DNA from: an uncultured Oscillospiraceae bacterium
Lineage (GTDB): Bacteria; Bacillota; Clostridia; Oscillospirales; Oscillospiraceae
Direction of reading: 5' to 3'
Assembly: GCA_947626905.1 (NCBI GenBank)
Contig: CANQUE010000005.1
Span: 1 to 64,000 of the forward strand
DNA length: 64,000 bases
Shown: piece after piece, positions 1 to 64,000 of the stretch
Layout: the number at the start of each line of letters is the position of its first letter
Position numbering within the stretch: the first letter of the stretch is position 1
Notes under the pieces: model-generated
Seen by the model: the letters and a program-made list of their open reading frames with translations, nothing else
What the model was told of the DNA's origin: nothing
Databases searched by the model: none
Translations under genes and position numbers: made by a program

Positions 1-609
1 CGCCACAAGAAGCAGACCGGCGGTCACGGCCAGTTCGCCGACGTGAAGATCCGCTTCGAGCCCCAGGACGAGCAGGAAGATATGATCTTCGCCGAGGAGG
101 TGTTCGGCGGCAGCGTGCCCAAGAACTTCTTCCCCGCCGTTGAGAAGGGCCTGCGGGAGTGCTGCCTGAAGGGCGTGCTGGCGGGCTATCCCATGGTGTA
201 TCTGAAGGCCGTGCTGTACGACGGCGATTTCCACCCCGTGGACTCCTCCGAAATGGCCTTCAAGACCGCCGCCGGCCTGGCCTATAAGGAGCTGGTGAAC
301 GCCAACCCGGTCATCATGGAGCCCATCGGCCTTTTGAAGGTCACCGTGCCCGACGCCAACCTGGGCGACATCATGTCCGACATCCCCTCCAAGCGGCGGG
401 GCACCGTGCTGGGCATGAACGCCCACGACGGCATGCAGGTCGTGGAGGCGGAGGTGCCCATGGCGGAGATGACCACCTACGCCATCGACCTGCGCTCCAT
501 CACCCAGGGCCGCGGTTCCTTCACTCTGGACTTTATCCGCTATGACGAGACCCCCATGAACGTCCAGCAGAAGATCATCGAGGAGGCCAAGGCGCTGGCC
601 GCCGAGTAA
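1..609 (+). CDS. Elongation factor G family protein, C-terminal part (5' end outside window)
   Basis: The window opens inside this gene; 202 residues are visible and the frame is open from base 1. The sequence starts with the EF-G domain IV signature, here KKQTGGHGQFADV. It continues into domain V with the GDIMSDIPSKRRGTVLGM segment, which corresponds to the GD..(G/S)D...RRG...GM signature of ribosomal translocases. EF-G uses GTP to drive tRNA-mRNA translocation on the ribosome in the cytoplasm. The GTPase domain is not visible, so the canonical fusA cannot be told from the second EF-G-like paralogue found in many Firmicutes. The QTGGHGQ form (rather than QSGGRGQ) leans slightly towards the paralogue. 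The gene stands alone from the SGNH genes behind a strong hairpin. Confidence 0.93.
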   Translation, partial: RHKKQTGGHGQFADVKIRFEPQDEQEDMIFAEEVFGGSVPKNFFPAVEKGLRECCLKGVLAGYPMVYLKAVLYDGDFHPVDSSEMAFKTAAGLAYKELVNANPVIMEPIGLLKVTVPDANLGDIMSDIPSKRRGTVLGMNAHDGMQVVEAEVPMAEMTTYAIDLRSITQGRGSFTLDFIRYDETPMNVQQKIIEEAKALAAE

Positions 610-628
610 ACCCTGCAAACCAAATACG

Positions 629-660
629 CCAAGGGGAAGCGTTTGCTTCCCCTTGGCTTT
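629..660 (+). terminator. Hairpin after the EF-G gene
   Basis: A perfect 12-bp stem (629-640 with 645-656) closes a 4-nt loop 20 bases after the EF-G stop. The T tract is short (CTTTC), so termination may be partial and the SGNH genes could be reached by read-through. No clear sigma-A promoter is visible between it and the next gene. Confidence 0.65.
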
Positions 661-675
661 CAAAGGGAGAGATCC

Positions 676-1569
676 ATGGATCGTCACGGCGCAAACAAAT
701 TGCCCCAGGCAGTCATCATCGTGCTGTCGGTGCTGATCGTGCTGGCAGTGGGCCTGCTGTTGTGGACCGTAGGCCGCTATACCGGACAGGACCCGTCGGA
801 GGAAGCGTCTTCCCCCACCGCGGCCCTCTCCCCCACCTTCGCCCCGCCGACTGCCGTCCCCACCGCGGAACCCACACCGGAACCCACGGCCGAGCCCACG
901 CCGGAACCTACGCCGGAGCCCACGCCCATACCGGTGGAGCTGGGCGAAACGGAGGACGCCGGCCAGGAATACATCGACAAGATCGTCTTCCTGGGCGACA
1001 GCACCACCTATTGGCTGGCCGGATACGGCGTGCTTCCCTTCTCCCAGGTCTGGTGTGACTCCATCGGCACGCTGAGCCTGTTCAACTGGGAGATCGATAC
1101 CATCGCCTACTATGAACCCGGCGGCTCCGGCAGCCCCGTGCTGCTATATCTGAAAGACTGTATGGCCCGGCGTCAGCCGGAGATCCTGGTCATCACCCTG
1201 GGCCTCAACGGCATCGCCCTGCTGAATGAACAGGAGTTCCGGGACTACTACGTGGACATGCTGGCCGCCCTGCAGCAGGCCAGCCCCGACACCAAGATCA
1301 TCTGCCAGTCCATCTATCCCGTGGACGACAGCCAGGTCCCCAACGGGATCAGCAACGCGAAGGTCGTCGCCGCCAATGAGTGGATACGGGACATCGCGGA
1401 GCAGATGGGCGTGCGGTACCTCTATTCCCACGACATACTCATGGACGAAACAGGCAATCTGCGCTCGGACTATGACAACGGCGACGGCATGGGCATCCAT
1501 CTGGATACCGACGGCCTCAACGCCGTCTTGCAGTTCATCCGCACCCACGCCTGGCTGGACGACCCCTAA
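676..1569 (+). CDS. SGNH/GDSL hydrolase-like membrane-anchored protein, copy 1
   Basis: A 297-aa protein. One N-terminal membrane segment (about residues 11-33) is followed by a low-complexity PTPEPT linker (about 45-86) and an SGNH-hydrolase-like domain. Block I is FLGDST (GDS at 107-109). The block III position reads GLNG, keeping Asn but lacking the Asp of GxND. The C-terminal His lies in DGMGIH, two residues longer than the usual DxxH spacing. These features suggest an extracellular, membrane-tethered esterase or acetyl-transfer enzyme acting on cell-wall or surface glycans; the substrate is unknown. The start at 676 is chosen because GGGAGA precedes it; an upstream TTG at 643 lies inside the hairpin. 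It is the first of four tandem paralogues and its 3' part is nearly identical to copy 3. Confidence 0.8.
   Translation: MDRHGANKLPQAVIIVLSVLIVLAVGLLLWTVGRYTGQDPSEEASSPTAALSPTFAPPTAVPTAEPTPEPTAEPTPEPTPEPTPIPVELGETEDAGQEYIDKIVFLGDSTTYWLAGYGVLPFSQVWCDSIGTLSLFNWEIDTIAYYEPGGSGSPVLLYLKDCMARRQPEILVITLGLNGIALLNEQEFRDYYVDMLAALQQASPDTKIICQSIYPVDDSQVPNGISNAKVVAANEWIRDIAEQMGVRYLYSHDILMDETGNLRSDYDNGDGMGIHLDTDGLNAVLQFIRTHAWLDDP
911..1554 (+). repeat. 644-bp direct repeat, unit A (in SGNH copy 1)
   Basis: This block matches 2669-3312 with no indels. By eye the first 400 or so bases are identical and about eight substitutions fall in the last 250. It covers the end of the proline-rich linker and the whole SGNH domain. 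Confidence 0.93.
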
Positions 1570-1580
1570 GGAGGCATAAC

Positions 1581-2465
1581 ATGAACAGAAAGACCCGCGA
1601 GGGATTTTACACGCTCTGGACGCTGGCGCTGCTGGTCTGTGTGGCAGTGAGCCTGGGCGTACTGATCTATACATCCGTATCCGGCGGCCGCCGGGACCCG
1701 GGGTCGGCCGTCACTGCGGAGGGGCAGACGGAGCCCGCCTCCGGCGCCGATCCCGCCGCGGAGGGACAGACGGAGCCCGCCCAGGAGGGACAGGAAGCCT
1801 CCATGCCCACCGCCTCTCCGGAGCCCACCGAGCCGCCCGTCAGCTATATCCTGGCCCCCACCGAGGACGCGGGCCAGGAATACATCGACAAGATGGTATT
1901 TTTGGGCGACAGCACCACCTATGGCCTGCGCTATTATGACGTGCTGCCCAACTATCAGGTCTGGACGCCCTCCAGCGGCACTCTGTCGCTGTTCAACGTC
2001 CCCATCGAGACCATCGAATACTTCGCTCCCGGCACCACGGAAAATCCCCAAAACCTTTCCATCGCCGACTGCGCCGCCACCGGCAAGCCGGAATACCTGG
2101 TCATCACGTTGGGCATCAACGGCGTCGCCTGGCTGGATGAGACCCAATTCAAGCAGTATTACCGGGATCTGATCATCTCCATCCAGGACAACAGCCCCGA
2201 CACCAAGATCATCTGCCAGTCCATCTACCCGGTCATCGACTCCCTGACCCCCGACGGCATCAAAAACGACCGGATCGACGCCGCCAACCAGTGGATACAG
2301 GACCTGGTCCAGGAGACCGGCGTGCGGTATCTGAACACCCAGGAGGTGCTCAAGGACAGCACCGGCAACCTGATCGTAGAATACAACTCCGGCGACGGTA
2401 TCCACTTTATGCCCGACGGCCTGCGGTACATCCTCCAATACATCCGCACCCACGCCTGGCTGTGA
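1581..2465 (+). CDS. SGNH/GDSL hydrolase-like membrane-anchored protein, copy 2
   Basis: A 294-aa paralogue beginning 12 bases after copy 1, preceded by AAGGAGG. It has an N-terminal membrane segment (about residues 10-31), a Glu/Pro/Thr-rich linker to about 90, then the SGNH domain with GDS at 109-111, GINGVA at block III and a canonical DGIH (DxxH) near the C terminus. The domain is clearly more diverged from copies 1 and 3 than they are from each other. Short stretches, such as the codons for QFKQYYRDLI, are shared with copy 4. It is probably co-transcribed with its neighbours and displayed outside the membrane. The catalytic Ser-His-Asp set looks present, but the block III Asp is Gly, as in all four copies. 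Confidence 0.8.
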   Translation: MNRKTREGFYTLWTLALLVCVAVSLGVLIYTSVSGGRRDPGSAVTAEGQTEPASGADPAAEGQTEPAQEGQEASMPTASPEPTEPPVSYILAPTEDAGQEYIDKMVFLGDSTTYGLRYYDVLPNYQVWTPSSGTLSLFNVPIETIEYFAPGTTENPQNLSIADCAATGKPEYLVITLGINGVAWLDETQFKQYYRDLIISIQDNSPDTKIICQSIYPVIDSLTPDGIKNDRIDAANQWIQDLVQETGVRYLNTQEVLKDSTGNLIVEYNSGDGIHFMPDGLRYILQYIRTHAWL

Positions 2466-2481
2466 CCGAACAGGAAAGGAA

Positions 2482-3318
2482 GTGGCCCCTCTGCCTCCAG
2501 TCCCCCGCAGGAACCAGACAAACAACGCCCCTATAAGAGCGGTGCTGTGCGTGCTGCTGTGCGCCGCCTGCGTTTTATCGGTATATTTTCTGTTCGGCCG
2601 GGAGGAGTCCTCCGCCGACAGCGTCACGCCCTCTCCCGCGCCCACCGCCGTTCCCACCGCCGAGCCCTCGCCGGAGCCCACGCCCATACCGGTGGAGCTG
2701 GGCGAAACGGAGGACGCCGGCCAGGAATACATCGACAAGATCGTCTTCCTGGGCGACAGCACCACCTATTGGCTGGCCGGATACGGCGTGCTTCCCTTCT
2801 CCCAGGTCTGGTGTGACTCCATCGGCACGCTGAGCCTGTTCAACTGGGAGATCGATACCATCGCCTACTATGAACCCGGCGGCTCCGGCAGCCCCGTGCT
2901 GCTATATCTGAAAGACTGTATGGCCCGGCGTCAGCCGGAGATCCTGGTCATCACCCTGGGCCTCAACGGCATCGCCCTGCTGAATGAACAGGAGTTCCGG
3001 GACTACTACGTGGACATGCTGGCCGCCCTGCAGCAGGCCAGCCCCGACACCAAGATCATCTGCCAGTCCATCTATCCCGTGGACGACAGCCAGGTCCCCG
3101 AGGGCATCAGCAACGCGAAGGTCGTCGCCGCCAACGGGTGGATACGGGACATCGCGGAGCAGATGGGCGTGCGGTACCTTTATTCCCACGACATACTCAT
3201 GGACGAAACAGGCAATCTGCGCTCGGACTATGACAATGGCGACGGCATGGGCATCCATCTGGATACCGACGGCCTCAACGCCGTCCTGCAGTTCATCCGC
3301 ACCCACGCCTGGCAATGA
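2482..3318 (+). CDS. SGNH/GDSL hydrolase-like membrane-anchored protein, copy 3 (mosaic)
   Basis: A 278-aa paralogue with a GTG start at 2482, served by AGGAAAGG just upstream. The membrane segment (about residues 18-38) and its DNA closely match copy 4 (AVLCVLLCAACVLSVY is identical), while the linker end and SGNH domain are almost identical to copy 1. It therefore looks like a recombinant of the two neighbours. GDS is at 91-93; GLNG and DGMGIH are as in copy 1. The stop overlaps the copy 4 start as ATGA, which implies translational coupling. An ATG start is absent because the region homologous to the copy 4 start carries a one-base difference that shifts the frame. Confidence 0.78.
   Translation: MAPLPPVPRRNQTNNAPIRAVLCVLLCAACVLSVYFLFGREESSADSVTPSPAPTAVPTAEPSPEPTPIPVELGETEDAGQEYIDKIVFLGDSTTYWLAGYGVLPFSQVWCDSIGTLSLFNWEIDTIAYYEPGGSGSPVLLYLKDCMARRQPEILVITLGLNGIALLNEQEFRDYYVDMLAALQQASPDTKIICQSIYPVDDSQVPEGISNAKVVAANGWIRDIAEQMGVRYLYSHDILMDETGNLRSDYDNGDGMGIHLDTDGLNAVLQFIRTHAWQ
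2669..3312 (+). repeat. 644-bp direct repeat, unit B (in SGNH copy 3)
   Basis: Partner of 911-1554, 1,758 bases downstream in direct orientation. Recombination between the units would delete copy 2 and rebuild one intact hydrolase gene. Confidence 0.93.
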
Positions 3319-4163
3319 CCGACCGGAAAGGAAGTGCCCCCTTGCCTCCAGCCCCCCGCAGAAAACAGACAAACGTCCCGATAAAAGCGGTGCTGTGCGT
3401 GCTGCTGTGCGCCGCCTGCGTTTTATCGGTGTACCTCTTATTCGGCCGGGACGAGCCCTCCGCCGGCAGCGCCGATACGTCCTCTCCCCCGCCGACCTCC
3501 GCCCCCACCGCCGAACCCTCGCCGGAGCCCACCGCTCCGCCGGTGGAGCTGGGCGAAACGGCGGACGCCGGCCAGGAATACATCGACAGGATGTGCTTTT
3601 TGGGCGACAGCATCACCTATCAAATGGGGAGCAACCACTTTTTGCCCTTCACCCAGATCTGGGTGCCGGAGGTGGGGACGCTGGCCCTGTTCAGCTGTCC
3701 CTCCGTGCTCATCAACTATTATCCCAAGGACGATCCGGACAACCCCCGGGAGCTCTCCATCGCGGACACCGCGGCGGCCTGCCAGCCGGAGTACCTGGTC
3801 ATCACCCTGGGCCTCAACGGCATCGCCACCTTGGATGAGCCCCAATTCAAGCAGTATTACCGGGATCTGATCCACACCATCCAGGACAACAGCCCCGACA
3901 CCAAGATCATCTGCCAGTCCATCTTCCCTGTGGTGGAGAGCCTGGTCCCCGAGGGCATCACCAACAGCGGGGTGGTCGCCGGCAACCAGTGGATCCGGGA
4001 TGTGGCGGAAGAGACCGGCGTCCGGTTTTTGAACACCTATGAGGCGCTGGTAGACAGCTCCGGCGGTCTGGTCCCGGCCTATTCCCCCTGGGACGGCTAC
4101 CACGTGACCGCGGAGGCCTACGAGGTCATTTTCCAATACATCCGCACCCACGCCTGGCAATGA
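3315..4163 (+). CDS. SGNH/GDSL hydrolase-like membrane-anchored protein, copy 4
   Basis: A 282-aa last member of the array, starting with an ATGA overlap on copy 3. The membrane segment (about residues 22-43) has three Cys residues; a Ser/Pro/Thr linker runs to about 75 and GDS is at 97-99. Unlike the others, block I reads GDSIT, closest to the textbook SGNH form. Block III is GLNG and the C-terminal pair is DGYH, with DxxH spacing. The role is presumably the same as its paralogues: an extracytoplasmic esterase-like enzyme of unknown substrate. It is followed by a stem-loop that also covers the ribosome site of the next gene. Confidence 0.8.
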   Translation: MTDRKGSAPLPPAPRRKQTNVPIKAVLCVLLCAACVLSVYLLFGRDEPSAGSADTSSPPPTSAPTAEPSPEPTAPPVELGETADAGQEYIDRMCFLGDSITYQMGSNHFLPFTQIWVPEVGTLALFSCPSVLINYYPKDDPDNPRELSIADTAAACQPEYLVITLGLNGIATLDEPQFKQYYRDLIHTIQDNSPDTKIICQSIFPVVESLVPEGITNSGVVAGNQWIRDVAEETGVRFLNTYEALVDSSGGLVPAYSPWDGYHVTAEAYEVIFQYIRTHAWQ

Positions 4164-4170
4164 AACAGAT

Positions 4171-4206
4171 CCTCCCAGCCACGCATAAGATGGCCGGGAG
4201 GATTTT
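4171..4206 (+). promoter_or_regulatory. Hairpin covering the ribosome site of the ferritin-like gene
   Basis: CCTCCC (4171-4176) plus GCC pairs with GGCC-GGGAGG (4192-4201), one mismatch and an 11-nt loop, followed by ATTTT. The 3' arm contains the GGGAGG ribosome site of the gene that starts at 4210. It can act as a weak terminator for the SGNH operon and as a structure that hides the ribosome site when read through. Confidence 0.55.
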
Positions 4207-4209
4207 GCT

Positions 4210-4695
4210 ATGGAACAGATGCTCAAGGAAAGTTTGGACAATTTCGACGCCGTCTGGCAGCGGGTCACCTGCCCGGCCACGCCCCCGGAGGCCCGGCAGG
4301 AAACGGCCTCTCTGGAGGACGTTCTGCTGGGGTTCATCCACGACGAGACCTGCGCCGCGGCCCATACCGCCGCCCTGGCCCGGCTGTTCACCGGAGAGGG
4401 CCGGACCGTCCTGATGCGCCAGGCCGCAGACGCCCGGCGGCACCTGAAGCGGCTGCGGGCGGAGCATTACATCGTCGCCGGGGCGCCCGCCGGGGGCAAC
4501 CAGGACTGCCGCGGCATCGCCGGGAAGCTGGCCTCTCTGCGGACGGTGTATCTCCAGGCCCGGGACCGGGCCGGCCGCTACAGCCGGGAGGCGGAACGGG
4601 CGCCCGACGAGATAAGACCGCTGTTCTCCGCCTTCGCCGAGGAGGAGCGCCGCCACGCCCGGGAAGCCCGGGCGCTGCTGGTCGACAGCTTTTGA
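4210..4695 (+). CDS. Ferritin-like (rubrerythrin-type fold) helical protein
   Basis: A 161-aa, highly helical protein. Glu/His patterns typical of the four-helix ferritin-like superfamily are visible: ED..LGFIHDE near residues 36-47, DARRHLKRLRAEHY near 73-88, and EEERRHAREA near the C terminus. These are spaced like carboxylate and His ligands of a diiron site on separate helices. There are no membrane segments and no rubredoxin domain. Likely cytoplasmic iron or oxidative-stress handling; the exact family is not recognised. The ATG at 4210 follows GGGAGG with 8-nt spacing. Its TGA stop lies in one arm of the long inverted repeat shared with the convergent downstream gene. Confidence 0.6.
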   Translation: MEQMLKESLDNFDAVWQRVTCPATPPEARQETASLEDVLLGFIHDETCAAAHTAALARLFTGEGRTVLMRQAADARRHLKRLRAEHYIVAGAPAGGNQDCRGIAGKLASLRTVYLQARDRAGRYSREAERAPDEIRPLFSAFAEEERRHAREARALLVDSF

Positions 4696-4738
4696 CAGAA
4701 GCCTGCCGGGGCGCAGCCCCGGCAGGCTTCTGTCAAAA
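4690..4738. terminator. Perfect 22-bp inverted repeat between convergent genes
   Basis: TTTTGACAG... (4690-4711) pairs fully with 4717-4738 around a 5-nt centre. The TGA stops of both convergent genes lie in the stem arms (4693-4695 on plus, 4733-4735 on minus). Neither strand has a U tract after the stem, so it is a strong structure but not a textbook intrinsic terminator. Confidence 0.6.
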
Positions 4739-5110
4739 AAGACTGGCCTGTGCCGGCTCCTCCCGGCGGATGACTCCCAGCCGGATGAACAGCGGATAAA
4801 GATAGCTGGCCCCAAAAGTGCCCAGCTTCTTCGGTCCCACCACATCGCCGCCCAGTTCCATGGCCCGGTGGAAGGCCATGAATACGGTGCTCTGGGTGAT
4901 GCTCTTTTCCTTGCGGCTGATGAACAGCTCCCCGCCCGGATCTCCGGAGCGCCGCTGGCGGATCAAATACGTGAAGGCCAGGCCCTTGGCCGTGAAAAAA
5001 GTTTCCCCCTGCATGGCGATCAAAGCGTCCCACAGCGCGTCGTCCGCTTCCGTTCCGCCGATGCGCATGGCCTCCCGGAACCGCTCCAGCGCACCTCTTT
5101 CCCCCTCCAC
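4733..5110 (-). CDS. Conserved hypothetical protein
   Basis: A 125-aa soluble protein that I do not recognise as a named family. The central part (about residues 33-110) has a compact pattern: GETFFTAKGLAFTY, then ELFISRKEKSIT, then VGPKKLGTFGASYLYP. The density of invariant-looking Gly, Lys and aromatic residues suggests a real conserved domain, possibly binding nucleic acid. The GTG start at 5110 is preceded by AAGGGGGTGG, and a TATAAT element on the minus strand (5128-5133) lies just upstream. It is a single-gene unit, divergent from the hydrolase at 5229. Confidence 0.6.
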   Translation of the reverse strand: MEGERGALERFREAMRIGGTEADDALWDALIAMQGETFFTAKGLAFTYLIRQRRSGDPGGELFISRKEKSITQSTVFMAFHRAMELGGDVVGPKKLGTFGASYLYPLFIRLGVIRREEPAQASLF

Positions 5111-5127
5111 GGGTCCACCCCCTTTTT

Positions 5128-5133
5128 ATTATA
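5128..5133 (-). promoter_or_regulatory. -10 element for the hypothetical gene
   Basis: Minus-strand TATAAT 18 bases upstream of the GTG start. No good -35 hexamer is visible at 16-18 bp. Confidence 0.4.
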
Positions 5134-5165
5134 CTAGCACTTCCCTCTTCCAATGGCAAGCCCGA

Positions 5166-5194
5166 TTGACATGCCCGGGAAAAGCCGCTATAAT
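5166..5194 (+). promoter_or_regulatory. Consensus sigma-A promoter for the alpha/beta hydrolase
   Basis: TTGACA (5166-5171), 17-bp spacer, TATAAT (5189-5194): both hexamers match consensus perfectly. The start codon is 35 bases downstream behind AGGAGGG. Confidence 0.9.
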
Positions 5195-5228
5195 TCCCCT
5201 GGAAATACGTCGACAGGAGGGACTGGCC

Positions 5229-6179
5229 ATGGTCTGGATCGCTTGGATCGCCGGCGCAGCGGCGCTGTGCCTGGGGATGATCTATATCTGTTACCGGATA
5301 CCGTTTTACAACCCTCTGCCCCACCGGGAGGATATCTATGACATCCCCTCCGGAGAGCAGTACCAGACCGACCGGCCCAAAATGGAGGCCCTGATCCGGG
5401 AGCTGGAAGTCATCCCCTGTCAGCCGGTGCGCATCACCGCTTTCGACGGCACGCCCCTCGCCGCCCGGTATTACCATGTGGCCGACGGCGCGCCTGTACA
5501 GATCGAGTTTCACGGCTGGCGGGGCAGCGCCATCCGGGATTTCTGCGGCGGCGACAAGCTGGCCCGGCAGAGAGGGATGAACACGCTTCTGGTGGACCAG
5601 CGGGCCCACGGCAAGAGCGGCGGCCGGACCATCACCTTCGGCCTGCGGGAGCGGTTCGACTGCCTGGCCTGGTGCCGGTACGCCGCGGAGCGCTTTCCCG
5701 GCGTGCCCATCACCCTGGCCGGCGTATCCATGGGCGCCACCACCGTGCTTATGGCGGCGGGACTGGACCTGCCGGAGCAGGTGCGGGGCGTCATCGCCGA
5801 TTCCCCCTATTCCTCTCCGGTTGACATAATCAAAAAGGTCTGCGGGGACGCGCATCTGCCCCCGAAGCTGGTCTACCCTCTGATCCGGCTGGGCGCCAGG
5901 CTGTTCGGCGGCTTTGACCTGGCGGAGACCACCGCCGCCCGGGAGATAAAAAAGGCCCGGATCCCCATCCTCATCATCCATGGGGAGGACGACCGGTTCG
6001 TCCCCTGCGACATGAGCCGGGAGATATTTGACGCCTGCCCGGCCCGGAAAATGCGGGTCACCTTTCCCGGCGCCGGCCATGGCCTCAGCTACATCGCCGA
6101 CCCGGAGGGGTACCGGCGGGCGGTGGCTCAGTTCCTGGGGATGCTGGACTTGGAGCCGAACGGCCTGCCCCAGGCGTAA
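5229..6179 (+). CDS. Membrane-anchored alpha/beta hydrolase
   Basis: A 316-aa protein with an N-terminal hydrophobic segment (about residues 2-22) that probably anchors it to the membrane, followed by an alpha/beta-hydrolase fold. The nucleophile elbow is GVSMG (Ser about 167). The acid is in GEDDRFVP (Asp about 255) and the His in GAGHGLS (about 284); HGWRGSA near residue 97 matches the oxyanion region. It resembles the YqkD/BAAT-type hydrolases annotated as esterases or lysophospholipases, but the substrate cannot be inferred. It is monocistronic, with its own consensus promoter and a strong terminator. Confidence 0.85.
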   Translation: MVWIAWIAGAAALCLGMIYICYRIPFYNPLPHREDIYDIPSGEQYQTDRPKMEALIRELEVIPCQPVRITAFDGTPLAARYYHVADGAPVQIEFHGWRGSAIRDFCGGDKLARQRGMNTLLVDQRAHGKSGGRTITFGLRERFDCLAWCRYAAERFPGVPITLAGVSMGATTVLMAAGLDLPEQVRGVIADSPYSSPVDIIKKVCGDAHLPPKLVYPLIRLGARLFGGFDLAETTAAREIKKARIPILIIHGEDDRFVPCDMSREIFDACPARKMRVTFPGAGHGLSYIADPEGYRRAVAQFLGMLDLEPNGLPQA

Positions 6180-6228
6180 CATCCTCGCATGCCCGCCTTT
6201 TCGGGCCGGAGCAAGCGCATATAGAAAG

Positions 6229-6265
6229 CACCCCGCAGGACGTGAGGTCCTGCGGGGTGTTTTTT
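6229..6265 (+). terminator. Intrinsic terminator after the alpha/beta hydrolase
   Basis: A 13-bp GC-rich stem (6229-6241 with 6247-6259), 5-nt loop and six T. It also sits just beyond the uxaA stop of the convergent pectin operon. Confidence 0.93.
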
Positions 6266-6281
6266 CATTGGTCTTCGGCCG

Positions 6282-7763
6282 TTACAGCACCACGCCGTCT
6301 TTGAAGATGGAGATCTCCCGGGCGCCGCGCAGCTCGGCCTTTGTGCGCTCGCCGCCGGCCACCGCCAGCACGTACTCCAAAAGCCGCCTGCCCGTGTCGT
6401 CCAGATCCTCCCCCTGGGCGGCCGTACCGGCGTTGAAGTCGATCCACCCGCCCTTTTTCTCGTACAGGGCCGTGTTGGTGGATATCTTCACCGTGGGAGC
6501 CGGCGCGCCGAAGGGCGTGCCCCGGCCGGTGGTGAACAGGATGATGTGGGCGCCCGCGGCGGTGAGGGCCGTGGCGCTGACCAGGTCGTTTCCCGGGCCG
6601 CTGAGAAGATTCAGTCCCTTCTTCGTGACCGCCTCTCCGTAGCCCAGCACGTCCACCACCTGGGCGCTGCCTCCCTTCTGGACGCAGCCGCAGGATTTGT
6701 CCTCCAGGGTGGTGATGCCGCCGGCCTTGTTGCCGGGGCTGGGATTTTCATAGACCACCTGGCCGTGGCTGACGAAATAGCGCTTGAAGTCCTCCACCAT
6801 GGCCACCGCCTTGCGGAATACCTCCTCGTTCTGGCAGCGGTTGAACAGGATGCTCTCCGCGCCGAACATCTCCGGCACCTCGGTGAGCACCGTGGAGCCG
6901 CCGGCGGCGATCAGCAGGTCGGAAAACCGGCCCACGGCCGGGTTGGCGGTGATACCGCTCAGGCCGTCGGACCCGCCGCACTTCATGCCCACCACCAGCT
7001 CCGAAGCGGGGATATCCTCCCGCTGGAACCGGCCGGCATACGCCGCCAGCTCCGCCAGCAGGGCGCTGCCCGCGGCCAGTTCGTCCTCCGCCTCCTGGCA
7101 GATGAGGAATTTTACCCTCTCGTCGTCCCAGGAGCCCAGCTCCGCTTTGAACTGGTCCATGGTCAGGTTCTCGCACCCCAGACCCAGCACCAGCACGCCC
7201 CCCGCGTTGGGATGGCGGGTGAGGGCGGCCAGCAGCTTGCGGGTCTGGGCGTGGTCGTCCCCCATCTGGCTGCATCCGAAGGGATGGGGGAAGGTGTACA
7301 GTCCCTCCACCGACCCGGTCACCAGATGCTGGTTTTGCTGCACCAGGCGCTGGGCCACGGAGTTGACGCAGCCCACCGTGGGGATGATCCAAAGCTCGTT
7401 GCGCACCGCGGCCCGTCCGTCGGGCCGGCGGTAGCCTTTGAAGGTATACGCCGAAGCGGGCGGCATGGGCAGGGTCACGTGGTCGTACACATACTCCCCG
7501 CCCTCGGAAAGGCCCGTGCGCACATTGTGGGTATGGACCCACTGGCCCGGGGCGATGTCCTGCTTGGCCAGGCCGATGACGCAGCCGTATTTCACGATCT
7601 GCCCCTCCGCCGGGATGGCCGTCAGAGCCAGTTTATGGCCCCGCTTCACGTCCTCGGCGGCGGTGACGGCAACGCCCTCGGAAACCGCCAGGGTCTCCCC
7701 CGCGGCAATATCCTCCAGAGCCACCGCCACGTTGTCCGCAGGATGGATGCGGATCAGCCTCAT
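6282..7763 (-). CDS. uxaA: Altronate dehydratase
   Basis: A 493-aa UxaA-family protein, full length. It converts D-altronate to 2-keto-3-deoxygluconate (KDG), the third step of galacturonate breakdown in the cytoplasm. An N-terminal SAF-like domain (about residues 1-90, ending near PGQWVHTHN) precedes the large catalytic domain. That domain carries GYRRPDGRAAVRNELWIIPTVG-type, GLGCEN, MKCGGSDG and GNDLVSATAL segments characteristic of UxaA/GarD dehydratases. Its ATG overlaps the uxaB stop as ATGA, so it is translationally coupled. It is the last gene of the catabolic operon. Confidence 0.95.
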   Translation of the reverse strand: MRLIRIHPADNVAVALEDIAAGETLAVSEGVAVTAAEDVKRGHKLALTAIPAEGQIVKYGCVIGLAKQDIAPGQWVHTHNVRTGLSEGGEYVYDHVTLPMPPASAYTFKGYRRPDGRAAVRNELWIIPTVGCVNSVAQRLVQQNQHLVTGSVEGLYTFPHPFGCSQMGDDHAQTRKLLAALTRHPNAGGVLVLGLGCENLTMDQFKAELGSWDDERVKFLICQEAEDELAAGSALLAELAAYAGRFQREDIPASELVVGMKCGGSDGLSGITANPAVGRFSDLLIAAGGSTVLTEVPEMFGAESILFNRCQNEEVFRKAVAMVEDFKRYFVSHGQVVYENPSPGNKAGGITTLEDKSCGCVQKGGSAQVVDVLGYGEAVTKKGLNLLSGPGNDLVSATALTAAGAHIILFTTGRGTPFGAPAPTVKISTNTALYEKKGGWIDFNAGTAAQGEDLDDTGRRLLEYVLAVAGGERTKAELRGAREISIFKDGVVL

Positions 7764-9238
7764 CCCTGGACCTCCTTCATGGCCTCGTACATGCCCACAG
7801 CCTGGATGCGCTCCAGCGCCGCCGCCACAGCGGCCTCAAACCCGGGCAGCTCCTCCAGGGTCTTTCCCCACATCCGCTCGTTGGTCACCACGGCGTGGGC
7901 CAGATCCGCCAGGCTGTCGTCCTTGTGGTCATAGTAGAAGTCCAGCACCCACTGGTCGTCCTTGATGGCAAAGGTATCGCCGCCCCGCACGCCGGTGAGG
8001 CAGTGCTCTCCCTTCTCCCGGCCGGTGTGGTAGAACGCGATATAGGCGGCAAAGGAGAAGGTGATGCAGGCGGGCAGCTTGCCCATCCGCTTGACATACT
8101 CCGTCAGGCTGGGCATGACCCGGGCCTTCCACTTGGCGGTGGAGTTCAGGGAGATATCCAGCAGAGCGTGGTCGATGTAGGGGTTGTTGAACCGCTGGCT
8201 CACCGCGGCGGCGAACTCGGTCAGGTCCTCCTTGGGCAGGTCCAGGGTGGGGATGATCTCGTCATAGATGGCCTTGTTCATAAAGCCATGGATGACCTCA
8301 TCCTCCATGCAGCTGCGGACGATGTTCTGCCCGGCCAGATACGCCCCCAGGACCATAGAGGTGTGGGCGCCGTTCAGGATGCGGACTTTCCGCTGCTTAT
8401 AGGGAGTGTGATCGTCCACCACGATGATGGGCAGGCCGGCCTTCTCAAAGGGGAATTCGTCCTTGATGGACTGAGGTCCCTCGATGACCCAGAAGCCGAA
8501 CACCTCGCCGGTATCGATGAGGTTGTCCTGATAGCCCAGCTGCTGGCAGATGGCCTCGGCCTCCGCCCGGGGATAGCCGGTGACGATCCGGTCCACCAGC
8601 GTGGAGCAGAACAGGTTCTCCCCCATGGCCCAGGTCTTGAACTCTTCCCCCAGACCCCACAGGTCGATGTACTGGCCCACGCATTTTTTCAGCTCGTCGC
8701 CGTTGTGGTCGATCAGCTCGCAGCTCAGGATGATGAATCCGGGCAGGCCCAGCTGATGGCGGGCATAGAGGAACTGGGTCAGCTTGCCGGGGAAGCTGGC
8801 GGCTGGCTTGTCCTCAAATTTGCAGGCCGGGTCGAAAACGATGCCCGCCTCGGTGGTGTTGGACACCAGGAACCGAAGGTCCGGGTTCTTGGCGCAGTCC
8901 ATGAGGGCCTGGAAGTCCTCATAGGGATTGATGCATCGGCTCACACAGGAGATGACCCGCTTGCGGTTGACCTGCTGGCCGTCCTCCCGACCACGCAGGA
9001 ACAGGGTATAGAGCCCTTCCTGGTCGTTGATCATGGGGGCCAGGCCCGGGGCGATGGGCTGCGTGAGCACTACCTTGCTGTTAAAGCCGGCCTTCTCGTT
9101 CATCTCGTCGATGAAGTAATCCACAAAGGCCCGCAGGAAGTTGCCCTCGCCGAACTGGAGGACCCGCTCGGGAGCGTCCTTCAAAAGATACCCGTCATAG
9201 CCCTGGTCGGCCAGCGTCTTATAGCAGAGTTTTTCCAT
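7760..9238 (-). CDS. uxaB: Tagaturonate reductase (altronate oxidoreductase)
   Basis: A 492-aa polyol/mannitol-type dehydrogenase that reduces D-tagaturonate to D-altronate with NADH. Visible family marks are the N-terminal RVLQFGEGNFLRAFVDYFID nucleotide-binding segment, SNTTEAGI, and the central VDRIVTGYPR and KVRILNGAHT motifs, the last holding catalytic Lys and Asn/His residues. The start at 9238 is chosen because AAGGAG lies 8 bases upstream; an in-frame ATG six codons earlier has no ribosome site. It lies between uxaC and uxaA in pathway order. Confidence 0.95.
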   Translation of the reverse strand: MEKLCYKTLADQGYDGYLLKDAPERVLQFGEGNFLRAFVDYFIDEMNEKAGFNSKVVLTQPIAPGLAPMINDQEGLYTLFLRGREDGQQVNRKRVISCVSRCINPYEDFQALMDCAKNPDLRFLVSNTTEAGIVFDPACKFEDKPAASFPGKLTQFLYARHQLGLPGFIILSCELIDHNGDELKKCVGQYIDLWGLGEEFKTWAMGENLFCSTLVDRIVTGYPRAEAEAICQQLGYQDNLIDTGEVFGFWVIEGPQSIKDEFPFEKAGLPIIVVDDHTPYKQRKVRILNGAHTSMVLGAYLAGQNIVRSCMEDEVIHGFMNKAIYDEIIPTLDLPKEDLTEFAAAVSQRFNNPYIDHALLDISLNSTAKWKARVMPSLTEYVKRMGKLPACITFSFAAYIAFYHTGREKGEHCLTGVRGGDTFAIKDDQWVLDFYYDHKDDSLADLAHAVVTNERMWGKTLEELPGFEAAVAAALERIQAVGMYEAMKEVQG

Positions 9239-9259
9239 GATAGCTCTCCTTGTCAAGAT

Positions 9260-10693
9260 TTACAGATCAAAATACCGGGCGGCGTTGGTGTAGCAGACGC
9301 CCTCCACGATCCTCTTCAGGGCCCCCTCATCGGCGGGATACTCTCCGCTCTCCACCCATTTGCCGATCAGGTTGCACAGGATCCGGCGGAAATAATCGTG
9401 GCGGGCATAGCTGAGGAAGGAGCGGGAGTCGGTGAGCATGCCCACGAAGTTGCCCAGCAGGCCCAGGTTGGCCAGAGACCGCATCTGCTCCTCCATGCCG
9501 CTCTTGGTGTCGTTGAACCACCAGGCGGAGCCGTGCTGGATCTTTCCGGGGATCTCGTCGGACTGGAAGCAGCCCAGAAGCGTGTCCAGCTGCTCGTTGT
9601 CGGCGGGGTTCAGAGAATAGAGGATCGTCTTGGGGCAGGCGCCCTCCATGTCCAGGGCGGACAGCAGCTGGGCGATATCGCCGCCGCAGGTGTTCTGGGC
9701 GATCATATCAAAGCCGGTATCCGGCCCCATCTTGGCATACATCCGCTGGTTCATGTTCCGCAGGCAGGAGTAGTGCAGCTGCATGACGATGTTCAGCCGG
9801 TGATACTCCCGGCCCAGGTGCATCAGGATATAGGTCTGGTAGCCCTCGGCCTCGGCCAGAGTGACCTCCTCCCCCGCCATGGCCTTGGCAAAGGCCGCGT
9901 CGGCCTCCGCCTGGCTCACGGGACGGAAGGGGATGTAATCCAAGCCATGGTCGCTGGCCCGGCAGCCCAACTTTTTGAAAAACTCCAGTCGCTCGGTCAG
10001 CGCCCCGCACACGTCCGCGGCGGAGGAAAGGCTGTCCTTGCCCACGCTGGCGGCCAGCTTGCCGATGTATTCGGCGAAGCCGGGCTTGTTGATGTTGATG
10101 GCCTTGTCGGGCCGGAAAGAGGGGCAGACCTTGAAACGGATGGCAGGATCGGCGGCGATCTTCTCGTGCCACTCCAGCGTGTCGATAGGATCGTCGGTGG
10201 TGCCGATGAAGGCCACGTTGGACTGCTCGATCAGGCCCCGGACCGTCATTTTCGGGTCATTTTGCAGCTTATCCTTCGTCAGGTCCCAGACCTGGTCCAC
10301 GGTAGAGGGGTTCAGGTACCCGTCGTAGCCGAAGAACTTCCGCAGCTCCAGGTTACACCAGTGGTACATGGGGTTGCCGATGGCCATTTCCAGGGTCTGG
10401 GCGAACTTCTCCAGCCGCTCCTTGCCCGGCTTATGGCCGGTGATGTATTCCTCGCTGACGCCGTTGGAGCGCATCAGGCGCCACTTATAGTGGTCGCCAA
10501 AGAAAGTGCCGTCCGGGTTCTCCCCGCCCAGCCACACCTGGGTCAGATCCTCGAACCGGCGGTCCTCATAGATCTCCTGCGGTGGGATATGGCAGTGATA
10601 GTCCACCAGGGGCAGCGCTTCGGCATAGTCGTGGAACAGATGCTTCGCCGTTTCTGTTTCCAGCAGGAAATCCTTATCCATGAAAGGCTTCAT
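9260..10693 (-). CDS. uxaC: Glucuronate/galacturonate isomerase
   Basis: A 477-aa UxaC-family amidohydrolase-fold isomerase, full length. It converts D-galacturonate to D-tagaturonate (and D-glucuronate to D-fructuronate). Diagnostic segments are DYHCHIPPQEIYED near residues 31-44, ITGHKPGKERL, MYHWCNLELRKFFG, the central QLHYSCLRN, and the C-terminal MLTDSRSFLSYARHDYFRR. The ATG at 10693 follows AAGGAGG with good spacing. It is followed 21 bases later by uxaB and preceded closely by kdgK, so all steps from galacturonate to KDPG are co-transcribed. Confidence 0.96.
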   Translation of the reverse strand: MKPFMDKDFLLETETAKHLFHDYAEALPLVDYHCHIPPQEIYEDRRFEDLTQVWLGGENPDGTFFGDHYKWRLMRSNGVSEEYITGHKPGKERLEKFAQTLEMAIGNPMYHWCNLELRKFFGYDGYLNPSTVDQVWDLTKDKLQNDPKMTVRGLIEQSNVAFIGTTDDPIDTLEWHEKIAADPAIRFKVCPSFRPDKAININKPGFAEYIGKLAASVGKDSLSSAADVCGALTERLEFFKKLGCRASDHGLDYIPFRPVSQAEADAAFAKAMAGEEVTLAEAEGYQTYILMHLGREYHRLNIVMQLHYSCLRNMNQRMYAKMGPDTGFDMIAQNTCGGDIAQLLSALDMEGACPKTILYSLNPADNEQLDTLLGCFQSDEIPGKIQHGSAWWFNDTKSGMEEQMRSLANLGLLGNFVGMLTDSRSFLSYARHDYFRRILCNLIGKWVESGEYPADEGALKRIVEGVCYTNAARYFDL

Positions 10694-10703
10694 CGCTTCC
10701 TCC

Positions 10704-11732
10704 TTATCGCTGGATGCGGCCGGAGCCGTCGCCGCCGGCCAGCTTTTCCACTTCGGATACGGTGACCATGTTGTAGTCGCCCTCGATGGAGTGCTTCAGG
10801 GCGGAGGCCGCCACGGCGAATTCCACCGCGCCCTGGGTGGTGTAGCCGTTCAGCAGGGCATAGATGAGGCCGCCGCCGAAGCTGTCGCCGCCGCCAACGC
10901 GGTCGATGATGTGCAGGTCGTATTTCTTGCTGAAGGCGTACTCGCCGCTGGCCACGTCATAGAGCATGGCGCTCCAGCCGTTGTCAAAGGCGGAGTGGCT
11001 CTCCCGCAGGGTGATGGCCACCTTTTCAAACCCGAACTTGTCCGCCAGCTGCTTGGCCACGGACTTGTAGCCCTCCCGGTTGATCTCGCCGGCGTAGATG
11101 TCGGTGGCCTCCGCCTCGATGCCGAACACGTCCTTGGCGTCCTCCTCGTTGGAGATACACACGTCCACGTACTGGCACAGCTCCGTCATGGCAGCCCGGG
11201 CCTGCTCCCGGGTCCACAGCTTGCCCCGGTAGTTGAGGTCGCAGCTGATCTTGATGCCCTTGGCCTTGGCGGCCTTGCAGGCCTGGCGGCAGATGTCCAC
11301 CACGTTGGGGCCCAGGGCCGGGGTGATGCCGGTGAAGTGGAACCAGTCCACGCCCTGGAAGATGTCGTCCCAGTCAAAGTCGGCGGTGGTGGCCTCCTGG
11401 ATGGCGGAGTGGGCCCGGTCGTAGATGCAGACGCTGCCCCGCTGGGAGGCGCCCTTCTCGTTGAAATAGATGCCTACACGGTCGCCGCCCCGAGTGATCT
11501 TGGAGGTGTCCACGCCGTAGCGGCGAAGGGAATTGACCGCCGCCTGGCCAATGGCGTGGGCGGGCAGCTTGGTGACATACACCGCGTCCTGGCCATAGTT
11601 GGCCAGACTCACGGCCACGTTGGCCTCCCCGCCGCCAAAGGTGAACTCCAGGTGATCGGCCTGGACGAACCGTTCATAGTTGTAGGGCTGCAGCCGGATC
11701 ATCAGCTCGCCGAACGTTACGATCTTAGCCAT
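10704..11732 (-). CDS. kdgK: 2-keto-3-deoxygluconate kinase
   Basis: A 342-aa PfkB-family sugar kinase that phosphorylates KDG to KDPG with ATP. The N terminus has GELMIRLQP and the GGGEANVAVSLA substrate/PfkB-1 motif (about residues 33-44). The C-terminal PfkB-2 signature is RVGGGDSFGGG, containing the catalytic Asp. Ribokinase-fold enzymes of this subgroup next to eda and uxaABC are normally KdgK. The start codon overlaps the end of eda by 8 bases, and AGGAGG lies in the eda 3' end. Confidence 0.93.
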   Translation of the reverse strand: MAKIVTFGELMIRLQPYNYERFVQADHLEFTFGGGEANVAVSLANYGQDAVYVTKLPAHAIGQAAVNSLRRYGVDTSKITRGGDRVGIYFNEKGASQRGSVCIYDRAHSAIQEATTADFDWDDIFQGVDWFHFTGITPALGPNVVDICRQACKAAKAKGIKISCDLNYRGKLWTREQARAAMTELCQYVDVCISNEEDAKDVFGIEAEATDIYAGEINREGYKSVAKQLADKFGFEKVAITLRESHSAFDNGWSAMLYDVASGEYAFSKKYDLHIIDRVGGGDSFGGGLIYALLNGYTTQGAVEFAVAASALKHSIEGDYNMVTVSEVEKLAGGDGSGRIQR

Positions 11733-12369
11733 TGCGGGCCTCCTTTACGATCTCGACAGATTTCTTGCACAGCTCCGTGATCTCATCCCACTTGTTGTTG
11801 TCGATCAGGTCCGCCGTGACCATATAGGACCCGCCGCAGGCGGCGATCAGCGGAGAGGACACATAGTCCTTCAGGTTCTTCAGGCTGACGCCCCCGGTGG
11901 GCATGACCTTGAACATGGGGAAGGGCGCGCTCATGGCCTTGATCTTGGCCAGGCCCCCGGACTGCTCCGCCGGGAAGAATTTCAGCACCTCCAGCCCCAG
12001 TTTGAAGGCGGAATGGTAATCGGTGGGCGTAGTGCAGCCGGGGAAGACGGTGACGTCTTTGATCTGGCAGTACCGGACCAGATCCGGGTCCATACCGGGG
12101 GTGACGATAAACTGGGCGCCCGCCGCCAGAGCCTCGTCCACCTGCTCCGGGGTGAGCACGGTGCCGGCCCCGACGATCATATCCGGGCATTCAGCCTTCA
12201 TAATGGCGATGGCCTTGGCCGCGCCCGCCGCCCGGAAGGTGACCTCCGCCACCGGCACGCCTCCGGCGCACAGGGCCCGGGCCAGAGGAGCCGCGTCCCG
12301 CTCAGGATGATTCAGCTTGATCACAGGCACCACGCCGATCTTGGAAATGGCCTCACACATCTCGTTCAT
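11725..12369 (-). CDS. eda: KDPG/KHG aldolase
   Basis: A 214-aa class I aldolase that splits KDPG into pyruvate and glyceraldehyde-3-phosphate, ending the pathway in this locus. The Schiff-base Lys is in EVLKFFPAEQ (Lys130), the catalytic Glu in AEVTFR (Glu42), and the phosphate-binding loop is PTGGVSLKN. The length is normal. It overlaps kdgK by 8 bases; AAGGAGG precedes the ATG at 12369. A short GC hairpin (CCCGC/GCGGG with a GAGA loop) lies in the 44 bases before the gene and may process or stabilise the mRNA. Confidence 0.95.
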   Translation of the reverse strand: MNEMCEAISKIGVVPVIKLNHPERDAAPLARALCAGGVPVAEVTFRAAGAAKAIAIMKAECPDMIVGAGTVLTPEQVDEALAAGAQFIVTPGMDPDLVRYCQIKDVTVFPGCTTPTDYHSAFKLGLEVLKFFPAEQSGGLAKIKAMSAPFPMFKVMPTGGVSLKNLKDYVSSPLIAACGGSYMVTADLIDNNKWDEITELCKKSVEIVKEARNG

Positions 12370-12413
12370 AATGGTTCCTCCTTATTCATTCCCCCGCTCT
12401 CGCGGGAGATAAT

Positions 12414-13268
12414 TTATAGTTTATCGTACTGCTCCTGCAAAAAAGTCCTGGCCTCCACCGCGTTGTCGTTGGTGGTGTTCTCCAGGGTGGCCTGGATAAA
12501 GGGCTTGCGCTCTTTCATAAACCGGAGGATGCGCTCATAGCGCATCTCGCCGGTCCCGGCGGCCACGCTCTTCAGGGCCCCGCCCTCCCGGACAAAGTCC
12601 TTCAGATGGACCACCGCCACATGCTCGCCCAGCTTGTCGATGGCCCCGGCGATAACGGCGTCGGCGTCGTCCGCGTTCCCGGCGTACAGCAGGTTCACCG
12701 GGTCCAGAATGATCCGCAGGTTCCAGCTGCCGATGCTCTTCAGCACCTGCGCCGCCCGATCCGCGTCATAGACGATATGGTTCCACACCGGCTCGATGGC
12801 CATGGTCACGCCCCGGCGCTCCGCCTCCGCCACCACCGGCTCCAGGCCCCGCAGGAACATGTCCAGCGCCTGGGGCGTATGGGTATTGGCGTCCAGTTTG
12901 TACTCCTCGTTGGGCGCGCCGGTCTCGGTGCCCACCACGCCGGCGCCCATGACGGACGCCACCCGCAGATGGCCGTAGTACCGGCTCTGGATCTGGGCCA
13001 GCTTCGCCGGGTCCGGGTGGGCCAGGTTCAGATAGCACCCCAGCACCGCCACGTCCAGGCCCTGGCCGGCGAACACCCGCCTGGCGTACATCCCCAGCCC
13101 CTCGGTCAGGGCGCAGTCGTCAAAGGTGACGCCCTGGATGACCTTGGCGAAGGCCAGATGGACGCAGGAGAATCCCTCCTCCCGGGCCTTCGCCGCCCGG
13201 GCGTCCATGCTCCGGCACTCCGGGCCCAGCGCGGCATTCACGTCGTGCAAACGGATCCCTAACTGCAT
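12414..13268 (-). CDS. Sugar phosphate isomerase/epimerase family (AP endonuclease 2-like TIM barrel)
   Basis: A 284-aa TIM-barrel protein of the xylose-isomerase-like family. Metal-binding positions typical of the fold are visible: AIEPVWNH near residue 155, RIILDPVNLLY near 190, and VVHLKDF near 225, with Glu, Asp, His and Glu as likely ligands. In uronate operons such proteins are often annotated as isomerases or epimerases, but the substrate here is not fixed by sequence. It could interconvert a ketouronate or a side-chain sugar from rhamnogalacturonan. The start at 13268 is set by AAGGAGG; the in-frame extension to 13310 lacks a ribosome site. Confidence 0.8.
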   Translation of the reverse strand: MQLGIRLHDVNAALGPECRSMDARAAKAREEGFSCVHLAFAKVIQGVTFDDCALTEGLGMYARRVFAGQGLDVAVLGCYLNLAHPDPAKLAQIQSRYYGHLRVASVMGAGVVGTETGAPNEEYKLDANTHTPQALDMFLRGLEPVVAEAERRGVTMAIEPVWNHIVYDADRAAQVLKSIGSWNLRIILDPVNLLYAGNADDADAVIAGAIDKLGEHVAVVHLKDFVREGGALKSVAAGTGEMRYERILRFMKERKPFIQATLENTTNDNAVEARTFLQEQYDKL

Positions 13269-13306
13269 AGCGTTTCCTCCTTTTTCCCGGCCAAGCCGGC
13301 CGCTTC

Positions 13307-14086
13307 TCACGGCTCAAAGCCGAACTGCCGGCCCAGCCAGGTCTGGCACAGCGGCAGCCACGCCCGGCAGACCGCGTCCGGCGTTTCCACCTCCCGGGTA
13401 CAGGTGGAGATGCCGTGGGCCCCGGAGCCGAACAGATGGAACTCCAACGGCACCTTATGCCGCCGCAGAGCCGCGGCCAGCATCAGGCTGTTCTCCGGGG
13501 GGACGCTCTCATCCTCTCCCCCGTGCCACAGGAACGTGGGCGGAAAGTCCCCGCTCACCCGGTCGGGCAGGTGCAGCTTCTCCCGCACCCGCTCATCTCC
13601 GCCGGAAACCCACCGGACAGACTCCTCGTGGGCATATTCTCCCGTGCTGATCACCGGATAGCACAGCACCAGCGCGTCGGGCCGGCACCCCTCCGGCAGG
13701 GCCAGCGCCGGATCGTTCCACAGCGCCCCCAGGCTGGCAGCCAAATGGCCGCCTGCGGAAAACCCCATCACGGCGATCCTGTGCGGATCGATATGCCATT
13801 GCTCACAGTTTTCCCGCAGACGGCGCACCGTCTCCGCCAGCTCGCCCAGCGGTCTGTAGTCCCCCGCCCTCTCGGCGCAGGAGTATTCCAATATGAAAAC
13901 CTGGTATCCGCTGCTGAGGAACGGGAGGGCCACCGGGTCCTCTTCCCGGGGGGAGCACCAGCGATAAGCGCCCCCCGGGCAGATGACCAGCGCCGGGCGG
14001 ACCTTGTGGGCCGCCAGGGTGGGATAGTCCTCCTGGATATAGCCTTTCACCTGGCCGTCAAGGGCCGCAAAGGCGACAGTCTGCAT
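13307..14086 (-). CDS. Alpha/beta hydrolase, acetylxylan/pectin-acetylesterase-like
   Basis: A 259-aa alpha/beta-hydrolase of the BD-FAE/carboxylesterase type. It has CPGGAYRW (HGGG-like oxyanion loop), GFSAGGHLA around the nucleophile Ser, and Asp and His in GEDESVPPEN and GSGAHGIS. There is no signal peptide, so it acts in the cytoplasm. In the middle of a pectin operon the simplest idea is removal of acetyl groups from imported galacturonate oligomers; this is inference. The start at 14086 overlaps the kduD stop as TGATG. The open frame continues upstream inside kduD, but that part is not coding in this frame. Confidence 0.82.
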   Translation of the reverse strand: MQTVAFAALDGQVKGYIQEDYPTLAAHKVRPALVICPGGAYRWCSPREEDPVALPFLSSGYQVFILEYSCAERAGDYRPLGELAETVRRLRENCEQWHIDPHRIAVMGFSAGGHLAASLGALWNDPALALPEGCRPDALVLCYPVISTGEYAHEESVRWVSGGDERVREKLHLPDRVSGDFPPTFLWHGGEDESVPPENSLMLAAALRRHKVPLEFHLFGSGAHGISTCTREVETPDAVCRAWLPLCQTWLGRQFGFEP

Positions 14087-14886
14087 CAGGGCTGCTTGCC
14101 GATATAGGCCAGGATGCCGCCGTCCACATACAGGATGTGGCCGTTGACAAAGTCGGACGCCTCCGAGGCCAGGAACACGGCCGGCCCCATCAGATCCTCC
14201 GCCGTGCCCCAGCGTCCGGCCGGGGTCTTGGCGATGATGAACTGATCGAAGGGATGGCGGCTGCCGTCCGGCTGGCGCTGGCGCAGAGGCTCGGTCTGCG
14301 GGGTGGCGATATAGCCGGGGCCGATGCCGTTGCACTGGATGTTGGCCTCGCCATACTCGGAGCAGATGTTCCTCGTCAGCATCTTCAGCCCGCCCTTGGC
14401 GGCGGCATAGGCGGAAACCGTTTCCCGGCCCAGCTCGCTCATCATGGAGCAGATGTTGATGATCTTTCCGTGGCCCTTCTTGATCATGCCGGGGATTACG
14501 GCCTTGGCGCAGATAAACGGGCCCGTCAGGTCGATATCCACCACCTGGCGGAACTCCTCGGCGCTCATCTCCAGCATGGGGATGCGCTTGATGATGCCGG
14601 CGTTGTTCACCAGGATATCCACGCCGCCCAAATCCGCCTCGATCTTCTCCACCAGGCCGGCCACCTGCGCCTCGTCGGTGACGTCGGCGATATAGCCGTG
14701 GGCGTCGATGCCCTTGGCCGCATAGTCCTTCAGCGCCTGGTCCAGATTTTTCTGGCTGCGGCAGTTGAAGACGATCTTCGCCCCGGCGCCTGCCAGCGCC
14801 TCGGCGATGGCAAAGCCGATGCCATAGGCCGCGCCGGTCACCAAGGCCACCTTGCCCTCCAGGGAAAATTTCTTCGCAATATCCAT
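14086..14886 (-). CDS. kduD: 2-dehydro-3-deoxy-D-gluconate 5-dehydrogenase (KduD-type SDR)
   Basis: A 266-aa classical short-chain dehydrogenase. The cofactor motif is TGAAYGIG near residues 18-25, NNAG is near 94, the catalytic Ser is in NICSMMSE, and the YAAAK Tyr/Lys pair follows. In this context it should reduce 3-deoxy-D-glycero-2,5-hexodiulosonate, the product of KduI, to KDG. Gluconate 5-dehydrogenases have the same architecture, so the assignment leans on the adjacent kduI. AAGGAG precedes the ATG. Confidence 0.88.
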   Translation of the reverse strand: MDIAKKFSLEGKVALVTGAAYGIGFAIAEALAGAGAKIVFNCRSQKNLDQALKDYAAKGIDAHGYIADVTDEAQVAGLVEKIEADLGGVDILVNNAGIIKRIPMLEMSAEEFRQVVDIDLTGPFICAKAVIPGMIKKGHGKIINICSMMSELGRETVSAYAAAKGGLKMLTRNICSEYGEANIQCNGIGPGYIATPQTEPLRQRQPDGSRHPFDQFIIAKTPAGRWGTAEDLMGPAVFLASEASDFVNGHILYVDGGILAYIGKQP

Positions 14887-14902
14887 CGTGTTCTCCTTTT
14901 GC

Positions 14903-15745
14903 TTATCGCAGCTGGGTGGACTTCAGAGTGTCCATGTCGTCAAAGGCCAGGTTCTCTCCGCCCATGGCCCAGATGAAAGTATAGTTGGACGTGCCGCAGC
15001 CGCTGTGGATGGACCAGGAGGGGCTGATGACGGCGTCAAAGTTCTGCATGACCAGATGGCGGGTCTCCTGGGGCTGGCCCATAAAGTGCATGACCACATG
15101 GTCCTCGGGGATCTCAAAATAGGTGTATACCTCCATCCGGCGCTCATGGGTATGGCTGGGCATGGTGTTCCACACGCTGCCGGGGGCCAGCTGGGTCAGG
15201 CCCATGGACAGCTGGCAGGTCTGGAGCACGTCCGGGTGGATGAACTGGTTGATGACCCGCTTGTTGGCGTTCTCCGCCTCGCCGCAGGGACGGTGGTTGG
15301 CGTTGGCAAAGGAGAGGAACGTGGTCTTATAGGCGGTGTGGGCCGGCGTGGAGGCCAGGTAAAACTTGGCCGGCGCGGCAGCGTCCTCGCTGCCGAAGAT
15401 CACGGTCTTGGCGCCCTTGGTGATGTACAGGCAATCCTCATACCCCAGGTCGTAGCGCTCGTCATCCACCAGGATGTAGCCCTTGCCGCCCAGGTTGAAT
15501 ATCCCTGCCTCCCGGCGCTCGAAGAAGTAGCTGGTGCCGAAATTGGCCCAGATATCGATGCCCTTGTCGATGGGCACCTGTTCATGCACCGGCATGATGC
15601 CCATGACCACCATCCGGTCCACATGGGAGTAGGTGGCCTGGACCGTATCCGGCACATACAGGTCGGTGATGAGAAATTCCCGGCGCAGCTCCTCGGTGGT
15701 ATAGCGCTTTACGTCGTTAGGGCTGGCGGAATAGCGGATGTCCAT
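14903..15745 (-). CDS. kduI: 5-dehydro-4-deoxy-D-glucuronate isomerase
   Basis: A 280-aa cupin-fold isomerase, full length. It converts 5-keto-4-deoxyuronate, formed from unsaturated galacturonate released by GH105 or lyases, into the 2,5-diketo acid used by KduD. Family marks are RRFLI-like REFLITDLYVPD near the N terminus, MPSHTHERRMEVYTYFE holding His and Glu metal ligands, and the C-terminal SWSIHSGCGTSNYTFIWAMGGEN. AGGAGG lies 8 bases before the ATG. The pairing with kduD shows that the cell handles lyase-type (unsaturated) pectin products. Confidence 0.96.
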   Translation of the reverse strand: MDIRYSASPNDVKRYTTEELRREFLITDLYVPDTVQATYSHVDRMVVMGIMPVHEQVPIDKGIDIWANFGTSYFFERREAGIFNLGGKGYILVDDERYDLGYEDCLYITKGAKTVIFGSEDAAAPAKFYLASTPAHTAYKTTFLSFANANHRPCGEAENANKRVINQFIHPDVLQTCQLSMGLTQLAPGSVWNTMPSHTHERRMEVYTYFEIPEDHVVMHFMGQPQETRHLVMQNFDAVISPSWSIHSGCGTSNYTFIWAMGGENLAFDDMDTLKSTQLR

Positions 15746-15757
15746 AAATGTGCCTCC

Positions 15758-16837
15758 TTATTCGATGACGAGCTCTGTCTCGCCGTCAAAGATATAGACG
15801 TTCTCCACGGGCACGGAGAAGGTGACGGGCGCGTCCACCTCCGGGGTATCGTGGGGGTCCACCTTGAGGATGGCTTTGTCCTCTCCGGCGGTGATGTAAA
15901 TGTTCGTGTTATCGCCCAGCATCTCCGTCAGCTCCACGGTGGCGCTGATCTGGTACGCGCCCTCCACGGCGCCCAGCACGATGGATTCGGGGCGGAAGCC
16001 AAAGACGATGTTCTTCCCCTCGTACTGGGCGGCCTTGGCCCCCAGCTTCTTGGAGATGTCCAGCTGGTTGTCGCCAAAGGCGACATGGCCGTTCGTCACC
16101 GTGCCCCGGACGAAGTTCATGGGCGGCTCGCCGATGAAGCCGGCCACAAACACGTTGGCGGGCTTGAAGTACAGCTCATAGGGCGTGCCGATCTGCTGGA
16201 CATAGCCCTCCTTCATCACCACGATCCGGTCGGCCAGGGTCATGGCCTCGGTCTGGTCATGGGTGACGTAGATGGTGGTGGCGCCGGTCTCCCGGTGGAT
16301 CTGGGCGATCTCAGAGCGCATGGTCACGCGCTGCTTGGCGTCCAGGTTGCTGAGCGGCTCGTCCATCAGGAACACGCCCACCTTCCGGATGATGGCGCGG
16401 CCGATGGCCACACGCTGGCGCTGGCCGCCGGACAGGGCCCGGGGCAGCCGGTCCAGATAATCCGTCAGGCCCAGGATGCGGGCCGTATTCTTTACCTTCT
16501 CCTCGATCACGTCTTCATCCACGCCCTGGAGGGTCAGGCCGAAGGCAATGTTGTCGAACACCGTCATCTGGGGATACAGAGCATAGCTCTGGAACACCAT
16601 GGCGATCTCCCGCTCCCGGGGGCCCATCTCGTTGGCCCGTTTGCCGTTGATCAGAAACTCGCCGTTGGAGATCTCCTCCAGGCCCGCGATCATGCGAAGC
16701 GTCGTGGACTTTCCGCAGCCAGACGGCCCGACAAAGACGATGAACTCACCTTTTTCGATCTCCATATTGAAGTTATGGACCGCATGATAGCCATTGGGAT
16801 AGATCTTATTGATGTCTTTCAGGGTCAAGTACGACAT
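15758..16837 (-). CDS. Sugar ABC transporter ATP-binding protein, MsmX/UgpC type (first paralogue)
   Basis: A 359-aa ATPase of carbohydrate importers. It has Walker A GPSGCGKST (about residues 37-45), Q-loop MVFQSYALYP, signature LSGGQRQRVAIGRA, Walker B VFLMDEPLSNLDA, H-loop VTHDQTEA, and C-terminal MalK-type regulatory/TOBE regions with GFRPESI. It is the first gene of the catabolic operon, away from the permeases, which fits MsmX-type ATPases that serve several permease pairs. The start at 16837 is set by AAGGAG; upstream codons in frame lie in the divergent promoter region. Confidence 0.93.
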   Translation of the reverse strand: MSYLTLKDINKIYPNGYHAVHNFNMEIEKGEFIVFVGPSGCGKSTTLRMIAGLEEISNGEFLINGKRANEMGPREREIAMVFQSYALYPQMTVFDNIAFGLTLQGVDEDVIEEKVKNTARILGLTDYLDRLPRALSGGQRQRVAIGRAIIRKVGVFLMDEPLSNLDAKQRVTMRSEIAQIHRETGATTIYVTHDQTEAMTLADRIVVMKEGYVQQIGTPYELYFKPANVFVAGFIGEPPMNFVRGTVTNGHVAFGDNQLDISKKLGAKAAQYEGKNIVFGFRPESIVLGAVEGAYQISATVELTEMLGDNTNIYITAGEDKAILKVDPHDTPEVDAPVTFSVPVENVYIFDGETELVIE

Positions 16838-16902
16838 AATCTTTGTCTCCTTACACATGATTTTTCCAGGGATCAAGCGCCTCGGGGATGGTCTATCGTA
16901 AA

Positions 16903-16918
16903 TTATCCATATGGACAA
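16903..16918. promoter_or_regulatory. Dyad TCCATATGGA in the araC/kdu divergent region
   Basis: A 10-bp perfect palindrome extended to TT-n-TCCATATGGA-n-AA. Its right half overlaps the -35 hexamer of the AraC-type regulator gene, so it is a good candidate operator. Confidence 0.45.
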
Positions 16919-16940
16919 AACCGACAGGATTTGATAAAAT
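16912..16940 (+). promoter_or_regulatory. Promoter for the AraC-type regulator
   Basis: TGGACA (16912-16917), 17-bp spacer, TAAAAT (16935-16940); five of six bases match consensus in each hexamer. Confidence 0.65.
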
Positions 16941-16979
16941 AGAATAAATCTGCACAACCGAAAAGGAGCGTGAAGCCCG

Positions 16980-17756
16980 TTGTACAAGATCATTTACGCC
17001 GGCAAGCATCCGCTGATGACCGGGGTCTCCCGGCATATGCACACCAGTTGGGAGCTGATATACTGCACCAGCGGCAACGGCCAACTCATCTTTGACGACA
17101 GGACGTTGACCTACTCGGAAAACGACGTCGCTGTCATCCCTCCCTATCTGCCCCATTCCAACAAGAGCTCCAAAGGGTTCACCAATCTGCACATCAATCT
17201 GTCCGATGCGCCGCTGGCTCTGACAGAGCCGCTGATCGTCCCGGCGGACCAGAACGGTTTTTTGCGCAGCGCCTTCAGCGCGGCCTTTTACTATTACTCC
17301 AGCGGGTCGGAGCCCGGCGAATTTCTGCTGCCCCTTTACGGCCAGCTCATCGCCGCCTTTTTGAAGACCTCCCAGCCGGCGGAGCTGCGCAGCGACGTGG
17401 TCCTGCAGATCGAAAACCACATCCTCCAGCATTTCCAGGACTGCAATTATGACCTGCACGCCTACCTGGCCGCCCTGCCCTTCAGCACGGAGTATCTGAC
17501 GAGGCTGTTCAAGCGGGAAACGGGCATGACCCCGCTGCAATATCTGAAAAACCGCCGCCTGGAAAACGCCGCCAGCATCCTGGCCGTGATGTACGGCAAG
17601 GGGAACATCTCGGAAACCGCCCGGCTGTGCGGCTTCAGCGATCCGCTGTATTTCTCCCGGCAGTTCCGCAAGAAATACGGCGTGTCCCCCCGGGAATATA
17701 TGCCCGGCGAGGAGGTGCGCGTCACCGACAGCGACAGCATGAAGACTATGCTCTGA
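16980..17756 (+). CDS. AraC family transcriptional regulator
   Basis: A 258-aa regulator with an N-terminal cupin-like sensor (about residues 8-95; HTSWELIYCTSGNG and VIPPYLPHSN) and a C-terminal double helix-turn-helix (about 150-250). The latter ends with the AraC signature ISETARLCGFSDPLYFSRQFRKKYGVSPREY. It probably senses a uronate or oligomer and controls the divergent kdu-uxa operon and perhaps the importer operon. The TTG at 16980 is the likely start: AAGGAG lies about 11 bases upstream and an in-frame stop sits three codons before. Its last 11 bases overlap the end of the convergent GH105 gene. Confidence 0.88.
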   Translation: MYKIIYAGKHPLMTGVSRHMHTSWELIYCTSGNGQLIFDDRTLTYSENDVAVIPPYLPHSNKSSKGFTNLHINLSDAPLALTEPLIVPADQNGFLRSAFSAAFYYYSSGSEPGEFLLPLYGQLIAAFLKTSQPAELRSDVVLQIENHILQHFQDCNYDLHAYLAALPFSTEYLTRLFKRETGMTPLQYLKNRRLENAASILAVMYGKGNISETARLCGFSDPLYFSRQFRKKYGVSPREYMPGEEVRVTDSDSMKTML

Positions 17757-18879
17757 GCCGCTTGATCTCCGTATAGGCCAGCACGAAGGGGGCCACCCCC
17801 TTGGCGTCGTTGGCCACCACAGGCTCTGAGATGTAATACGCGTAGGAGCCGTCCCGCCGCCGGTTGTTCTCCGGCCCCAGGCCCGCCACCAGGCATATGC
17901 CGCCCAAATCCAGCCCCTCGGGCGTGAAGGTCAGGTATTTGTTCACGATGCCGTCGAAGGTCTTATGGCCTTTGGCGGCATATTCGCTGCCCAAAAAGCC
18001 CAAGCGTCCGCCTTTGAGCATGGCATAGGCCATCATGGCGCTGCCGCTGGTCTCCAGGTAATTGCCCTCCCGGCCGCCCTGATCGGGCACCTGCCAATAC
18101 AGGCCGGTCTCCGGGTCGGCGTATTTGTCCACGGACTGCATCAGATCCCGGAAGATCTCCGCCAGCTCGTCCCGCTCTCCGCCCGCCGGGAGGATCTCCA
18201 CCAGGTCGGCCAGCGCCACGGCGAACCAGCCCAGGGACCGGAGCCAGAAATTCTTCGAGCAGCCGGTGACCGGGTCGGCCCAGAACGCCTTCCGGGAGGC
18301 GTCATAGCCGTGATAATACAGGCCCTGCTCCGGCGCGCGCATCTTGTCGTGCACATTGCGGATCTGCCGGACGATGTCGGAGTAATCCCCGGCGCCAAAA
18401 TGCTTCTCATACAGCGCCCGGAACGGCTGGGCCATATACAGCCCGTCCAGCCACACCTGGTTGGGATAGATGGCCTTGTGCCAGAAGTTTCCCTCCGCCG
18501 TGCGGGGCTGATCCGCCACCCGCTCGGCCAGCCAATCGGCGGCCCGGCGGTATTTCTCATCGCCGGTGCGCTCATACAGGGCGAACAGCACCCGGCCCTC
18601 GTTGATGTCGTCCAGGTTGTGGTCCTCGGGCTTAAAGGTGCGGATAGAACCGTCCGGCTGGATGAAGTGGTCCGCCACCTGCCCGGCGAATCCGGCATAG
18701 CGCTCGTCGCCGGTGATGCGGGTCATCTCCATCAGCGCGGTGAGCATGCATCCGTCGATGTAGTTCCAGGAGGCCTTCTTTCCCTCCCGGATCTTCTCCA
18801 TGTTCCACGCCGTGCGCTCGGGGGTGGACTGCTCCACCAGCTGGAGCACATAGGCGTCGATCTTTGAATAATCCATCAT
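17746..18879 (-). CDS. Unsaturated galacturonyl/rhamnogalacturonyl hydrolase, GH105 (GH88-like)
   Basis: A 377-aa (alpha/alpha)6-barrel hydrolase of the YteR/YesR type. It removes the 4,5-unsaturated uronate from the non-reducing end of lyase-made oligomers. Visible marks are WNYIDGCMLTALMEM, the central HNLDDINEGRVLF with a catalytic-type Asp, NQVWLDGLYMAQPF, FWLRSLGWFAVAL, and SGSAMMAYAM. There is no signal peptide, so it acts on imported oligomers. Its product feeds KduI. Tandem ATGs at 18879 and 18876 follow GAGGTGG. It is the last gene of the import operon. Confidence 0.92.
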   Translation of the reverse strand: MMDYSKIDAYVLQLVEQSTPERTAWNMEKIREGKKASWNYIDGCMLTALMEMTRITGDERYAGFAGQVADHFIQPDGSIRTFKPEDHNLDDINEGRVLFALYERTGDEKYRRAADWLAERVADQPRTAEGNFWHKAIYPNQVWLDGLYMAQPFRALYEKHFGAGDYSDIVRQIRNVHDKMRAPEQGLYYHGYDASRKAFWADPVTGCSKNFWLRSLGWFAVALADLVEILPAGGERDELAEIFRDLMQSVDKYADPETGLYWQVPDQGGREGNYLETSGSAMMAYAMLKGGRLGFLGSEYAAKGHKTFDGIVNKYLTFTPEGLDLGGICLVAGLGPENNRRRDGSYAYYISEPVVANDAKGVAPFVLAYTEIKRLRA

Positions 18880-18931
18880 TCCACCTCAGATCCTTCCTTC
18901 CGGCGCTTCCGGCGCCGGGTATGGGCGGGCC

Positions 18932-20500
18932 TCACAGCGCCGAAAAGCCGTCCTTTTCGATCTGGCCGCAATGCTCCGCGATCAGGCCCTCGCCTATCGC
19001 GCCCCGGACGGTGACGTTCTTCAGCCGGATGCGCCGGACGTTGTCCAAGTACAGTCCCAGCCGGCACCGCTCCTGGGCGAAGTTCTGCATCGCCGGCACG
19101 CCGGGCCGGGCGTCGGGGGCAAAGGACACGGAGATATTCTCAAAGTCCACCTCTTCGATGGGGCTCTCGGTAAGCCCGTCGATGTAGCAGGCGGCCACCT
19201 CCGCGCCGGTGCAGTCCATGTTGCGGAACGAGAACCGGCCCATGCGGGGCGTTCGCTCGTCCACCGGCAACTTCTCCCGGCTCCAAACATACTCCGTATA
19301 CCGGTCCGGGTCGCAGCAGTTATACCACAGATTGATGACGATGGGGGTCAGCACCCCGTCCATGCGGATGTTGTCAAAGACCACCTGGTCGATGACGCTG
19401 TCCTTCCCCCGGCCCCGCCGGGACTTGATCCGCAGTCCCCGGTCCGTGGCTCTGAAATAGCACTGCGTCACCGACAGGCGCACGATGCCCGCCGCCAGTT
19501 CGCTGCCCAGGGTCACGGCGCCGTGGCCGAATTCCATCAGGCAGTTGCGGATCACATGGCGGTCCGCGGGGGATCTGTATTTCCGGGCCATCTCGATCTT
19601 CCCGGACTTTATGGCGATGCAGTCGTCGCCCACCGAGAAGCGGCAGCCGATGATCTCCACGCCGCTGCAGCTCTCCGGGTTCACCGCGTCGGTGTTGGGG
19701 CTGTCCTTGGGCGCGGTCACGGCGCAGTCCAGCACCCGCACGTTCTCCGAGAAGAAGGGATGCACATGCCAGGTGGGACCGTTGGCCACAGTGACCCCGT
19801 GGATGGTCACGTCCCGGCAGCGGTTGAGGAAAATGACCCGGGGCCGGGCGGCGGGAAAGCTCTCAAAGCCCTGCCACCAGTCGCCGTTCCGGCCGTTGCC
19901 GTCGATCAGGCCTGGGCCTACGATGGTCACATCCTGGGCATAAGACCCGTGGAGCAGGGATTGGTAGCAGTCCTTTTCTATGCCCTCGAAGCCCGCCTGG
20001 GGCAGTTCCTTTCCGGTGGCCGGGTTCAGGGCCACGCCCCGGATAATGGGGTAGCGCTCCCGGTCCGTGCTGCCCAGCAGCACCGCCTCCCGGGCAAACT
20101 CCAGCGTGATATGGCTCTTCAGGGCCAGCGGCAGCGTCAGATAAGCCCCGGCGGGGAACAGCAGCCGCCCTCCCTCCGGCAGGAAATTGATGGCCGCCTG
20201 GATGGCGGAGGTGTCCTCGTGAGCCCCGTCGCCAACGGCGCCGAAATCCAGCACGCTGACACAGCAGGTCTCGGTCTTCGTTTCAAACGCCAGCGTTTCC
20301 TCTTCCCCGCCGGCCATGCGCACGGTCAGCTCATAGCGCCGGCCGGGGGCCAGATCAAAAAGGGAAAACACGTTGCTCTCCCCCACCAGCCGCGCCTGGC
20401 CGTCCAGAAGGACGGTGTAAGCGCTGGGGGCATAATAGGGGCTGGGATCATCCAATTCAAAACAGGCGGAGCTGCTGCCGCAGTAAAGGATCTTCGTCAT
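18932..20500 (-). CDS. Polygalacturonase-type glycoside hydrolase, GH28
   Basis: A 522-aa right-handed beta-helix enzyme. An N-terminal fibronectin-like region (about residues 1-80) precedes the GH28 catalytic core. The core has NTD (269-271), GDD (291-293), GHG (325-327) and RIKS (357-360), the complete set of catalytic and substrate residues. No signal peptide is present; with the ABC importer this suggests an intracellular exo-polygalacturonase releasing galacturonate from short oligomers. AGGAGG lies just before the ATG at 20500, and it follows the 4-TM gene by 9 bases. Confidence 0.93.
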   Translation of the reverse strand: MTKILYCGSSSACFELDDPSPYYAPSAYTVLLDGQARLVGESNVFSLFDLAPGRRYELTVRMAGGEEETLAFETKTETCCVSVLDFGAVGDGAHEDTSAIQAAINFLPEGGRLLFPAGAYLTLPLALKSHITLEFAREAVLLGSTDRERYPIIRGVALNPATGKELPQAGFEGIEKDCYQSLLHGSYAQDVTIVGPGLIDGNGRNGDWWQGFESFPAARPRVIFLNRCRDVTIHGVTVANGPTWHVHPFFSENVRVLDCAVTAPKDSPNTDAVNPESCSGVEIIGCRFSVGDDCIAIKSGKIEMARKYRSPADRHVIRNCLMEFGHGAVTLGSELAAGIVRLSVTQCYFRATDRGLRIKSRRGRGKDSVIDQVVFDNIRMDGVLTPIVINLWYNCCDPDRYTEYVWSREKLPVDERTPRMGRFSFRNMDCTGAEVAACYIDGLTESPIEEVDFENISVSFAPDARPGVPAMQNFAQERCRLGLYLDNVRRIRLKNVTVRGAIGEGLIAEHCGQIEKDGFSAL

Positions 20501-20509
20501 GTTTCCTCC

Positions 20510-21148
20510 TCACTTGCCGGATGGCTTTCTCCCGCCGCGGAAAATATCGGTAAGCAAATGTTTGATCTGGATCAGGAGCATATCAAAGCCCATGGTGAAC
20601 ACGCCGAACAGCACCGGCTCCACCCCCAGGGGGACCGTGTCCGTTTTCCCGGTCATGCCCACGATGGCCAGGTTGATCACGTTGTAGAGCACGAAGACCA
20701 GAAACAGCACCGCGTAGCCATGGAGGATATTCAGCGGGAAGCTGGCGAATCCCTTCTTGGGCCACATCATCCACCGGCTGTTGGCGCCGGGCGTCTTTTC
20801 CAGGAACCGGAGCACATTGTTCGTCAACAGATCGGTGACGATGCCCAGAGCCATGCCGGTGACGAACAGGCTGTCCAGCTGATCGGCAAAATAGTTGCCC
20901 AGGCCCCACAGGAAGAAGAAGCACACCGCGCCGGCGAACCACGCCTTGATAAACAGCAGCTTCACCCAGTCGGCGATCTTCAGCTTGGGGCCGGAACGAT
21001 AGGCCCGCAGCTCTTCCTCCGACACCTGGGGAGAGTTGGACTCATCCGCGGTGACCAGATCCTCCACCGCTTTCGTCTTCAGCTTATAATAATCGGTCTG
21101 TCTGTCCACGTCCGGCCGGGATGGGCCGGTCCGTTTTTGCTTGCTCAT
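20510..21148 (-). CDS. Four-TM membrane protein of unknown function (importer-associated, A)
   Basis: A 212-aa protein. About 60 hydrophilic N-terminal residues (TDYYKLKTKAVEDLVTADE...) are followed by four predicted membrane segments near 62-87, 90-113, 140-165 and 175-198. I recognise no family; it does not show the YesL/DUF624 pattern often found in pectin loci. It lies between importer genes and GH28 and must be co-transcribed with them. TGGAG precedes the ATG. The long charged N-terminal tail distinguishes it from the other three 4-TM proteins here. Confidence 0.75.
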   Translation of the reverse strand: MSKQKRTGPSRPDVDRQTDYYKLKTKAVEDLVTADESNSPQVSEEELRAYRSGPKLKIADWVKLLFIKAWFAGAVCFFFLWGLGNYFADQLDSLFVTGMALGIVTDLLTNNVLRFLEKTPGANSRWMMWPKKGFASFPLNILHGYAVLFLVFVLYNVINLAIVGMTGKTDTVPLGVEPVLFGVFTMGFDMLLIQIKHLLTDIFRGGRKPSGK

Positions 21149-21168
21149 AGGTTCTCCACTCTGACAGA

Positions 21169-21198
21169 CCGGGAGGCTCAGCCATCTGAACCTCCCGG
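21169..21198 (-). repeat. Intra-operon stem-loop
   Basis: CCGGGAGG (21169-21176) pairs with CCTCCCGG (21191-21198) around a 14-nt loop, inside the 163-base gap between two 4-TM genes. There is no T tract, so mRNA processing or stabilisation is more likely than termination. The rest of the gap shows nothing coding. Confidence 0.5.
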
Positions 21199-21311
21199 CA
21201 TCTGTCCTGCCATTTGGGGGGCTTTTTGCGCAAAACAGTCACAAGCTGCCCAACAGCCTCTGCACCCGCCTATTCACGATAAGAGCACCAAGGCCGCGGG
21301 GACGGCCGGGA

Positions 21312-21908
21312 TCAGGCGTCGCCGGAAATGTCGATGGCGTCCATGGAGCCGTTGTCCTGCACGTCCACGGAGGTCTTGATCTTCCGGATCAGCTTGGAGT
21401 ACACCGGCAGCAGCACCACCAGCGCGATGGATATGCCTATCATGATGAGATGCAGGCGGATATACCACTCCGCGTAAGCGATGTATGCGGTGGCCACCGT
21501 GACCACGATGGGGTTGTCCGGCCGGGAAATGGCCGCGTAGATGCAGTTGAGATAGTACACATCCGCGAAGATGATCACGCCCAGCATGACGAACATCAGC
21601 ACCAGCATGGGGATGTTGGTCTTTTTCCGGTAGGGGAAGGCGTTCATGCAGCACACCATGCTCAGCATGGAGAACAGCATGGTGGCAAAGCCCGCCAGGC
21701 CCATGCCGCTTCCCTGGATCTTGGCGGTGGTGTCGGATATGTGCATCAGGTTCAGGGAATACACCAGGAAGGTGATCACCAGCGCGACCAGCGGGATCAT
21801 CTGGGGGCGGCGCTTGATGGCGACCAGGAATTTCCGCCATGCCTCTTTCAGCCCGCCTACGAACCGGGCGCCCAGGCTCTTTTTCTCATCGGGATTGTTC
21901 TTCGCCAT
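21312..21908 (-). CDS. Four-TM membrane protein of unknown function (importer-associated, B)
   Basis: A 198-aa protein with four predicted membrane helices (about residues 35-53, 70-92, 98-122, 145-170) and basic, hydrophilic ends. It starts two bases after the stop of the second ABC ATPase, with its AAGGAAGGG ribosome site inside the ATPase 3' end, so translation is coupled to the ATPase. The family is not recognised. The coupling suggests a role at the importer or in membrane adaptation to its substrate. A GTG at 21914 overlaps the ATPase stop and is a less likely start. Confidence 0.75.
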   Translation of the reverse strand: MAKNNPDEKKSLGARFVGGLKEAWRKFLVAIKRRPQMIPLVALVITFLVYSLNLMHISDTTAKIQGSGMGLAGFATMLFSMLSMVCCMNAFPYRKKTNIPMLVLMFVMLGVIIFADVYYLNCIYAAISRPDNPIVVTVATAYIAYAEWYIRLHLIMIGISIALVVLLPVYSKLIRKIKTSVDVQDNGSMDAIDISGDA

Positions 21909-21910
21909 GC

Positions 21911-22987
21911 TCACACACCCTTCCTTATGGCGTTGGTCGTCTCCTTGTCGAAGAAGTGCTTGCGCTTGAAGGAGAAGGAAACGGCGTCGCCGTTTTTATA
22001 GTCGGCCCAGCCCTTCAGCTTGGCGGAGATCCGCGCGCCGTTGTTCTGGCCGATGTGGCCGTGGACCAGGGTGTTCATGCCCAGGTTCTCGTTGGTGGAC
22101 ACCGTGACGGGCACGTCGGGCCCCACGTCGATGTCCTCGGGGCGGACGCCCAGGACGATGGTCTTGCCGTTGTAGTCCTTCAGCGTGTCCGCTTCCTCGG
22201 CGGTGAGGGATACTTTGAAGCCCTCGCCCACCAGGCCCTCAGGGGATACGCGCACGTCGTAGAAATTCATGGGCGGCAGGCCGATGAAGCCGGCCACGAA
22301 GATGTTCGCCGGGGAGTCGTACAGCTCCAGGGGCGTGCCCACCTGCTGGACATAGCCCATGGACATGCACACGATCCGGTCCGCCAGGGTCAGCGCTTCG
22401 GTCTGGTCGTGGGTGACGTAGAGCATGGTGGCCTGCAGCCGTTTGTGCAGCAGCAGGATCTCCCGGCGGGTGGCGCCGCGCAGCTTGGCGTCCAGGTTGG
22501 AAAGGGGCTCGTCGAACAGGAACACCTTGGGGTTACGGACGATGGACCGGCCCATGGCCACCCGCTGGCGCTGGCCGCCGGACAGCTGGGCAGGCTTCTT
22601 GTTCAGCTGGTTGGTCAGGCCCAGGATCTCGGCCGCCGCCAGCACTTTCTTGTGGATGACATTGGGATTTTCCTTGCGCATGGTCAGGGAAAATGCCATG
22701 TTTTCATAGATGGTCATATGGCCGTACAGGGCGTAGTTCTGGAACACCATGGCCATATCCCTGTCTTTGGCGGGGGTCTGGGTGATGTCCTTGCCGTCCA
22801 GATACAGCCGCCCGGCGGAGATGTCCTCCAGGCCGGCCACCATGCGGAGCGTGGTGGACTTGCCGCAGCCGGAAGGTCCCACCAGGACGATGAGTTCCCC
22901 GTCCTTTACGTCCAGATTGAAGTCAAAGACCGCCTGAACGTTATTGTCGTATATCTTGTCGATATGCTGTAAGCTTAACGTAGCCAT
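21911..22987 (-). CDS. Sugar ABC transporter ATP-binding protein, MsmX/UgpC type (second paralogue)
   Basis: A 358-aa ATPase with all motifs: GPSGCGKST, MVFQNYALYGHMT, LSGGQRQRVAMGRS, VFLFDEPLSNLDA, VTHDQTEA, and the MalK-type C-terminal domain with GVRPEDI. It is similar in plan to the paralogue at 15758 but clearly diverged, for example in its TOBE region. It sits inside the importer operon and is the most likely engine for the permeases at 26481 and 27385. The flanking 4-TM genes are packed against it (12 bases before, 2 bases after). Confidence 0.94.
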   Translation of the reverse strand: MATLSLQHIDKIYDNNVQAVFDFNLDVKDGELIVLVGPSGCGKSTTLRMVAGLEDISAGRLYLDGKDITQTPAKDRDMAMVFQNYALYGHMTIYENMAFSLTMRKENPNVIHKKVLAAAEILGLTNQLNKKPAQLSGGQRQRVAMGRSIVRNPKVFLFDEPLSNLDAKLRGATRREILLLHKRLQATMLYVTHDQTEALTLADRIVCMSMGYVQQVGTPLELYDSPANIFVAGFIGLPPMNFYDVRVSPEGLVGEGFKVSLTAEEADTLKDYNGKTIVLGVRPEDIDVGPDVPVTVSTNENLGMNTLVHGHIGQNNGARISAKLKGWADYKNGDAVSFSFKRKHFFDKETTNAIRKGV

Positions 22988-22999
22988 GTCTTCGCCTCC

Positions 23000-23497
23000 T
23001 TATGTACCCGGACTGGGGGGTGCGACGGTCTTCATATGTTCGGCCAGCTCCCGGCAGCGGATGAAGTTCACCGCCGCGGACGCCAGCAGGCACACGGCCG
23101 ACGCCACCAGCAGCACCACCACATAGGTGAAGGTGCCCGCGCTCATGACCGACACATTCTCGCCGTTGACCAGCGTGGTGGCGGTATGGGCCCGCATGGG
23201 GATGATGAATATCCGTACGATCTGGCCCAGGCCGATCACGGCCAAAAGCCAGGTATAACCGGCCTTATAGTTCTTCACGCCCTCGGACGCCAGGAACACC
23301 GCCAGCAGGAACACCAGGTTGTAGACGATGGACGCGCCGATGAGGATGGAGTAATAGTAGGTGCCCACGTCAGACTGGTAGATCTTCACGAAATACAGCA
23401 CATCGAACAGGATGCCCAAGATCGCCAGGTTGGCCGCCAGGGAGTTTTTGATGAATCTCATCCGGTCCCTTTTGATCGTGCGTTCTTCCACGGTCAT
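23000..23497 (-). CDS. Four-TM membrane protein of unknown function (importer-associated, C)
   Basis: A 165-aa protein with four predicted membrane helices (about residues 18-40, 45-70, 82-100, 122-148). There is a short loop with NGENVSVMSAG before the last helix and a basic N terminus (TIKRDRMRFIKN). The ATG overlaps the stop of the preceding 4-TM gene (ATGA), and the ATPase follows 12 bases later. I do not recognise the family. It is similar in size and helix layout to the neighbouring 4-TM proteins, which may indicate subunits of one membrane complex. Confidence 0.75.
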   Translation of the reverse strand: MTVEERTIKRDRMRFIKNSLAANLAILGILFDVLYFVKIYQSDVGTYYYSILIGASIVYNLVFLLAVFLASEGVKNYKAGYTWLLAVIGLGQIVRIFIIPMRAHTATTLVNGENVSVMSAGTFTYVVVLLVASAVCLLASAAVNFIRCRELAEHMKTVAPPSPGT

Positions 23498-24081
23498 GCC
23501 GCAGCCCTCCCCTCTTCAACGAGCTTCGCCTCTTGCTTCATCAGGCTCACCTTCCAGAACAGGTTGGCCACCAGCAGGATGCTCACCAGGATCACCAGCG
23601 CGAACACGCCATAGTGCAGGTCGAACCAGAAGGTGGAATCGGTATAAAGGGTGTTCCACATCTCCGCGTGCTCCTTCAAGGCGGCAAAGTCCACCTGAAG
23701 GAACTGGCCCTTGAAGATCTCGATGTAGACATGCCCGAAGACCGAGATCGCGATGCCGCCCACCGCGTATGCCAGGGTGGCGATGTAGTTGGCGATATAA
23801 TAGCGCCGGCGGACATGGGTATTGGTGATAAACAGGAACACCGCCAGCAGGATCAGCACGATGCTGTACACCAGGAACAGCCGGTTGAATTCCTGCATGT
23901 TATAGTAGACGATGGAGCCGGGCACGTCTGTCTGGAACAGGTCGTTGGGGTTCCTCATCGTACTGTACAAGCTATCATACAGATCGGTCATGATCCCGAG
24001 CGCATAGAGGAAAACCGCAGCGCTCACAAAGATAGCCGCCAGGCAAAGGACCCTCTGCGTGATCATCTGTTTTTTATACAT
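23494..24081 (-). CDS. Four-TM membrane protein of unknown function (importer-associated, D)
   Basis: A 195-aa protein with four predicted membrane helices (about residues 6-30, 65-85, 92-118, 150-175). An N-terminal extracytoplasmic loop is rich in Tyr, Asn and Asp (LYDSLYSTMRNPNDLFQTD). The start at 24081 follows GGAGGAGG; an upstream in-frame codon at 24117 lies in the hairpin region and lacks a ribosome site. It is the first of the four 4-TM genes, 135 bases after the binding-protein gene, and is overlapped by the next. No known family was recognised. Confidence 0.75.
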   Translation of the reverse strand: MYKKQMITQRVLCLAAIFVSAAVFLYALGIMTDLYDSLYSTMRNPNDLFQTDVPGSIVYYNMQEFNRLFLVYSIVLILLAVFLFITNTHVRRRYYIANYIATLAYAVGGIAISVFGHVYIEIFKGQFLQVDFAALKEHAEMWNTLYTDSTFWFDLHYGVFALVILVSILLVANLFWKVSLMKQEAKLVEEGRAAA

Positions 24082-24116
24082 GATAGCCTCCTCCCGAGGG
24101 AAATGTCCCCCTCTCA

Positions 24117-24180
24117 CCGGGGAGCCGAAGCTCCCCGGCGAGGCAGAGTCTTAGGATTGGCGGGAGCGTCCCCTCCCGCC
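24117..24180 (-). promoter_or_regulatory. Two stable hairpins downstream of the binding-protein gene
   Basis: First stem: 24117-24125 with 24130-24138, 9 bp, reading TTCG in the minus-strand loop, an unusually stable tetraloop. Second stem: 24159-24166 with 24173-24180, 8 bp. Neither has a U tract. They probably protect the upstream binding-protein mRNA from 3' decay or attenuate the genes behind. Confidence 0.6.
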
Positions 24181-24216
24181 GCGGACAGGAACTGCGCTGG
24201 GGTCTGCGCGCGGGCA

Positions 24217-26403
24217 TCAGCCCAGAGTGGCGTAATAGTCCAGAGCGCGGGTCCAGGCGTCCTGCTTGAGGGCCAGATACTGCCGGCCGCTCCAGTTGTT
24301 GGCCACATAGTCGGCGGAGGTAGCCGCATCGGTCATGTTGGCGTCGGTGTAGCCGCTCACGATCTGGTTGATGAGGATGTTCTCGCCGTCCTTGTTCTGG
24401 TTGAACTTGTTGGTCAGATCAGTGTAGCCGGAGATCTGATCGTTCTCCTGCTTGGTGGTGGGCAGAACGGTGGGCACAGAGGTGTACCAGCTGTTCTCGG
24501 CGACGGCCAGCTCGGGGTGCTTGATGGTGCCCAGGGCGATGGCGTTGGAGATCTTGGCGGCGCCTTCGCGGCCCACCTCGTGAGTGCACTGATACTCAAA
24601 GGCCTGGCTCTTCACGAAGGACAGCGTAGAGCCCAGATAGTAACGGGCGTAGTTGGTGTAGTTGCCGCTGGCCAGGCTCCACAGCTCTTCATAGGTGGCG
24701 TCGGCGATGACGGGCATCTGCTCGCCGTTGAAGTTGAAGGTCTCGCCCTCCTTGATGAAGGCGTCGGGGCCGTAGCTCATCAGGATCTGGCCCTCGGGAG
24801 AGTACGCATAGTCGATCAGGCTCAGGGCGGCGTTCAGCTTGTCGGTGTCGTCGCCCACGCCGGCGACGGAGATGCCCCAGCCGTCGGTCTTCACGGAACG
24901 CCAGGACTCGGTGAACCGGAAGTACTGCTCGCCGGTGCCGTCATCCCAACGGGCCACGGGGACCATGACCGCCATGTACTTCTCGCCCTCGTCGGCCTGC
25001 AGCTTGGTCTCGTTCAGAATGGTCTGGGTCTGGTTGTAGTCGTAGTGCATGAAGCCCAGGTCGTTCTCCAGCATGGTGCCGGAGTTCTCCTCGGACATAT
25101 CGATGAAGGACTTGCTCAGCAGGCCCTCTTCCGCCATGGCGTGCATACGCTCCATGGCCTCGTAGGTCGCGGGCTCCTGGCGGGCGTCGTGCAGGGCGCC
25201 GTCAGCGCCTACGTACAGGTAATCCTGACGGGACTCCAGGCCGCGGACGCCGAACAGAGTGCCGGCGAAGCGGAACATATCCACACGGCGCTGGTTGTTG
25301 TTGTCCTCACGGGAGAACAGGCCCTGGACGGAGTCGGTGCCGTTGAGGGTCTGGGGGTTGGCGACGACGCAGCGGAGCAGAGCCACCAGCTCGTCGGCGT
25401 CCCAAGCGGCGTTCTGGCCGATGAACAGGTCGGCGCGCTGGGTGCCATAGTAGCCGTTGTAGGCCAGGTCGATGTACTCACGGAGCATATTGACAGCGGT
25501 GACGCCGTCGATGGAGCCGGCCGCGTTCATCATCTGGATGATGTTGCCGTTGGCGGCCTCGTAATCCTTGGTGATGGTCTCCACGGCGGTGCCGTCGGCA
25601 GTGACCACGTCCACATCCACGGTGCCCTCGCAGGGCATATAGGGCTCATACACGGGCTCGGCGGTCATGTTGGAAGCCTCGGCGGTGAACTCGCCCTCGC
25701 CGTTGAGCAGCTTCTGCACCCAGTCGGTACGCATCAGGGGCATACGCTCGATATCGTTGACGCCGTCGAAGTAGGGGCTGAAGTAGATGGCGCCGGTGGC
25801 GGTGTCGCCCACGATGGACAGACGGACGATGGGGTTGGCCTCCAGATAGGCCTTGAAGTTGGGCATCTGGTCCAGATACTCGGCGATGTTGACCATGCTG
25901 CCGGCAACGCCGTTCTCATTCAGCTTGGCCGCGGTGCCGCTGACCATATCCACTTCGTTCAGACGCTCTTTCCAATAGTCGAACTCGTTGCTGGCGGAGT
26001 TGCCCTGGTACTTGTCCTCGAAGACCATGCCCAGCTTATCCTGAACAGCCACCCAGGTGGGCTTCAGGTCGCCGGCGTTGTAGGTCTTGCCGTCGGCCAG
26101 GGTGATGCCGCTGCCGGCGGTCTCGGCGTCGAAGAACAGGCCGGTCTTGGTGCTGTTATAGCCGGTGGCCATGCGCAGCACGGTGCCGGGAGCAAAGCTC
26201 AGGCCGGCGGGCTCGGCCTCGCCGCCTTCCGCGGCGGGCTCGCTGGCGCCGCCCTCAGCAGCGGGCTGGCTGGCGCCGCCTTCCGCAGCGGGCGGGTTGG
26301 TCGCGCTGCCCTGGACCTCGATGCTGGGGCCGCAGCCGGCCATCAGGGACACGACCATGGCCACGAGCAGCAGAACGGAAAGAATCTTCTTCATGTTTCT
26401 CAT
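24217..26403 (-). CDS. ABC transporter substrate-binding lipoprotein
   Basis: A 728-aa extracytoplasmic solute-binding protein. A lipoprotein signal peptide with lipobox LMAGC (Cys24) is followed by an Ala/Glu/Gly-rich spacer carrying three near-copies of PAAEGGAS (about residues 38-66). The long mature domain is of the LplA type: EYLDQMPNFKAYLEANP, a late GWGISVAG, and SPEGQILMSYGP. It is much longer than the usual 430-550 residues of family 1 binding proteins, consistent with long oligosaccharide ligands. The expected substrate is galacturonate or rhamnogalacturonate oligomers. The start is uncertain: the GGAGG is 3 bases before the ATG at 26403 and 12 before that at 26394. Confidence 0.92.
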   Translation of the reverse strand: MRNMKKILSVLLLVAMVVSLMAGCGPSIEVQGSATNPPAAEGGASQPAAEGGASEPAAEGGEAEPAGLSFAPGTVLRMATGYNSTKTGLFFDAETAGSGITLADGKTYNAGDLKPTWVAVQDKLGMVFEDKYQGNSASNEFDYWKERLNEVDMVSGTAAKLNENGVAGSMVNIAEYLDQMPNFKAYLEANPIVRLSIVGDTATGAIYFSPYFDGVNDIERMPLMRTDWVQKLLNGEGEFTAEASNMTAEPVYEPYMPCEGTVDVDVVTADGTAVETITKDYEAANGNIIQMMNAAGSIDGVTAVNMLREYIDLAYNGYYGTQRADLFIGQNAAWDADELVALLRCVVANPQTLNGTDSVQGLFSREDNNNQRRVDMFRFAGTLFGVRGLESRQDYLYVGADGALHDARQEPATYEAMERMHAMAEEGLLSKSFIDMSEENSGTMLENDLGFMHYDYNQTQTILNETKLQADEGEKYMAVMVPVARWDDGTGEQYFRFTESWRSVKTDGWGISVAGVGDDTDKLNAALSLIDYAYSPEGQILMSYGPDAFIKEGETFNFNGEQMPVIADATYEELWSLASGNYTNYARYYLGSTLSFVKSQAFEYQCTHEVGREGAAKISNAIALGTIKHPELAVAENSWYTSVPTVLPTTKQENDQISGYTDLTNKFNQNKDGENILINQIVSGYTDANMTDAATSADYVANNWSGRQYLALKQDAWTRALDYYATLG

Positions 26404-26480
26404 TATCCTCCTAATATGTATTTTGATTTTCGCTTGTCAAACCGGGACAGGCCCGGAAAATGCGCTGTGACGGAATCCGA

Positions 26481-27371
26481 TCACTCCTTCACGCCGCCCA
26501 TATTCACGCCCTTGGCGAAATACTTCTGGATGAAGGGGTAGATGATGAGGATGGGAACGATGGAGCAGACGATGAGCGCGTAGATCACCGAGTCCGACGC
26601 GAAGGCCTCGTTCCATCCCGACATGGCCTCCGGGTCGGTATATTCCTCCAATCGCAGACGGATGAACACCTGCAGAGGATGCTCGTTGGAGTTGGAGATC
26701 ATCTGCCGTGCCCAGAAGTAGCCGTTCCAGCGGGAGATGGCGAAGAACAGCGCCACCGTGGCGATGGTGGATTTGCTCATGGGGATATAGACCTTGCTCA
26801 GCACCTGGAACTCGCTGGCGCCGTCCACGATGGCGGCCTCCTCGATCTCGCTGGGCACGCCCTCAAAGGCGTTGCGCAGCAGGATGATGTTCATGGCCGC
26901 CATGCCCATGGCGATGACCACCAGCCACTTGTCGTCCATGATGCCCATATGGTTGAAGACGGTCTTCGTGTCCAGGTAATTCAGGTACTGGGGCACGATG
27001 CCTGCGGAGAACCACATGGTGAACACCAGGAAGAAGTTGAAGAACTTCCGGAACAGCAGCCTCTTCTTCGACAGGGCATAAGCGCCCAGGATGGAGGTCA
27101 GCATGGCCCAGATGGTACCGTACAGGGTGATGAACAGGGTGTTGGAGTAGGCGTTCCAGAACATATTGTCGCCGAACATCCGGGCGAAAGCCTCGAACTG
27201 GATGTCCTTGGGGAACAGTACCACGGAGCCGTACTCCACCGCCTGCCGGCCGCTGATGGACGCGCTCACCGCGTACACGAACGGATACAGGCAGCACAGG
27301 GCGAACACTGTCAGCAGGGTATAGCTGATGATCTTAAAGATCAGCTCGGAGATCTCAAGTTTTCTTTTCAT
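26481..27371 (-). CDS. Carbohydrate ABC transporter permease, LplC/YtcP type
   Basis: A 296-aa inner-membrane permease with six predicted helices. The cytoplasmic EAA loop reads EEAAIVDGASEFQVLSKVYIPM (about residues 188-209), the site that docks on the ATPase. The C terminus YFAKGVNMGGVKE is typical of LplC-type permeases of polygalacturonan importers in Firmicutes. It is paired with the LplB-type permease 13 bases upstream. AGGAGG precedes the ATG. Confidence 0.94.
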   Translation of the reverse strand: MKRKLEISELIFKIISYTLLTVFALCCLYPFVYAVSASISGRQAVEYGSVVLFPKDIQFEAFARMFGDNMFWNAYSNTLFITLYGTIWAMLTSILGAYALSKKRLLFRKFFNFFLVFTMWFSAGIVPQYLNYLDTKTVFNHMGIMDDKWLVVIAMGMAAMNIILLRNAFEGVPSEIEEAAIVDGASEFQVLSKVYIPMSKSTIATVALFFAISRWNGYFWARQMISNSNEHPLQVFIRLRLEEYTDPEAMSGWNEAFASDSVIYALIVCSIVPILIIYPFIQKYFAKGVNMGGVKE

Positions 27372-27384
27372 AGCGCCCCTCCTG

Positions 27385-28440
27385 TCAGTACAGCGACGTA
27401 TCCGACGCCTTGCGGGCGATGGTGTTGGCGCCTATGACCAGCATCATTCCGATGACGTTGTTCATCATCTCCGCCGCGGCTGCTATCCCTGTGCCGGCGC
27501 CGGTGCCCATGCCGTTTCGGTTGGCGAAGGTGGAGACCACGTCGGCGGTGACGTATGTATTGGGGTTGTACAGCAGCAGCACCTTTTCATACCCGATGTT
27601 CAGCAGCGTACCGATACGGGTGATGAGCATGATGACGATGGTGGAAAGGATGCTGGGCAGGACCACGTACCGCATCTGGGCCATTTTATTGGCGCCGTCG
27701 ATCTGGGCCGCCTCGTAGCTGGTAGGCGAGATGGCGATGATCGCCGCGAAGAAAACGATGCTGTCGTAGCCCGCGCCCTCCCAGATACCGCTGATCTGGT
27801 AGATGGATCTGAAGAAGGACGGATTGTTCAACAGACCCGCGTTGGCCGTTTCAGCGCTGATCAGGCCCACGTTGGACAAGAACTGGCTCACGATGCCCAT
27901 CCCGGTGGTCAGGGACCCCTGCTTCACCAGCATGGTCACCAGAGAAGTCATGACGACGGTAGACATGAACTTCGGCAGGTAGGTGAGCACCTGATAGACG
28001 CTGCGGGCGATATTGGACCGGATCTCGTTGAAGAACAGGGCCAGGATGATCGGGATCGGGAACCCGAAGCACAGGCCGTAAAAGCTAAGGATGAAAGTGT
28101 TCCTCAGCGCTCTCCAGAAATCCGTAGAAAGGCCGTCCCCGGCGAACAGCAGACGCTTGAAGTAAGAGAAGCCGGAGAACAGCTGCTGTGAAACAGGCAA
28201 CACGTTATCCGAAACCTTGAAGCAGCCCAGCAGCTCGTACATGGGGAAATAGCGCCAGAAAAGGAAGACCAGCAGCATGGGGATCAGCATGACGTACAGC
28301 CGCCAATCCTTCAGGATCGTACGGCCGACGTGAAGCCAGTAGTGCTTCTCTACGTCATCCCGAACAGCCTGCTCCGGACTCACTCGATAGACGCCCTTGG
28401 CTTTATCGAATTCGAGAAAATCCGCTGCCCCTACTCTCAT
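27385..28440 (-). CDS. Carbohydrate ABC transporter permease, LplB/YteP type
   Basis: A 351-aa inner-membrane permease. A cytoplasmic N-terminal extension of about 45 residues precedes the usual six helices. The LplB signature regions are WRLYVMLIPMLLVFLFWRYFPMY, the EAA loop SYEAAQIDGANKMAQMRYVVLPS (about residues 246-268), and a C-terminal GYEKVLLLYNPNTYVTADV segment. It forms a heterodimeric channel with the LplC-type protein. AGGAGG 7 bases before the ATG lies in the spacer after the 6-TM gene. Confidence 0.95.
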   Translation of the reverse strand: MRVGAADFLEFDKAKGVYRVSPEQAVRDDVEKHYWLHVGRTILKDWRLYVMLIPMLLVFLFWRYFPMYELLGCFKVSDNVLPVSQQLFSGFSYFKRLLFAGDGLSTDFWRALRNTFILSFYGLCFGFPIPIILALFFNEIRSNIARSVYQVLTYLPKFMSTVVMTSLVTMLVKQGSLTTGMGIVSQFLSNVGLISAETANAGLLNNPSFFRSIYQISGIWEGAGYDSIVFFAAIIAISPTSYEAAQIDGANKMAQMRYVVLPSILSTIVIMLITRIGTLLNIGYEKVLLLYNPNTYVTADVVSTFANRNGMGTGAGTGIAAAAEMMNNVIGMMLVIGANTIARKASDTSLY

Positions 28441-28442
28441 AG

Positions 28443-29018
28443 TTAACCTCCTTTTTCTTCCTCCTGCGATTGGATTCGCAGAAGATAATGTTTTTGATCC
28501 TCATAGATTCCGTCCAGCTTTTGCGCTATCCAGATGATCACAAGAGTAAAGATGTAGGAAAGGCTGTCCGTGGTGAAAAAATACGGCAGCGCCGCCAGCT
28601 CAGAACCCACCACCAGCGCGACCAGAGCCCTTCCTCCCTGCATCAGAAAAAGAACCAGCGCGGCGAAACCCAGTCCGGGAAGCCCTTTGCGCATCTTTTC
28701 CTTGCCGGCCTTTTTCAGCAGGACCACCGCCAGCAGCGAGAGAAGATTGCCGATACAATATATAATGTACTGCTCCCGGGTCGCCCCGGAGAACAGACAG
28801 AACACGATCCCCGCCTCCACCGCGTGGATGGCGCCCCAATATCCCCAGCGCATATATACGATGGCGGTCAGCGCCGCCGCCAGAGAAACCACAAAAGGCT
28901 GCTGGGGGAACCACCAGTTGGTCGCCCGGACGATCACATACTCGCACACGGCCATCAGCAGCGCGAACAGGGCCAGGTCTATCCGCCGGTATTGGTCGAA
29001 TGTGCGCCGCTTTCTCAT
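28443..29018 (-). CDS. Six-TM membrane protein at the head of the import operon
   Basis: A 191-aa protein with about six hydrophobic helices and charged ends; the layout is reminiscent of ECF-type S components or small permease-like proteins, but no diagnostic motif was found. It is the first gene of the importer operon and its stop is 2 bases from the lplB-type start. The ATG at 29018 is chosen because GAGG lies 5 bases upstream. An in-frame ATG at 29075 lies within the -10 hexamer of the operon promoter and cannot be the start of that transcript. The function is unknown. Confidence 0.7.
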   Translation of the reverse strand: MRKRRTFDQYRRIDLALFALLMAVCEYVIVRATNWWFPQQPFVVSLAAALTAIVYMRWGYWGAIHAVEAGIVFCLFSGATREQYIIYCIGNLLSLLAVVLLKKAGKEKMRKGLPGLGFAALVLFLMQGGRALVALVVGSELAALPYFFTTDSLSYIFTLVIIWIAQKLDGIYEDQKHYLLRIQSQEEEKGG

Positions 29019-29073
29019 AAAAACCTCGTATTTTTCTATAAATAATTGCCACGATTTCTGGATCTTATTGGTC

Positions 29074-29102
29074 ATTATACAGGAAACCCGGTTTTCTGTA
29101 TA
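29074..29102 (-). promoter_or_regulatory. Promoter of the pectin importer operon
   Basis: Minus strand TATACA (29097-29102), 17-bp spacer, TATAAT (29074-29079), with TG directly before the -10. The expected transcript start is about 29067, upstream of the ATG at 29018. Confidence 0.7.
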
Positions 29103-29186
29103 TGGATAAAACGTCCTTATTTATGTATAAAATTGCCCACGCCGAAAATTTCTCCATTTTACCTATTCACAAAGGCCAAAATAGTG

Positions 29187-29218
29187 TATAATTCACAATG
29201 AGCATTGCCATTCATTGT
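29187..29218 (+). promoter_or_regulatory. -10 element and dyad upstream of the pectinesterase gene
   Basis: TG-TATAAT (29187-29192), with a poor -35 (TATTCA, 29164-29169). Right after it, ACAATG (29195-29200) is mirrored by CATTGT (29213-29218) with a 12-nt spacer, where a repressor could block transcription. Confidence 0.5.
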
Positions 29219-29243
29219 AAATTAATGGGGAGGGTGACACATT

Positions 29244-30119
29244 TTGTTACTTTTACACCCGGGCGACGACCTGCAAAAAGCCTTTGACGCCGCCTCTCCC
29301 GGCGACGTCATCCAGCTGGCTCCGGGAGAGTATCGCGCCAAAACGTCCATATTTACCCCCGGCCTGACCCTTCAGGGGGCCGGCGCGGACAGGACCCGGA
29401 TCGTTTGGGACGATTATGCCCTGAAGCTGGACGAAAACGGCGTGGAATACAACACCTTCCGTACCTGGACGATGGCGGTATGCGCCGACGGGGTGACCAT
29501 GCGGGATCTGACCGTGGCCAACGACGCCCTCCATCCCGAGCGAAAGGGCCAGGAGGTGGCCCTGACCGTATACGCCGACGCGTTCGCCATGGAGCGCTGC
29601 CGCCTGTCCTCTACCCAGGACACCCTCTTTCTCGGTCCTCTGCCCCGGGACCTGATCGACCGGTACGAAGGCTTTCTGCCGGACCATCTCCGCCGGGACA
29701 TAGCCTGCCGGCAGGTCTTCACAGACTGTCTGATCGAGGGAACGGTGGATTTCATCTTCGGCTGCGGCGAGGCGCTGTTCAGCCGGTGCCAGATCCGCTC
29801 GCTGTACGACGTGCGCGGTTCCGGCTACGCCGCCGCCCCCGCCCACGCCCTGTCCCAGACCCGGGGCTTCACCTTCCGGGAGTGCCGCTTCACCGCCGCG
29901 GACGGCGTGAAAGACGGCAGCATCTGGCTGGCCCGGCCCTGGCGGGATCACGGGCTGTGCCGTTTTGAACGCTGCACATACGGCCCCCACATCGCCCCCC
30001 TCGGCTTCGACAAGTGGAACGACACCCACCGGGACAAGACCGCCCGGTTTTACGAGGAGCCTCCGGTGCCCGGCCGGGTCCCCTGGGTCAGGCGGGACGA
30101 ACCGGACGAGGCGGTCTGA
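29244..30119 (+). CDS. Pectin methylesterase (CE8), cytoplasmic
   Basis: A 291-aa parallel beta-helix esterase that removes methyl esters from galacturonate residues. The CE8 catalytic set is present: QDT (Gln125, Asp126), the GTVDFIFG segment (catalytic Asp169), and LARPW (Arg230, Trp232). It lacks any signal peptide or lipobox, so it most likely acts inside the cell on imported methylated oligomers. TTG is the probable start, 9 bases after GGGGAGGG. It is divergent from the importer operon and probably shares its control region. Confidence 0.92.
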   Translation: MLLLHPGDDLQKAFDAASPGDVIQLAPGEYRAKTSIFTPGLTLQGAGADRTRIVWDDYALKLDENGVEYNTFRTWTMAVCADGVTMRDLTVANDALHPERKGQEVALTVYADAFAMERCRLSSTQDTLFLGPLPRDLIDRYEGFLPDHLRRDIACRQVFTDCLIEGTVDFIFGCGEALFSRCQIRSLYDVRGSGYAAAPAHALSQTRGFTFRECRFTAADGVKDGSIWLARPWRDHGLCRFERCTYGPHIAPLGFDKWNDTHRDKTARFYEEPPVPGRVPWVRRDEPDEAV

Positions 30120-30219
30120 CGCCGGCGAACGGCGCCAGAGCCCCGGGAAAAAGACGTCCGCGCCCCTTCCTTCCGGAACGAGCGCGGCCGATTCTATGAA
30201 GTTTTCGCCGCGGCCGGTC

Positions 30220-31620
30220 TTACCGCTCCCAGCCCGCGGGCAGACAGGCGGCGGTGGCGGCGATCATGTCGTCCGCCAGCTTTTTCGCCTCTTCGTCGGA
30301 GGCCCGGCCCGCCACCAGCGGATCGGTCAAAAACGCCTCGTATACCAACCGCCTGTCCCGCTCCAGCGCCGCCCGGAGCACCCGCTCCTGGTTGGCCACA
30401 TGGGGGGCCATGATAGGCTCCATATTGGCGGGGACGGCCCCGGCGAACACCGGGCGGATGGCGTCCCGGCTGAACACCGCGTTCGTTTCCACCACCGTAT
30501 CCCGGGGCATGTTTGGGATCTGCCCGGCGGCATTGGGCACGTTCACGTTGCTGACCACCCGATCCAGTCCGCACAGCGCCCGGATCAGGAGGATGCCCTC
30601 CTCCCCGGTGGGCTCCAGGGGGATCTCCTCCTCCCCGGCGGCCAGGCGGCGGCTTCGCTCCAGGCGCTGCGCCTGGTCGGACAGCCGCCAGGACACGGGC
30701 GTGAGGCTGAACTTCCAGCTCCGCACCGTTTCCGGATCCGCCAGATAGTCCCCGCCGGGCATGAACTCCGCCAGATGCCGGTCCCCGGCGGCGGCGATGA
30801 GCCCATAGCGCCGGAACAGATCGAATTTCACCCGGTGCGCGCAGAAAAAGGTGCTGCTGACCCAGTTCTTGTCCGGGGCGTTGTAACCCTCCTCATAGTG
30901 GCTATCCACGTACTCCCGGTACACGGGGAACAGGTCGATGCCCTCATAGGAGGCGTCGTTGAACCAGGTGAAATGGTTCAGCCCCAGCACGTTCACCCGG
31001 ATATCCCGGCGGGTCAGGCCGGTCAGGCCGAAGCGCATCTGGCAGATGTCCCGCAGCACCTGCTGGGTATTGAACACCTCGTGGCAGCAGCCGAAAGCCT
31101 TGATGCCGGGGAAGGCGTGATACAGCGCCCGCACGCCCACCGCCATGGGGTTGGTGTAGTTGATGACCCAGGCGCCGGGGGCGTATTTCTTCACCGCCTC
31201 CCCCACCGTGACGAACATGGGCACCGCCCGCAGCGCCCGGATGATCCCGCCCGGGCCGGTGGTGTCCCCCACGGACTGGTATATCCCCAGCCGCTCCGGC
31301 GTATGTACGTCCGAGGCCATCTCCGCGAAGGTCCCCGGCAGGATGGAGATCACCACGAAATCCGCCCCCTCCAGGGCCTGGCCCAGGGTGGAGCAGGTCA
31401 CATACTCCCACCGGCCCGCCACGCCCGGCCGGGCGCTGAGGCGGTTGCCGATGGCGGCGTTGCGCCGGGCCGCGTCCTCATTCAGGTCGTACAGCCGGAT
31501 GGTCCCTCCCAGGGACCCGTCCATGGCCAGGTCGGTCATAAAGGTCCATGCCCACCCGCTGGACCCGCCGCCCACGTAGGCGATGTTCAGCCCGGTGACC
31601 CTGCCGTTCTCGTATTGCAT
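30220..31620 (-). CDS. GH4 alpha-galacturonidase (CHEV type)
   Basis: A 466-aa NAD- and metal-dependent family 4 glycosidase. The N-terminal Rossmann motif is AYVGGGSSG (about residues 14-22), the metal site region includes NYTNPMA, and the signature Cys-His motif reads CHEV (residues 179-182). In GH4 the CHEV form is known from alpha-galacturonidases (LplD group). It probably hydrolyses galacturonate-galacturonate bonds in saturated oligomers, handing galacturonate to UxaC. The start at 31620 follows AGGAGG by 8 bases. It has its own promoter and lies convergent to the pectinesterase gene; the 100 bases between them show no clear terminator. Confidence 0.93.
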   Translation of the reverse strand: MQYENGRVTGLNIAYVGGGSSGWAWTFMTDLAMDGSLGGTIRLYDLNEDAARRNAAIGNRLSARPGVAGRWEYVTCSTLGQALEGADFVVISILPGTFAEMASDVHTPERLGIYQSVGDTTGPGGIIRALRAVPMFVTVGEAVKKYAPGAWVINYTNPMAVGVRALYHAFPGIKAFGCCHEVFNTQQVLRDICQMRFGLTGLTRRDIRVNVLGLNHFTWFNDASYEGIDLFPVYREYVDSHYEEGYNAPDKNWVSSTFFCAHRVKFDLFRRYGLIAAAGDRHLAEFMPGGDYLADPETVRSWKFSLTPVSWRLSDQAQRLERSRRLAAGEEEIPLEPTGEEGILLIRALCGLDRVVSNVNVPNAAGQIPNMPRDTVVETNAVFSRDAIRPVFAGAVPANMEPIMAPHVANQERVLRAALERDRRLVYEAFLTDPLVAGRASDEEAKKLADDMIAATAACLPAGWER

Positions 31621-31656
31621 ACAGCGCCCTCCTGTTGTATTAAATCGATCTCTTTT

Positions 31657-31685
31657 ATTGTAGCACACTCTCCGCTGTATGGGAA
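31657..31685 (-). promoter_or_regulatory. Promoter of the GH4 gene
   Basis: Minus strand TTCCCA (31680-31685), 17-bp spacer, TACAAT (31657-31662). The -35 lies in CTTCCCATACAG, also found at the NahK-like kinase promoter. Confidence 0.65.
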
Positions 31686-31743
31686 GGTTTTTCCGCCGCC
31701 GTCATAAGCGGCACAGTCTTATATCGCCGCAAGGAGAATCCAA

Positions 31744-32205
31744 ATGACAAAGATCCTTTTCGTCTGTCACGGCAACATCTGCCGCAGCCCCATGGCGGAG
31801 TTCGTCATGAAGGCGCTGGTCAAAAAAGAGGGGCTGGAGCGGGAGTTTTTCATCGCCTCCGCCGCCACCAGCACCGAGGAGATCGGGAACCCCGTCTATC
31901 CCCCCGCCCGGCGGATGCTGCAAAAGCATGGCATCGACTGCGCCGGAAAGACCGCCCGGCAGATGACGGCCCGGGATTACGGGCAGTACGACCTGCTGGT
32001 GGGCATGGACGGGGCCAATCTGCGGAACATGCGCCGGATCTGCGGCGGGGACCGGGACGACAAGCTGCGGCTGCTGCGGGAATATACCGACCGCCCCGGG
32101 GATGTGGCAGACCCCTGGTATACCGGGGATTTCGAGGCCACATGGCGGGACGTGGACGAGGGCTGCCGGGGCCTGCTGGCGGCCATACGCCAGGGCCAGG
32201 CCTGA
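31744..32205 (+). CDS. Low-molecular-weight protein tyrosine phosphatase
   Basis: A 153-aa phosphatase with the P-loop CHGNICRS (Cys8 nucleophile, Arg14) at the N terminus and the general-acid loop DPWYTGDF near residue 122. The length is that of the family. It hydrolyses phosphotyrosine; in Firmicutes such enzymes often oppose BY-kinases in capsule or stress control, but no kinase is nearby. AAGGAG precedes the ATG. It is separated from the lic operon by that operon's own consensus promoter. Confidence 0.95.
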   Translation: MTKILFVCHGNICRSPMAEFVMKALVKKEGLEREFFIASAATSTEEIGNPVYPPARRMLQKHGIDCAGKTARQMTARDYGQYDLLVGMDGANLRNMRRICGGDRDDKLRLLREYTDRPGDVADPWYTGDFEATWRDVDEGCRGLLAAIRQGQA

Positions 32206-32222
32206 GAGAGGGGAAAAAACGG

Positions 32223-32251
32223 TTGACATTCCCCTGCACAGGGTATATAAT
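32223..32251 (+). promoter_or_regulatory. Consensus sigma-A promoter of the lic operon
   Basis: TTGACA (32223-32228), 17-bp spacer, TATAAT (32246-32251), both hexamers perfect; the first ATG is 37 bases downstream. Confidence 0.92.
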
Positions 32252-32287
32252 GCCCCTATGTTCACAAAATAAGGATTTTGCTTGTAC

Positions 32288-34054
32288 ATGAACATTCAAG
32301 AGCTCGACATTTTGAACATCCTGGCCCAGGAGCCCTTCACCACCCAGCGGCTGCTGGCGGAGCGGTGCGGCCACAGCCTGGGGATCGTGAACCGCTGCCT
32401 GCGGACGCTGACCCAGAGCGGCTGTCTGGACCGGGACGCCCAGCTGACGGAGAAGGCGTGGGAGCTGCTGCGCCGGAGCGCGCCGAAAAACGCCGTCATC
32501 CTGGCGGCGGGCAGCGGCATGCGCATGGTCCCCATCAACATGGAGGTCTCCAAGGGACTTCTGGAGGTGGACGGCCAGCCGCTGATCGAGCGGACCATCG
32601 AGCAGCTCCACCAGGCCGGCGTCCGGGACGTGACCGTGGTGGTGGGCTTCATGAAAGAGCAGTACGAATATCTCATGGACAAATACGGCGTACAGCTTCT
32701 TGTGAACCCCCAGTACGCCTCCAAGAACAACCTCCACTCCCTTCTGCTAGCCCTGGACCGGCTGAGCAACACCTACGTGATCCCCTGCGACATCTGGTGC
32801 GCCCGCAATCCCTACCGGCGGTATGAGCTGTATTCCTGGTACATGGTCAGCGACCTGGTGGACAACGCCAGCACCGTGCGGATGAACCGGAAGATGGAGC
32901 TGGCCACCGTGCCCCTCGGGACCGGGGGCAACGCCATGATCGGCATCAGCTATCTCATGGAGCCGGAGGCGGCCATCGTCCGCCAGCGGATCGCCGCCAT
33001 GAGCCGGGACCCCCGCCACCGGGGCTCTTTCTGGGAGGAGGCCCTGTACGAGAAGGACCGGATGCTGGTGAACGCCCGGTCCGTCCCCGCCTCAGAGGTG
33101 GCGGAGATCAACACCTATGAGCAGCTCAAGCAGCTGGACGAACGCTCCGACCAGCTCCAGGGCAGCGCCATCGTCACCGCCGCCCGGGTGCTGAACGCCC
33201 GGCCGGAGGAGATCGAAACGGTGGAGGAACTGAAAAAAGGCATGACCAACCGGTCGTTCCTGTTCACCTGCCATGACCGGCGGTATGTCATGCGCGTGCC
33301 CGGGGCGGGCTCCAACGAGCTGATCCGCCGGCGGGAGGAGGCCGCGGTATACGAGGCCATCCGGGGGAGGGGCCTTTGCGACGACCCCGTCTATATCGAC
33401 CCGGATACAGGCTATAAGATCGCCCGGTACCTGCCCCGGGCGCGGGTGTGCGACAGCGGCGATCCCCGGGACGTGGCCCGGTGCATGGCCCGGCTGCGGC
33501 AATTCCACCAGATGGGCCTGACGGTGGACCACGACTTCGACATCTTCGGCCAGATCGATTTTTACGAGTCCCTCTGGCAGGGCGCCCCCTCCGCCTACCG
33601 GGATCACCCCCAGACGAAGGCCGGTGTGCTGGCCCTGCGGGGATACATCGACCGCCACGCGGGGAAAAAATGCCTGACCCACATCGACGCGGTGCCGGAC
33701 AACTTCCTGTTCGTCCCTCAACCCGGGGGAGAAGAGCAGCTACAGCTGATCGACTGGGAATACGCCGGCATGCAGGACCCCCACGTGGACATCGCCATGT
33801 TTTGCATCTACTCTCTGTACGGGCGGGCCCAGTGCGACAGGGCCATCGACGCCTATTTCCCCGAGGGCTGTCCGGAGGCCACCCGCACGAAGATATACTG
33901 CTACATCGCCGCCGGGGGCCTTTTGTGGAGCAACTGGTGCGAATACAAGCGCAACCTGGGCGTGGAATTCGGAGAGTACTCCCTGCGCCAGTACCGCTAT
34001 GCCAAGGACTTCGCCCGCCTGGCGCAAAAAAGGATCGAAGAGGACGTGTCATGA
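32288..34054 (+). CDS. Three-domain fusion: winged helix, LicC-like nucleotidyltransferase, LicA-like choline kinase
   Basis: A 588-aa protein with three parts. Residues about 1-62 form a winged helix-turn-helix (QRLLAERCGHSLGIVNRCLRTL). Residues about 65-290 are a sugar/choline-phosphate nucleotidyltransferase (AAGSGMRM...VSKGLLEV; acidic site PCDIW). Residues about 305-585 are an APH/choline-kinase domain with CLTHIDAVPDN and IDWEYAGMQDPHVD, catalytic and metal residues intact. It may make and activate phosphocholine or a related head group, with the winged helix giving DNA binding or dimerisation. ATG 32288 is preferred over TTG 32282. It is coupled to licC by ATGA. Separate licC and licA genes follow, so the fusion may use another substrate. 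Confidence 0.85.
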   Translation: MNIQELDILNILAQEPFTTQRLLAERCGHSLGIVNRCLRTLTQSGCLDRDAQLTEKAWELLRRSAPKNAVILAAGSGMRMVPINMEVSKGLLEVDGQPLIERTIEQLHQAGVRDVTVVVGFMKEQYEYLMDKYGVQLLVNPQYASKNNLHSLLLALDRLSNTYVIPCDIWCARNPYRRYELYSWYMVSDLVDNASTVRMNRKMELATVPLGTGGNAMIGISYLMEPEAAIVRQRIAAMSRDPRHRGSFWEEALYEKDRMLVNARSVPASEVAEINTYEQLKQLDERSDQLQGSAIVTAARVLNARPEEIETVEELKKGMTNRSFLFTCHDRRYVMRVPGAGSNELIRRREEAAVYEAIRGRGLCDDPVYIDPDTGYKIARYLPRARVCDSGDPRDVARCMARLRQFHQMGLTVDHDFDIFGQIDFYESLWQGAPSAYRDHPQTKAGVLALRGYIDRHAGKKCLTHIDAVPDNFLFVPQPGGEEQLQLIDWEYAGMQDPHVDIAMFCIYSLYGRAQCDRAIDAYFPEGCPEATRTKIYCYIAAGGLLWSNWCEYKRNLGVEFGEYSLRQYRYAKDFARLAQKRIEEDVS

Positions 34055-34923
34055 GCTACAAAGTGGACAACGCGGTCATCATGGCCGCCGGGGCCGCCAG
34101 CCGGTTCGCCCCTCTCAGCTATGAGCTGCCCAAGGCCCTCATCCCGGTGCGGGGCGAGGTGCTCATCGAGCGGCAGATCCGCCAGCTGTACAAGGCGGGG
34201 GTGCCGGAGGTGATCGTGGTCACCGGCTATAAGAGCGAGCAGTTCGCCTATCTGGCGGAAAAGTGCGGCGTGCGTCTGGTGCACAACCCGGACTGGGACC
34301 GCCGCAACAACACCGGCAGCATCCACGCCGTCCGGGACCTGCTGGGCAGCAGCTACCTGTGCTCGGCGGACAATTATTTCACCGCGAACCCCTTCGAGCC
34401 GGAGGTCACCGACAGCTATTATGCCGCCGAGTACGCCGACGGCCCCACGGCGGAATGGTGCATGCGGACCGACGCCGACGGCCACATCTGCCATGTGCAG
34501 ATCGGCGGGGAAAACGCCTGGTATATGATGGGCCACACCTTCTGGAGCCGGGATTTCACCCGGCAGTTCCTGGCCCTGCTGGAGAGGGAATATGACGATC
34601 CTCGCACCGCCAGCCAGCTGTGGGAGCGGTTTTTCATGCGGCACCTGGACCGGCTGAAGATGTCCGTCCGGCGGTATCCCCCGGAGCAGATCTTCGAGTT
34701 CGACTCCCTGGATGAGCTGCGGGCCTTCGACCCCTCCTATATCGACGACGCCCGCTCCCCCATCCTGGCGGACGCAGCGGCCCGGCTGGGCTGCGGCCAG
34801 CGGGACATCACCGGCATACGCGCCTTCCTGGGCGGCAGCGCCGAGGCGGAGGGCTTCACCTTCGACGCCCCCGGCGGGCAGTACCGATACACCTATAAAG
34901 ATCGAAAGATTGAGAGGATATGA
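34051..34923 (+). CDS. licC: Choline-phosphate cytidylyltransferase-like nucleotidyltransferase
   Basis: A 290-aa nucleotidyltransferase of the LicC type. The N-terminal signature is MAAGAASRFAPLSYELPKALIPVRGEVLIE (in segments), with GYKSEQ following and the metal site SADNYF near residue 110. It is expected to make CDP-choline from phosphocholine and CTP. LicC proteins are usually near 230 residues; this one has about 60 extra residues at the C terminus. It starts within the stop of the fusion gene and is followed by licA after 1 base. Confidence 0.88.
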   Translation: MSYKVDNAVIMAAGAASRFAPLSYELPKALIPVRGEVLIERQIRQLYKAGVPEVIVVTGYKSEQFAYLAEKCGVRLVHNPDWDRRNNTGSIHAVRDLLGSSYLCSADNYFTANPFEPEVTDSYYAAEYADGPTAEWCMRTDADGHICHVQIGGENAWYMMGHTFWSRDFTRQFLALLEREYDDPRTASQLWERFFMRHLDRLKMSVRRYPPEQIFEFDSLDELRAFDPSYIDDARSPILADAAARLGCGQRDITGIRAFLGGSAEAEGFTFDAPGGQYRYTYKDRKIERI

Positions 34924-34924
34924 C

Positions 34925-35833
34925 ATGAGCGAAAACGTATTGCATGAGGACCTGGAGAAGATCGGCGGTCTGCTCCGCTCCCAGCTGGGGCTGGATGCGA
35001 TCCGCGACGCCCAGCGCCTGGGAGGGCTCACCAACCGGACCTACCGGGTGACGGCCAGCGACGGGGCCGAGTACGTCTGCCGCGTCCCTGGCGAGGGCAC
35101 GGAGCAGATGATCGTCCGCTCCGACGAGCGGGTGAGCACACAGCTCGCCTGCCGGGTGGGCATCGACGCGGAGCTTTTATACTTCGGCGACGACGGCACC
35201 AAGATCACCCGGTACATCCCCGACGCGGTGACCATGTCCCCCCAGACCATGGGCCAGCCGGAGCACATCCGCCAGGCGGCGGAGATCCTGCGCGCCCTGC
35301 ACACCTGCGGCGAGGATACCGGCGTACCCTTCGAGGTGTTCCAGATGGCCGACACCTATGAGCGGGTCATCCGGGACAACCACGTGCCCCTGTACGACGA
35401 TTACGAGCAGGTAAAGGGCCAGGTCATGGCCATCAAGCAGGCGCTGGAGGCGGGCCATGCCCGGCCCCTGGTCCCCTGCCACAACGACCCGCTGTGCGAA
35501 AACTGGGTGACTTCCGGCGACCGGATGTATCTGGTGGACTGGGAATATGCCGGGATGAACGACGGCATGTGGGACCTGGCGGACGTGTCCATCGAGGCGG
35601 CCTATGACCAGGAGCAGGACGGGATGCTGCTGGACGCCTATTTCGGCCGGCCGGTGACGGATCACGAAAAACGCACCTTCCTGGCCAACAAGCTGTATCT
35701 GGACTACCTGTGGACCCTGTGGGGACTGACGAGAGTCCCCTACGACGGCGAGAGCATGGAGCAGTACGCTCTGGAGAGATATCAGCGTCTGAAGGAAAAC
35801 CTCAGACACTACGCGGAAAAGGAGGACAAATAA
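34925..35833 (+). CDS. licA: Choline kinase (LicA-like)
   Basis: A 302-aa aminoglycoside-phosphotransferase-fold kinase. GGLTNRTYRV near residues 28-37 binds ATP. The catalytic loop is CHNDPLCEN, and the Mg loop is VDWEYAGMNDGMWDLADV, the choline/ethanolamine kinase form. It should phosphorylate imported choline. It lies in one run with licC and licB; the next ATG is directly adjacent to its stop. Confidence 0.9.
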   Translation: MSENVLHEDLEKIGGLLRSQLGLDAIRDAQRLGGLTNRTYRVTASDGAEYVCRVPGEGTEQMIVRSDERVSTQLACRVGIDAELLYFGDDGTKITRYIPDAVTMSPQTMGQPEHIRQAAEILRALHTCGEDTGVPFEVFQMADTYERVIRDNHVPLYDDYEQVKGQVMAIKQALEAGHARPLVPCHNDPLCENWVTSGDRMYLVDWEYAGMNDGMWDLADVSIEAAYDQEQDGMLLDAYFGRPVTDHEKRTFLANKLYLDYLWTLWGLTRVPYDGESMEQYALERYQRLKENLRHYAEKEDK

Positions 35834-36772
35834 ATGTTCAGCGGACTGACAGCCGGCATCCTGTGGGGCCTGGACACCGTGATCCTGGGGGTGGCCCTGG
35901 CCATGAGCGAATTCGTTTCCACGGAACAGGCGGTATTCCTGGCGCCCTTCGTCAGCACCTTCCTGCACGACGCCTGCTCCTCCATCTGGATGCTGATCTA
36001 CATGGGCATCAAAAAGCAGTACAAAAATGTGATCCGGGCCCTGAAGACCCGCAGCGGCAAGTTCATCATCCTGGCGGCCCTGCTGGGCGGTCCCATCGGC
36101 ATGAGCGGCTATGTGGCGGCCATCAACTTCATCGGCCCGGCCTATACCGCCATCATCTCCTCCCTGTTCCCCGCTCTGGGCGCCTTTTTGTCCTACATTT
36201 TCCTGAAAGAAAAGATGACGCCCCTGCAGCTGTGCGGGCTGCTGGTGAGCATCGTCGGCGTCATCGTGCTGGGCTATACCCCCGGCGGCATCCCCGAGGG
36301 GAGCAACCTGCTGCTGGGCTTCGGCTGTGCTATCCTCTGCTGCGTCGGCTGGGCCGCCGAGGCGGTCATCTGCGCCTACGGCCTGAAAGACCCGGACATC
36401 ACCGACGAGCATGCCCTGCAGATCCGCCAGCTCACCTCCGCCATCTTCTACGGCGTGGTGATCCTCACTGTGATCCGGGGCTGGCGCTTCACCGTAGGCA
36501 TGATCCCCACCACCTGCACAGCGGTGATCGCCCTGTCCGCCCTGTTCGGCACCGCGTCCTACGTGTTCTATTACAAGGCCATCGTGAAGATCGGCGCGGC
36601 CAAGGCCATGGCCCTGAACATCACCTATTCCGCCTGGTCCATCGTCTTCGCCCTGATCCTGCTGCACACCCTGCCGGATGTGAAGAGCATCATCTGCGGC
36701 GTGGTGATCGTGCTGGGGTCCATCGTGGCCGCGGCGGATATAAAAGAACTGCTGGGCCGGAAAAAAGCATAA
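35834..36772 (+). CDS. licB: Choline permease, DMT superfamily (LicB-like)
   Basis: A 312-aa membrane protein with ten predicted helices in two EamA-type halves. The first half ends with AAINFIGPAYTAIISSLFPALGAFLSYIFLKE, the classical DMT motif around helix 4; the second contains FYYKAIVKIGAAKAMALNITYS. LicB proteins import choline for phosphocholine decoration of surface polymers. AAGGAGG ends the licA gene just before the start. It is the last gene of the operon. Confidence 0.9.
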   Translation: MFSGLTAGILWGLDTVILGVALAMSEFVSTEQAVFLAPFVSTFLHDACSSIWMLIYMGIKKQYKNVIRALKTRSGKFIILAALLGGPIGMSGYVAAINFIGPAYTAIISSLFPALGAFLSYIFLKEKMTPLQLCGLLVSIVGVIVLGYTPGGIPEGSNLLLGFGCAILCCVGWAAEAVICAYGLKDPDITDEHALQIRQLTSAIFYGVVILTVIRGWRFTVGMIPTTCTAVIALSALFGTASYVFYYKAIVKIGAAKAMALNITYSAWSIVFALILLHTLPDVKSIICGVVIVLGSIVAAADIKELLGRKKA

Positions 36773-36777
36773 AGATC

Positions 36778-36824
36778 TCCGGCAAAACGCCCCGGCGGCC
36801 TGACCGCCGGGGCGTTTTGCCGGA
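36778..36824 (+). terminator. Terminator after the lic operon
   Basis: A 21-bp perfect stem (36778-36798 with 36804-36824) and 5-nt loop. The inner GC core is followed by GTTTTG, which serves as the U tract. Confidence 0.85.
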
Positions 36825-36859
36825 AAACCGTGCAGGGCAAAAATTTTTCGAATATTCTG

Positions 36860-36888
36860 TTGCAAAAGCCTCCGGAATTGAGTATACT
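36860..36888 (+). promoter_or_regulatory. Promoter of the aminotransferase gene
   Basis: TTGCAA (36860-36865), 17-bp spacer, TATACT (36883-36888). Confidence 0.75.
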
Positions 36889-36924
36889 GAATTGGTCCGA
36901 TCATCATAAGGAAAGGTAATATTT

Positions 36925-38205
36925 ATGAAAAGTTATCTTGATATGACCAAACAGGAGCTGCTCGCGGAGCGGGAGGCCGTCAGCGGGCAGTACGCCGCTC
37001 TGAAAGCCATTCCCCGGAACCTGAACATGGCCCGGGGCAAGCCCAATGCCGCCCAGCTGGACCTGTCCATGGATATGCTGTCCCTGGACCCTGCCTGCCT
37101 GGCCCACACCGCCAAAGGCGTGGACGCCCGCAACTATGGGGAGCTGGCCGGCGTGGAGGAGTGCCGTCAGCTTTTCGCCGACCTGCTGGGCCTGGAGGCG
37201 AAGAACATCATCCTGGGCGGCCAGTCCAGTCTGAATCTGATGTATGACTCGGTGATGCGGGCCATGGTCTTTGGGGTATACGGCGGCAGCCGGCCCTGGG
37301 GCCAGCAGGGCCGGATCAAGTTCCTGTGCCCTGTGCCCGGCTATGACCGTCACTTCGCCGTCACGGAGGCCTTCGGCATAGAGATGATCAACATCCCCAT
37401 GTCCTCCGAGGGCCCGGACATGGATATGATCAAAAAATATGTGGAATCCGACCCGGCGGTGAAGGGCGTATGGTGCGTGCCCAAGTACGCCAACCCCTCC
37501 GGCATCACCTACTCCGCCGACACGGTCCGGGCCTTCGCCGGGCTGAAGCCCGCAGCGGACGATTTCCGCATCTTCTGGGACAACGCCTATCTGGTCCACA
37601 CCTTCGAGGACGAGGGGGACGAGCTTTTGAACATCTTCGACGCCTGCAGAGAGGCCGGCAGCGAGGATATGGTCTATGAGTTCATCTCCACCAGCAAGAT
37701 CACCTTTGCCGGAGCCGGCGTGTCCGCCATCGCCGCCAGCGAGGAGAACGTGAAGTTCATCCTCAAGCAGATGGGCGTGCAGACCATCGGCCACGACAAG
37801 CTCAACCAGCTGCGCCACGTCCAGTTCCTCAAGGACGTTCCCGGCATATACGCCCACATGAAAAAGCACGCCGCCATCGTCAAGCCCAAATTTGACTGCG
37901 TGCTGAACGGCCTGGACCGGGAGATCGCCCCCCGGGGCATCGCCCATTACAACCGGCCCCGGGGCGGCTATTTCGTGGCCTACGAGGGGCTGGAGGGCAC
38001 CGCCACCCGGTGCGTGGCCCTGTGCAAGGACGCGGGCCTGGTGCTGACCGGCGCCGGGGCGCCCTTCCCCTATGGCAAGGACCCGTCCGACAACGTGATC
38101 CGCATCGCCCCCACCTTCCCCACCCTGCCCGAGCTGGAGCAGGCCATGGAGCTGTTCTGCGTGGCGGCCCGGCTGGCGGCGCTGGAGGCGCTGACGGCGA
38201 AATAG
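36925..38205 (+). CDS. PLP-dependent aminotransferase class I/II (aspartate aminotransferase type)
   Basis: A 426-aa fold-type I aminotransferase. The internal-aldimine Lys lies in EFISTSKITFAGAGVSA; DNAYLVHTF holds the Asp that contacts the PLP ring nitrogen; the N terminus NMARGKPN and the R-containing RIAPTFPTLPELEQAM tail fit the Ic-type aspartate aminotransferases found in many Firmicutes. It likely transfers amino groups between aspartate and 2-oxoglutarate, although the substrate is not certain. It is a single-gene unit with its own promoter and terminator, next to cysK on the other strand. Confidence 0.88.
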   Translation: MKSYLDMTKQELLAEREAVSGQYAALKAIPRNLNMARGKPNAAQLDLSMDMLSLDPACLAHTAKGVDARNYGELAGVEECRQLFADLLGLEAKNIILGGQSSLNLMYDSVMRAMVFGVYGGSRPWGQQGRIKFLCPVPGYDRHFAVTEAFGIEMINIPMSSEGPDMDMIKKYVESDPAVKGVWCVPKYANPSGITYSADTVRAFAGLKPAADDFRIFWDNAYLVHTFEDEGDELLNIFDACREAGSEDMVYEFISTSKITFAGAGVSAIAASEENVKFILKQMGVQTIGHDKLNQLRHVQFLKDVPGIYAHMKKHAAIVKPKFDCVLNGLDREIAPRGIAHYNRPRGGYFVAYEGLEGTATRCVALCKDAGLVLTGAGAPFPYGKDPSDNVIRIAPTFPTLPELEQAMELFCVAARLAALEALTAK

Positions 38206-38222
38206 ACCAGCATATGCAAAAG

Positions 38223-38252
38223 CGCACCCGTCCTCGTGACGGGTGCGTTTTT
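38223..38252 (+). terminator. Intrinsic terminator after the aminotransferase gene
   Basis: A 10-bp stem (38223-38232 with 38238-38247), 5-nt loop and five T; also just beyond the convergent cysK stop. Confidence 0.93.
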
Positions 38253-38276
38253 GTCTGGTCCGGGAGAGCCGGCGGC

Positions 38277-39206
38277 TCAGTCCTGGAACATGGGCGTGGA
38301 CAGATACCGGTCGCCGGTGTCCGGCAGCAGGACCACGATGGTCTTATCCTGGTTCTCCGGGCGCTTCGCCAGCTGGATGGCCGCCCACAGCGCCGCGCCG
38401 GCGGAGATGCCCACCAGCACGCCCTCGGTGCGGCCCAGCTCCCGGCCCAGGGCGAAGGCGTCCTCGTTCTCCACGGGGATGATCTCGTCGTAAACGGACG
38501 TGTTCAGCACCTCCGGCACAAAGCCGGCGCCGATGCCCTGGATCTTGTGGGCGCCGGCCACTCCCTTGCTGAGCACCGGCGACGAGGCGGGCTCCACGGC
38601 CACCACCTTTATGGCGGGGTCCTGCTCCTTTAGATACTCCCCCACGCCGGTCAGAGTGCCGCCGGTGCCCACGCCGGCCACGAAAATATCCACCTGTCCC
38701 TCCGTGTCCCGCCAGATCTCCGGACCGGTGGTGGCCTTATGGGCGGCGGGATTGGCCGGGTTGACGAACTGGCCGGGGATGAAGGCTCCCGGGGTCTGGG
38801 CGGCGATCTCCTCCGCCTTGGCGATGGCTCCCTTCATGCCCTTGCTGCCCTCGGTGAGCACCAGCTCCGCGCCATAGGCCTTCAGCAGATTCCGCCGCTC
38901 CACGCTCATGGTCTCCGGCATGGTCAGGATGATCTTATAGCCCTTGGCCGCCGCCACGGCCGCCAGGCCGATGCCGGTGTTGCCGGAGGTGGGCTCCACG
39001 ATCACGGCGCCGGGTCGCAGCTTCCCGCTGGCCTCCGCGTCCTCGATCATGGCCTTGGCGATGCGGTCCTTCACAGACCCGGCCGGGTTGAAGTACTCCA
39101 GCTTGGCCACGATCTTCGCCTTCAGCCCCAGCTTTTTCTCCAGATTCACCAGCTCCAGTAAGGGCGTGTTCCCCACCAGTTCGGTAAAAGACTTGTAAAT
39201 GGCCAT
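38277..39206 (-). CDS. cysK: Cysteine synthase (O-acetylserine sulfhydrylase)
   Basis: A 309-aa PLP enzyme. The Lys-containing motif is [11 protein letters not shown] (Lys about 46), the substrate loop TSGNTGIG is near 73-80, the phosphate loop GTGGTLTG is near 180, and SAGAA is in the C-terminal part. It makes cysteine from O-acetylserine and sulfide. It lies downstream of an Rrf2-type regulator on the same strand but has its own near-perfect promoter. Confidence 0.96.
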
Positions 39207-39259
39207 ATCAATATCCCCCTATTTCCCATCGGTTTAGTATGGTTTATGCCGATGCTGTC

Positions 39260-39287
39260 ATTATACACTCTCTTTTCCCGTTGTCAA
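39260..39287 (-). promoter_or_regulatory. Promoter of cysK
   Basis: Minus strand TTGACA (39282-39287), 16-bp spacer, TATAAT (39260-39265), both hexamers perfect. Confidence 0.88.
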
Positions 39288-39308
39288 CCGTTTTTTATAA
39301 GATCATAG

Positions 39309-39341
39309 GACTGCCCGGACACAGGGCGTGTCCAGGCAGTC
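39309..39341 (-). terminator. Hairpin between the Rrf2-type gene and cysK
   Basis: A 14-bp stem with one mismatch (39309-39322 with 39328-39341) and a 5-nt loop. The U-rich run is on the plus side; on the minus strand it is followed by CTATGATCTT, so termination of the regulator transcript may be partial. Confidence 0.55.
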
Positions 39342-39355
39342 ATTTTGTGCATTTT

Positions 39356-39793
39356 TCAGATCACGTAGTCGTTTCCGGCGGCAGCATTGGCCCGGTCCAC
39401 CACATCCTGCAGCGAGATATTGCCCAGGTAATCGGTGACCACCTTATACAGCCCCGTCCACATATCCACCGTGGCGCAGGAGGAGCACCGCTCGCAGGTG
39501 TTCACGTCCGCCTCCAGGCACTCCACCGGGGCAAGGCTGCCCTCCACCTGTTCCAGGATCTCCGCCACGCTGTATTCCTTGGGGTCCCGGCTCAGACGGT
39601 AGCCCCCCTGGGGGCCGCGGGTCCCTCTGACGAAGCCGGCCTTGCTGAGCTGGGTGACGATCTGCTCCAGGTATTTCTGGCTCAGCTCCTGTCGGGCGGC
39701 CACATCCTTCAGCGTCACCAGCCCGTCGCCGCTGTGCTGGGCCAGATCCACCATCGTCCGCAGGGCATACCGGCCCCGCGTGGATACCTTCAT
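39356..39793 (-). CDS. Rrf2 family transcriptional regulator with Cys cluster
   Basis: A 145-aa regulator. An N-terminal winged helix (about residues 1-65; STRGRYALRTMVDLA, LSQKYLEQIVTQLSKAGFV, RGPQGGYRLSR) is followed by a dimerisation helix and a loop with Cys92, Cys100, Cys103 and Cys106. Three closely spaced Cys before MW resemble the Fe-S ligand loop of IscR, with Asp where IscR has His. It may sense Fe-S or cysteine status and control cysK and/or the iscS-iscU-mnmA operon nearby. GGGGGAGGG precedes the ATG. Phased repeats lie over its promoter. Confidence 0.9.
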   Translation of the reverse strand: MKVSTRGRYALRTMVDLAQHSGDGLVTLKDVAARQELSQKYLEQIVTQLSKAGFVRGTRGPQGGYRLSRDPKEYSVAEILEQVEGSLAPVECLEADVNTCERCSSCATVDMWTGLYKVVTDYLGNISLQDVVDRANAAAGNDYVI

Positions 39794-39813
39794 ACCGATC
39801 CCTCCCCCAGGAA

Positions 39814-39842
39814 TTCATAAAAATGATGCAAGTTTGATGCAA
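39814..39842 (-). promoter_or_regulatory. Putative promoter of the Rrf2-type gene
   Basis: Minus strand TTGCAT (39837-39842), 17-bp spacer, TATGAA (39814-39819). The -35 is part of the second phased repeat. Confidence 0.5.
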
Positions 39843-39867
39843 GTCTGTTGCAGAAATGATGCTGCGC
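39824..39867. repeat. Four 11-bp phased repeats upstream of the Rrf2-type gene
   Basis: TGATGCAAGT begins at 39824 and again at 39835; degenerate copies begin at 39846 (TGTTGCAGAA) and 39857 (TGATGCTGCG). The period is exactly 11 bp, about one helical turn, and the array spans the -35 of the regulator gene. It looks like a cooperative operator. Confidence 0.75.
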
Positions 39868-39910
39868 TGTTTTATTCTGTGTTTATCCCGACAGACAGGA
39901 GGACAGATCC

Positions 39911-39979
39911 ATGGGCGTGGTCTTGCTCTGCGTATGCGTGTATCTGCTGCTGTGCCTGTGGGAAAAGATGCTGCTGTGA
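39911..39979 (+). CDS. 22-residue Cys-containing hydrophobic micro-ORF
   Basis: ATG to TGA encodes 22 residues, almost all Val, Leu and Cys (starting MGVVLLCVCVYLLL, then CLWEKMLL), enough for one membrane helix with three Cys. AGGAGG lies 8 bases before the ATG, an ideal ribosome site, and a terminator begins at the stop codon. A weak promoter-like TTGCAG...TATTCT pair (39848-39878, 19-bp spacer) lies upstream, over the phased repeats. It may be a small membrane peptide or a leader peptide rich in Cys and Leu codons whose translation reports cysteine supply. Neither role can be proved from sequence. Confidence 0.5.
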   Translation: MGVVLLCVCVYLLLCLWEKMLL

Positions 39980-40007
39980 CCGCGCCGCTCGGCGAGCGGT
40001 CATTTTT
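39977..40007 (+). terminator. Intrinsic terminator after the micro-ORF
   Basis: TGACCGC pairs with GCGGTCA (39977-39983 with 39996-40002) and an inner GCCG/CGGC stem, followed by five T (40003-40007). The stop codon of the micro-ORF is in the 5' arm, and the stop of the convergent HD gene abuts the T tract. Confidence 0.75.
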
Positions 40008-40584
40008 ACGCCAGGGCCTCCATCTGCCGGCGCACATCCTCTTCACAGGAGCGCATGGCCAGGATGGTCTTCTCCATCAGCGTTTCCAGCGGCCAGCCCA
40101 GCATGTCCGCGCCCTGCTGGATGACCTCCCGGCTGCATCCGGCGGCGAAGCCGGTCGACTTGAATTTTTTCTTCAGGCTCTTGACCTCCATGTCCTGCAC
40201 GCTCTTGCTGGGGCGCATCAGGGCCGCCGCGCCGATGAGCCCGGTGAGCTCGTCCGCGGCATAGAGGACCTTCTCCATTTCCAGCTCCGGCCGGATATCC
40301 ACCCCCGTCATGCCGTAGCCATGGCTGCAGGTGGCGTGAATGGTGGCATCATCCACCCCGGCGTCCCGCATCAGCTGCTGCTGGCGCACGCAGTGCTCCT
40401 CCGGCCACATCTCAAAATCCAGGTCGTGGAGCAGGCCCACGGTAGCCCAGAAATCCGCCTCGTTTCCATAGCCAAGATCGTTGGCATACCAGCGCATCAC
40501 GCCCTCCACCGTCAGCGCGTGCTGCAGGTGGAAATGGTCCTTGTTGTATTGGGTGAGAAGCTCCCACGCCTTCTGTCTTTCCAT
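40006..40584 (-). CDS. HD domain phosphohydrolase-like protein
   Basis: A 192-aa protein with an HD-fold core: His22 (FHLQHAL), the HD pair in LLHDLDFE (His53, Asp54), a further His in HATCSHGYG, and Asp in LYAADELTGLI. This is the metal-binding set of HD phosphohydrolases. Related small proteins are annotated as HDIG-domain or hydrolase family members without known substrate. The ATG overlaps the mnmA stop as TGATG, so it belongs to the iscS-iscU-mnmA operon. Confidence 0.85.
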   Translation of the reverse strand: MERQKAWELLTQYNKDHFHLQHALTVEGVMRWYANDLGYGNEADFWATVGLLHDLDFEMWPEEHCVRQQQLMRDAGVDDATIHATCSHGYGMTGVDIRPELEMEKVLYAADELTGLIGAAALMRPSKSVQDMEVKSLKKKFKSTGFAAGCSREVIQQGADMLGWPLETLMEKTILAMRSCEEDVRRQMEALA

Positions 40585-41657
40585 CAGGATCCCTCCGTTC
40601 GGTCAATGGTTCCGCCCCCCAGGACCGTATCCCCGTCATACAGGACCACGGCCTGGCCCGGGGCGATGGCCCGCTGGGGCTCGTCGAAGATCACTTCCAG
40701 CTCGTCCGGCCCCGTCTGGGTCACGGTGGCGGGCTGCTCCCGGTGCTGGTAGCGGATGCGGGCCCGGCAGCGGATGGGGCCGTCCAGCCCGTCAAAAGCG
40801 ATCAGGTTGATCTGCCGGGCGGTGAACCGGCGGGAATACAGCTCCCGGTCCTCCCCCAGCACCACCGTGTTGGTCCGGGCGTCCTTTTTCCGGACGTACA
40901 GCGGCCGTCCCGCCGCCACGCCCAGGCCCCGGCGCTGGCCGATGGTATAGCCGATCCGGCCCCGGTGGCGGCCCAGCACGTTCCCCGCCCCGTCCACGAG
41001 ATCTCCGGCGGGATAATCCCGGCCCGTATAGTTTCGGATGAAGGCGGCATAGTCCCCGTCGGGGACAAAGCAGATATCCTGGCTGTCGTGCTTTTTCGCG
41101 TTGAAAAACCCCTCCCGCTCCGCCAGGGCCCGGACCTGGTCCTTCGTCAGCTCCCCCAGGGGGAAGCGGGTGCGGGCCAGCTGCTCCTGTGTGAGCATGT
41201 ACAGCACGTAGCTCTGATCCTTGGCGGCGTCGGCCGCCTTGCGCAGCATCCACCGCCCGTCGGACCGGCGCCCCACCCGGGCATAGTGCCCGGTGGCGAT
41301 CACCTGGCAGCCCAGGGCCACGGCCCGATCCCACAGGCGGGTAAATTTCATGCAGCGGTTGCAGTCGATACAGGGATTGGGGGTGCGGTCCGCCTCGTAA
41401 TCGGCCACGAACCGGCCGATGACCTGGCGGTCAAAATCCTCCGTGAAGTTGAACACGTAAAAGGGCATCCCCAGCCGGGCCGCCACGGAACGGGCGTCCG
41501 CCGCGTCGTCGGCGGTACAGCAGGTCTTCTCTCCCGCCGTTTCGCCCGCATACAGCTTCATCATCGCGCCCACGCACTCATACCCGCCGCGCGCCATCAG
41601 CAGGGCGGCTACAGAGCTGTCCACGCCGCCGGACATGGCGATGAGCGCCCGGGGCAC
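40584..41657 (-). CDS. mnmA: tRNA 2-thiouridine(34) synthase
   Basis: A 357-aa PP-loop enzyme that thiolates U34 in Lys, Glu and Gln tRNAs with sulfur from IscS. The PP-loop is AMSGGVDSS near residues 7-15; the catalytic Cys is in TPNPCIDCN, and the central DSQDICFVPDGDY and TIGQRRGLGV segments are diagnostic. GTG at 41657 is chosen because GGGGAGG lies about 9 bases upstream and the length then fits the family; the open frame runs further into iscU. It is co-transcribed with iscS and iscU, its sulfur suppliers. Confidence 0.95.
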   Translation of the reverse strand: MPRALIAMSGGVDSSVAALLMARGGYECVGAMMKLYAGETAGEKTCCTADDAADARSVAARLGMPFYVFNFTEDFDRQVIGRFVADYEADRTPNPCIDCNRCMKFTRLWDRAVALGCQVIATGHYARVGRRSDGRWMLRKAADAAKDQSYVLYMLTQEQLARTRFPLGELTKDQVRALAEREGFFNAKKHDSQDICFVPDGDYAAFIRNYTGRDYPAGDLVDGAGNVLGRHRGRIGYTIGQRRGLGVAAGRPLYVRKKDARTNTVVLGEDRELYSRRFTARQINLIAFDGLDGPIRCRARIRYQHREQPATVTQTGPDELEVIFDEPQRAIAPGQAVVLYDGDTVLGGGTIDRTEGS

Positions 41658-41661
41658 GCTC

Positions 41662-42108
41662 TTACGCCTCCCCGGGGGCCTGGTCGTGCCCGTGGGCGCA
41701 GCTGTCGCAGCCGAAGATGGCCGGGTCATAGGCGACGCCGTGCTTGTCGTAATAGTCCTTCACCGCGGCCCGGACCGCCTCCTCCGCCAGCACGGAGCAG
41801 TGCAGCTTATGGGCGGGCAGGCCGTCCAGCGCCTCCGCCACGGCCTTGTTCGACAGCTCCAGCGCCTCGGCGATGGGCTTGCCCTTGATCATCTCCGTGG
41901 CCATGGAAGAGCTGGCGATGGCGCTGCCGCAGCCGAAGGTGATGAATTTCACGTCGGTGATGATCCCGTCCCGGACCTTGATATACATGCGCATGATGTC
42001 GCCGCAGACGGCATTGCCCACCTCGCCGATCCCGTCGGCGTCCTCCATCTTCCCCACGTTCCGTGGATTTTGAAAATGGTCCATGACCTTGTCGCTGTAA
42101 AGTGCCAT
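41662..42108 (-). CDS. iscU: Fe-S cluster assembly scaffold IscU/NifU
   Basis: A 148-aa scaffold protein with Cys35 (AVCGD with Asp37), Cys60 (FGCGSAIASSS) and Cys104 (LHCSVLAEEA), the three cluster ligands. The C-terminal tail FGCDSCAHGHDQ adds two Cys and two His not found in the core family; this tail is seen in Clostridia. It receives sulfur from the upstream-encoded desulfurase. It is 13 bases after iscS. Confidence 0.95.
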   Translation of the reverse strand: MALYSDKVMDHFQNPRNVGKMEDADGIGEVGNAVCGDIMRMYIKVRDGIITDVKFITFGCGSAIASSSMATEMIKGKPIAEALELSNKAVAEALDGLPAHKLHCSVLAEEAVRAAVKDYYDKHGVAYDPAIFGCDSCAHGHDQAPGEA

Positions 42109-42121
42109 TTCAAATGCCTCC

Positions 42122-43309
42122 TTAAATCAGATGGGTCGCTTCGCCCCGCTCCAGTTCATCCCAGACCGGGGACATGTCCCGCAGATACTTTACCACCTCG
42201 GGCACCACCTGCAGGATATGGTCCACCTCTTCCTCCGTGTTCCACGCGTCCACGCTCAGCCGCAGGCTGCCATGGGCGATCTCGTGGGGCAGTCCCAGCG
42301 CCAGCAGCACGTGGCTGGGGTCCAGGGAGCCGGAGGTGCAGGCGCTGCCGGAAGAGGCCGCCACGCCCTTGGCGTCCAGCCACAGTAGCAGGCCCTCCCC
42401 TTCGATGCCCTCGAAGCAGAGATTCACCGTGCCGGGCACCCGCTTTTCCCTGTCGCCGTTCAGGCAGGAATGGGGGATCTGGGTGAGGCCGGTGATGAGC
42501 TTTTCCCGCAGGCCGGTGACATAGGCCATGTGGCCCTCCAGATCCGTCACCGCCTCCTTCAGCGCCGCGGCCATGCCTACGATGCCGGCGATGTTCTCGG
42601 TGCCGCCCCGCTTGCCACGCTCCTGCTGGCCGCCCTCGATCACGTTCACCACCGGCACGCCCCGGCGCACGTACAGCGCGCCCACGCCCTTGGGCCCGTG
42701 GAACTTATGCGCGGCCATGGACAGCATATCCACTCCCAGCGCCTGCACGTCCACCGGCAGGTGGCCCACCGCCTGGACGGCGTCGGTGTGGAACAGCACG
42801 CCCTTCTCCCGGCAGACCTTGGCGATCTCCCCGATGGGCTGGATGGTGCCGATCTCGTTGTTGACGAACATGATCGTCACCAGCGCCGTGTCCGGCCGGA
42901 TGGCGGCGGCCACCTCTTCGGCCGAAACCACGCCGTTTTTATGCACGTCCAGCAGCGTGACCTCAAAGCCCTGGCTCTCCAGCTTCTTCAGGGTATGCAG
43001 CACCGCGTGGTGCTCAAAGGCGGTGGAAATGAGGTGCTTTTTCCCCTTCCGGGCGCCGGCCATGGCGCCGGAGAGGATGGCCTGATTGTCCGCCTCGCTG
43101 CCGCCGCCGGTGAAATAGATCTCCTTCGGGTCGGCATGGATCACCTCCGCCACCGTGTCCCGGGCCTTCTGCAGAGCCTCGGCGGCCCGCTGGCCCACGG
43201 AGTGGAGGCTGGAAGCGTTGCCGTATTCCCCCTGCAGATAGGGGAGCATGGCCTCCAGGGCCTTGGGACTCAGGGCCGTAGTGGCCGCGTTGTCAGCGTA
43301 AACATACAT
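42122..43309 (-). CDS. iscS: Cysteine desulfurase IscS/NifS
   Basis: A 395-aa fold-type I PLP enzyme. It has N-terminal YADNAATT, the His of EHHAVL, PLP Lys in MAAHKFHGPKGVG, and the catalytic Cys loop SSGSACTSG near residue 325. It takes sulfur from cysteine for Fe-S clusters (IscU) and for tRNA thiolation (MnmA), both encoded directly after it. A strong promoter lies 42 bases upstream. Confidence 0.96.
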   Translation of the reverse strand: MYVYADNAATTALSPKALEAMLPYLQGEYGNASSLHSVGQRAAEALQKARDTVAEVIHADPKEIYFTGGGSEADNQAILSGAMAGARKGKKHLISTAFEHHAVLHTLKKLESQGFEVTLLDVHKNGVVSAEEVAAAIRPDTALVTIMFVNNEIGTIQPIGEIAKVCREKGVLFHTDAVQAVGHLPVDVQALGVDMLSMAAHKFHGPKGVGALYVRRGVPVVNVIEGGQQERGKRGGTENIAGIVGMAAALKEAVTDLEGHMAYVTGLREKLITGLTQIPHSCLNGDREKRVPGTVNLCFEGIEGEGLLLWLDAKGVAASSGSACTSGSLDPSHVLLALGLPHEIAHGSLRLSVDAWNTEEEVDHILQVVPEVVKYLRDMSPVWDELERGEATHLI

Positions 43310-43350
43310 AGTGCAACAAGCCTCTCTTGGTAGTATTTTCGACCACAGTC

Positions 43351-43379
43351 AGTATAACCCCTATTTCCTAGTCTGTCAA
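43351..43379 (-). promoter_or_regulatory. Promoter of the iscS-iscU-mnmA-HD operon
   Basis: Minus strand TTGACA (43374-43379), 17-bp spacer, TATACT (43351-43356). No copy of the TGATGCAAGT repeat is visible here. Confidence 0.88.
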
Positions 43380-43412
43380 CGGGTTTTAGCATATTTCCCA
43401 GCAAACATATGG

Positions 43413-43438
43413 AAAAAGGGAGAGGCGCCGCCTCTCCC
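43413..43438 (-). terminator. Intrinsic terminator of the DHHW/MBOAT operon
   Basis: Minus-strand stem GGGAGAGGC/GCCTCTCCC (43430-43438 with 43418-43426), 3-nt loop, then five T. Confidence 0.92.
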
Positions 43439-43456
43439 TCTATGATTTGCCTTTCG

Positions 43457-44788
43457 TCAAACGCCCACGTCCAGATACATCCCGTTGCACTGCCCGCTGG
43501 TGGCCAGGGATGTGGCCGCCTCGAAGATCACTTCCTGCACGCCGTACTTCTCCACCAGCTCGGACACGGTATTGTGGGTATAGCGGTAATCCACCCAGTA
43601 TATGTCCTCGTAGTGGTCCACCAGCCAGGGGATGAAGGCGTTGCCATAGGAATCCTTCACCACCATGATGGCGCTGCCGTCCTGGATGGCGTCGTTGTGG
43701 ATGTGAGAAAAGGGCCTGTCCGCCCCGGCGAAAAGGCAGTAGGTGTCGTGGTCGCCGAAGACGGAGCCGTCGGTGATGATCGCAAGCTCCATCTCCGTGC
43801 CGTCCTCCAGGGTCATCTCCATGTGGTTGGTGCCCATGGGCACATAGGCGTACACGGTATCCGGATTCTGGGTGAGCTGGGCCGGCTGGCCGCTGGTGGT
43901 GTAATAGGTGCCCAAATAGCGTCCCTCCGCATAGGTCCGCATCTCGAACTGGTCCAGCTCATGGGGCGTCCAGCCCTTCAGCGCGCAGAATTCCCGATAG
44001 GCGTAATAGGCGCCCAGGGCCGTCCAGTGGTGGTCGGTGCGGAAATAAATGTATTCCGCGTTGTGCGCCCGGAGGGTGTCATACACCGGGATGGGGGTGA
44101 TGCCCGGGTCCAGCTTCCCGTTGATATACTCTATGGCCGCCCCCTCGTCGCTGCATCCCATGTCCGCCCACACATTCTCGTCCAGCATGACGCTGGCGCT
44201 GAGGGGCGCGTTCAGCACGTACATATGCACCTTATCGCCGATGTTCTCATAGATCTGGTTCATGGTGGAAATATAGGCATCCGTGCCGCTCTGGCTGAAA
44301 TAGTACGCGCCGTAGGCGCTGCCGTCGGTGATATACACGCCGCCCACATACTCGCCGATCTCATGGACGGTGCCGTCGGGCAGCGGAGTCGCCGTAGGCT
44401 CGGGGGTGGGCGGGCTCTCTTCCACGGCGCCGCCGGTCCCGGCAGGGGCGTCCTGGTCCCCCGTGGGGATGGCGTCCGCCACCACGTTCCCGCCGATCAT
44501 CTGGGTCTGCCGCAAGCCATAGCGGCTCTCCATCTCCTGCTGGGCGGCGATCAGATCCTCCCGCATGGGATAGGTGTCGGCATACCAGGTGTCTATGGCG
44601 CTGAAATAGCTGCCGTCCCACAGGGAGGCCAGGGAAAAGGCGGGAAATCCCGTCAGCTCCCGCTTCTCCACCGCGGATACCTCCGGCCGGGGCCAGACCA
44701 GTCCCACGATGCCCATGACCCCCAGGGTCAGGGCAAACGCCGCGACCTTCATCATGCGCAGTATGACGTTTTGCCATTCACGATCCAT
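43457..44788 (-). CDS. DHHW family protein (AlgX/DltD-like), membrane-anchored
   Basis: A 443-aa extracytoplasmic protein. The N-terminal membrane segment is about residues 12-32 and a PTPEPTATP linker lies near 125-140. The SGNH-like acetyl-transfer domain has the FRTDHHWTALGAYYAY signature and VVKDSYGNAF near the C terminus, where Ser would be the acyl acceptor. Such proteins take acyl groups passed through the membrane by an MBOAT partner, encoded 21 bases upstream, and place them on a surface polysaccharide. The polymer here is unknown. The proline-rich linker resembles those of the SGNH array at 676-4163. Confidence 0.87.
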   Translation of the reverse strand: MDREWQNVILRMMKVAAFALTLGVMGIVGLVWPRPEVSAVEKRELTGFPAFSLASLWDGSYFSAIDTWYADTYPMREDLIAAQQEMESRYGLRQTQMIGGNVVADAIPTGDQDAPAGTGGAVEESPPTPEPTATPLPDGTVHEIGEYVGGVYITDGSAYGAYYFSQSGTDAYISTMNQIYENIGDKVHMYVLNAPLSASVMLDENVWADMGCSDEGAAIEYINGKLDPGITPIPVYDTLRAHNAEYIYFRTDHHWTALGAYYAYREFCALKGWTPHELDQFEMRTYAEGRYLGTYYTTSGQPAQLTQNPDTVYAYVPMGTNHMEMTLEDGTEMELAIITDGSVFGDHDTYCLFAGADRPFSHIHNDAIQDGSAIMVVKDSYGNAFIPWLVDHYEDIYWVDYRYTHNTVSELVEKYGVQEVIFEAATSLATSGQCNGMYLDVGV

Positions 44789-44809
44789 CGCCGGCCGTGC
44801 CCCCTCCCC

Positions 44810-46246
44810 TTAGAATTGAAAATACAGAAACGGATTGTAGCTGTCCCCCACCAGGGCCATGGCCGCCAGCAGGAGCAGCAGCACCGGATGGACGACCTGG
44901 TACACGCCGTAGAGCATGTAAACGGCCTCGCTGCGCCCGGCCAGGGCCCGGAACCTTTCTCCGGCGCGCTTGGCCAGCGGCGTGACGGCGATAACGCACA
45001 CCAGCAGGAAAAACAGGTTGTTTTTGAACAGCAGCGTCACCGATCCGCTGGAAAAACCGTTGTGGTTCAGTCCGAACAGGCCCTTGACCGCCGTGCCCAG
45101 CAGGGCCATGTCCGTGTATTTGAAGATGATCCAGCTGAAAGCCACCAGGATCAGCACGCCCCCGTGGCGCAGCGCCTGGGGCAGGAACCGCTGGCCGTCC
45201 TTGCCCAGCACGAACCGCTCGATGGCCAGCAGCGCGCCGAAGTAGATCCCCCAGAGGATGAAGTTCCAGCTGGCGCCGTGCCACATGCCGGTGAGGGACC
45301 ACACCACGAAAAGATTGAAAAGCTGCCGTCCCGTGCCGCACCGGCTGCCGCCCAGGGGGATATACACATAGTCCCGGAAGAAGGAGCTCAGCGAGATATG
45401 CCAGCGCCGCCAAAACTCCGTGATGGACCCGGACATATAGGGGTAATCGAAGTTTTCCCGGTAGTGCAGCCCGCACATCAGCCCCATGCCGATGGCCATG
45501 TCGGAATAGGCGGAGAAGTCCAGATAGATCTGCAGCGTAAAGGCGAAGGCCCCCAGCAGCACCCCCATGGCCGGCGTGGCCGCCAGGACCCCGGCGTCGA
45601 ACACCAGCAGCTGGTCCGCGATCACGGCGCAGCCGTTGGCCAGCACCGCCTTTTTCGCCAAGCCCACGGCAAAGCGGCTGATCCCGGCGCTGATCTCCTC
45701 CGGCTTGGTCCGACGGCGGACAAGATCCCGGTTCACGTCCCTGTACCGGACGATGGGCCCGGCGATGCACTGGTGGAACAGGCTGGCATACAAAAGCAGC
45801 AGCCAGTACCGGCGCTGGGGCTTCACCTCGCCCCGGTACACGTCCGCCACATAGCTGATGAGCTGGAAAGTATAAAAGGAGATGCCGATGGGCAGGGCGA
45901 TCTGGGGGATCACCTCCGGCACGCCGAACAGGCTCTGGAGATTTCCCAGGAAAAAGCCCGTGTACTTGAACACGCCCAGTATCAGCAGGCACAGGCCCAC
46001 CGTCACCGCCAGATACGCCTTCCGGCCCCCGGCGTCCTCCCGCCCCGCGATGCCCAGCGCCCCCAGCCAGCAGATCAGCACCATGCCCAGAAGCAGCAGC
46101 AGATACCGGGGCCCCGCCCAGCTGTAAAACACCAGGGAGAACGCCAGCATGGCGATGTTCTTCCCCCGGGGGGAGCGGATCAGTATTTGGCTGAGCAGGT
46201 TCGCGGGAAGGAACAAAAAGACGAACAGCATACTGGAGAAGACCAC
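44810..46246 (-). CDS. MBOAT family O-acyltransferase (AlgI/DltB-like)
   Basis: A 478-aa polytopic membrane protein with about eleven predicted helices. The MBOAT hallmark is GMWHGASWNFILWG, containing the catalytic His; ITEFWRRWHISLSSFFRDYVYIPLGGSR precedes it and ALPIGISFYTFQ lies in the N-terminal half. It moves acyl groups from a cytoplasmic donor across the membrane for O-acylation of an exported polymer. The pair with the DHHW protein forms the minimal alginate-acetylation-like module. Confidence 0.94.
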   Translation of the reverse strand: MVFSSMLFVFLFLPANLLSQILIRSPRGKNIAMLAFSLVFYSWAGPRYLLLLLGMVLICWLGALGIAGREDAGGRKAYLAVTVGLCLLILGVFKYTGFFLGNLQSLFGVPEVIPQIALPIGISFYTFQLISYVADVYRGEVKPQRRYWLLLLYASLFHQCIAGPIVRYRDVNRDLVRRRTKPEEISAGISRFAVGLAKKAVLANGCAVIADQLLVFDAGVLAATPAMGVLLGAFAFTLQIYLDFSAYSDMAIGMGLMCGLHYRENFDYPYMSGSITEFWRRWHISLSSFFRDYVYIPLGGSRCGTGRQLFNLFVVWSLTGMWHGASWNFILWGIYFGALLAIERFVLGKDGQRFLPQALRHGGVLILVAFSWIIFKYTDMALLGTAVKGLFGLNHNGFSSGSVTLLFKNNLFFLLVCVIAVTPLAKRAGERFRALAGRSEAVYMLYGVYQVVHPVLLLLLAAMALVGDSYNPFLYFQF

Positions 46247-46414
46247 GGCGCTACCTCGACTGAATGTATTTCGGACCGATCCACGGACATCAAATTCGAC
46301 TGTGCAACAGCGACTGGCAATTTACATAATACTTCAACCGGGGAAAAAATAAAGAGCGAAAACGAAGAAATAAAAAGAAAAAACAACTTTTTTGCCTCCC
46401 ACTGCCCGCAGGAG

Positions 46415-46442
46415 GAAGCGCCCGCCGGCCGGCGGGCGCTTC
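46415..46442 (-). terminator. 28-bp palindrome after the NahK-like gene
   Basis: GAAGCGCCCGCCGG and its exact complement (46415-46442) follow the stop of the kinase gene. There is no immediate T tract; a second weaker stem and runs of T follow. The rest of 46247-46445 shows no gene. Confidence 0.6.
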
Positions 46443-46445
46443 GGA

Positions 46446-47516
46446 TCAGTTTTTCCCCTCGCCCAGTCTGGCCGTCACCGCGGCCATGGCGTTCCATTTT
46501 GCCTCCATGTCCGCCACCAGCCGGAATTGGGTCCTGGTCCGGTCCAGATTGTGCCCGGGCCGGTGAACGGCAAAATAGCGGTCCCCCTGAAGATAGTCGG
46601 TGAGAAACCGCACCCCGCACTCCAGTGTCATCAGCTTCGCCCCCAGGGGCAGGGTCTGCCGTTCCAGGGCCGTCAGCTGGGGACAGCCGGCGAGAAATCC
46701 CCGGGTGACGGTCTCAAACGCCTCCAGGCTCAGGCCCATCTTCTCCCAGTCCGGCTCATCCTCCGCCGCCGTGGCCGCCCCGAAGCGGACGCAGTCGCCG
46801 AAATCGTAGGCGGCCAGACCCGGCATCACCGTATCCAGATCTATGACGCACAGGGCCTTGCGGGTCCTGGCGTCCAGCATCACGTTGTTCAGTTTCGTGT
46901 CGTTGTGGGTCACCCGGGTGGGCAGCGCGCCGGCATCCCGCAGGCTCTGCAGCGCCCCCGCCTCCCTCTCCCGGGCCAGGGCAAAATCGATCTCCCGGGC
47001 CGCCCCCTTCGCCCGGCCGCACAGGTCCTGCTCCACCGCCGCCCGGAGCTGCCGGTACCGGTGGGGCGTATTGTGAAAATCGGGGATGGTCTCCCGGAGG
47101 GTCTCGGCGGGGAAGTCGGACAGCTGGGACAAAAACGCGCCAAAGGCGGCGGCGCTCTCATACAGATCCTCCGGCCGCTCCGGGGCCTGCAGGCACAGGC
47201 TGTCCTCCAGGTAGCCGTACATCCGCCAGACCTCTCCCTCCCCGTCCCGGGCGTACAGCGTCCCCTCCCGGGTGGGCGTCAGGCGCAGGCACCGGCGGGA
47301 GTCTTCCGTCCGGGCGGCCAGGAAGGCGATGACGGCGCTCACATTCTCCATCACGCCCACCGGATCGGGAAAGACCGCCCGGTTGATCCTCTGCAGGATA
47401 TACCGGCGCCCGGCGCCGGTGCGGACGAGATAGGTGCGGTTGATGTGGCCGCTGCCGTAAGGTTCCCAGAAAAGCGGCCTGCCCTCCAGGCAGAACCGGC
47501 CGATGATCTGTTCCAT
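46446..47516 (-). CDS. Phosphotransferase, N-acetylhexosamine 1-kinase (NahK)-like
   Basis: A 356-aa APH-fold kinase. It has YGSGHINRTYLV (ATP-binding turn), THNDTKLNNVMLD (catalytic loop with Asp and Asn) and VIDLDTVMPGLAAYDFGD (Mg loop), which is the form seen in NahK-type anomeric kinases rather than choline kinases. It may phosphorylate N-acetylhexosamine at C1; that reading rests on motif resemblance only. ATG 47516 follows AGGGG by 8 bases. It is monocistronic and controlled by a promoter inside a perfect palindrome. Confidence 0.82.
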   Translation of the reverse strand: MEQIIGRFCLEGRPLFWEPYGSGHINRTYLVRTGAGRRYILQRINRAVFPDPVGVMENVSAVIAFLAARTEDSRRCLRLTPTREGTLYARDGEGEVWRMYGYLEDSLCLQAPERPEDLYESAAAFGAFLSQLSDFPAETLRETIPDFHNTPHRYRQLRAAVEQDLCGRAKGAAREIDFALAREREAGALQSLRDAGALPTRVTHNDTKLNNVMLDARTRKALCVIDLDTVMPGLAAYDFGDCVRFGAATAAEDEPDWEKMGLSLEAFETVTRGFLAGCPQLTALERQTLPLGAKLMTLECGVRFLTDYLQGDRYFAVHRPGHNLDRTRTQFRLVADMEAKWNAMAAVTARLGEGKN

Positions 47517-47610
47517 GTCGTATCCCCTGTTCCGATCCGCGGCCATATCGTATAACGGGGCATGTTTTGCGGTTCCGGCGTCAGCCGGGAGCAAAACGCC
47601 TCAAATCATG

Positions 47611-47636
47611 TATAATGGCTGCTTGCAGCCATTATA
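47611..47636. repeat. Perfect 26-bp palindrome with TATAAT on both strands
   Basis: TATAATGGCTGC, TT, then its exact complement. The minus-strand TATAAT (47631-47636) is the -10 of the NahK-like gene (see 47631-47659). A regulator bound here would occlude that promoter. Confidence 0.75.
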
Positions 47637-47659
47637 GCGTATTTCCCTCTGTATGGGAA
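47631..47659 (-). promoter_or_regulatory. Promoter of the NahK-like kinase gene
   Basis: Minus strand TTCCCA (47654-47659), 17-bp spacer, TATAAT (47631-47636). The -35 lies in the 12-mer CTTCCCATACAG also present at 31675-31686. Confidence 0.65.
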
Positions 47660-47690
47660 GCCCTTATCCCCCTTCGCCGTCCGGTCCTCT

Positions 47691-47723
47691 GTTCCCGCCG
47701 ATCCGGGGCGGATCGACGGGAAC
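47691..47723. repeat. 33-bp interrupted dyad upstream of pyrG
   Basis: GTTCCCG-cc-GATCCG, GGG, CGGATC-ga-CGGGAAC. It ends 14 bases before the pyrG -35. Possible operator or structured RNA element. Confidence 0.45.
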
Positions 47724-47737
47724 CTCCCTTCCTGCCG

Positions 47738-47767
47738 TTGACATCCCGCCCCCTGTGATGGTATATT
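47738..47767 (+). promoter_or_regulatory. Promoter of pyrG
   Basis: TTGACA (47738-47743), 18-bp spacer, TATATT (47762-47767). Confidence 0.7.
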
Positions 47768-47771
47768 ATAG

Positions 47772-49460
<1,689 letters not shown>

Positions 49461-49472
49461 AGCGGACCAATT

Positions 49473-51311
49473 ATGTGCGGCATCGTAGGATACACAGGCG
49501 CCGCTCCTGCGATCCCCATCCTGCTGGATGGGCTGGAGCGGCTGGAATACCGGGGCTATGATTCGGCCGGCGTGGCCGTGGTCGACCCCCGGACAGGACT
49601 TCAGATCGAAAAATGCAAAGGCCGGCTCCAGTTTCTCCGGGACCGGCTGGAGGCTTTGCCCCCTCTGGAGGGGACGGTGGGCCTGGGCCACACCCGCTGG
49701 GCCACCCACGGGGAGCCCAACGACGTCAATTCCCATCCCCATGTCAGCCAGAACGGCCGGGTGGCCATCGTCCACAACGGCATCATCGAAAATTACGCGG
49801 AGATCAAGGATTTTCTTCTCCAGCAGGGCGTGCGCTTCCGCTCCGACACGGACTCGGAGGTGGTCGCCCAGCTTTTGGAGTACTACTTCAACGACTGTTC
49901 GGACGTCATGGACGCGGTATATGCGGTCCTGGCCCGGCTGGAGGGCGCCTATGCGCTGGGCATCCTGTGCGCCGACATGCCGGACCGGCTCATCGCCGCC
50001 AGGAAAGACGCGCCCCTGCTGCTGGGCTACGGCGAAGGGGAGAATTTCATCGCCTCCGACGCCACCGCCATCATCTCCCACACCCGCCAGGTGGCCTATA
50101 TGGAGGACGGCGAGGTAGCGGTGCTGACCAGGGACGGCATCCAGGTCTTTGACGAGTACCGCCGCCCCATCGAAAAGCAGCTGCACCACATCGAGTGGGA
50201 CGTGTCCGCCGCGGAAAAGGGCGGCTATGCCCACTTTATGTTCAAGGAGATCATGGAGCAGCCGGAGGCCCTCCGGCAGACCATCTCTCCCCGGCTCCGG
50301 GACGGACAGGTGGTCTTTGACGAGCTGCGCCTGGACGACGGGTTCCTGCGCCGGATGAAGCGGATATACCTGGTGGCCTGCGGCTCCTCCTATCACGTGG
50401 GGATGCTGGGGAAATACAACCTGGAGCGGTTCCTGCGCCTGCCGGTGGAGGTGTGCCTGGCCTCGGAATTCCGGTACAGCGACCCGCTGGTGGACGAGGA
50501 TACCCTGGTGATCGTCATCAGCCAGTCCGGGGAAACGCTGGACACCATGGCCGCCCTGCGGGAGGCCCGCAGCCGGGGAGGATACATCCTCTCCATCGTC
50601 AATGTGGTGGGCTCCTCCATCGCCCGGGAATCGGACGACGTGCTCTATACCTGGGCGGGGCCGGAGATCGCCGTGGCCACCACCAAGGCCTACAGCACCC
50701 AGCTGGCGCTGTTGACCATGCTGGGACTGTACATGGGCCAGCGGCTGGGCAGGACCAGCCCGGAGGAATACGCCGCCATCACGGCGGAGCTGGCGCTGCT
50801 GCCGGAAAAAATGGAGCAGGTCATCGCCTCCACCGACGTCTATCAATATCTCGCCAGCCTCTACTTCAACCGGGAGTGCGTGTTTTTCATCGGCCGGAAC
50901 CTGGATTACGCGCTGGGGCTGGAGGGCTCTCTGAAGCTGAAGGAGATCAGCTATATCCACTCGGAATCCTATGCCGCCGGGGAACTGAAGCACGGCACCA
51001 TCTCCCTGATCGAAGACGGGACGCTGGTGGTATCCCTGGCCACCTACGGTCCGCTGCTGGACAAGGCGATCAGCAACATCGTGGAGGTCAAGGCCCGGGG
51101 CGCGGAAGTGGTGGCCCTCACCACCGACAGCAACCGGGAGAGGCTGGAAAAGATCGCCACCCACATCCTGACCGTTCCCGACACCCACCCGGTGCTCCAG
51201 CCCAATCTGGGGGTGGTGCCGCTGCAGCTGTTCGCCTATTACATCGCCCTGCACCGGGGCTGCGACATCGACAAGCCCAAGAACCTGGCCAAATCTGTCA
51301 CCGTGGAGTGA
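49473..51311 (+). CDS. glmS: Glutamine-fructose-6-phosphate aminotransferase (isomerising)
   Basis: A 612-aa enzyme that makes glucosamine-6-phosphate for peptidoglycan. The N-terminal glutaminase starts MCGIVGY, with Cys2 as nucleophile after Met removal, and has TRWATHGEP. The C-terminal half holds two SIS domains with ACGSSYHVG, SQSGETLDT and TKAYSTQ, and ends in AKSVTVE. It begins 12 bases after pyrG, so the glmS ribozyme that precedes this gene in many Gram-positives is absent here. The ribosome site is weak and distant. Confidence 0.97.
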   Translation: MCGIVGYTGAAPAIPILLDGLERLEYRGYDSAGVAVVDPRTGLQIEKCKGRLQFLRDRLEALPPLEGTVGLGHTRWATHGEPNDVNSHPHVSQNGRVAIVHNGIIENYAEIKDFLLQQGVRFRSDTDSEVVAQLLEYYFNDCSDVMDAVYAVLARLEGAYALGILCADMPDRLIAARKDAPLLLGYGEGENFIASDATAIISHTRQVAYMEDGEVAVLTRDGIQVFDEYRRPIEKQLHHIEWDVSAAEKGGYAHFMFKEIMEQPEALRQTISPRLRDGQVVFDELRLDDGFLRRMKRIYLVACGSSYHVGMLGKYNLERFLRLPVEVCLASEFRYSDPLVDEDTLVIVISQSGETLDTMAALREARSRGGYILSIVNVVGSSIARESDDVLYTWAGPEIAVATTKAYSTQLALLTMLGLYMGQRLGRTSPEEYAAITAELALLPEKMEQVIASTDVYQYLASLYFNRECVFFIGRNLDYALGLEGSLKLKEISYIHSESYAAGELKHGTISLIEDGTLVVSLATYGPLLDKAISNIVEVKARGAEVVALTTDSNRERLEKIATHILTVPDTHPVLQPNLGVVPLQLFAYYIALHRGCDIDKPKNLAKSVTVE

Positions 51312-51322
51312 ATGACGATACC

Positions 51323-52753
51323 ATGAAAGATATCTACGAAAATCCCCTGTGCGCCCGCTACGCCTCCCGCCGGATGCAGCATATCTTCTCCCCCGACTTT
51401 AAATTTTCCACCTGGCGGAAGCTGTGGATCGCCCTGGCGGAGAGCGAAAAGGAACTGGGCCTGCCCATCACCGACCAGCAGCTGGACGAGATGCGCGCGC
51501 ATATTTACGACATCGACTATGCCAAGGCCGCGGAATATGAAAAGCGCCTGCGCCACGACGTGATGGCCCACATCCGCACCTATGGCGACGCCTGCCCCAG
51601 CGCCAAGGGGATCATCCACCTGGGAGCCACCAGCTGTTACGTAGGGGACAACACCGACATCATCCAGATGCGGGAGGGCCTGCTGCGCATCCGGGAGCTG
51701 CTGGTGAACGCCGTGGCCGCCCTGGCGGATTTCGCCGAGAGCAACCGGGCCGTCCCCACTTTGGCTTATACCCACTTCCAGGCCGCCCAGCCCACCACCG
51801 TGGGCAAGCGGGCCTGCCTGTGGCTGCAGGATTATCTGATGGATCTGGAGCGGCTGGAATTCGAGCTGGAGCACCTGAAGCTGCTGGGCTGCAAGGGCAC
51901 CACCGGCACCGGCGCCAGCTTTTTGGAGCTGTTCGGCGGCGACGGGGAAAAGGTCCTGGATCTGGAGCGCCGCATCGCGGAGAAGATGGGCTTCGCCGCC
52001 TGCATGCCCGTGTCCGGCCAGACCTACTCCCGAAAGGTGGACGCCTTCGTGCTGAACGTGCTGGGCGGCATCGCCCAGAGCATGTACAAGATGGCCCAGG
52101 ACCTGCGGCTGCTGGCCCATATGAAGGAATTCGACGAGCCCTTCGAGGCCGAGCAGGTGGGCTCCTCCGCCATGGCGTACAAGCGCAATCCCATGCGCTG
52201 CGAGCGGATCTGTTCTCTGAGCCGGTATGTGACCAACGCCGTGCGCAACACCGCCGACACCGCCTCGGCTCAGTGGCTGGAGCGGACGCTGGACGACTCC
52301 GCCAACCGGCGCATCAGCCTGCCGGAGGCCTTCCTGGCCACGGACGGGGCCCTGACCCTGGTCATCAACGTGATCCGGGGCGGCCGGATCTATCCCAAGG
52401 TCATGGAAAAGCACCTGGCCGAGGAGATGCCCTTCATGGCCACGGAGAACATCCTCATGCACGCCGTCACCCAGGGGGGCGACCGGCAGGAGCTGCACGA
52501 GGCCATCCGGCAGCACGCCCAGGCCGCCGCCGTGAAGGTGAAGCTGGAGGGCGGCGAAAACGACCTGCTGGACCGGCTTCTGGCCGACCCGGCCTTCCAC
52601 CTGACCCGGGCCGATCTGGACCAGGTGCTGGACGTGAACAAATTTGTGGGCCTGGCCCCCGAACAGACGGAGGCCTTCATCCGGACCTACGCCCGGCCCG
52701 TGCTGGAAAAGTACGCCGCCGATCTGGGCGTGGAGGCGGAAACAAACGTATAA
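51323..52753 (+). CDS. purB: Adenylosuccinate lyase
   Basis: A 476-aa member of the fumarase/aspartase superfamily acting twice in purine synthesis (SAICAR and adenylosuccinate cleavage). The signature loop is GSSAMAYKRNPMRCERI; HLGATSCYVGDN and YTHFQAAQPTTVGKR are the other two conserved regions, with the general acid His in the latter. It starts 11 bases after the glmS stop and precedes purA, the other adenylosuccinate enzyme, by 33 bases. Confidence 0.96.
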   Translation: MKDIYENPLCARYASRRMQHIFSPDFKFSTWRKLWIALAESEKELGLPITDQQLDEMRAHIYDIDYAKAAEYEKRLRHDVMAHIRTYGDACPSAKGIIHLGATSCYVGDNTDIIQMREGLLRIRELLVNAVAALADFAESNRAVPTLAYTHFQAAQPTTVGKRACLWLQDYLMDLERLEFELEHLKLLGCKGTTGTGASFLELFGGDGEKVLDLERRIAEKMGFAACMPVSGQTYSRKVDAFVLNVLGGIAQSMYKMAQDLRLLAHMKEFDEPFEAEQVGSSAMAYKRNPMRCERICSLSRYVTNAVRNTADTASAQWLERTLDDSANRRISLPEAFLATDGALTLVINVIRGGRIYPKVMEKHLAEEMPFMATENILMHAVTQGGDRQELHEAIRQHAQAAAVKVKLEGGENDLLDRLLADPAFHLTRADLDQVLDVNKFVGLAPEQTEAFIRTYARPVLEKYAADLGVEAETNV

Positions 52754-52786
52754 CGATCGCTTTGCGATAGATAAGGAGAAAGCATC

Positions 52787-54061
52787 ATGATCACAGCAGT
52801 CGTTGGCATCAACTGGGGCGACGAGGGCAAAGGCCGCATGGTCGACCTGCTCAGCAGCCAGTATGACATCGTTTCCCGCTATCAGGGAGGCAACAACGCC
52901 GGCCACACCGTGGTGAACGACCGGGGCAAGTTCATTTTGAACCTGCTGCCCTCCGGCATCCTGCGGCCCGAGACCGTCAACGTCATGGGCCCGGGTATGG
53001 TGGTGGATCTGGGCCACCTCACCGGCGAGATCGGCCGGCTGACGGAAAAAGGCGTCGTCATCGGCCCGGAGAATCTGAAGATCAGCGACCGGGTCACCAT
53101 CTGCATGCCCTTCCACCCCCTTCTGGACGGCCTGGAGGAGGACCGGATGGGGGCCAAAAAGCAGGGTTCCACCCGCCGGGGCATCGGCCCGGTGTACTCC
53201 GACAAGTACATGCGCAAGTCCGTGCGTATGGGCGATCTGCTGTTCCCCCAGGTGCTGAAGGAGCGCCTGGCGGACATCGTGGAGTGGAAAAACCTGACCA
53301 TCGCCGGGGCCTATGGCCATGAGCCGGTGAGCGTCACGGAGATGTACGACTGGCTGATGAAGCACGGCGAGCCGCTGCTGGAGAACATCTGCGACACCAC
53401 GACCTACCTGACCGGGGCCATCGACGCGGGCAAGAGCCTTCTGCTGGAGGCCCAGCTGGGCGCGCTGCGGGATCTGGACTTCGGCATCTTCCCCTATACC
53501 TCTTCCTCCTGCACCCTGGCCTCCTTCGCTCCCATCGGCGCGGGCATCCCGGCCAGGAAGCTGGACAGCGTGGTGGGCATCACCAAGGCCTATTCCTCCG
53601 CGGTAGGCGGCGGCCCCTTCGTGTGCGAATTCAGCGGCGACGAGGCCCACGCCCTGCGGGAAGCGGGGAGCGAGTACGGCGCCGCCACCGGCCGGCCCCG
53701 GCGTGTGGGCGGCTTCGACGTGGTGGCCAGCCGGTACGGCGTCATGATGCAGGGGGCCACGGAGCTGGCCCTGACCAAGCTGGACGTACTGAGCGGTTTT
53801 GAAAAGATCCCCGTGTGCGTGGCCTACGAGCTGGACGGAGAGCGGATCGACCGGTTCCCCCTGGAGCCGGCGCTGGAGCGCTGCAAGCCCATCTACGAGT
53901 ATCGCGAGGGCTTCTCCGGGGACATCACCGGCTGCCGGAAGTTCTCCGACCTGCCCAAGGCCGCCCAGGCCTATATCCGCTACCTGGAGGAGGCGGTGGA
54001 CTGCAAGTTCACCTACATCTCCGTGGGCGCGGACCGGGACCAGTATATCTACATGGGGTAA
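52787..54061 (+). CDS. purA: Adenylosuccinate synthetase
   Basis: A 424-aa GTP-dependent ligase joining IMP and aspartate. The N terminus INWGDEGKGRMVDLL holds the P-loop-like motif; NNAGHTVV, GSTRRGIGPVYSDK and the C-terminal GADRDQYI are the family marks. AAGGAG precedes the ATG. Together with purB it completes IMP to AMP conversion. The gene run ends with a wobble-rich hairpin. Confidence 0.97.
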   Translation: MITAVVGINWGDEGKGRMVDLLSSQYDIVSRYQGGNNAGHTVVNDRGKFILNLLPSGILRPETVNVMGPGMVVDLGHLTGEIGRLTEKGVVIGPENLKISDRVTICMPFHPLLDGLEEDRMGAKKQGSTRRGIGPVYSDKYMRKSVRMGDLLFPQVLKERLADIVEWKNLTIAGAYGHEPVSVTEMYDWLMKHGEPLLENICDTTTYLTGAIDAGKSLLLEAQLGALRDLDFGIFPYTSSSCTLASFAPIGAGIPARKLDSVVGITKAYSSAVGGGPFVCEFSGDEAHALREAGSEYGAATGRPRRVGGFDVVASRYGVMMQGATELALTKLDVLSGFEKIPVCVAYELDGERIDRFPLEPALERCKPIYEYREGFSGDITGCRKFSDLPKAAQAYIRYLEEAVDCKFTYISVGADRDQYIYMG

Positions 54062-54072
54062 GACAGACCATC

Positions 54073-54104
54073 AGGGGAGGCGCTTTGCAAAAAGCGTTTC
54101 CCTT
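54073..54104 (+). terminator. Hairpin after purA
   Basis: A 14-bp stem with three G-U pairs (54073-54086 with 54091-54104) and a GCAA tetraloop; the U tract is weak. Confidence 0.6.
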
Positions 54105-54154
54105 GTGCTGTAAACATAGTGCGGCAGATCAGAGATCATGAAGGAGGTGCTTCC

Positions 54155-54334
54155 ATGTATATGATGGCAACAGTGTCTACATTGGCAGCATGGGCTGTCG
54201 GTTTGCTTTTAGACGCGAATATCGGTTTTGGTCCCGAGGGCTTTTTATGTTTCAGGATACTATTGCCTATATTGGCGATGGGCCTTTGTATATTACACAG
54301 CATCAAAGAAGATAAGAATACCCGGGACAAATAA
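54155..54334 (+). CDS. 59-aa two-helix membrane protein
   Basis: A short protein with two predicted membrane helices (about residues 3-20 and 28-49), a Gly/Phe/Pro loop between them and a charged tail ending IKEDKNTRDK. AGGAGGTG lies 6 bases before the ATG, a near-perfect ribosome site. Codon choice is visibly more A/T-rich than in the neighbouring purA and nadE genes (for example TTTTTA, ATATTA, AATAAA), a sign of later acquisition or relaxed selection. I do not recognise the family. It lies between the purA hairpin and the nadE promoter, so it may be an independent unit. Confidence 0.65.
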   Translation: MYMMATVSTLAAWAVGLLLDANIGFGPEGFLCFRILLPILAMGLCILHSIKEDKNTRDK

Positions 54335-54344
54335 ACTTCCCTTT

Positions 54345-54368
54345 GCCCCGCCGCGGGCTCTTTTGTTT
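54345..54368 (+). terminator. Weak terminator after the 59-aa gene
   Basis: A short GCCC/GGGC stem with a six-base loop, followed by TCTTTTGTTT. Confidence 0.45.
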
Positions 54369-54378
54369 ACAATACGCA

Positions 54379-54406
54379 TTTACAAAGCCGGCAAAGCGCG
54401 TATAAT
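54379..54406 (+). promoter_or_regulatory. Promoter of the nadE operon
   Basis: TTTACA (54379-54384), 16-bp spacer, TATAAT (54401-54406). Confidence 0.8.
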
Positions 54407-54445
54407 GCGCTCAGTTCAAAGCTCTATGGGAAAGGAGCGAGCACC

Positions 54446-55174
54446 ATGAGAGATTACAAAGAGGAATTTGAAAAGCGGGTGGCGTTCATCCGGGAGACCC
54501 TGGCCAACAGCGGCCAGAAAGGCATCGTTTACGGCAACTCCGGCGGCAAGGACTGCACCCTGGTGGGTATTTTGTGCAAGGCCGCCTGTGACGACACCGT
54601 GGGCGTGCTCATGCCCTGCGCCTCCCAGCGCAACTTCAGCATCGATCTGGCCGACGGCAAAGCCGCCGCAGCGCAGTACGGCATCGAGACCCGCCTGGTG
54701 GACCTGACCCCGGTCCGGGAGGCGGAGCTGGCCGCCCTGGAGGGCGCCACGGCCATGACGCCCGCCGCCGTGGCCAACATCGCCCCCCGCCTGCGGATGA
54801 CCACGCTGTACGCCATCGCGGGAGCGGAGGGCCGGCTGGTGGCCGGCACCGGCAACCGGAGCGAGGCATACATGGGCTACTTCACCAAGTGGGGCGACGG
54901 GGCCTATGACCTGAACCCCATCGCGGACATGACGGTGACGGAGATCTACGAATTTTTGGCATACCTGGACGCGCCCATGTCCATCCGCACCAAGGCTCCC
55001 TCGGCCGGGCTTTTTGAAGGCCAGACCGACGAGAGCGAGATGGGCGTCACCTATGCCGCCATCGACAAGTTCCTGCTCCAGGGCGAGGCGGACGAGCGCG
55101 ACAAGGCCATCATCGACCGCTTCCACCGCATCAGCGAGCACAAGCGCCAGCCCCAGGTGACCTATCCCGGATGA
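54446..55174 (+). CDS. nadE: Ammonia-dependent NAD synthetase
   Basis: A 242-aa adenine-nucleotide alpha-hydrolase-fold enzyme that makes NAD from nicotinate adenine dinucleotide and ammonia. The P-loop is YGNSGGKDCT near residues 29-38; GTGNRSE and the FTKWGDGAYDLNPIADM segment are diagnostic. There is no glutaminase domain, so it depends on free ammonia. It is translationally coupled to the fumarase alpha gene by an ATGA overlap. Confidence 0.93.
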   Translation: MRDYKEEFEKRVAFIRETLANSGQKGIVYGNSGGKDCTLVGILCKAACDDTVGVLMPCASQRNFSIDLADGKAAAAQYGIETRLVDLTPVREAELAALEGATAMTPAAVANIAPRLRMTTLYAIAGAEGRLVAGTGNRSEAYMGYFTKWGDGAYDLNPIADMTVTEIYEFLAYLDAPMSIRTKAPSAGLFEGQTDESEMGVTYAAIDKFLLQGEADERDKAIIDRFHRISEHKRQPQVTYPG

Positions 55175-55935
55175 GCGTGCGGGAGATGGACGCCCGGCGG
55201 CTGACCGACGCCGTGGCCAAGCTGTATGTGCAGGCGTGTCTTGTCCTGCCCGAACCGGTGAAGGCAAAGCTCTACGCCTTTGGCAACCCTTACATCATCG
55301 AGAATTTTGAGAAAAACGGCGTCATCCCCCTGTGTCAGGACACAGGCATGGCCGCCGTGTACCTGGAGATCGGGCAGGATGTGCACCTGACCGGCGACAT
55401 CCCCGCCGCGGTGGACGAAGGGGTCCGCCGGGCGGTGAAGGAGGGGTACCTGCGCTCCTCTGTGGTGGCGGACCCCCTGCGCCGGACCAACACCGGGGAC
55501 AACACCCCCGCCCTGCTCTACACCGACATCGTGCCCGGGGACAAGGTGAAGGTCACCGTGGTCCCCCGGGGATTCGGCTGCGAAAACAAGGCCCGGATCG
55601 CCATGCTGGCCCCGGCGGACGGCATAGAGGGCGTGAAGGCCTTCGTGCTGGAAACGGCCCGGCTGGCCGTGCCGGACGCCTGCCCGCCGGTGAGCATCGG
55701 CATCGGCCTGGGCGGCAGCTTTGACCGGGCGGCCTATCTGGCAAAAAAGGCCACGCTCCTGGACGGCCACCACCCGGACCCCTTCTATGCGGAGCTGGAA
55801 GCGGCGCTGTACGAGGAAACGAAAAAATTCTCCTTTGGCGTGCATATCCTGACCGCCCCCACCCACATCGCCGGGCTGCCCTGCGCCGTGTCCATCGGCT
55901 GCCACAGCCTGCGCCGGGCGGCGGAAACGCTGTAA
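55171..55935 (+). CDS. Class I fumarate hydratase, alpha subunit (TtdA/FumA N-terminal type)
   Basis: A 254-aa subunit of the oxygen-sensitive 4Fe-4S hydro-lyase. Cluster-binding and active-site segments include PLCQDTGMA, RTNTGDNTPA, GFGCENKARIAML, and the C-terminal GLPCAVSIGCHSLRRA. It interconverts fumarate and malate with the beta subunit encoded 31 bases downstream. L(+)-tartrate dehydratase has the same build, but the adjacent malic enzyme favours fumarase. Confidence 0.9.
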   Translation: MSVREMDARRLTDAVAKLYVQACLVLPEPVKAKLYAFGNPYIIENFEKNGVIPLCQDTGMAAVYLEIGQDVHLTGDIPAAVDEGVRRAVKEGYLRSSVVADPLRRTNTGDNTPALLYTDIVPGDKVKVTVVPRGFGCENKARIAMLAPADGIEGVKAFVLETARLAVPDACPPVSIGIGLGGSFDRAAYLAKKATLLDGHHPDPFYAELEAALYEETKKFSFGVHILTAPTHIAGLPCAVSIGCHSLRRAAETL

Positions 55936-55966
55936 GCACCCACCTGCCAAGAAACAGAGGTCATCT

Positions 55967-56506
55967 ATGGACAACACCACGAAACACATCGCCACCCCCT
56001 TAACGGACGAGACCGTCCGCGGCCTCCGGGCCGGGGATACGGTGCGCATCACCGGCGTCATCTATACCGCCCGGGACGCGGCCCACAAGAAGCTGGTCGA
56101 GCTGCTGGAGGCTGGCCGGCCTCTGCCCTTCGACCCGGCCGGGCAGATCATCTACTACACCGGTCCCACCCCGGCGCCCCCGGGACGGCCCATCGGCTCC
56201 TGCGGTCCCACCACCTCTTACCGGATGGACCGCTACACCCCTGCCCTGCTGGCGGCCGGTCTGAAGGGCATGATCGGCAAAGGCCGCCGGAACCAGGCGG
56301 TGCTGGAGGCCATCCAGGAGAACACCTGCATCTATTTCTCCGCCGAGGGCGGCTGCGGGGCGCTGCTGGCCAACTATGTAAAAAGCTGCCAGGTAGTGGC
56401 TTTCCCCGAGCTGGGCACCGAGGCGGTGCACCGGCTGGAAGTGGAGGATTTCCCCGTCAGCGTATTTTGCGACTGCGGCGGGAATATCTACTCCCCCTAT
56501 CTCTGA
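55967..56506 (+). CDS. Class I fumarate hydratase, beta subunit
   Basis: A 179-aa subunit of the two-part class I fumarase. Family marks are GDTVRITGVIYTARDAAHK, the YYTGPTPAPPGRPIGSCGPTTSYRMD region in sections, and MIGKGRRN. It completes the active site with the alpha subunit. It lies between the alpha gene and the malic enzyme, suggesting fumarate to malate to pyruvate as one route. Confidence 0.93.
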   Translation: MDNTTKHIATPLTDETVRGLRAGDTVRITGVIYTARDAAHKKLVELLEAGRPLPFDPAGQIIYYTGPTPAPPGRPIGSCGPTTSYRMDRYTPALLAAGLKGMIGKGRRNQAVLEAIQENTCIYFSAEGGCGALLANYVKSCQVVAFPELGTEAVHRLEVEDFPVSVFCDCGGNIYSPYL

Positions 56507-56517
56507 TCCCGGAGGAT

Positions 56518-57696
56518 ATGCAAGTGGACTATCTGAAAGCATCCCTGCAGGCCCACTATCAGTGGCGCGGCAAGCTCTCCATAGAGCCGAAGGCCCCGGT
56601 GGACCGCGCCGAGGCCCTGTCCCTGGCTTACACGCCCGGGGTGGCCGCCCCCTGTCTGGAGATCCAAAAAGACCCCGCCAAAAGCTATGAGCTCACCGGC
56701 CGGTGGAACACCGTCGCCGTGGTCACCGACGGCAGCGCCGTACTGGGACTGGGGGACATCGGCCCGGAGGCGGGCATGCCCGTGATGGAGGGCAAATGCG
56801 TGCTGTTCAAGGCCTTCGGCGGCGTGGACGCCATCCCCCTGTGCGTGCGCAGCCAGGACGTGGACGATATCGTCCGCACCGTGGCGCTGCTGGCCGGCTC
56901 CTTCGGCGGGATCAACCTGGAGGACATCGCCGCCCCCCGCTGTTTTGAGATCGAGCAGCGGCTGAAGCAGCTGTGCGACATCCCCGTGTTCCACGACGAC
57001 CAGCACGGCACCGCCGTCATCGCTCTGGCCGGACTTCTCAACGCCCTGAAGGTGGTGGGCAAACGCCTGGAGGACGCCCGGGTGGTCATCAATGGCGCCG
57101 GGGCGGCCGGCACCGCCATCGCCCGGCTCCTGGCCGACGCGGGCGCGGCGGACGTGATCGTCTGCGACCGGTCCGGCCCCATCGCCGCCGGACGGCCCGG
57201 CCTCAACGCCGCCAAAGCGTCGCTGGCCGCCGTCACCAACAAGACCGGCCTCACCGGGTCCCTGGCCGACGCGGTCAGGGGCGCGGACGCGGTGATCGGC
57301 GTGTCCGCCCCGGGAGCCATCACCGGCGATATGGTCCGGTCCATGGCGGAGAAGGCCATCGTATTCGCCTGCGCCAACCCCACGCCGGAGATCTTCCCCG
57401 ACGAGGCGATGGCCAACGGCGCCGCCGTGGCCGCCACCGGCCGCAGCGACCTGCCAAACCAGCTGAACAACGTGCTGGCCTTTCCTGGCATTTTCCGGGG
57501 CGCGTTGGACGCCCGGGCCAGCGATATCAACCACGCCATGAAAATGGCGGCAGCCCACGCCCTGGCCGGACTGGTGAGCGACGCGGAGCTCTCCGCCAGC
57601 TATATCATCCCCTGGCCCTTCGACCCCCGAGTGGCCTCCGCCGTAGCCGCCGCCGTGACCCAGGCCGCGAAGCAGTCCGGCGTGGCCAGGATATAG
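56518..57696 (+). CDS. NAD(P)-dependent malic enzyme
   Basis: A 392-aa short-form malic enzyme that decarboxylates malate to pyruvate. It has LAYTPGVAAPC, VVTDGSAVLGLGDIG, the metal site FHDDQHGTAV, and the cofactor motif INGAGAAGTAIA. There is no phosphotransacetylase tail. The start is ambiguous: GGAGG sits only 2 bases before ATG 56518 but 8 bases before an in-frame GTG at 56524, which may be the real start. It is the end of the nadE-fumarase operon. Confidence 0.93.
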   Translation: MQVDYLKASLQAHYQWRGKLSIEPKAPVDRAEALSLAYTPGVAAPCLEIQKDPAKSYELTGRWNTVAVVTDGSAVLGLGDIGPEAGMPVMEGKCVLFKAFGGVDAIPLCVRSQDVDDIVRTVALLAGSFGGINLEDIAAPRCFEIEQRLKQLCDIPVFHDDQHGTAVIALAGLLNALKVVGKRLEDARVVINGAGAAGTAIARLLADAGAADVIVCDRSGPIAAGRPGLNAAKASLAAVTNKTGLTGSLADAVRGADAVIGVSAPGAITGDMVRSMAEKAIVFACANPTPEIFPDEAMANGAAVAATGRSDLPNQLNNVLAFPGIFRGALDARASDINHAMKMAAAHALAGLVSDAELSASYIIPWPFDPRVASAVAAAVTQAAKQSGVARI

Positions 57697-57713
57697 GGCG
57701 CCGTTCGCGGCCG

Positions 57714-58340
57714 TCAACCGGCACACTCCAGGCGCTCTTGCCCGTTTTCTGACATTCTGGCCCATTTCAGGAAGGTCTTGTGGCTCACGCCCAGCAGGAC
57801 CGCCGCCTTTCTGGCGGACAGCTGCCCCTCCTTCCACTCCTTCAGGGCGGCGGCAAATCCCTCCGGCAGAGCCAGCGGACTGCGTCCGAACCGGACCCCC
57901 CGCGCCTTTGCGGCGGCGATCCCCTCCGCCTGCCGCTGGCGGATGAACTCCCGCTCCGTCTGGGCCACGTAGGACAGCAGCTGCAGGACGATATCCGCTA
58001 TGAGCGTCCCTGTCAGATCCCGCCCCTGCCGCGTGTCAAGAAGCGGCATGTCCAGCACGACGATGGCGACATTCTTTTCTTTTGTCAAGATCCGCCATTG
58101 CTCCAGGATCTCGTCATAATTGCGCCCCAGCCGGTCGATGCTCTTGATCACCAGCGTGTCCCCCGGCCTCAATTTTCGGACAAGGCGGCGGTAGGCGGGC
58201 CGGTCAAAGTTCTTCCCCGACTGCTTGTCCGTGAAGATGTTTTTCTCTTCCACGCCAAATTCGCCCATGGCGATCTGCTGCCGGTCTGTGTTTTGATCCT
58301 TGCTGGACACACGAATGTACCCGAAAGTTCTTTCATCCAT
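57714..58340 (-). CDS. Serine recombinase (resolvase/invertase family)
   Basis: A 208-aa small serine recombinase, complete. The N-terminal catalytic domain has YIRVSSKDQNTDRQ (nucleophile Ser12 or Ser13), the Arg-rich IKSIDRLGRNYDE motif near residues 66-78, and the long E helix with REFIRQRQAEGIAAAKARG. A C-terminal helix-turn-helix reads LSARKAAVLLGVSHKTFLKWAR. It could resolve or invert DNA. No transposase or partner gene is near, so it is either an orphan or a remnant. AGGAGG lies 8 bases before the ATG; overlapping dyads cover its upstream region. Confidence 0.93.
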   Translation of the reverse strand: MDERTFGYIRVSSKDQNTDRQQIAMGEFGVEEKNIFTDKQSGKNFDRPAYRRLVRKLRPGDTLVIKSIDRLGRNYDEILEQWRILTKEKNVAIVVLDMPLLDTRQGRDLTGTLIADIVLQLLSYVAQTEREFIRQRQAEGIAAAKARGVRFGRSPLALPEGFAAALKEWKEGQLSARKAAVLLGVSHKTFLKWARMSENGQERLECAG

Positions 58341-58356
58341 TTTTGTTTCCTCCTAT

Positions 58357-58384
58357 GAGATTTAATATCTCTCTAGTTTAGAGA
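58357..58384. promoter_or_regulatory. Overlapping dyads upstream of the recombinase gene
   Basis: GAGAT-ttaat-ATCTC (58357-58371) and TCTCTA-gtt-TAGAGA (58370-58384). They lie just upstream of the ribosome site and could bind the recombinase itself for autoregulation or serve as a short crossover site. Confidence 0.5.
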
Positions 58385-58459
58385 AAACTTCGATCGTACA
58401 CCACCGTCTGTTTGCCCCGGCCTTCGCCGCCGGGCCGGCCGCCGCCAAAGGGGACACGA

Positions 58460-58810
58460 ATGAAACAGTTTGAACTGCACCGCCATTACCGCCAGCGGGA
58501 TATCGCCGCTTTCGTACTGCAAACGGACGCAGGGGTCCATATATCCCTCTTCGGCGGCGATCGGCCCCACATAGGGGCGGTGGGCGTGATCGACCCGGAG
58601 GGCGGATGCGCCGTGACGGAGTTTCCCACCCATCGGGAGGGCGTGGTCTGCGAAAGATGGACGGCCGCTCTGGCCGCGGCGGGTCACCGGCCCGCGGTGG
58701 TGGAGGCGGGCATCCACTACGACGATCTGGGCAAGGCCGGGATACAGGATGTTCTGGCCTTGACGGACGACCTGTTGGCGGAGCTCTTGCAGGCGCTAGG
58801 GACAGCGTAA
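58460..58810 (+). CDS. LpdD-like prenylated-flavin chaperone domain protein (tentative)
   Basis: A 116-aa soluble protein. The FGGDRPHIGAVGVI segment, FPTHREGVV and the later VVEAGIHYDDL resemble the small LpdD-type subunit/chaperone that accompanies UbiD-like decarboxylases. No ubiD- or ubiX-like gene is in the window, so the partner would be elsewhere. ATG 58460 follows AAGGGG by 7 bases; the upstream open codons lack a ribosome site. If the family is wrong it should be treated as a conserved hypothetical. Confidence 0.5.
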   Translation: MKQFELHRHYRQRDIAAFVLQTDAGVHISLFGGDRPHIGAVGVIDPEGGCAVTEFPTHREGVVCERWTAALAAAGHRPAVVEAGIHYDDLGKAGIQDVLALTDDLLAELLQALGTA

Positions 58811-58849
58811 ATAGCGCCCGGCTCCTGGGACCGGAGCGGAGCGTTTCTG

Positions 58850-58891
58850 AAAAAGAAAAAACCAAAAGCCCTGATCTCTCAGGGCTTTTGG
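58850..58891 (-). terminator. Intrinsic terminator of the tRNA-Arg gene
   Basis: A 13-bp stem (58862-58874 with 58879-58891), 4-nt loop, then TTTTTTCTTTTT on the minus strand. Confidence 0.92.
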
Positions 58892-58899
58892 CGTATAAA

Positions 58900-58976
58900 T
58901 GGCACCCACGAGGGGATTCGAACCTCCGACCTACCGCTTAGGAGGCGGTCGCTCTATCCTGCTGAGCTACGTGGGC
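58900..58976 (-). tRNA. tRNA-Arg (anticodon CCT)
   Basis: A 77-nt cloverleaf with encoded CCA. The acceptor GCCCACG pairs with CGTGGGT (one G-U). The D arm is GCTC...GAGC, the anticodon stem ACCGC/GCGGT closes loop CTCCTAA giving CCT, and the T arm has TTCGAAT with one A-C mismatch in its stem. It reads AGG codons. Confidence 0.96.
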
Positions 58977-58988
58977 CCGTGCTGTGAC

Positions 58989-59017
58989 ATTGTAAACGAA
59001 AACTGGTCCCGTGTCAA
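58989..59017 (-). promoter_or_regulatory. Promoter of the tRNA-Arg gene
   Basis: Minus strand TTGACA (59012-59017), 17-bp spacer, TACAAT (58989-58994), 13 bases before the tRNA 5' end. Confidence 0.85.
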
Positions 59018-59054
59018 GGAGAAGCCTGTCAGAGTTTCCGCCCGCAAACGCGAA

Positions 59055-59080
59055 CGCCCCGTCCTCAATAGGACGGGGCG
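59055..59080 (-). terminator. GC hairpin downstream of the V-ATPase operon
   Basis: A 10-bp stem (59055-59064 with 59071-59080) and 6-nt loop; the minus-strand tail is GTTCGCGTTTG, so the U tract is poor. It is the second of two hairpins after subunit D. Confidence 0.6.
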
Positions 59081-59098
59081 CTTTGCGCTCGTCTTCTC

Positions 59099-59124
59099 TT
59101 TGAAAGGAGCTTGCTCCTTTCAAA
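59099..59124 (-). repeat. 26-bp palindrome after V-ATPase subunit D
   Basis: TTTGAAAGGAGC, TT, then its exact complement, 7 bases beyond the stop codon. It forms a 12-bp hairpin in the 3' end of the operon mRNA. Confidence 0.7.
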
Positions 59125-59131
59125 CGAAATA

Positions 59132-59785
59132 TTACCGCTCGTAGTGGTGGGCCTGCTGGAGGACCATCTCCTTTACCTTGATCAGGCGGACCTTGGTAGA
59201 GGACTCGTTCTCCGCCAGCTTCATGGTGATATAGCGGATATTCTCCTGCAGCTCCGGGATCATCACATACTCCAGAGCGTTGACCCGCCGGCGCGTCTTT
59301 TCGATATCCTCCGCCAGAAGCTGCATGGTCTTCTCCACCTGGGCCAGCTCCAGCATATCCTCGAACACCGCGTACAGCCGGCTGATGGCGTCGTCCAGTT
59401 CACCGCTGGTCTGGGCAAAGCCGTAGGGGAGCTGCCCGCTCTGATCCGGGGACTGGCTGTTGAAGGCGTACACCGGCACGTTCACGCTCATGATGTTCCG
59501 ATGGGACACGTCCAGCTGGATCTGCTGTCTGGCGTACAAAAGGCTCTGCTCCAGCATCTCCGGACTCATCACGGCGCTGGCCATGCTCATGGCGGCAAAA
59601 GCCTCCGAAAGGCCCTTGTCCACTTTCTCCCGCAGGACCTTGTTCCTCCGGACGATGTCCATGAACTGGCGCATCTCCTCGTCCCGCTTGTCCTTCAGGA
59701 GCTTGTGGCCCCGGCTGGCGGTCCGCAGACGCCCTTTCAGCTGGTTCAGGACCATCCGTGTGGGGGTCACGGCACTTTTCGGCAT
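59132..59785 (-). CDS. atpD: V-type ATP synthase subunit D
   Basis: A 217-aa central-stalk subunit. The N-terminal PTRMVLNQLKGRLRTASRGHKLLKDKRDEEMR and C-terminal RRRVNALEYVMIPELQENIRYI are the long coiled-coil halves that insert into the A3B3 head. It turns with the membrane rotor and couples ion flow to ATP hydrolysis or synthesis. It is the last gene of the operon, 32 bases after subunit B. Confidence 0.95.
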   Translation of the reverse strand: MPKSAVTPTRMVLNQLKGRLRTASRGHKLLKDKRDEEMRQFMDIVRRNKVLREKVDKGLSEAFAAMSMASAVMSPEMLEQSLLYARQQIQLDVSHRNIMSVNVPVYAFNSQSPDQSGQLPYGFAQTSGELDDAISRLYAVFEDMLELAQVEKTMQLLAEDIEKTRRRVNALEYVMIPELQENIRYITMKLAENESSTKVRLIKVKEMVLQQAHHYER

Positions 59786-59817
59786 AAGATCACCTCGCTA
59801 ACAGGCTCTCGCCCGGC

Positions 59818-61200
59818 TCATTCCTCTTCCTTCTTGGGCATGTACTTCTCGATCTGCTCCACCTTCAGACGCTTGAGTTCGCTGCGGGGCAGCAGGCTCA
59901 GAAGCTCCCAGCCCAGATCCAGCGTTTCGATGATGGACCGGTTGGTCTGATTCCCCTGGTTTACATAACGTTTTTCAAACTCGTCCGCAAACTTGGCGAA
60001 TTTCTTGTCCGTTTCGCTCAGGGCCGCCTCGCCCAGGATGGTCATCAGCTCCTTGGCCTCTTTGCCGGCGGCATAGGCGGAGAACAGCTGGTTCATGGTG
60101 CCGGCGTGGTCCTCTCTGGTCCGGCCCTCGCCCACGCCCTTGTCCTTCAGACGAGACAGGCTGGGCAGCACGTCCACGGGAGGCACGATGCCCTTGCGGT
60201 GCAGCTCACGGGAGAGGATGATCTGACCCTCGGTGATGTAACCGGTCAGGTCGGGGATGGGGTGGGTCTTGTCGTCTTCCGGCATGGTCAGGATGGGGAT
60301 CATGGTGATGGACCCCTTCTTTCCCACCCGCCGGCCGGCCCGCTCGTACATGGTGGCCAGGTCGGTGTACATATAGCCGGGGTAGCCGCGGCGGCCGGGG
60401 ACTTCCTTCTTGGCGGCGGAAACCTCCCGCAGGGCCTCGGCATAGTTTGTGATGTCGGTCAGGATGACCAGCACGTGCATGTCCTTCTCGAAGGCCAGGT
60501 ACTCGGCGGCGGTCAGGGCCATACGGGGGGTGGAGATGCGCTCCACGGCGGGATCGTTGGCCAGGTTGGAGAAGACCACGGTCCGGTCGATGGCGCCGGT
60601 GCGGCGGAAGTCGTTGATGAAGTATTCCGATTCCTCGAAGGTGATGCCGATGGCGGCAAACACCACCGCGAAGCTCTCGTCGGTGCCCAGCACCCGGGCC
60701 TGCCGGGCGATCTGGGCGGCCAGCGCCGCGTGGGGCAGACCGGAGCAGGAGAAGATGGGCAGCTTCTGCCCCCGGACCAGGGTGTTCAGCCCGTCAATGG
60801 TGGAAACGCCGGTCTGGATGAACTCGGCCGGATAGGCCCGGGCAGAGGGGTTCATGGGCAGGCCGTTGATGTCCTCGTACTTTTCCGGAAGGATGGCGGG
60901 GCCGCCGTCGATGGGCTCTCCCATACCGTTGAACACCCGGCCCAGCATATCCTCGCTGACGCCCAGCTCCAGAGGATGGCCCAAAAACCGGACCTTGGAG
61001 CCGGCCAGGTTGATGCCCTGGGCGCTCTCAAAGAGCTGTACCACGGCCACATCGCCGTCTACCTCCAGGACTTTGCAGCGGCGCTTTTCCCCGTTCGGCA
61101 GCTCGATCTCCGCCAGCTCGTCAAACGTGACGCCCTCCACGTTTTTGACCATCATCAGAGGGCTTGCTATCTCACTGATCGTCTGATATTCCCGGATCAT
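59818..61200 (-). CDS. atpB: V-type ATP synthase subunit B
   Basis: A 460-aa non-catalytic head subunit. It shows [20 protein letters not shown] in place of a Walker A motif, [20 protein letters not shown], and the [11 protein letters not shown] segment, all typical of the B chain. It alternates with subunit A in the hexameric head. Its ATG overlaps the subunit A stop as ATGA. Confidence 0.96.
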
Positions 61201-62963
61201 TGGTCCTCACCTCCCGCTGTCAGGTCCGCGATCTGCTTGCGCATCTGCTTCTCGATCTCCCCGTACTCGGTCTCATAGGTCCCGGGCAGGATCATCTTGG
61301 CCCGGCCGATCCGCTCCCGGGCGGGGATGGCGAACAGGGCGTTCAGATCCGCCCCCTTGGCCATGGCGTCCCGGCACAGCTCATCATACCGGATGATCAG
61401 TCCCAGCAGCCGGAACTGCTTATCATAGGAGGAATAGGCGTCCTCGTCCATGAAGGCGTTCTGCTGCAAAAAGTCCTCCCGGAGCATCTTTGCCGTTTCC
61501 AGGGTCATCTGGTCGGCGGCGGACAGGGAGTCCCGGCCCACCAGCTTGACGATCTCGTTGAGGCTCTCCTCCTCCTGGAGGATGGCCATGGCCTTGTCCC
61601 GCAGGGCCATGAAGCCGGGGAACTGGCTGTCGTACCAGTCCTTCAGGGTGTCTACATACAGGCTGTAGCTGGTCAGCCAGTTGATGGCGGGGAAGTGCCG
61701 GGCATAGGCCAGAGAGCTGTCCAGGCCCCAGAACACCTTCACGATGCGCATGGTGGACTGGCTGACAGGCTCGGAGGTGTCGCCGCCCGGAGGGGATACA
61801 GCGCCAATGGCGGTGATGGAGCCCTGGCGGCTGTCGCTTCCCAGGCATTCCACCACGCCGGCCCGCTCGTAATACTGGGCCAGGCGGCTGGCCAGGTAGG
61901 CGGGATAGCCCTCTTCGCCGGGCATCTCCTCCAGCCGGCCGCTCATCTCGCGCAGGGCCTCGGCCCAGCGGGAGGTGGAGTCGGCCAGCACCGCCACATC
62001 ATAGCCCATGTCCCGGAAGTACTCGGCGATGGTGATGCCGGTATAGATGCTGGCCTCCCGGGCCGCCACAGGCATATCGGAGGTGTTGGCGATCAGCACG
62101 GTCCGCTGCATCAGGCTCTCTCCGGAGCGGGGGTCCTTCAGCTCGGGGAACTCCATGAGCACGTCGGTCATCTCGTTGCCCCGCTCGCCGCAGCCGATGT
62201 AGACCACGATATCCACGTCGGACCACTTGGCCAGCTGGTGCTGGACCACGGTCTTGCCGCTGCCGAAGGGACCGGGCACGGCGGCCGTGCCGCCCTTGGC
62301 GATGGGGAAGAGGGTATCGATGACCCGCTGGCCGCTGTTCATGGGCCGGCTGGGCATGTATTTGTGCTTATAGGGCCGGGCCACGCGCACGGGCCAGCGC
62401 TGGATCATGGTCACGGGATGCTCCCCGCCCTTGGGGTCCTTCACCACGGCCACCGCTTCCTCCACGGTATACCGGCCGCCGGAGATGGAGCCGATCACGC
62501 CGGACACGCCGGGCGGCACCATGATCTTATGGACGATGGCGTTGGTCTCCTGGACCGTCCCCAGCACGTCGCCGGGCTGCACCGTGTCCCCGGCCTTGGC
62601 CACGGCGGTGAATTCCCAGACCTTCTTCCGGTTCAGGGAGGGCACCTCCACGCCCCGGGCGATGGTGTCGCCGGTGGCGTCCCGGATCTCCGTCAGCGGC
62701 CGCTGGATGCCGTCGTATATATTGGTCAGAAGCCCCGGCCCCAGCTCCACGCTCAGGGGCGTGCCGGTGGTCTCCACGGCCGCGCCGGGGCCCAGGCCGG
62801 ATGTCTCCTCATAGACCTGAATGGAAGCGCTGTCCCCCTTCATCTGGAGGATCTCGCCGATCAGCCGCTGGCTGCCCACACGCACCACGTCGGACACGTT
62901 GGCGTCCGCCAGGCCGGTGGCCACCACCAGCGGGCCGGAAACTTTTGTGATCGTTCCGCTCAT
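61197..62963 (-). CDS. atpA: V-type ATP synthase catalytic subunit A
   Basis: A 588-aa catalytic subunit. Walker A is GPFGSGKT (231-238); the non-homologous bulge typical of V/A-type A chains lies near residues 115-190. [11 protein letters not shown] and [32 protein letters not shown] (in segments) carry the catalytic Glu/Arg environment. It hydrolyses or makes ATP at the A-B interfaces. Whether H+ or Na+ is pumped is decided by the K ring, which is outside the window. Confidence 0.97.
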
Positions 62964-63018
62964 GCTTCAACCTTCTTTCGGTAAAGATAGCCCTCCCGTG
63001 GAGGGAACAACATGCATA

Positions 63019-63339
63019 TCAGAGAATATTGGCGCCCACCGCTCTCTCCACCGCGGCCTGCAGGGCCGACTGGCCCAGGCCCAGAGAGCCGTCCTTTCCG
63101 GGAATGAGGATCACCGCCGGACTGGGGCTGTCCTTGAATCGGGCGATGTCCCCCTTCAGGGCCTCCGCCAGATTCTCCTCCAGATAGATGATGGCGTACT
63201 CATCCGGCTGGTCGGGCTTCGTGATGGCGCGGAAGATATGCCGCGCCTCCTCCCCGGTGCGGACAGGAAAGGTGTCCAGCCCCAGGGCCTTGAAGCCGAT
63301 CACCGTGTCCGGGCCGCCGATGACCGCGATCTTATACAT
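63019..63339 (-). CDS. atpF: V-type ATP synthase subunit F
   Basis: A 106-aa central-stalk partner of subunit D. It begins MYKIAVIGGPDTVIGFKALG and includes YAIIYLEENLAE and PAVILIPG, the Rossmann-like fold of subunit F. It overlaps the end of subunit C by 8 bases and precedes subunit A by 55 bases, the normal C-F-A-B-D order. Confidence 0.93.
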   Translation of the reverse strand: MYKIAVIGGPDTVIGFKALGLDTFPVRTGEEARHIFRAITKPDQPDEYAIIYLEENLAEALKGDIARFKDSPSPAVILIPGKDGSLGLGQSALQAAVERAVGANIL

Positions 63340-64000
63340 AGCTCACACGCAACCTTTCCCGCAGGGTTTCCGCGGACACGCCGCCCCGTTTTCCCAAAAG
63401 CACCATCCGGGCCGCCGTGATCTCCGCCTCCAGGCTGGCCAGATACGCCGCCGCCACCTCCGGACCGAAGCTGACCTGCTTTGCCCCGGTGAGATAGGCG
63501 GTGAGCACATTGTCGCACTCCCGCTCGAAGTCGGACAGAGGTCCGCCCTCCGCGGCCTGCTGGCCCAGTTGGGCGCACTTTTCCAGCGCCCGGTCCTGAA
63601 ACACCTCCGTCACCGCCTCGCCGTACACCCGGCGCACATTCTCCGGGCTCACGTTCCCTCCGGGGATCAGGGCGGTGCGCAAAAGGCCCTCGTCCATGTG
63701 GCCCCGGACGCAGCGCACCGCGCTGCGCAGGTTGGCCACGTCGATGGCAAGGCGCACATATCCGGCGTAAAATCCGGTGGACAGGCTCTCCGCCATGGCC
63801 AGCAGCTCGGCAAAATAGGCCTGGTCCAGGCCCATGTCCGCCAGCTGGGGGTTGGCCGTGCGGGCCAGGGTCGTGCGCGCCTCCCGGATGGCGTCCGCCA
63901 AGGGCGCCGGCACGGCCCGCCAGTCGTCCTCAAAAAAAGCCGCCGCCAGTACCTCCGGCGCCACCCGGCCGCAGCCGGACAGCAGCCGCCGGTCGTCCCC
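63332..64000 (-). CDS. atpC: V-type ATP synthase subunit C (5' end outside window)
   Basis: 223 residues of the C-terminal part are visible and the frame is open to the window edge. The all-helical sequence (LADMGLDQAYFAELLAMAES, YVRLAIDVANLRSAVRCVRGHM, CDNVLTAYLTGAKQVSFGPEVAAAYLASLEAEITAARMV, in segments) and its place before subunit F identify the funnel-shaped subunit that links the central stalk to the membrane K ring. Subunits I, K and E are expected beyond the edge. Confidence 0.9.
   Translation of the reverse strand, partial: GDDRRLLSGCGRVAPEVLAAAFFEDDWRAVPAPLADAIREARTTLARTANPQLADMGLDQAYFAELLAMAESLSTGFYAGYVRLAIDVANLRSAVRCVRGHMDEGLLRTALIPGGNVSPENVRRVYGEAVTEVFQDRALEKCAQLGQQAAEGGPLSDFERECDNVLTAYLTGAKQVSFGPEVAAAYLASLEAEITAARMVLLGKRGGVSAETLRERLRVSYV

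Follow-up and report, generated by a model that had tools for sequence, protein, structure and literature searches.

The operon analysed here probably produces CDP-choline for the display of phosphocholine at the cell surface, and its first gene encodes a fusion protein that, as far as sequence comparison can tell, would serve both as a choline kinase and as the repressor of its own operon. The operon lies in the window, by which we mean the whole stretch of 64,000 nucleotides from an uncultured Oscillospiraceae bacterium that was analysed. The fusion, which joins a winged helix, a LicC-like nucleotidyltransferase (NT) and a LicA-like kinase, belongs to a widespread and generically annotated family: one scan recovered 402 candidate loci, so that related genomes with the fusion number in the hundreds, public annotation calls it just 'phosphotransferase' or 'NTP transferase domain-containing protein', and literature searches found no description of a winged helix-NT-kinase fusion.

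The model that we propose, and consider likely, is as follows. Choline would be imported by LicB and activated by the kinase(s) and LicC, and a LicD encoded at another locus, next to a flippase on contig C6, would transfer phosphocholine from the resulting CDP-choline to surface polysaccharide. A dimer of the fusion would place one winged helix on each half-site of the inverted repeat TGTTCA-N24/25-TGAACA at the transcription start and so repress the operon, while the NT domain would pass information on the CTP/CDP-choline state to the winged helix. The sensed ligand is probably CTP or CDP-choline, and CDP-choline would most likely be the co-repressor.

Operon layout and domains of the fusion protein

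Four co-directional genes that overlap or abut each other make up the operon, from 32288 to 36772 (see the table). The sequence-only reading had described a lic1-like operon with licC, licA and licB that begins with a winged helix-nucleotidyltransferase-kinase fusion, and all of these genes were found where it had placed them. The operon brings together a choline kinase, a CTP:phosphocholine cytidylyltransferase and a transporter for choline, as in lic-type pathways. The hairpin behind licB is the likely end of the operon, though termination there on the plus strand is uncertain because the T-run is on the minus strand only.

Features of the operon and its flanks, in window coordinates
Feature	Position	Strand	Details
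Sigma-70 promoter TTGACA-17-TATAAT	32223..32251	+	consensus match 12/12
Candidate operator TGTTCA-N24-TGAACA	32259..32294	+	half-sites 32259-32264 and 32289-32294; conserved family-wide
Alternative TTG start of fusion	32282
Fusion gene	32288..34054	+	588 aa; winged helix, LicC-like nucleotidyltransferase, LicA-like choline kinase
licC, CTP:phosphocholine cytidylyltransferase	34051..34923	+	290 aa; 1jyk, E=2e-34
licA, stand-alone choline kinase	34925..35833	+	closest solved relative Mesorhizobium 3dxq
licB, EamA/DMT choline transporter	35834..36772	+	relative of S. pneumoniae LicB, 7b0k, E=3e-33
20-bp hairpin 3' of licB	36779..36823	.	likely operon end; T-run on minus strand only

Two further observations concern the surroundings of the fusion gene. 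A low-molecular-weight protein tyrosine phosphatase gene (31744-32205) ends around 80 bp before the fusion start, and locus L010 has a 153-codon frame at the corresponding place. Also, the C-terminus of licC (34740-34923) carries around 60 extra amino acids that resemble a kinase N-lobe remnant and, in paralogues, align with the N-lobe of the kinase part of the fusion; by this tail, licC looks as if it came from a split LicC-LicA fusion.

Within the fusion, Pfam places HTH_24 at residues 1-45, NTP_transf_3 at 69-169 and an APH/choline kinase domain at 311-528, the catalytic families being PF12804 and PF01636/PF01633. The AlphaFold model (68 homologues, mean pLDDT 89.8) agrees with this assignment, and the domain limits are 1-60 for the winged helix, 65-288 for the nucleotidyltransferase and 290-585 for the kinase. 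The best solved relatives of the protein are S. pneumoniae LicA (4r77) and LicC (1jyk): model residues 63-288 match pneumococcal LicC with Z 27.2 and rmsd 2.5 over 222 aligned residues, which predicts a LicC fold for the NT domain, and residues 288-580 match pneumococcal LicA with Z 29.1. The matches listed in the fold search are those of the catalytic domains, and the winged helix was barely probed by it; its recognition-helix segment HSLGxVN is nearly invariant in the family. The kinase motifs HxD....N and DWEY are intact in 81/81 sequences, from which we infer an active kinase, and the idea of an inactive fusion is rejected for the kinase part on the ground of this invariance. Of the earlier proposal that the fusion duplicates the licC and licA chemistry, the licC part is doubtful for the reasons given below.

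The nucleotidyltransferase domain: sensor or enzyme

Motif counts were made on a comparison set formed by the best 80 of the 402 loci (81 sequences). These best 80 are around 55-75% identical and come from Oscillospiraceae, Lachnospiraceae, Lactobacillaceae, Streptococcus, Coriobacteria and others. Their fusions, which we call type A, keep the nucleotide-binding part of LicC. Thus, in the signature AAGxGxR the second G is present in 80/81 and the R in 81/81, 81/81 also have the Lys and the first metal Asp, and LicC D107 is retained along with GxGxR and K. On the other hand, the T-x-E-W motif (LicC 133-136), W165 and the second metal Asp, D218, which each LicC group in the comparison keeps in most or all of its members, have been lost or changed in the type-A NT. 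The motif and this Asp are both present in S. pneumoniae LicC and in the two LicC subtypes, whereas the D218 position is Asn in 77/81 type-A proteins. In LicC itself, D105 and D192 lie near choline and an aromatic box has been described (PMC6697681).

A second kind of fusion gives the opposite picture. In type-B paralogues (winged helix-LicC-LicA; loci L100, L113, L114, L117, L135, L164, L165 and L167) the LicC residues are kept, T-x-E-W/Y and the Asp mostly so, and most of these loci have the operator core. In a tree of NT domains, true LicC, with the type-B fusions included, is separated from type A with a support of 0.999. The neighbourhood differs as well, since a separate LicC, belonging to one of two subtypes, adjoins the fusion in 68/80 type-A loci (best 80 of 402), compared with 3/9 type-B loci that have one nearby (p = 0.002). 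When no LicC is adjacent to a type-A fusion, it is found elsewhere in the genome in 9/12 cases; a genome-wide search found no other LicC in three fusion genomes, whose completeness is not stated. As a side observation, loci L119 and L130 encode a winged helix fused to LicC with the full kinase domain absent. Because the LicC residues have been lost and a separate LicC is usual beside type A and rarer beside type B, the type-A NT would appear to be a sensor rather than a LicC.

Could the NT nevertheless be active, so that the fusion is a genuine LicC-LicA synthase with both functions, whose duplication raises the dosage or serves a second amino alcohol and whose winged helix still binds the operator? 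The (nearly) invariant GxGxR, Lys and first metal Asp, the match of the NT fold to LicC (Z 27 over 222 residues) and the fully competent appearance of the type-B paralogues would all be in agreement with such an enzyme. The change from Asp to Asn was considered as proof of a dead NT and rejected, because four of the 81 type-A proteins have D irrespective of an adjacent LicC and E. coli GlmU, which has N at the metal-binding Asp position, is functional. Against an active LicC, however, stand the disappearance of the LicC-specific T-x-E-W and W165 from the type-A NT and the nearly constant presence of a separate LicC, and we consider the bifunctional synthase unlikely, though it is the strongest of the alternatives. 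The sensor reading can be extended to the whole family, in which the NT domain would be a CTP/CDP-choline sensor driving DNA binding in widespread enzyme-repressors and the paralogues would keep both synthase activity and operator. We put this extension forward tentatively, with somewhat less than even confidence.

A paired DNA site at the promoter of the fusion

The promoter of the window is found at equal distance in near relatives, and the candidate operator follows directly after its -10 box, with the second half-site overlapping the fusion start codon. This paired element was found by aligning upstream regions, where it sits immediately ahead of the start codon or across it. An initial motif of two TTCRYGAA palindromes was replaced by the inverted repeat TGTTCA-N24/25-TGAACA once the type-B promoters were read. 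The strict form of the site (at most one mismatch) occurs in 59/81 upstream regions, compared with a mean of 0.1 in shuffled sequences, and 78/81 regions have a site when up to three mismatches in 16 are allowed. The boxes lie 24 bp apart in 45 loci and 25 bp apart in 22, and none of the other distances between 15 and 45 was found. Similarly, exact TGTTCA-N-TGAACA sites in 1.72 Mb have a gap of 24 in 34 instances and of 25 in 15, every other gap from 16 to 33 occurring at most three times.

The site is also specific in its location. In 1.38 Mb of loci it is almost exclusively upstream of the fusion, and the genome of the window has a single copy, in that place. The second box is upstream of the start codon in around 16 loci and is therefore no by-product of a Met-Asn start. 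Loci beyond the 80 used for motif discovery also have the site (L134 and L136-L139), and type-B fusions have its core at gap 25 (L100, L135, L167, L169 and L171), with a second copy in L171 that faces a divergent licA-licB. No operator was found upstream of orphan licC genes in the loci searched, nor is one recognisable upstream of the more divergent homologue in L140 (52% identical). A conserved candidate operator thus lies at the fusion's own promoter, as would be expected of an enzyme-repressor. Taken as a whole, these conserved sequences indicate that the fusion very probably controls its own operon, and repression is the most likely direction, since the candidate operator sits at the transcription start. 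The suggestion of a self-regulating synthase that binds DNA is well supported by sequence: the conserved paired site falls in the 32223-32290 region that the sequence-only reading had singled out, with one copy in this genome.

Some loci carry additional elements near the site. A hairpin and T-run ending 12-20 bp before the first half-site occur in 12/81 loci (0.05 expected; L024, L028, L030, L036, L039, L042, L055, L057, L062, L068, L081 and L088), several of which have a promoter just ahead of the hairpin; at such loci the repressor, once bound, might promote termination by acting as a roadblock. L073 has a second complete operator (at 6835), 139 bp further upstream, and in L082 three consecutive boxes follow each other at intervals of 25 bp (569-626).

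The element might instead be an RNA leader hairpin over the start codon, the winged helix serving for protein contacts only. It does lie within the transcribed leader, its two halves can pair, and the leader of the window folds at -8.3 kcal/mol (z -2.25). However, folding is weak elsewhere (-2 to -3.5 kcal/mol in 3/5 other leaders), the element begins 6-12 bp past the -10 box in many loci, in some loci as much as around 80 bp separate it from the start codon, it has no Rfam match and it is tied to genes for winged-helix proteins, all of which make an RNA leader very unlikely.

Head group, known systems and significance

The absence of licD, which the sequence-only reading had remarked on, is confirmed within the window, but the organism does have the gene. 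The genome search that it called for uncovered four PF04991 genes, on contigs C6, C13 (two) and C43, so that a missing LicD is ruled out. The C6 gene is next to a PF01943 polysaccharide flippase and glycosyltransferases, a setting that fits a locus for polysaccharide decoration; the flippase gave no sequence match to any solved structure. This LicD is 64-76% identical to LicD in other genomes of the genus with the same fusion type, and LicD of the C6 type is present in 10/11 fusion genomes of the genus compared with 1/24 others (Fisher p = 6e-7, a value that ignores shared ancestry and comes from genomes of which many are incomplete). The eleventh fusion genome (G019) has two LicD genes around 6 kb from the fusion. 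Across the class, LicD is found in 6/7 fusion genomes and 54/189 others, again ignoring shared ancestry, and a Lacticaseibacillus paracasei plasmid encodes LicD, fusion, LicC and BCCT, in this order, where a polysaccharide cluster ends.

Choline-binding repeats point in the same direction. There are three matches in the genome of the window, and the median in the genus is 15 in type-A genomes versus 1 in the others (p = 2e-4, ignoring shared ancestry). Choline-binding repeat proteins adjoin fusion operons in L167 (5883-8955) and L075 (11148-13112), one of them with a glycosyl hydrolase 25 domain. Because the LicB/BCCT transporters, the LicD genes and these repeats agree, the head group is, on sequence grounds, most likely ordinary phosphocholine, and the proposal of a different activated head group found no support. 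The fusion might still activate another compound, such as phosphoethanolamine or an aminoalkylphosphonate, leaving choline to licCAB, a division of labour that would fit the two kinase/NT pairs in a single operon and the altered residues of the fusion NT. Nevertheless, BCCT or LicB usually follows in type-A operons, most relatives having BCCT with the fusion kinase as the only kinase beside it and LicC, and choline-binding repeats track the fusion; a second head group thus seems very unlikely.

Compared with known systems, the fusion resembles in design two proteins that combine DNA binding with catalysis. BirA, a winged helix-biotin ligase, represses its own pathway operon from an inverted-repeat operator with widely spaced half-sites. 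The fusion would share with it the repression of its own pathway operon by an enzyme and the wide spacing of half-sites in an inverted repeat, but the catalytic domains are unrelated and the operator sequence is different. NadR of Enterobacterales consists of HTH, NMN adenylyltransferase and ribosylnicotinamide kinase (PMC12421817). Here too DNA-binding, nucleotidyltransferase and kinase domains come in that order, joining two chemistries of one pathway to a regulatory domain. However, the pathway is that of choline and not of NAD, the folds are LicC-type NTP_transf_3 and APH-type kinase, the DNA-binding domain is a winged helix, 24-25 bp separate the half-sites and the protein apparently governs mainly its own operon. 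Since its domains are PF12804 and PF01636/PF01633 and not the two NadR enzymes, the fusion is an analogue of NadR and not a member of that family. The pneumococcal system comprises LicB, LicA, LicC, LicD1/LicD2 and the flippase TacF (PMC13385700). The operon has in common with this system choline import, kinase and cytidylyltransferase, as well as a second locus where LicD adjoins a PF01943 flippase; it differs in the additional fusion that heads it and, in most relatives, in the BCCT transporter that replaces LicB. In PntC-AEPT fusions (PMC6697681), too, a LicC-like NT is joined to a further enzyme that acts in a head-group pathway, though the partner is an aminotransferase and the DNA-binding domain is absent.

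Surface phosphocholine allows bacteria to mimic host cells and holds choline-binding proteins in place, and literature searches found no description of how this decoration is regulated in gut Firmicutes. If the fusion is indeed a regulator dedicated to this decoration, its defined operator would allow the phosphocholine regulon to be read in hundreds of genomes, and the fusion would represent an independent case of the NadR-type design. Type A and type B would then offer a natural comparison for understanding how a sensor can arise from an enzyme domain.
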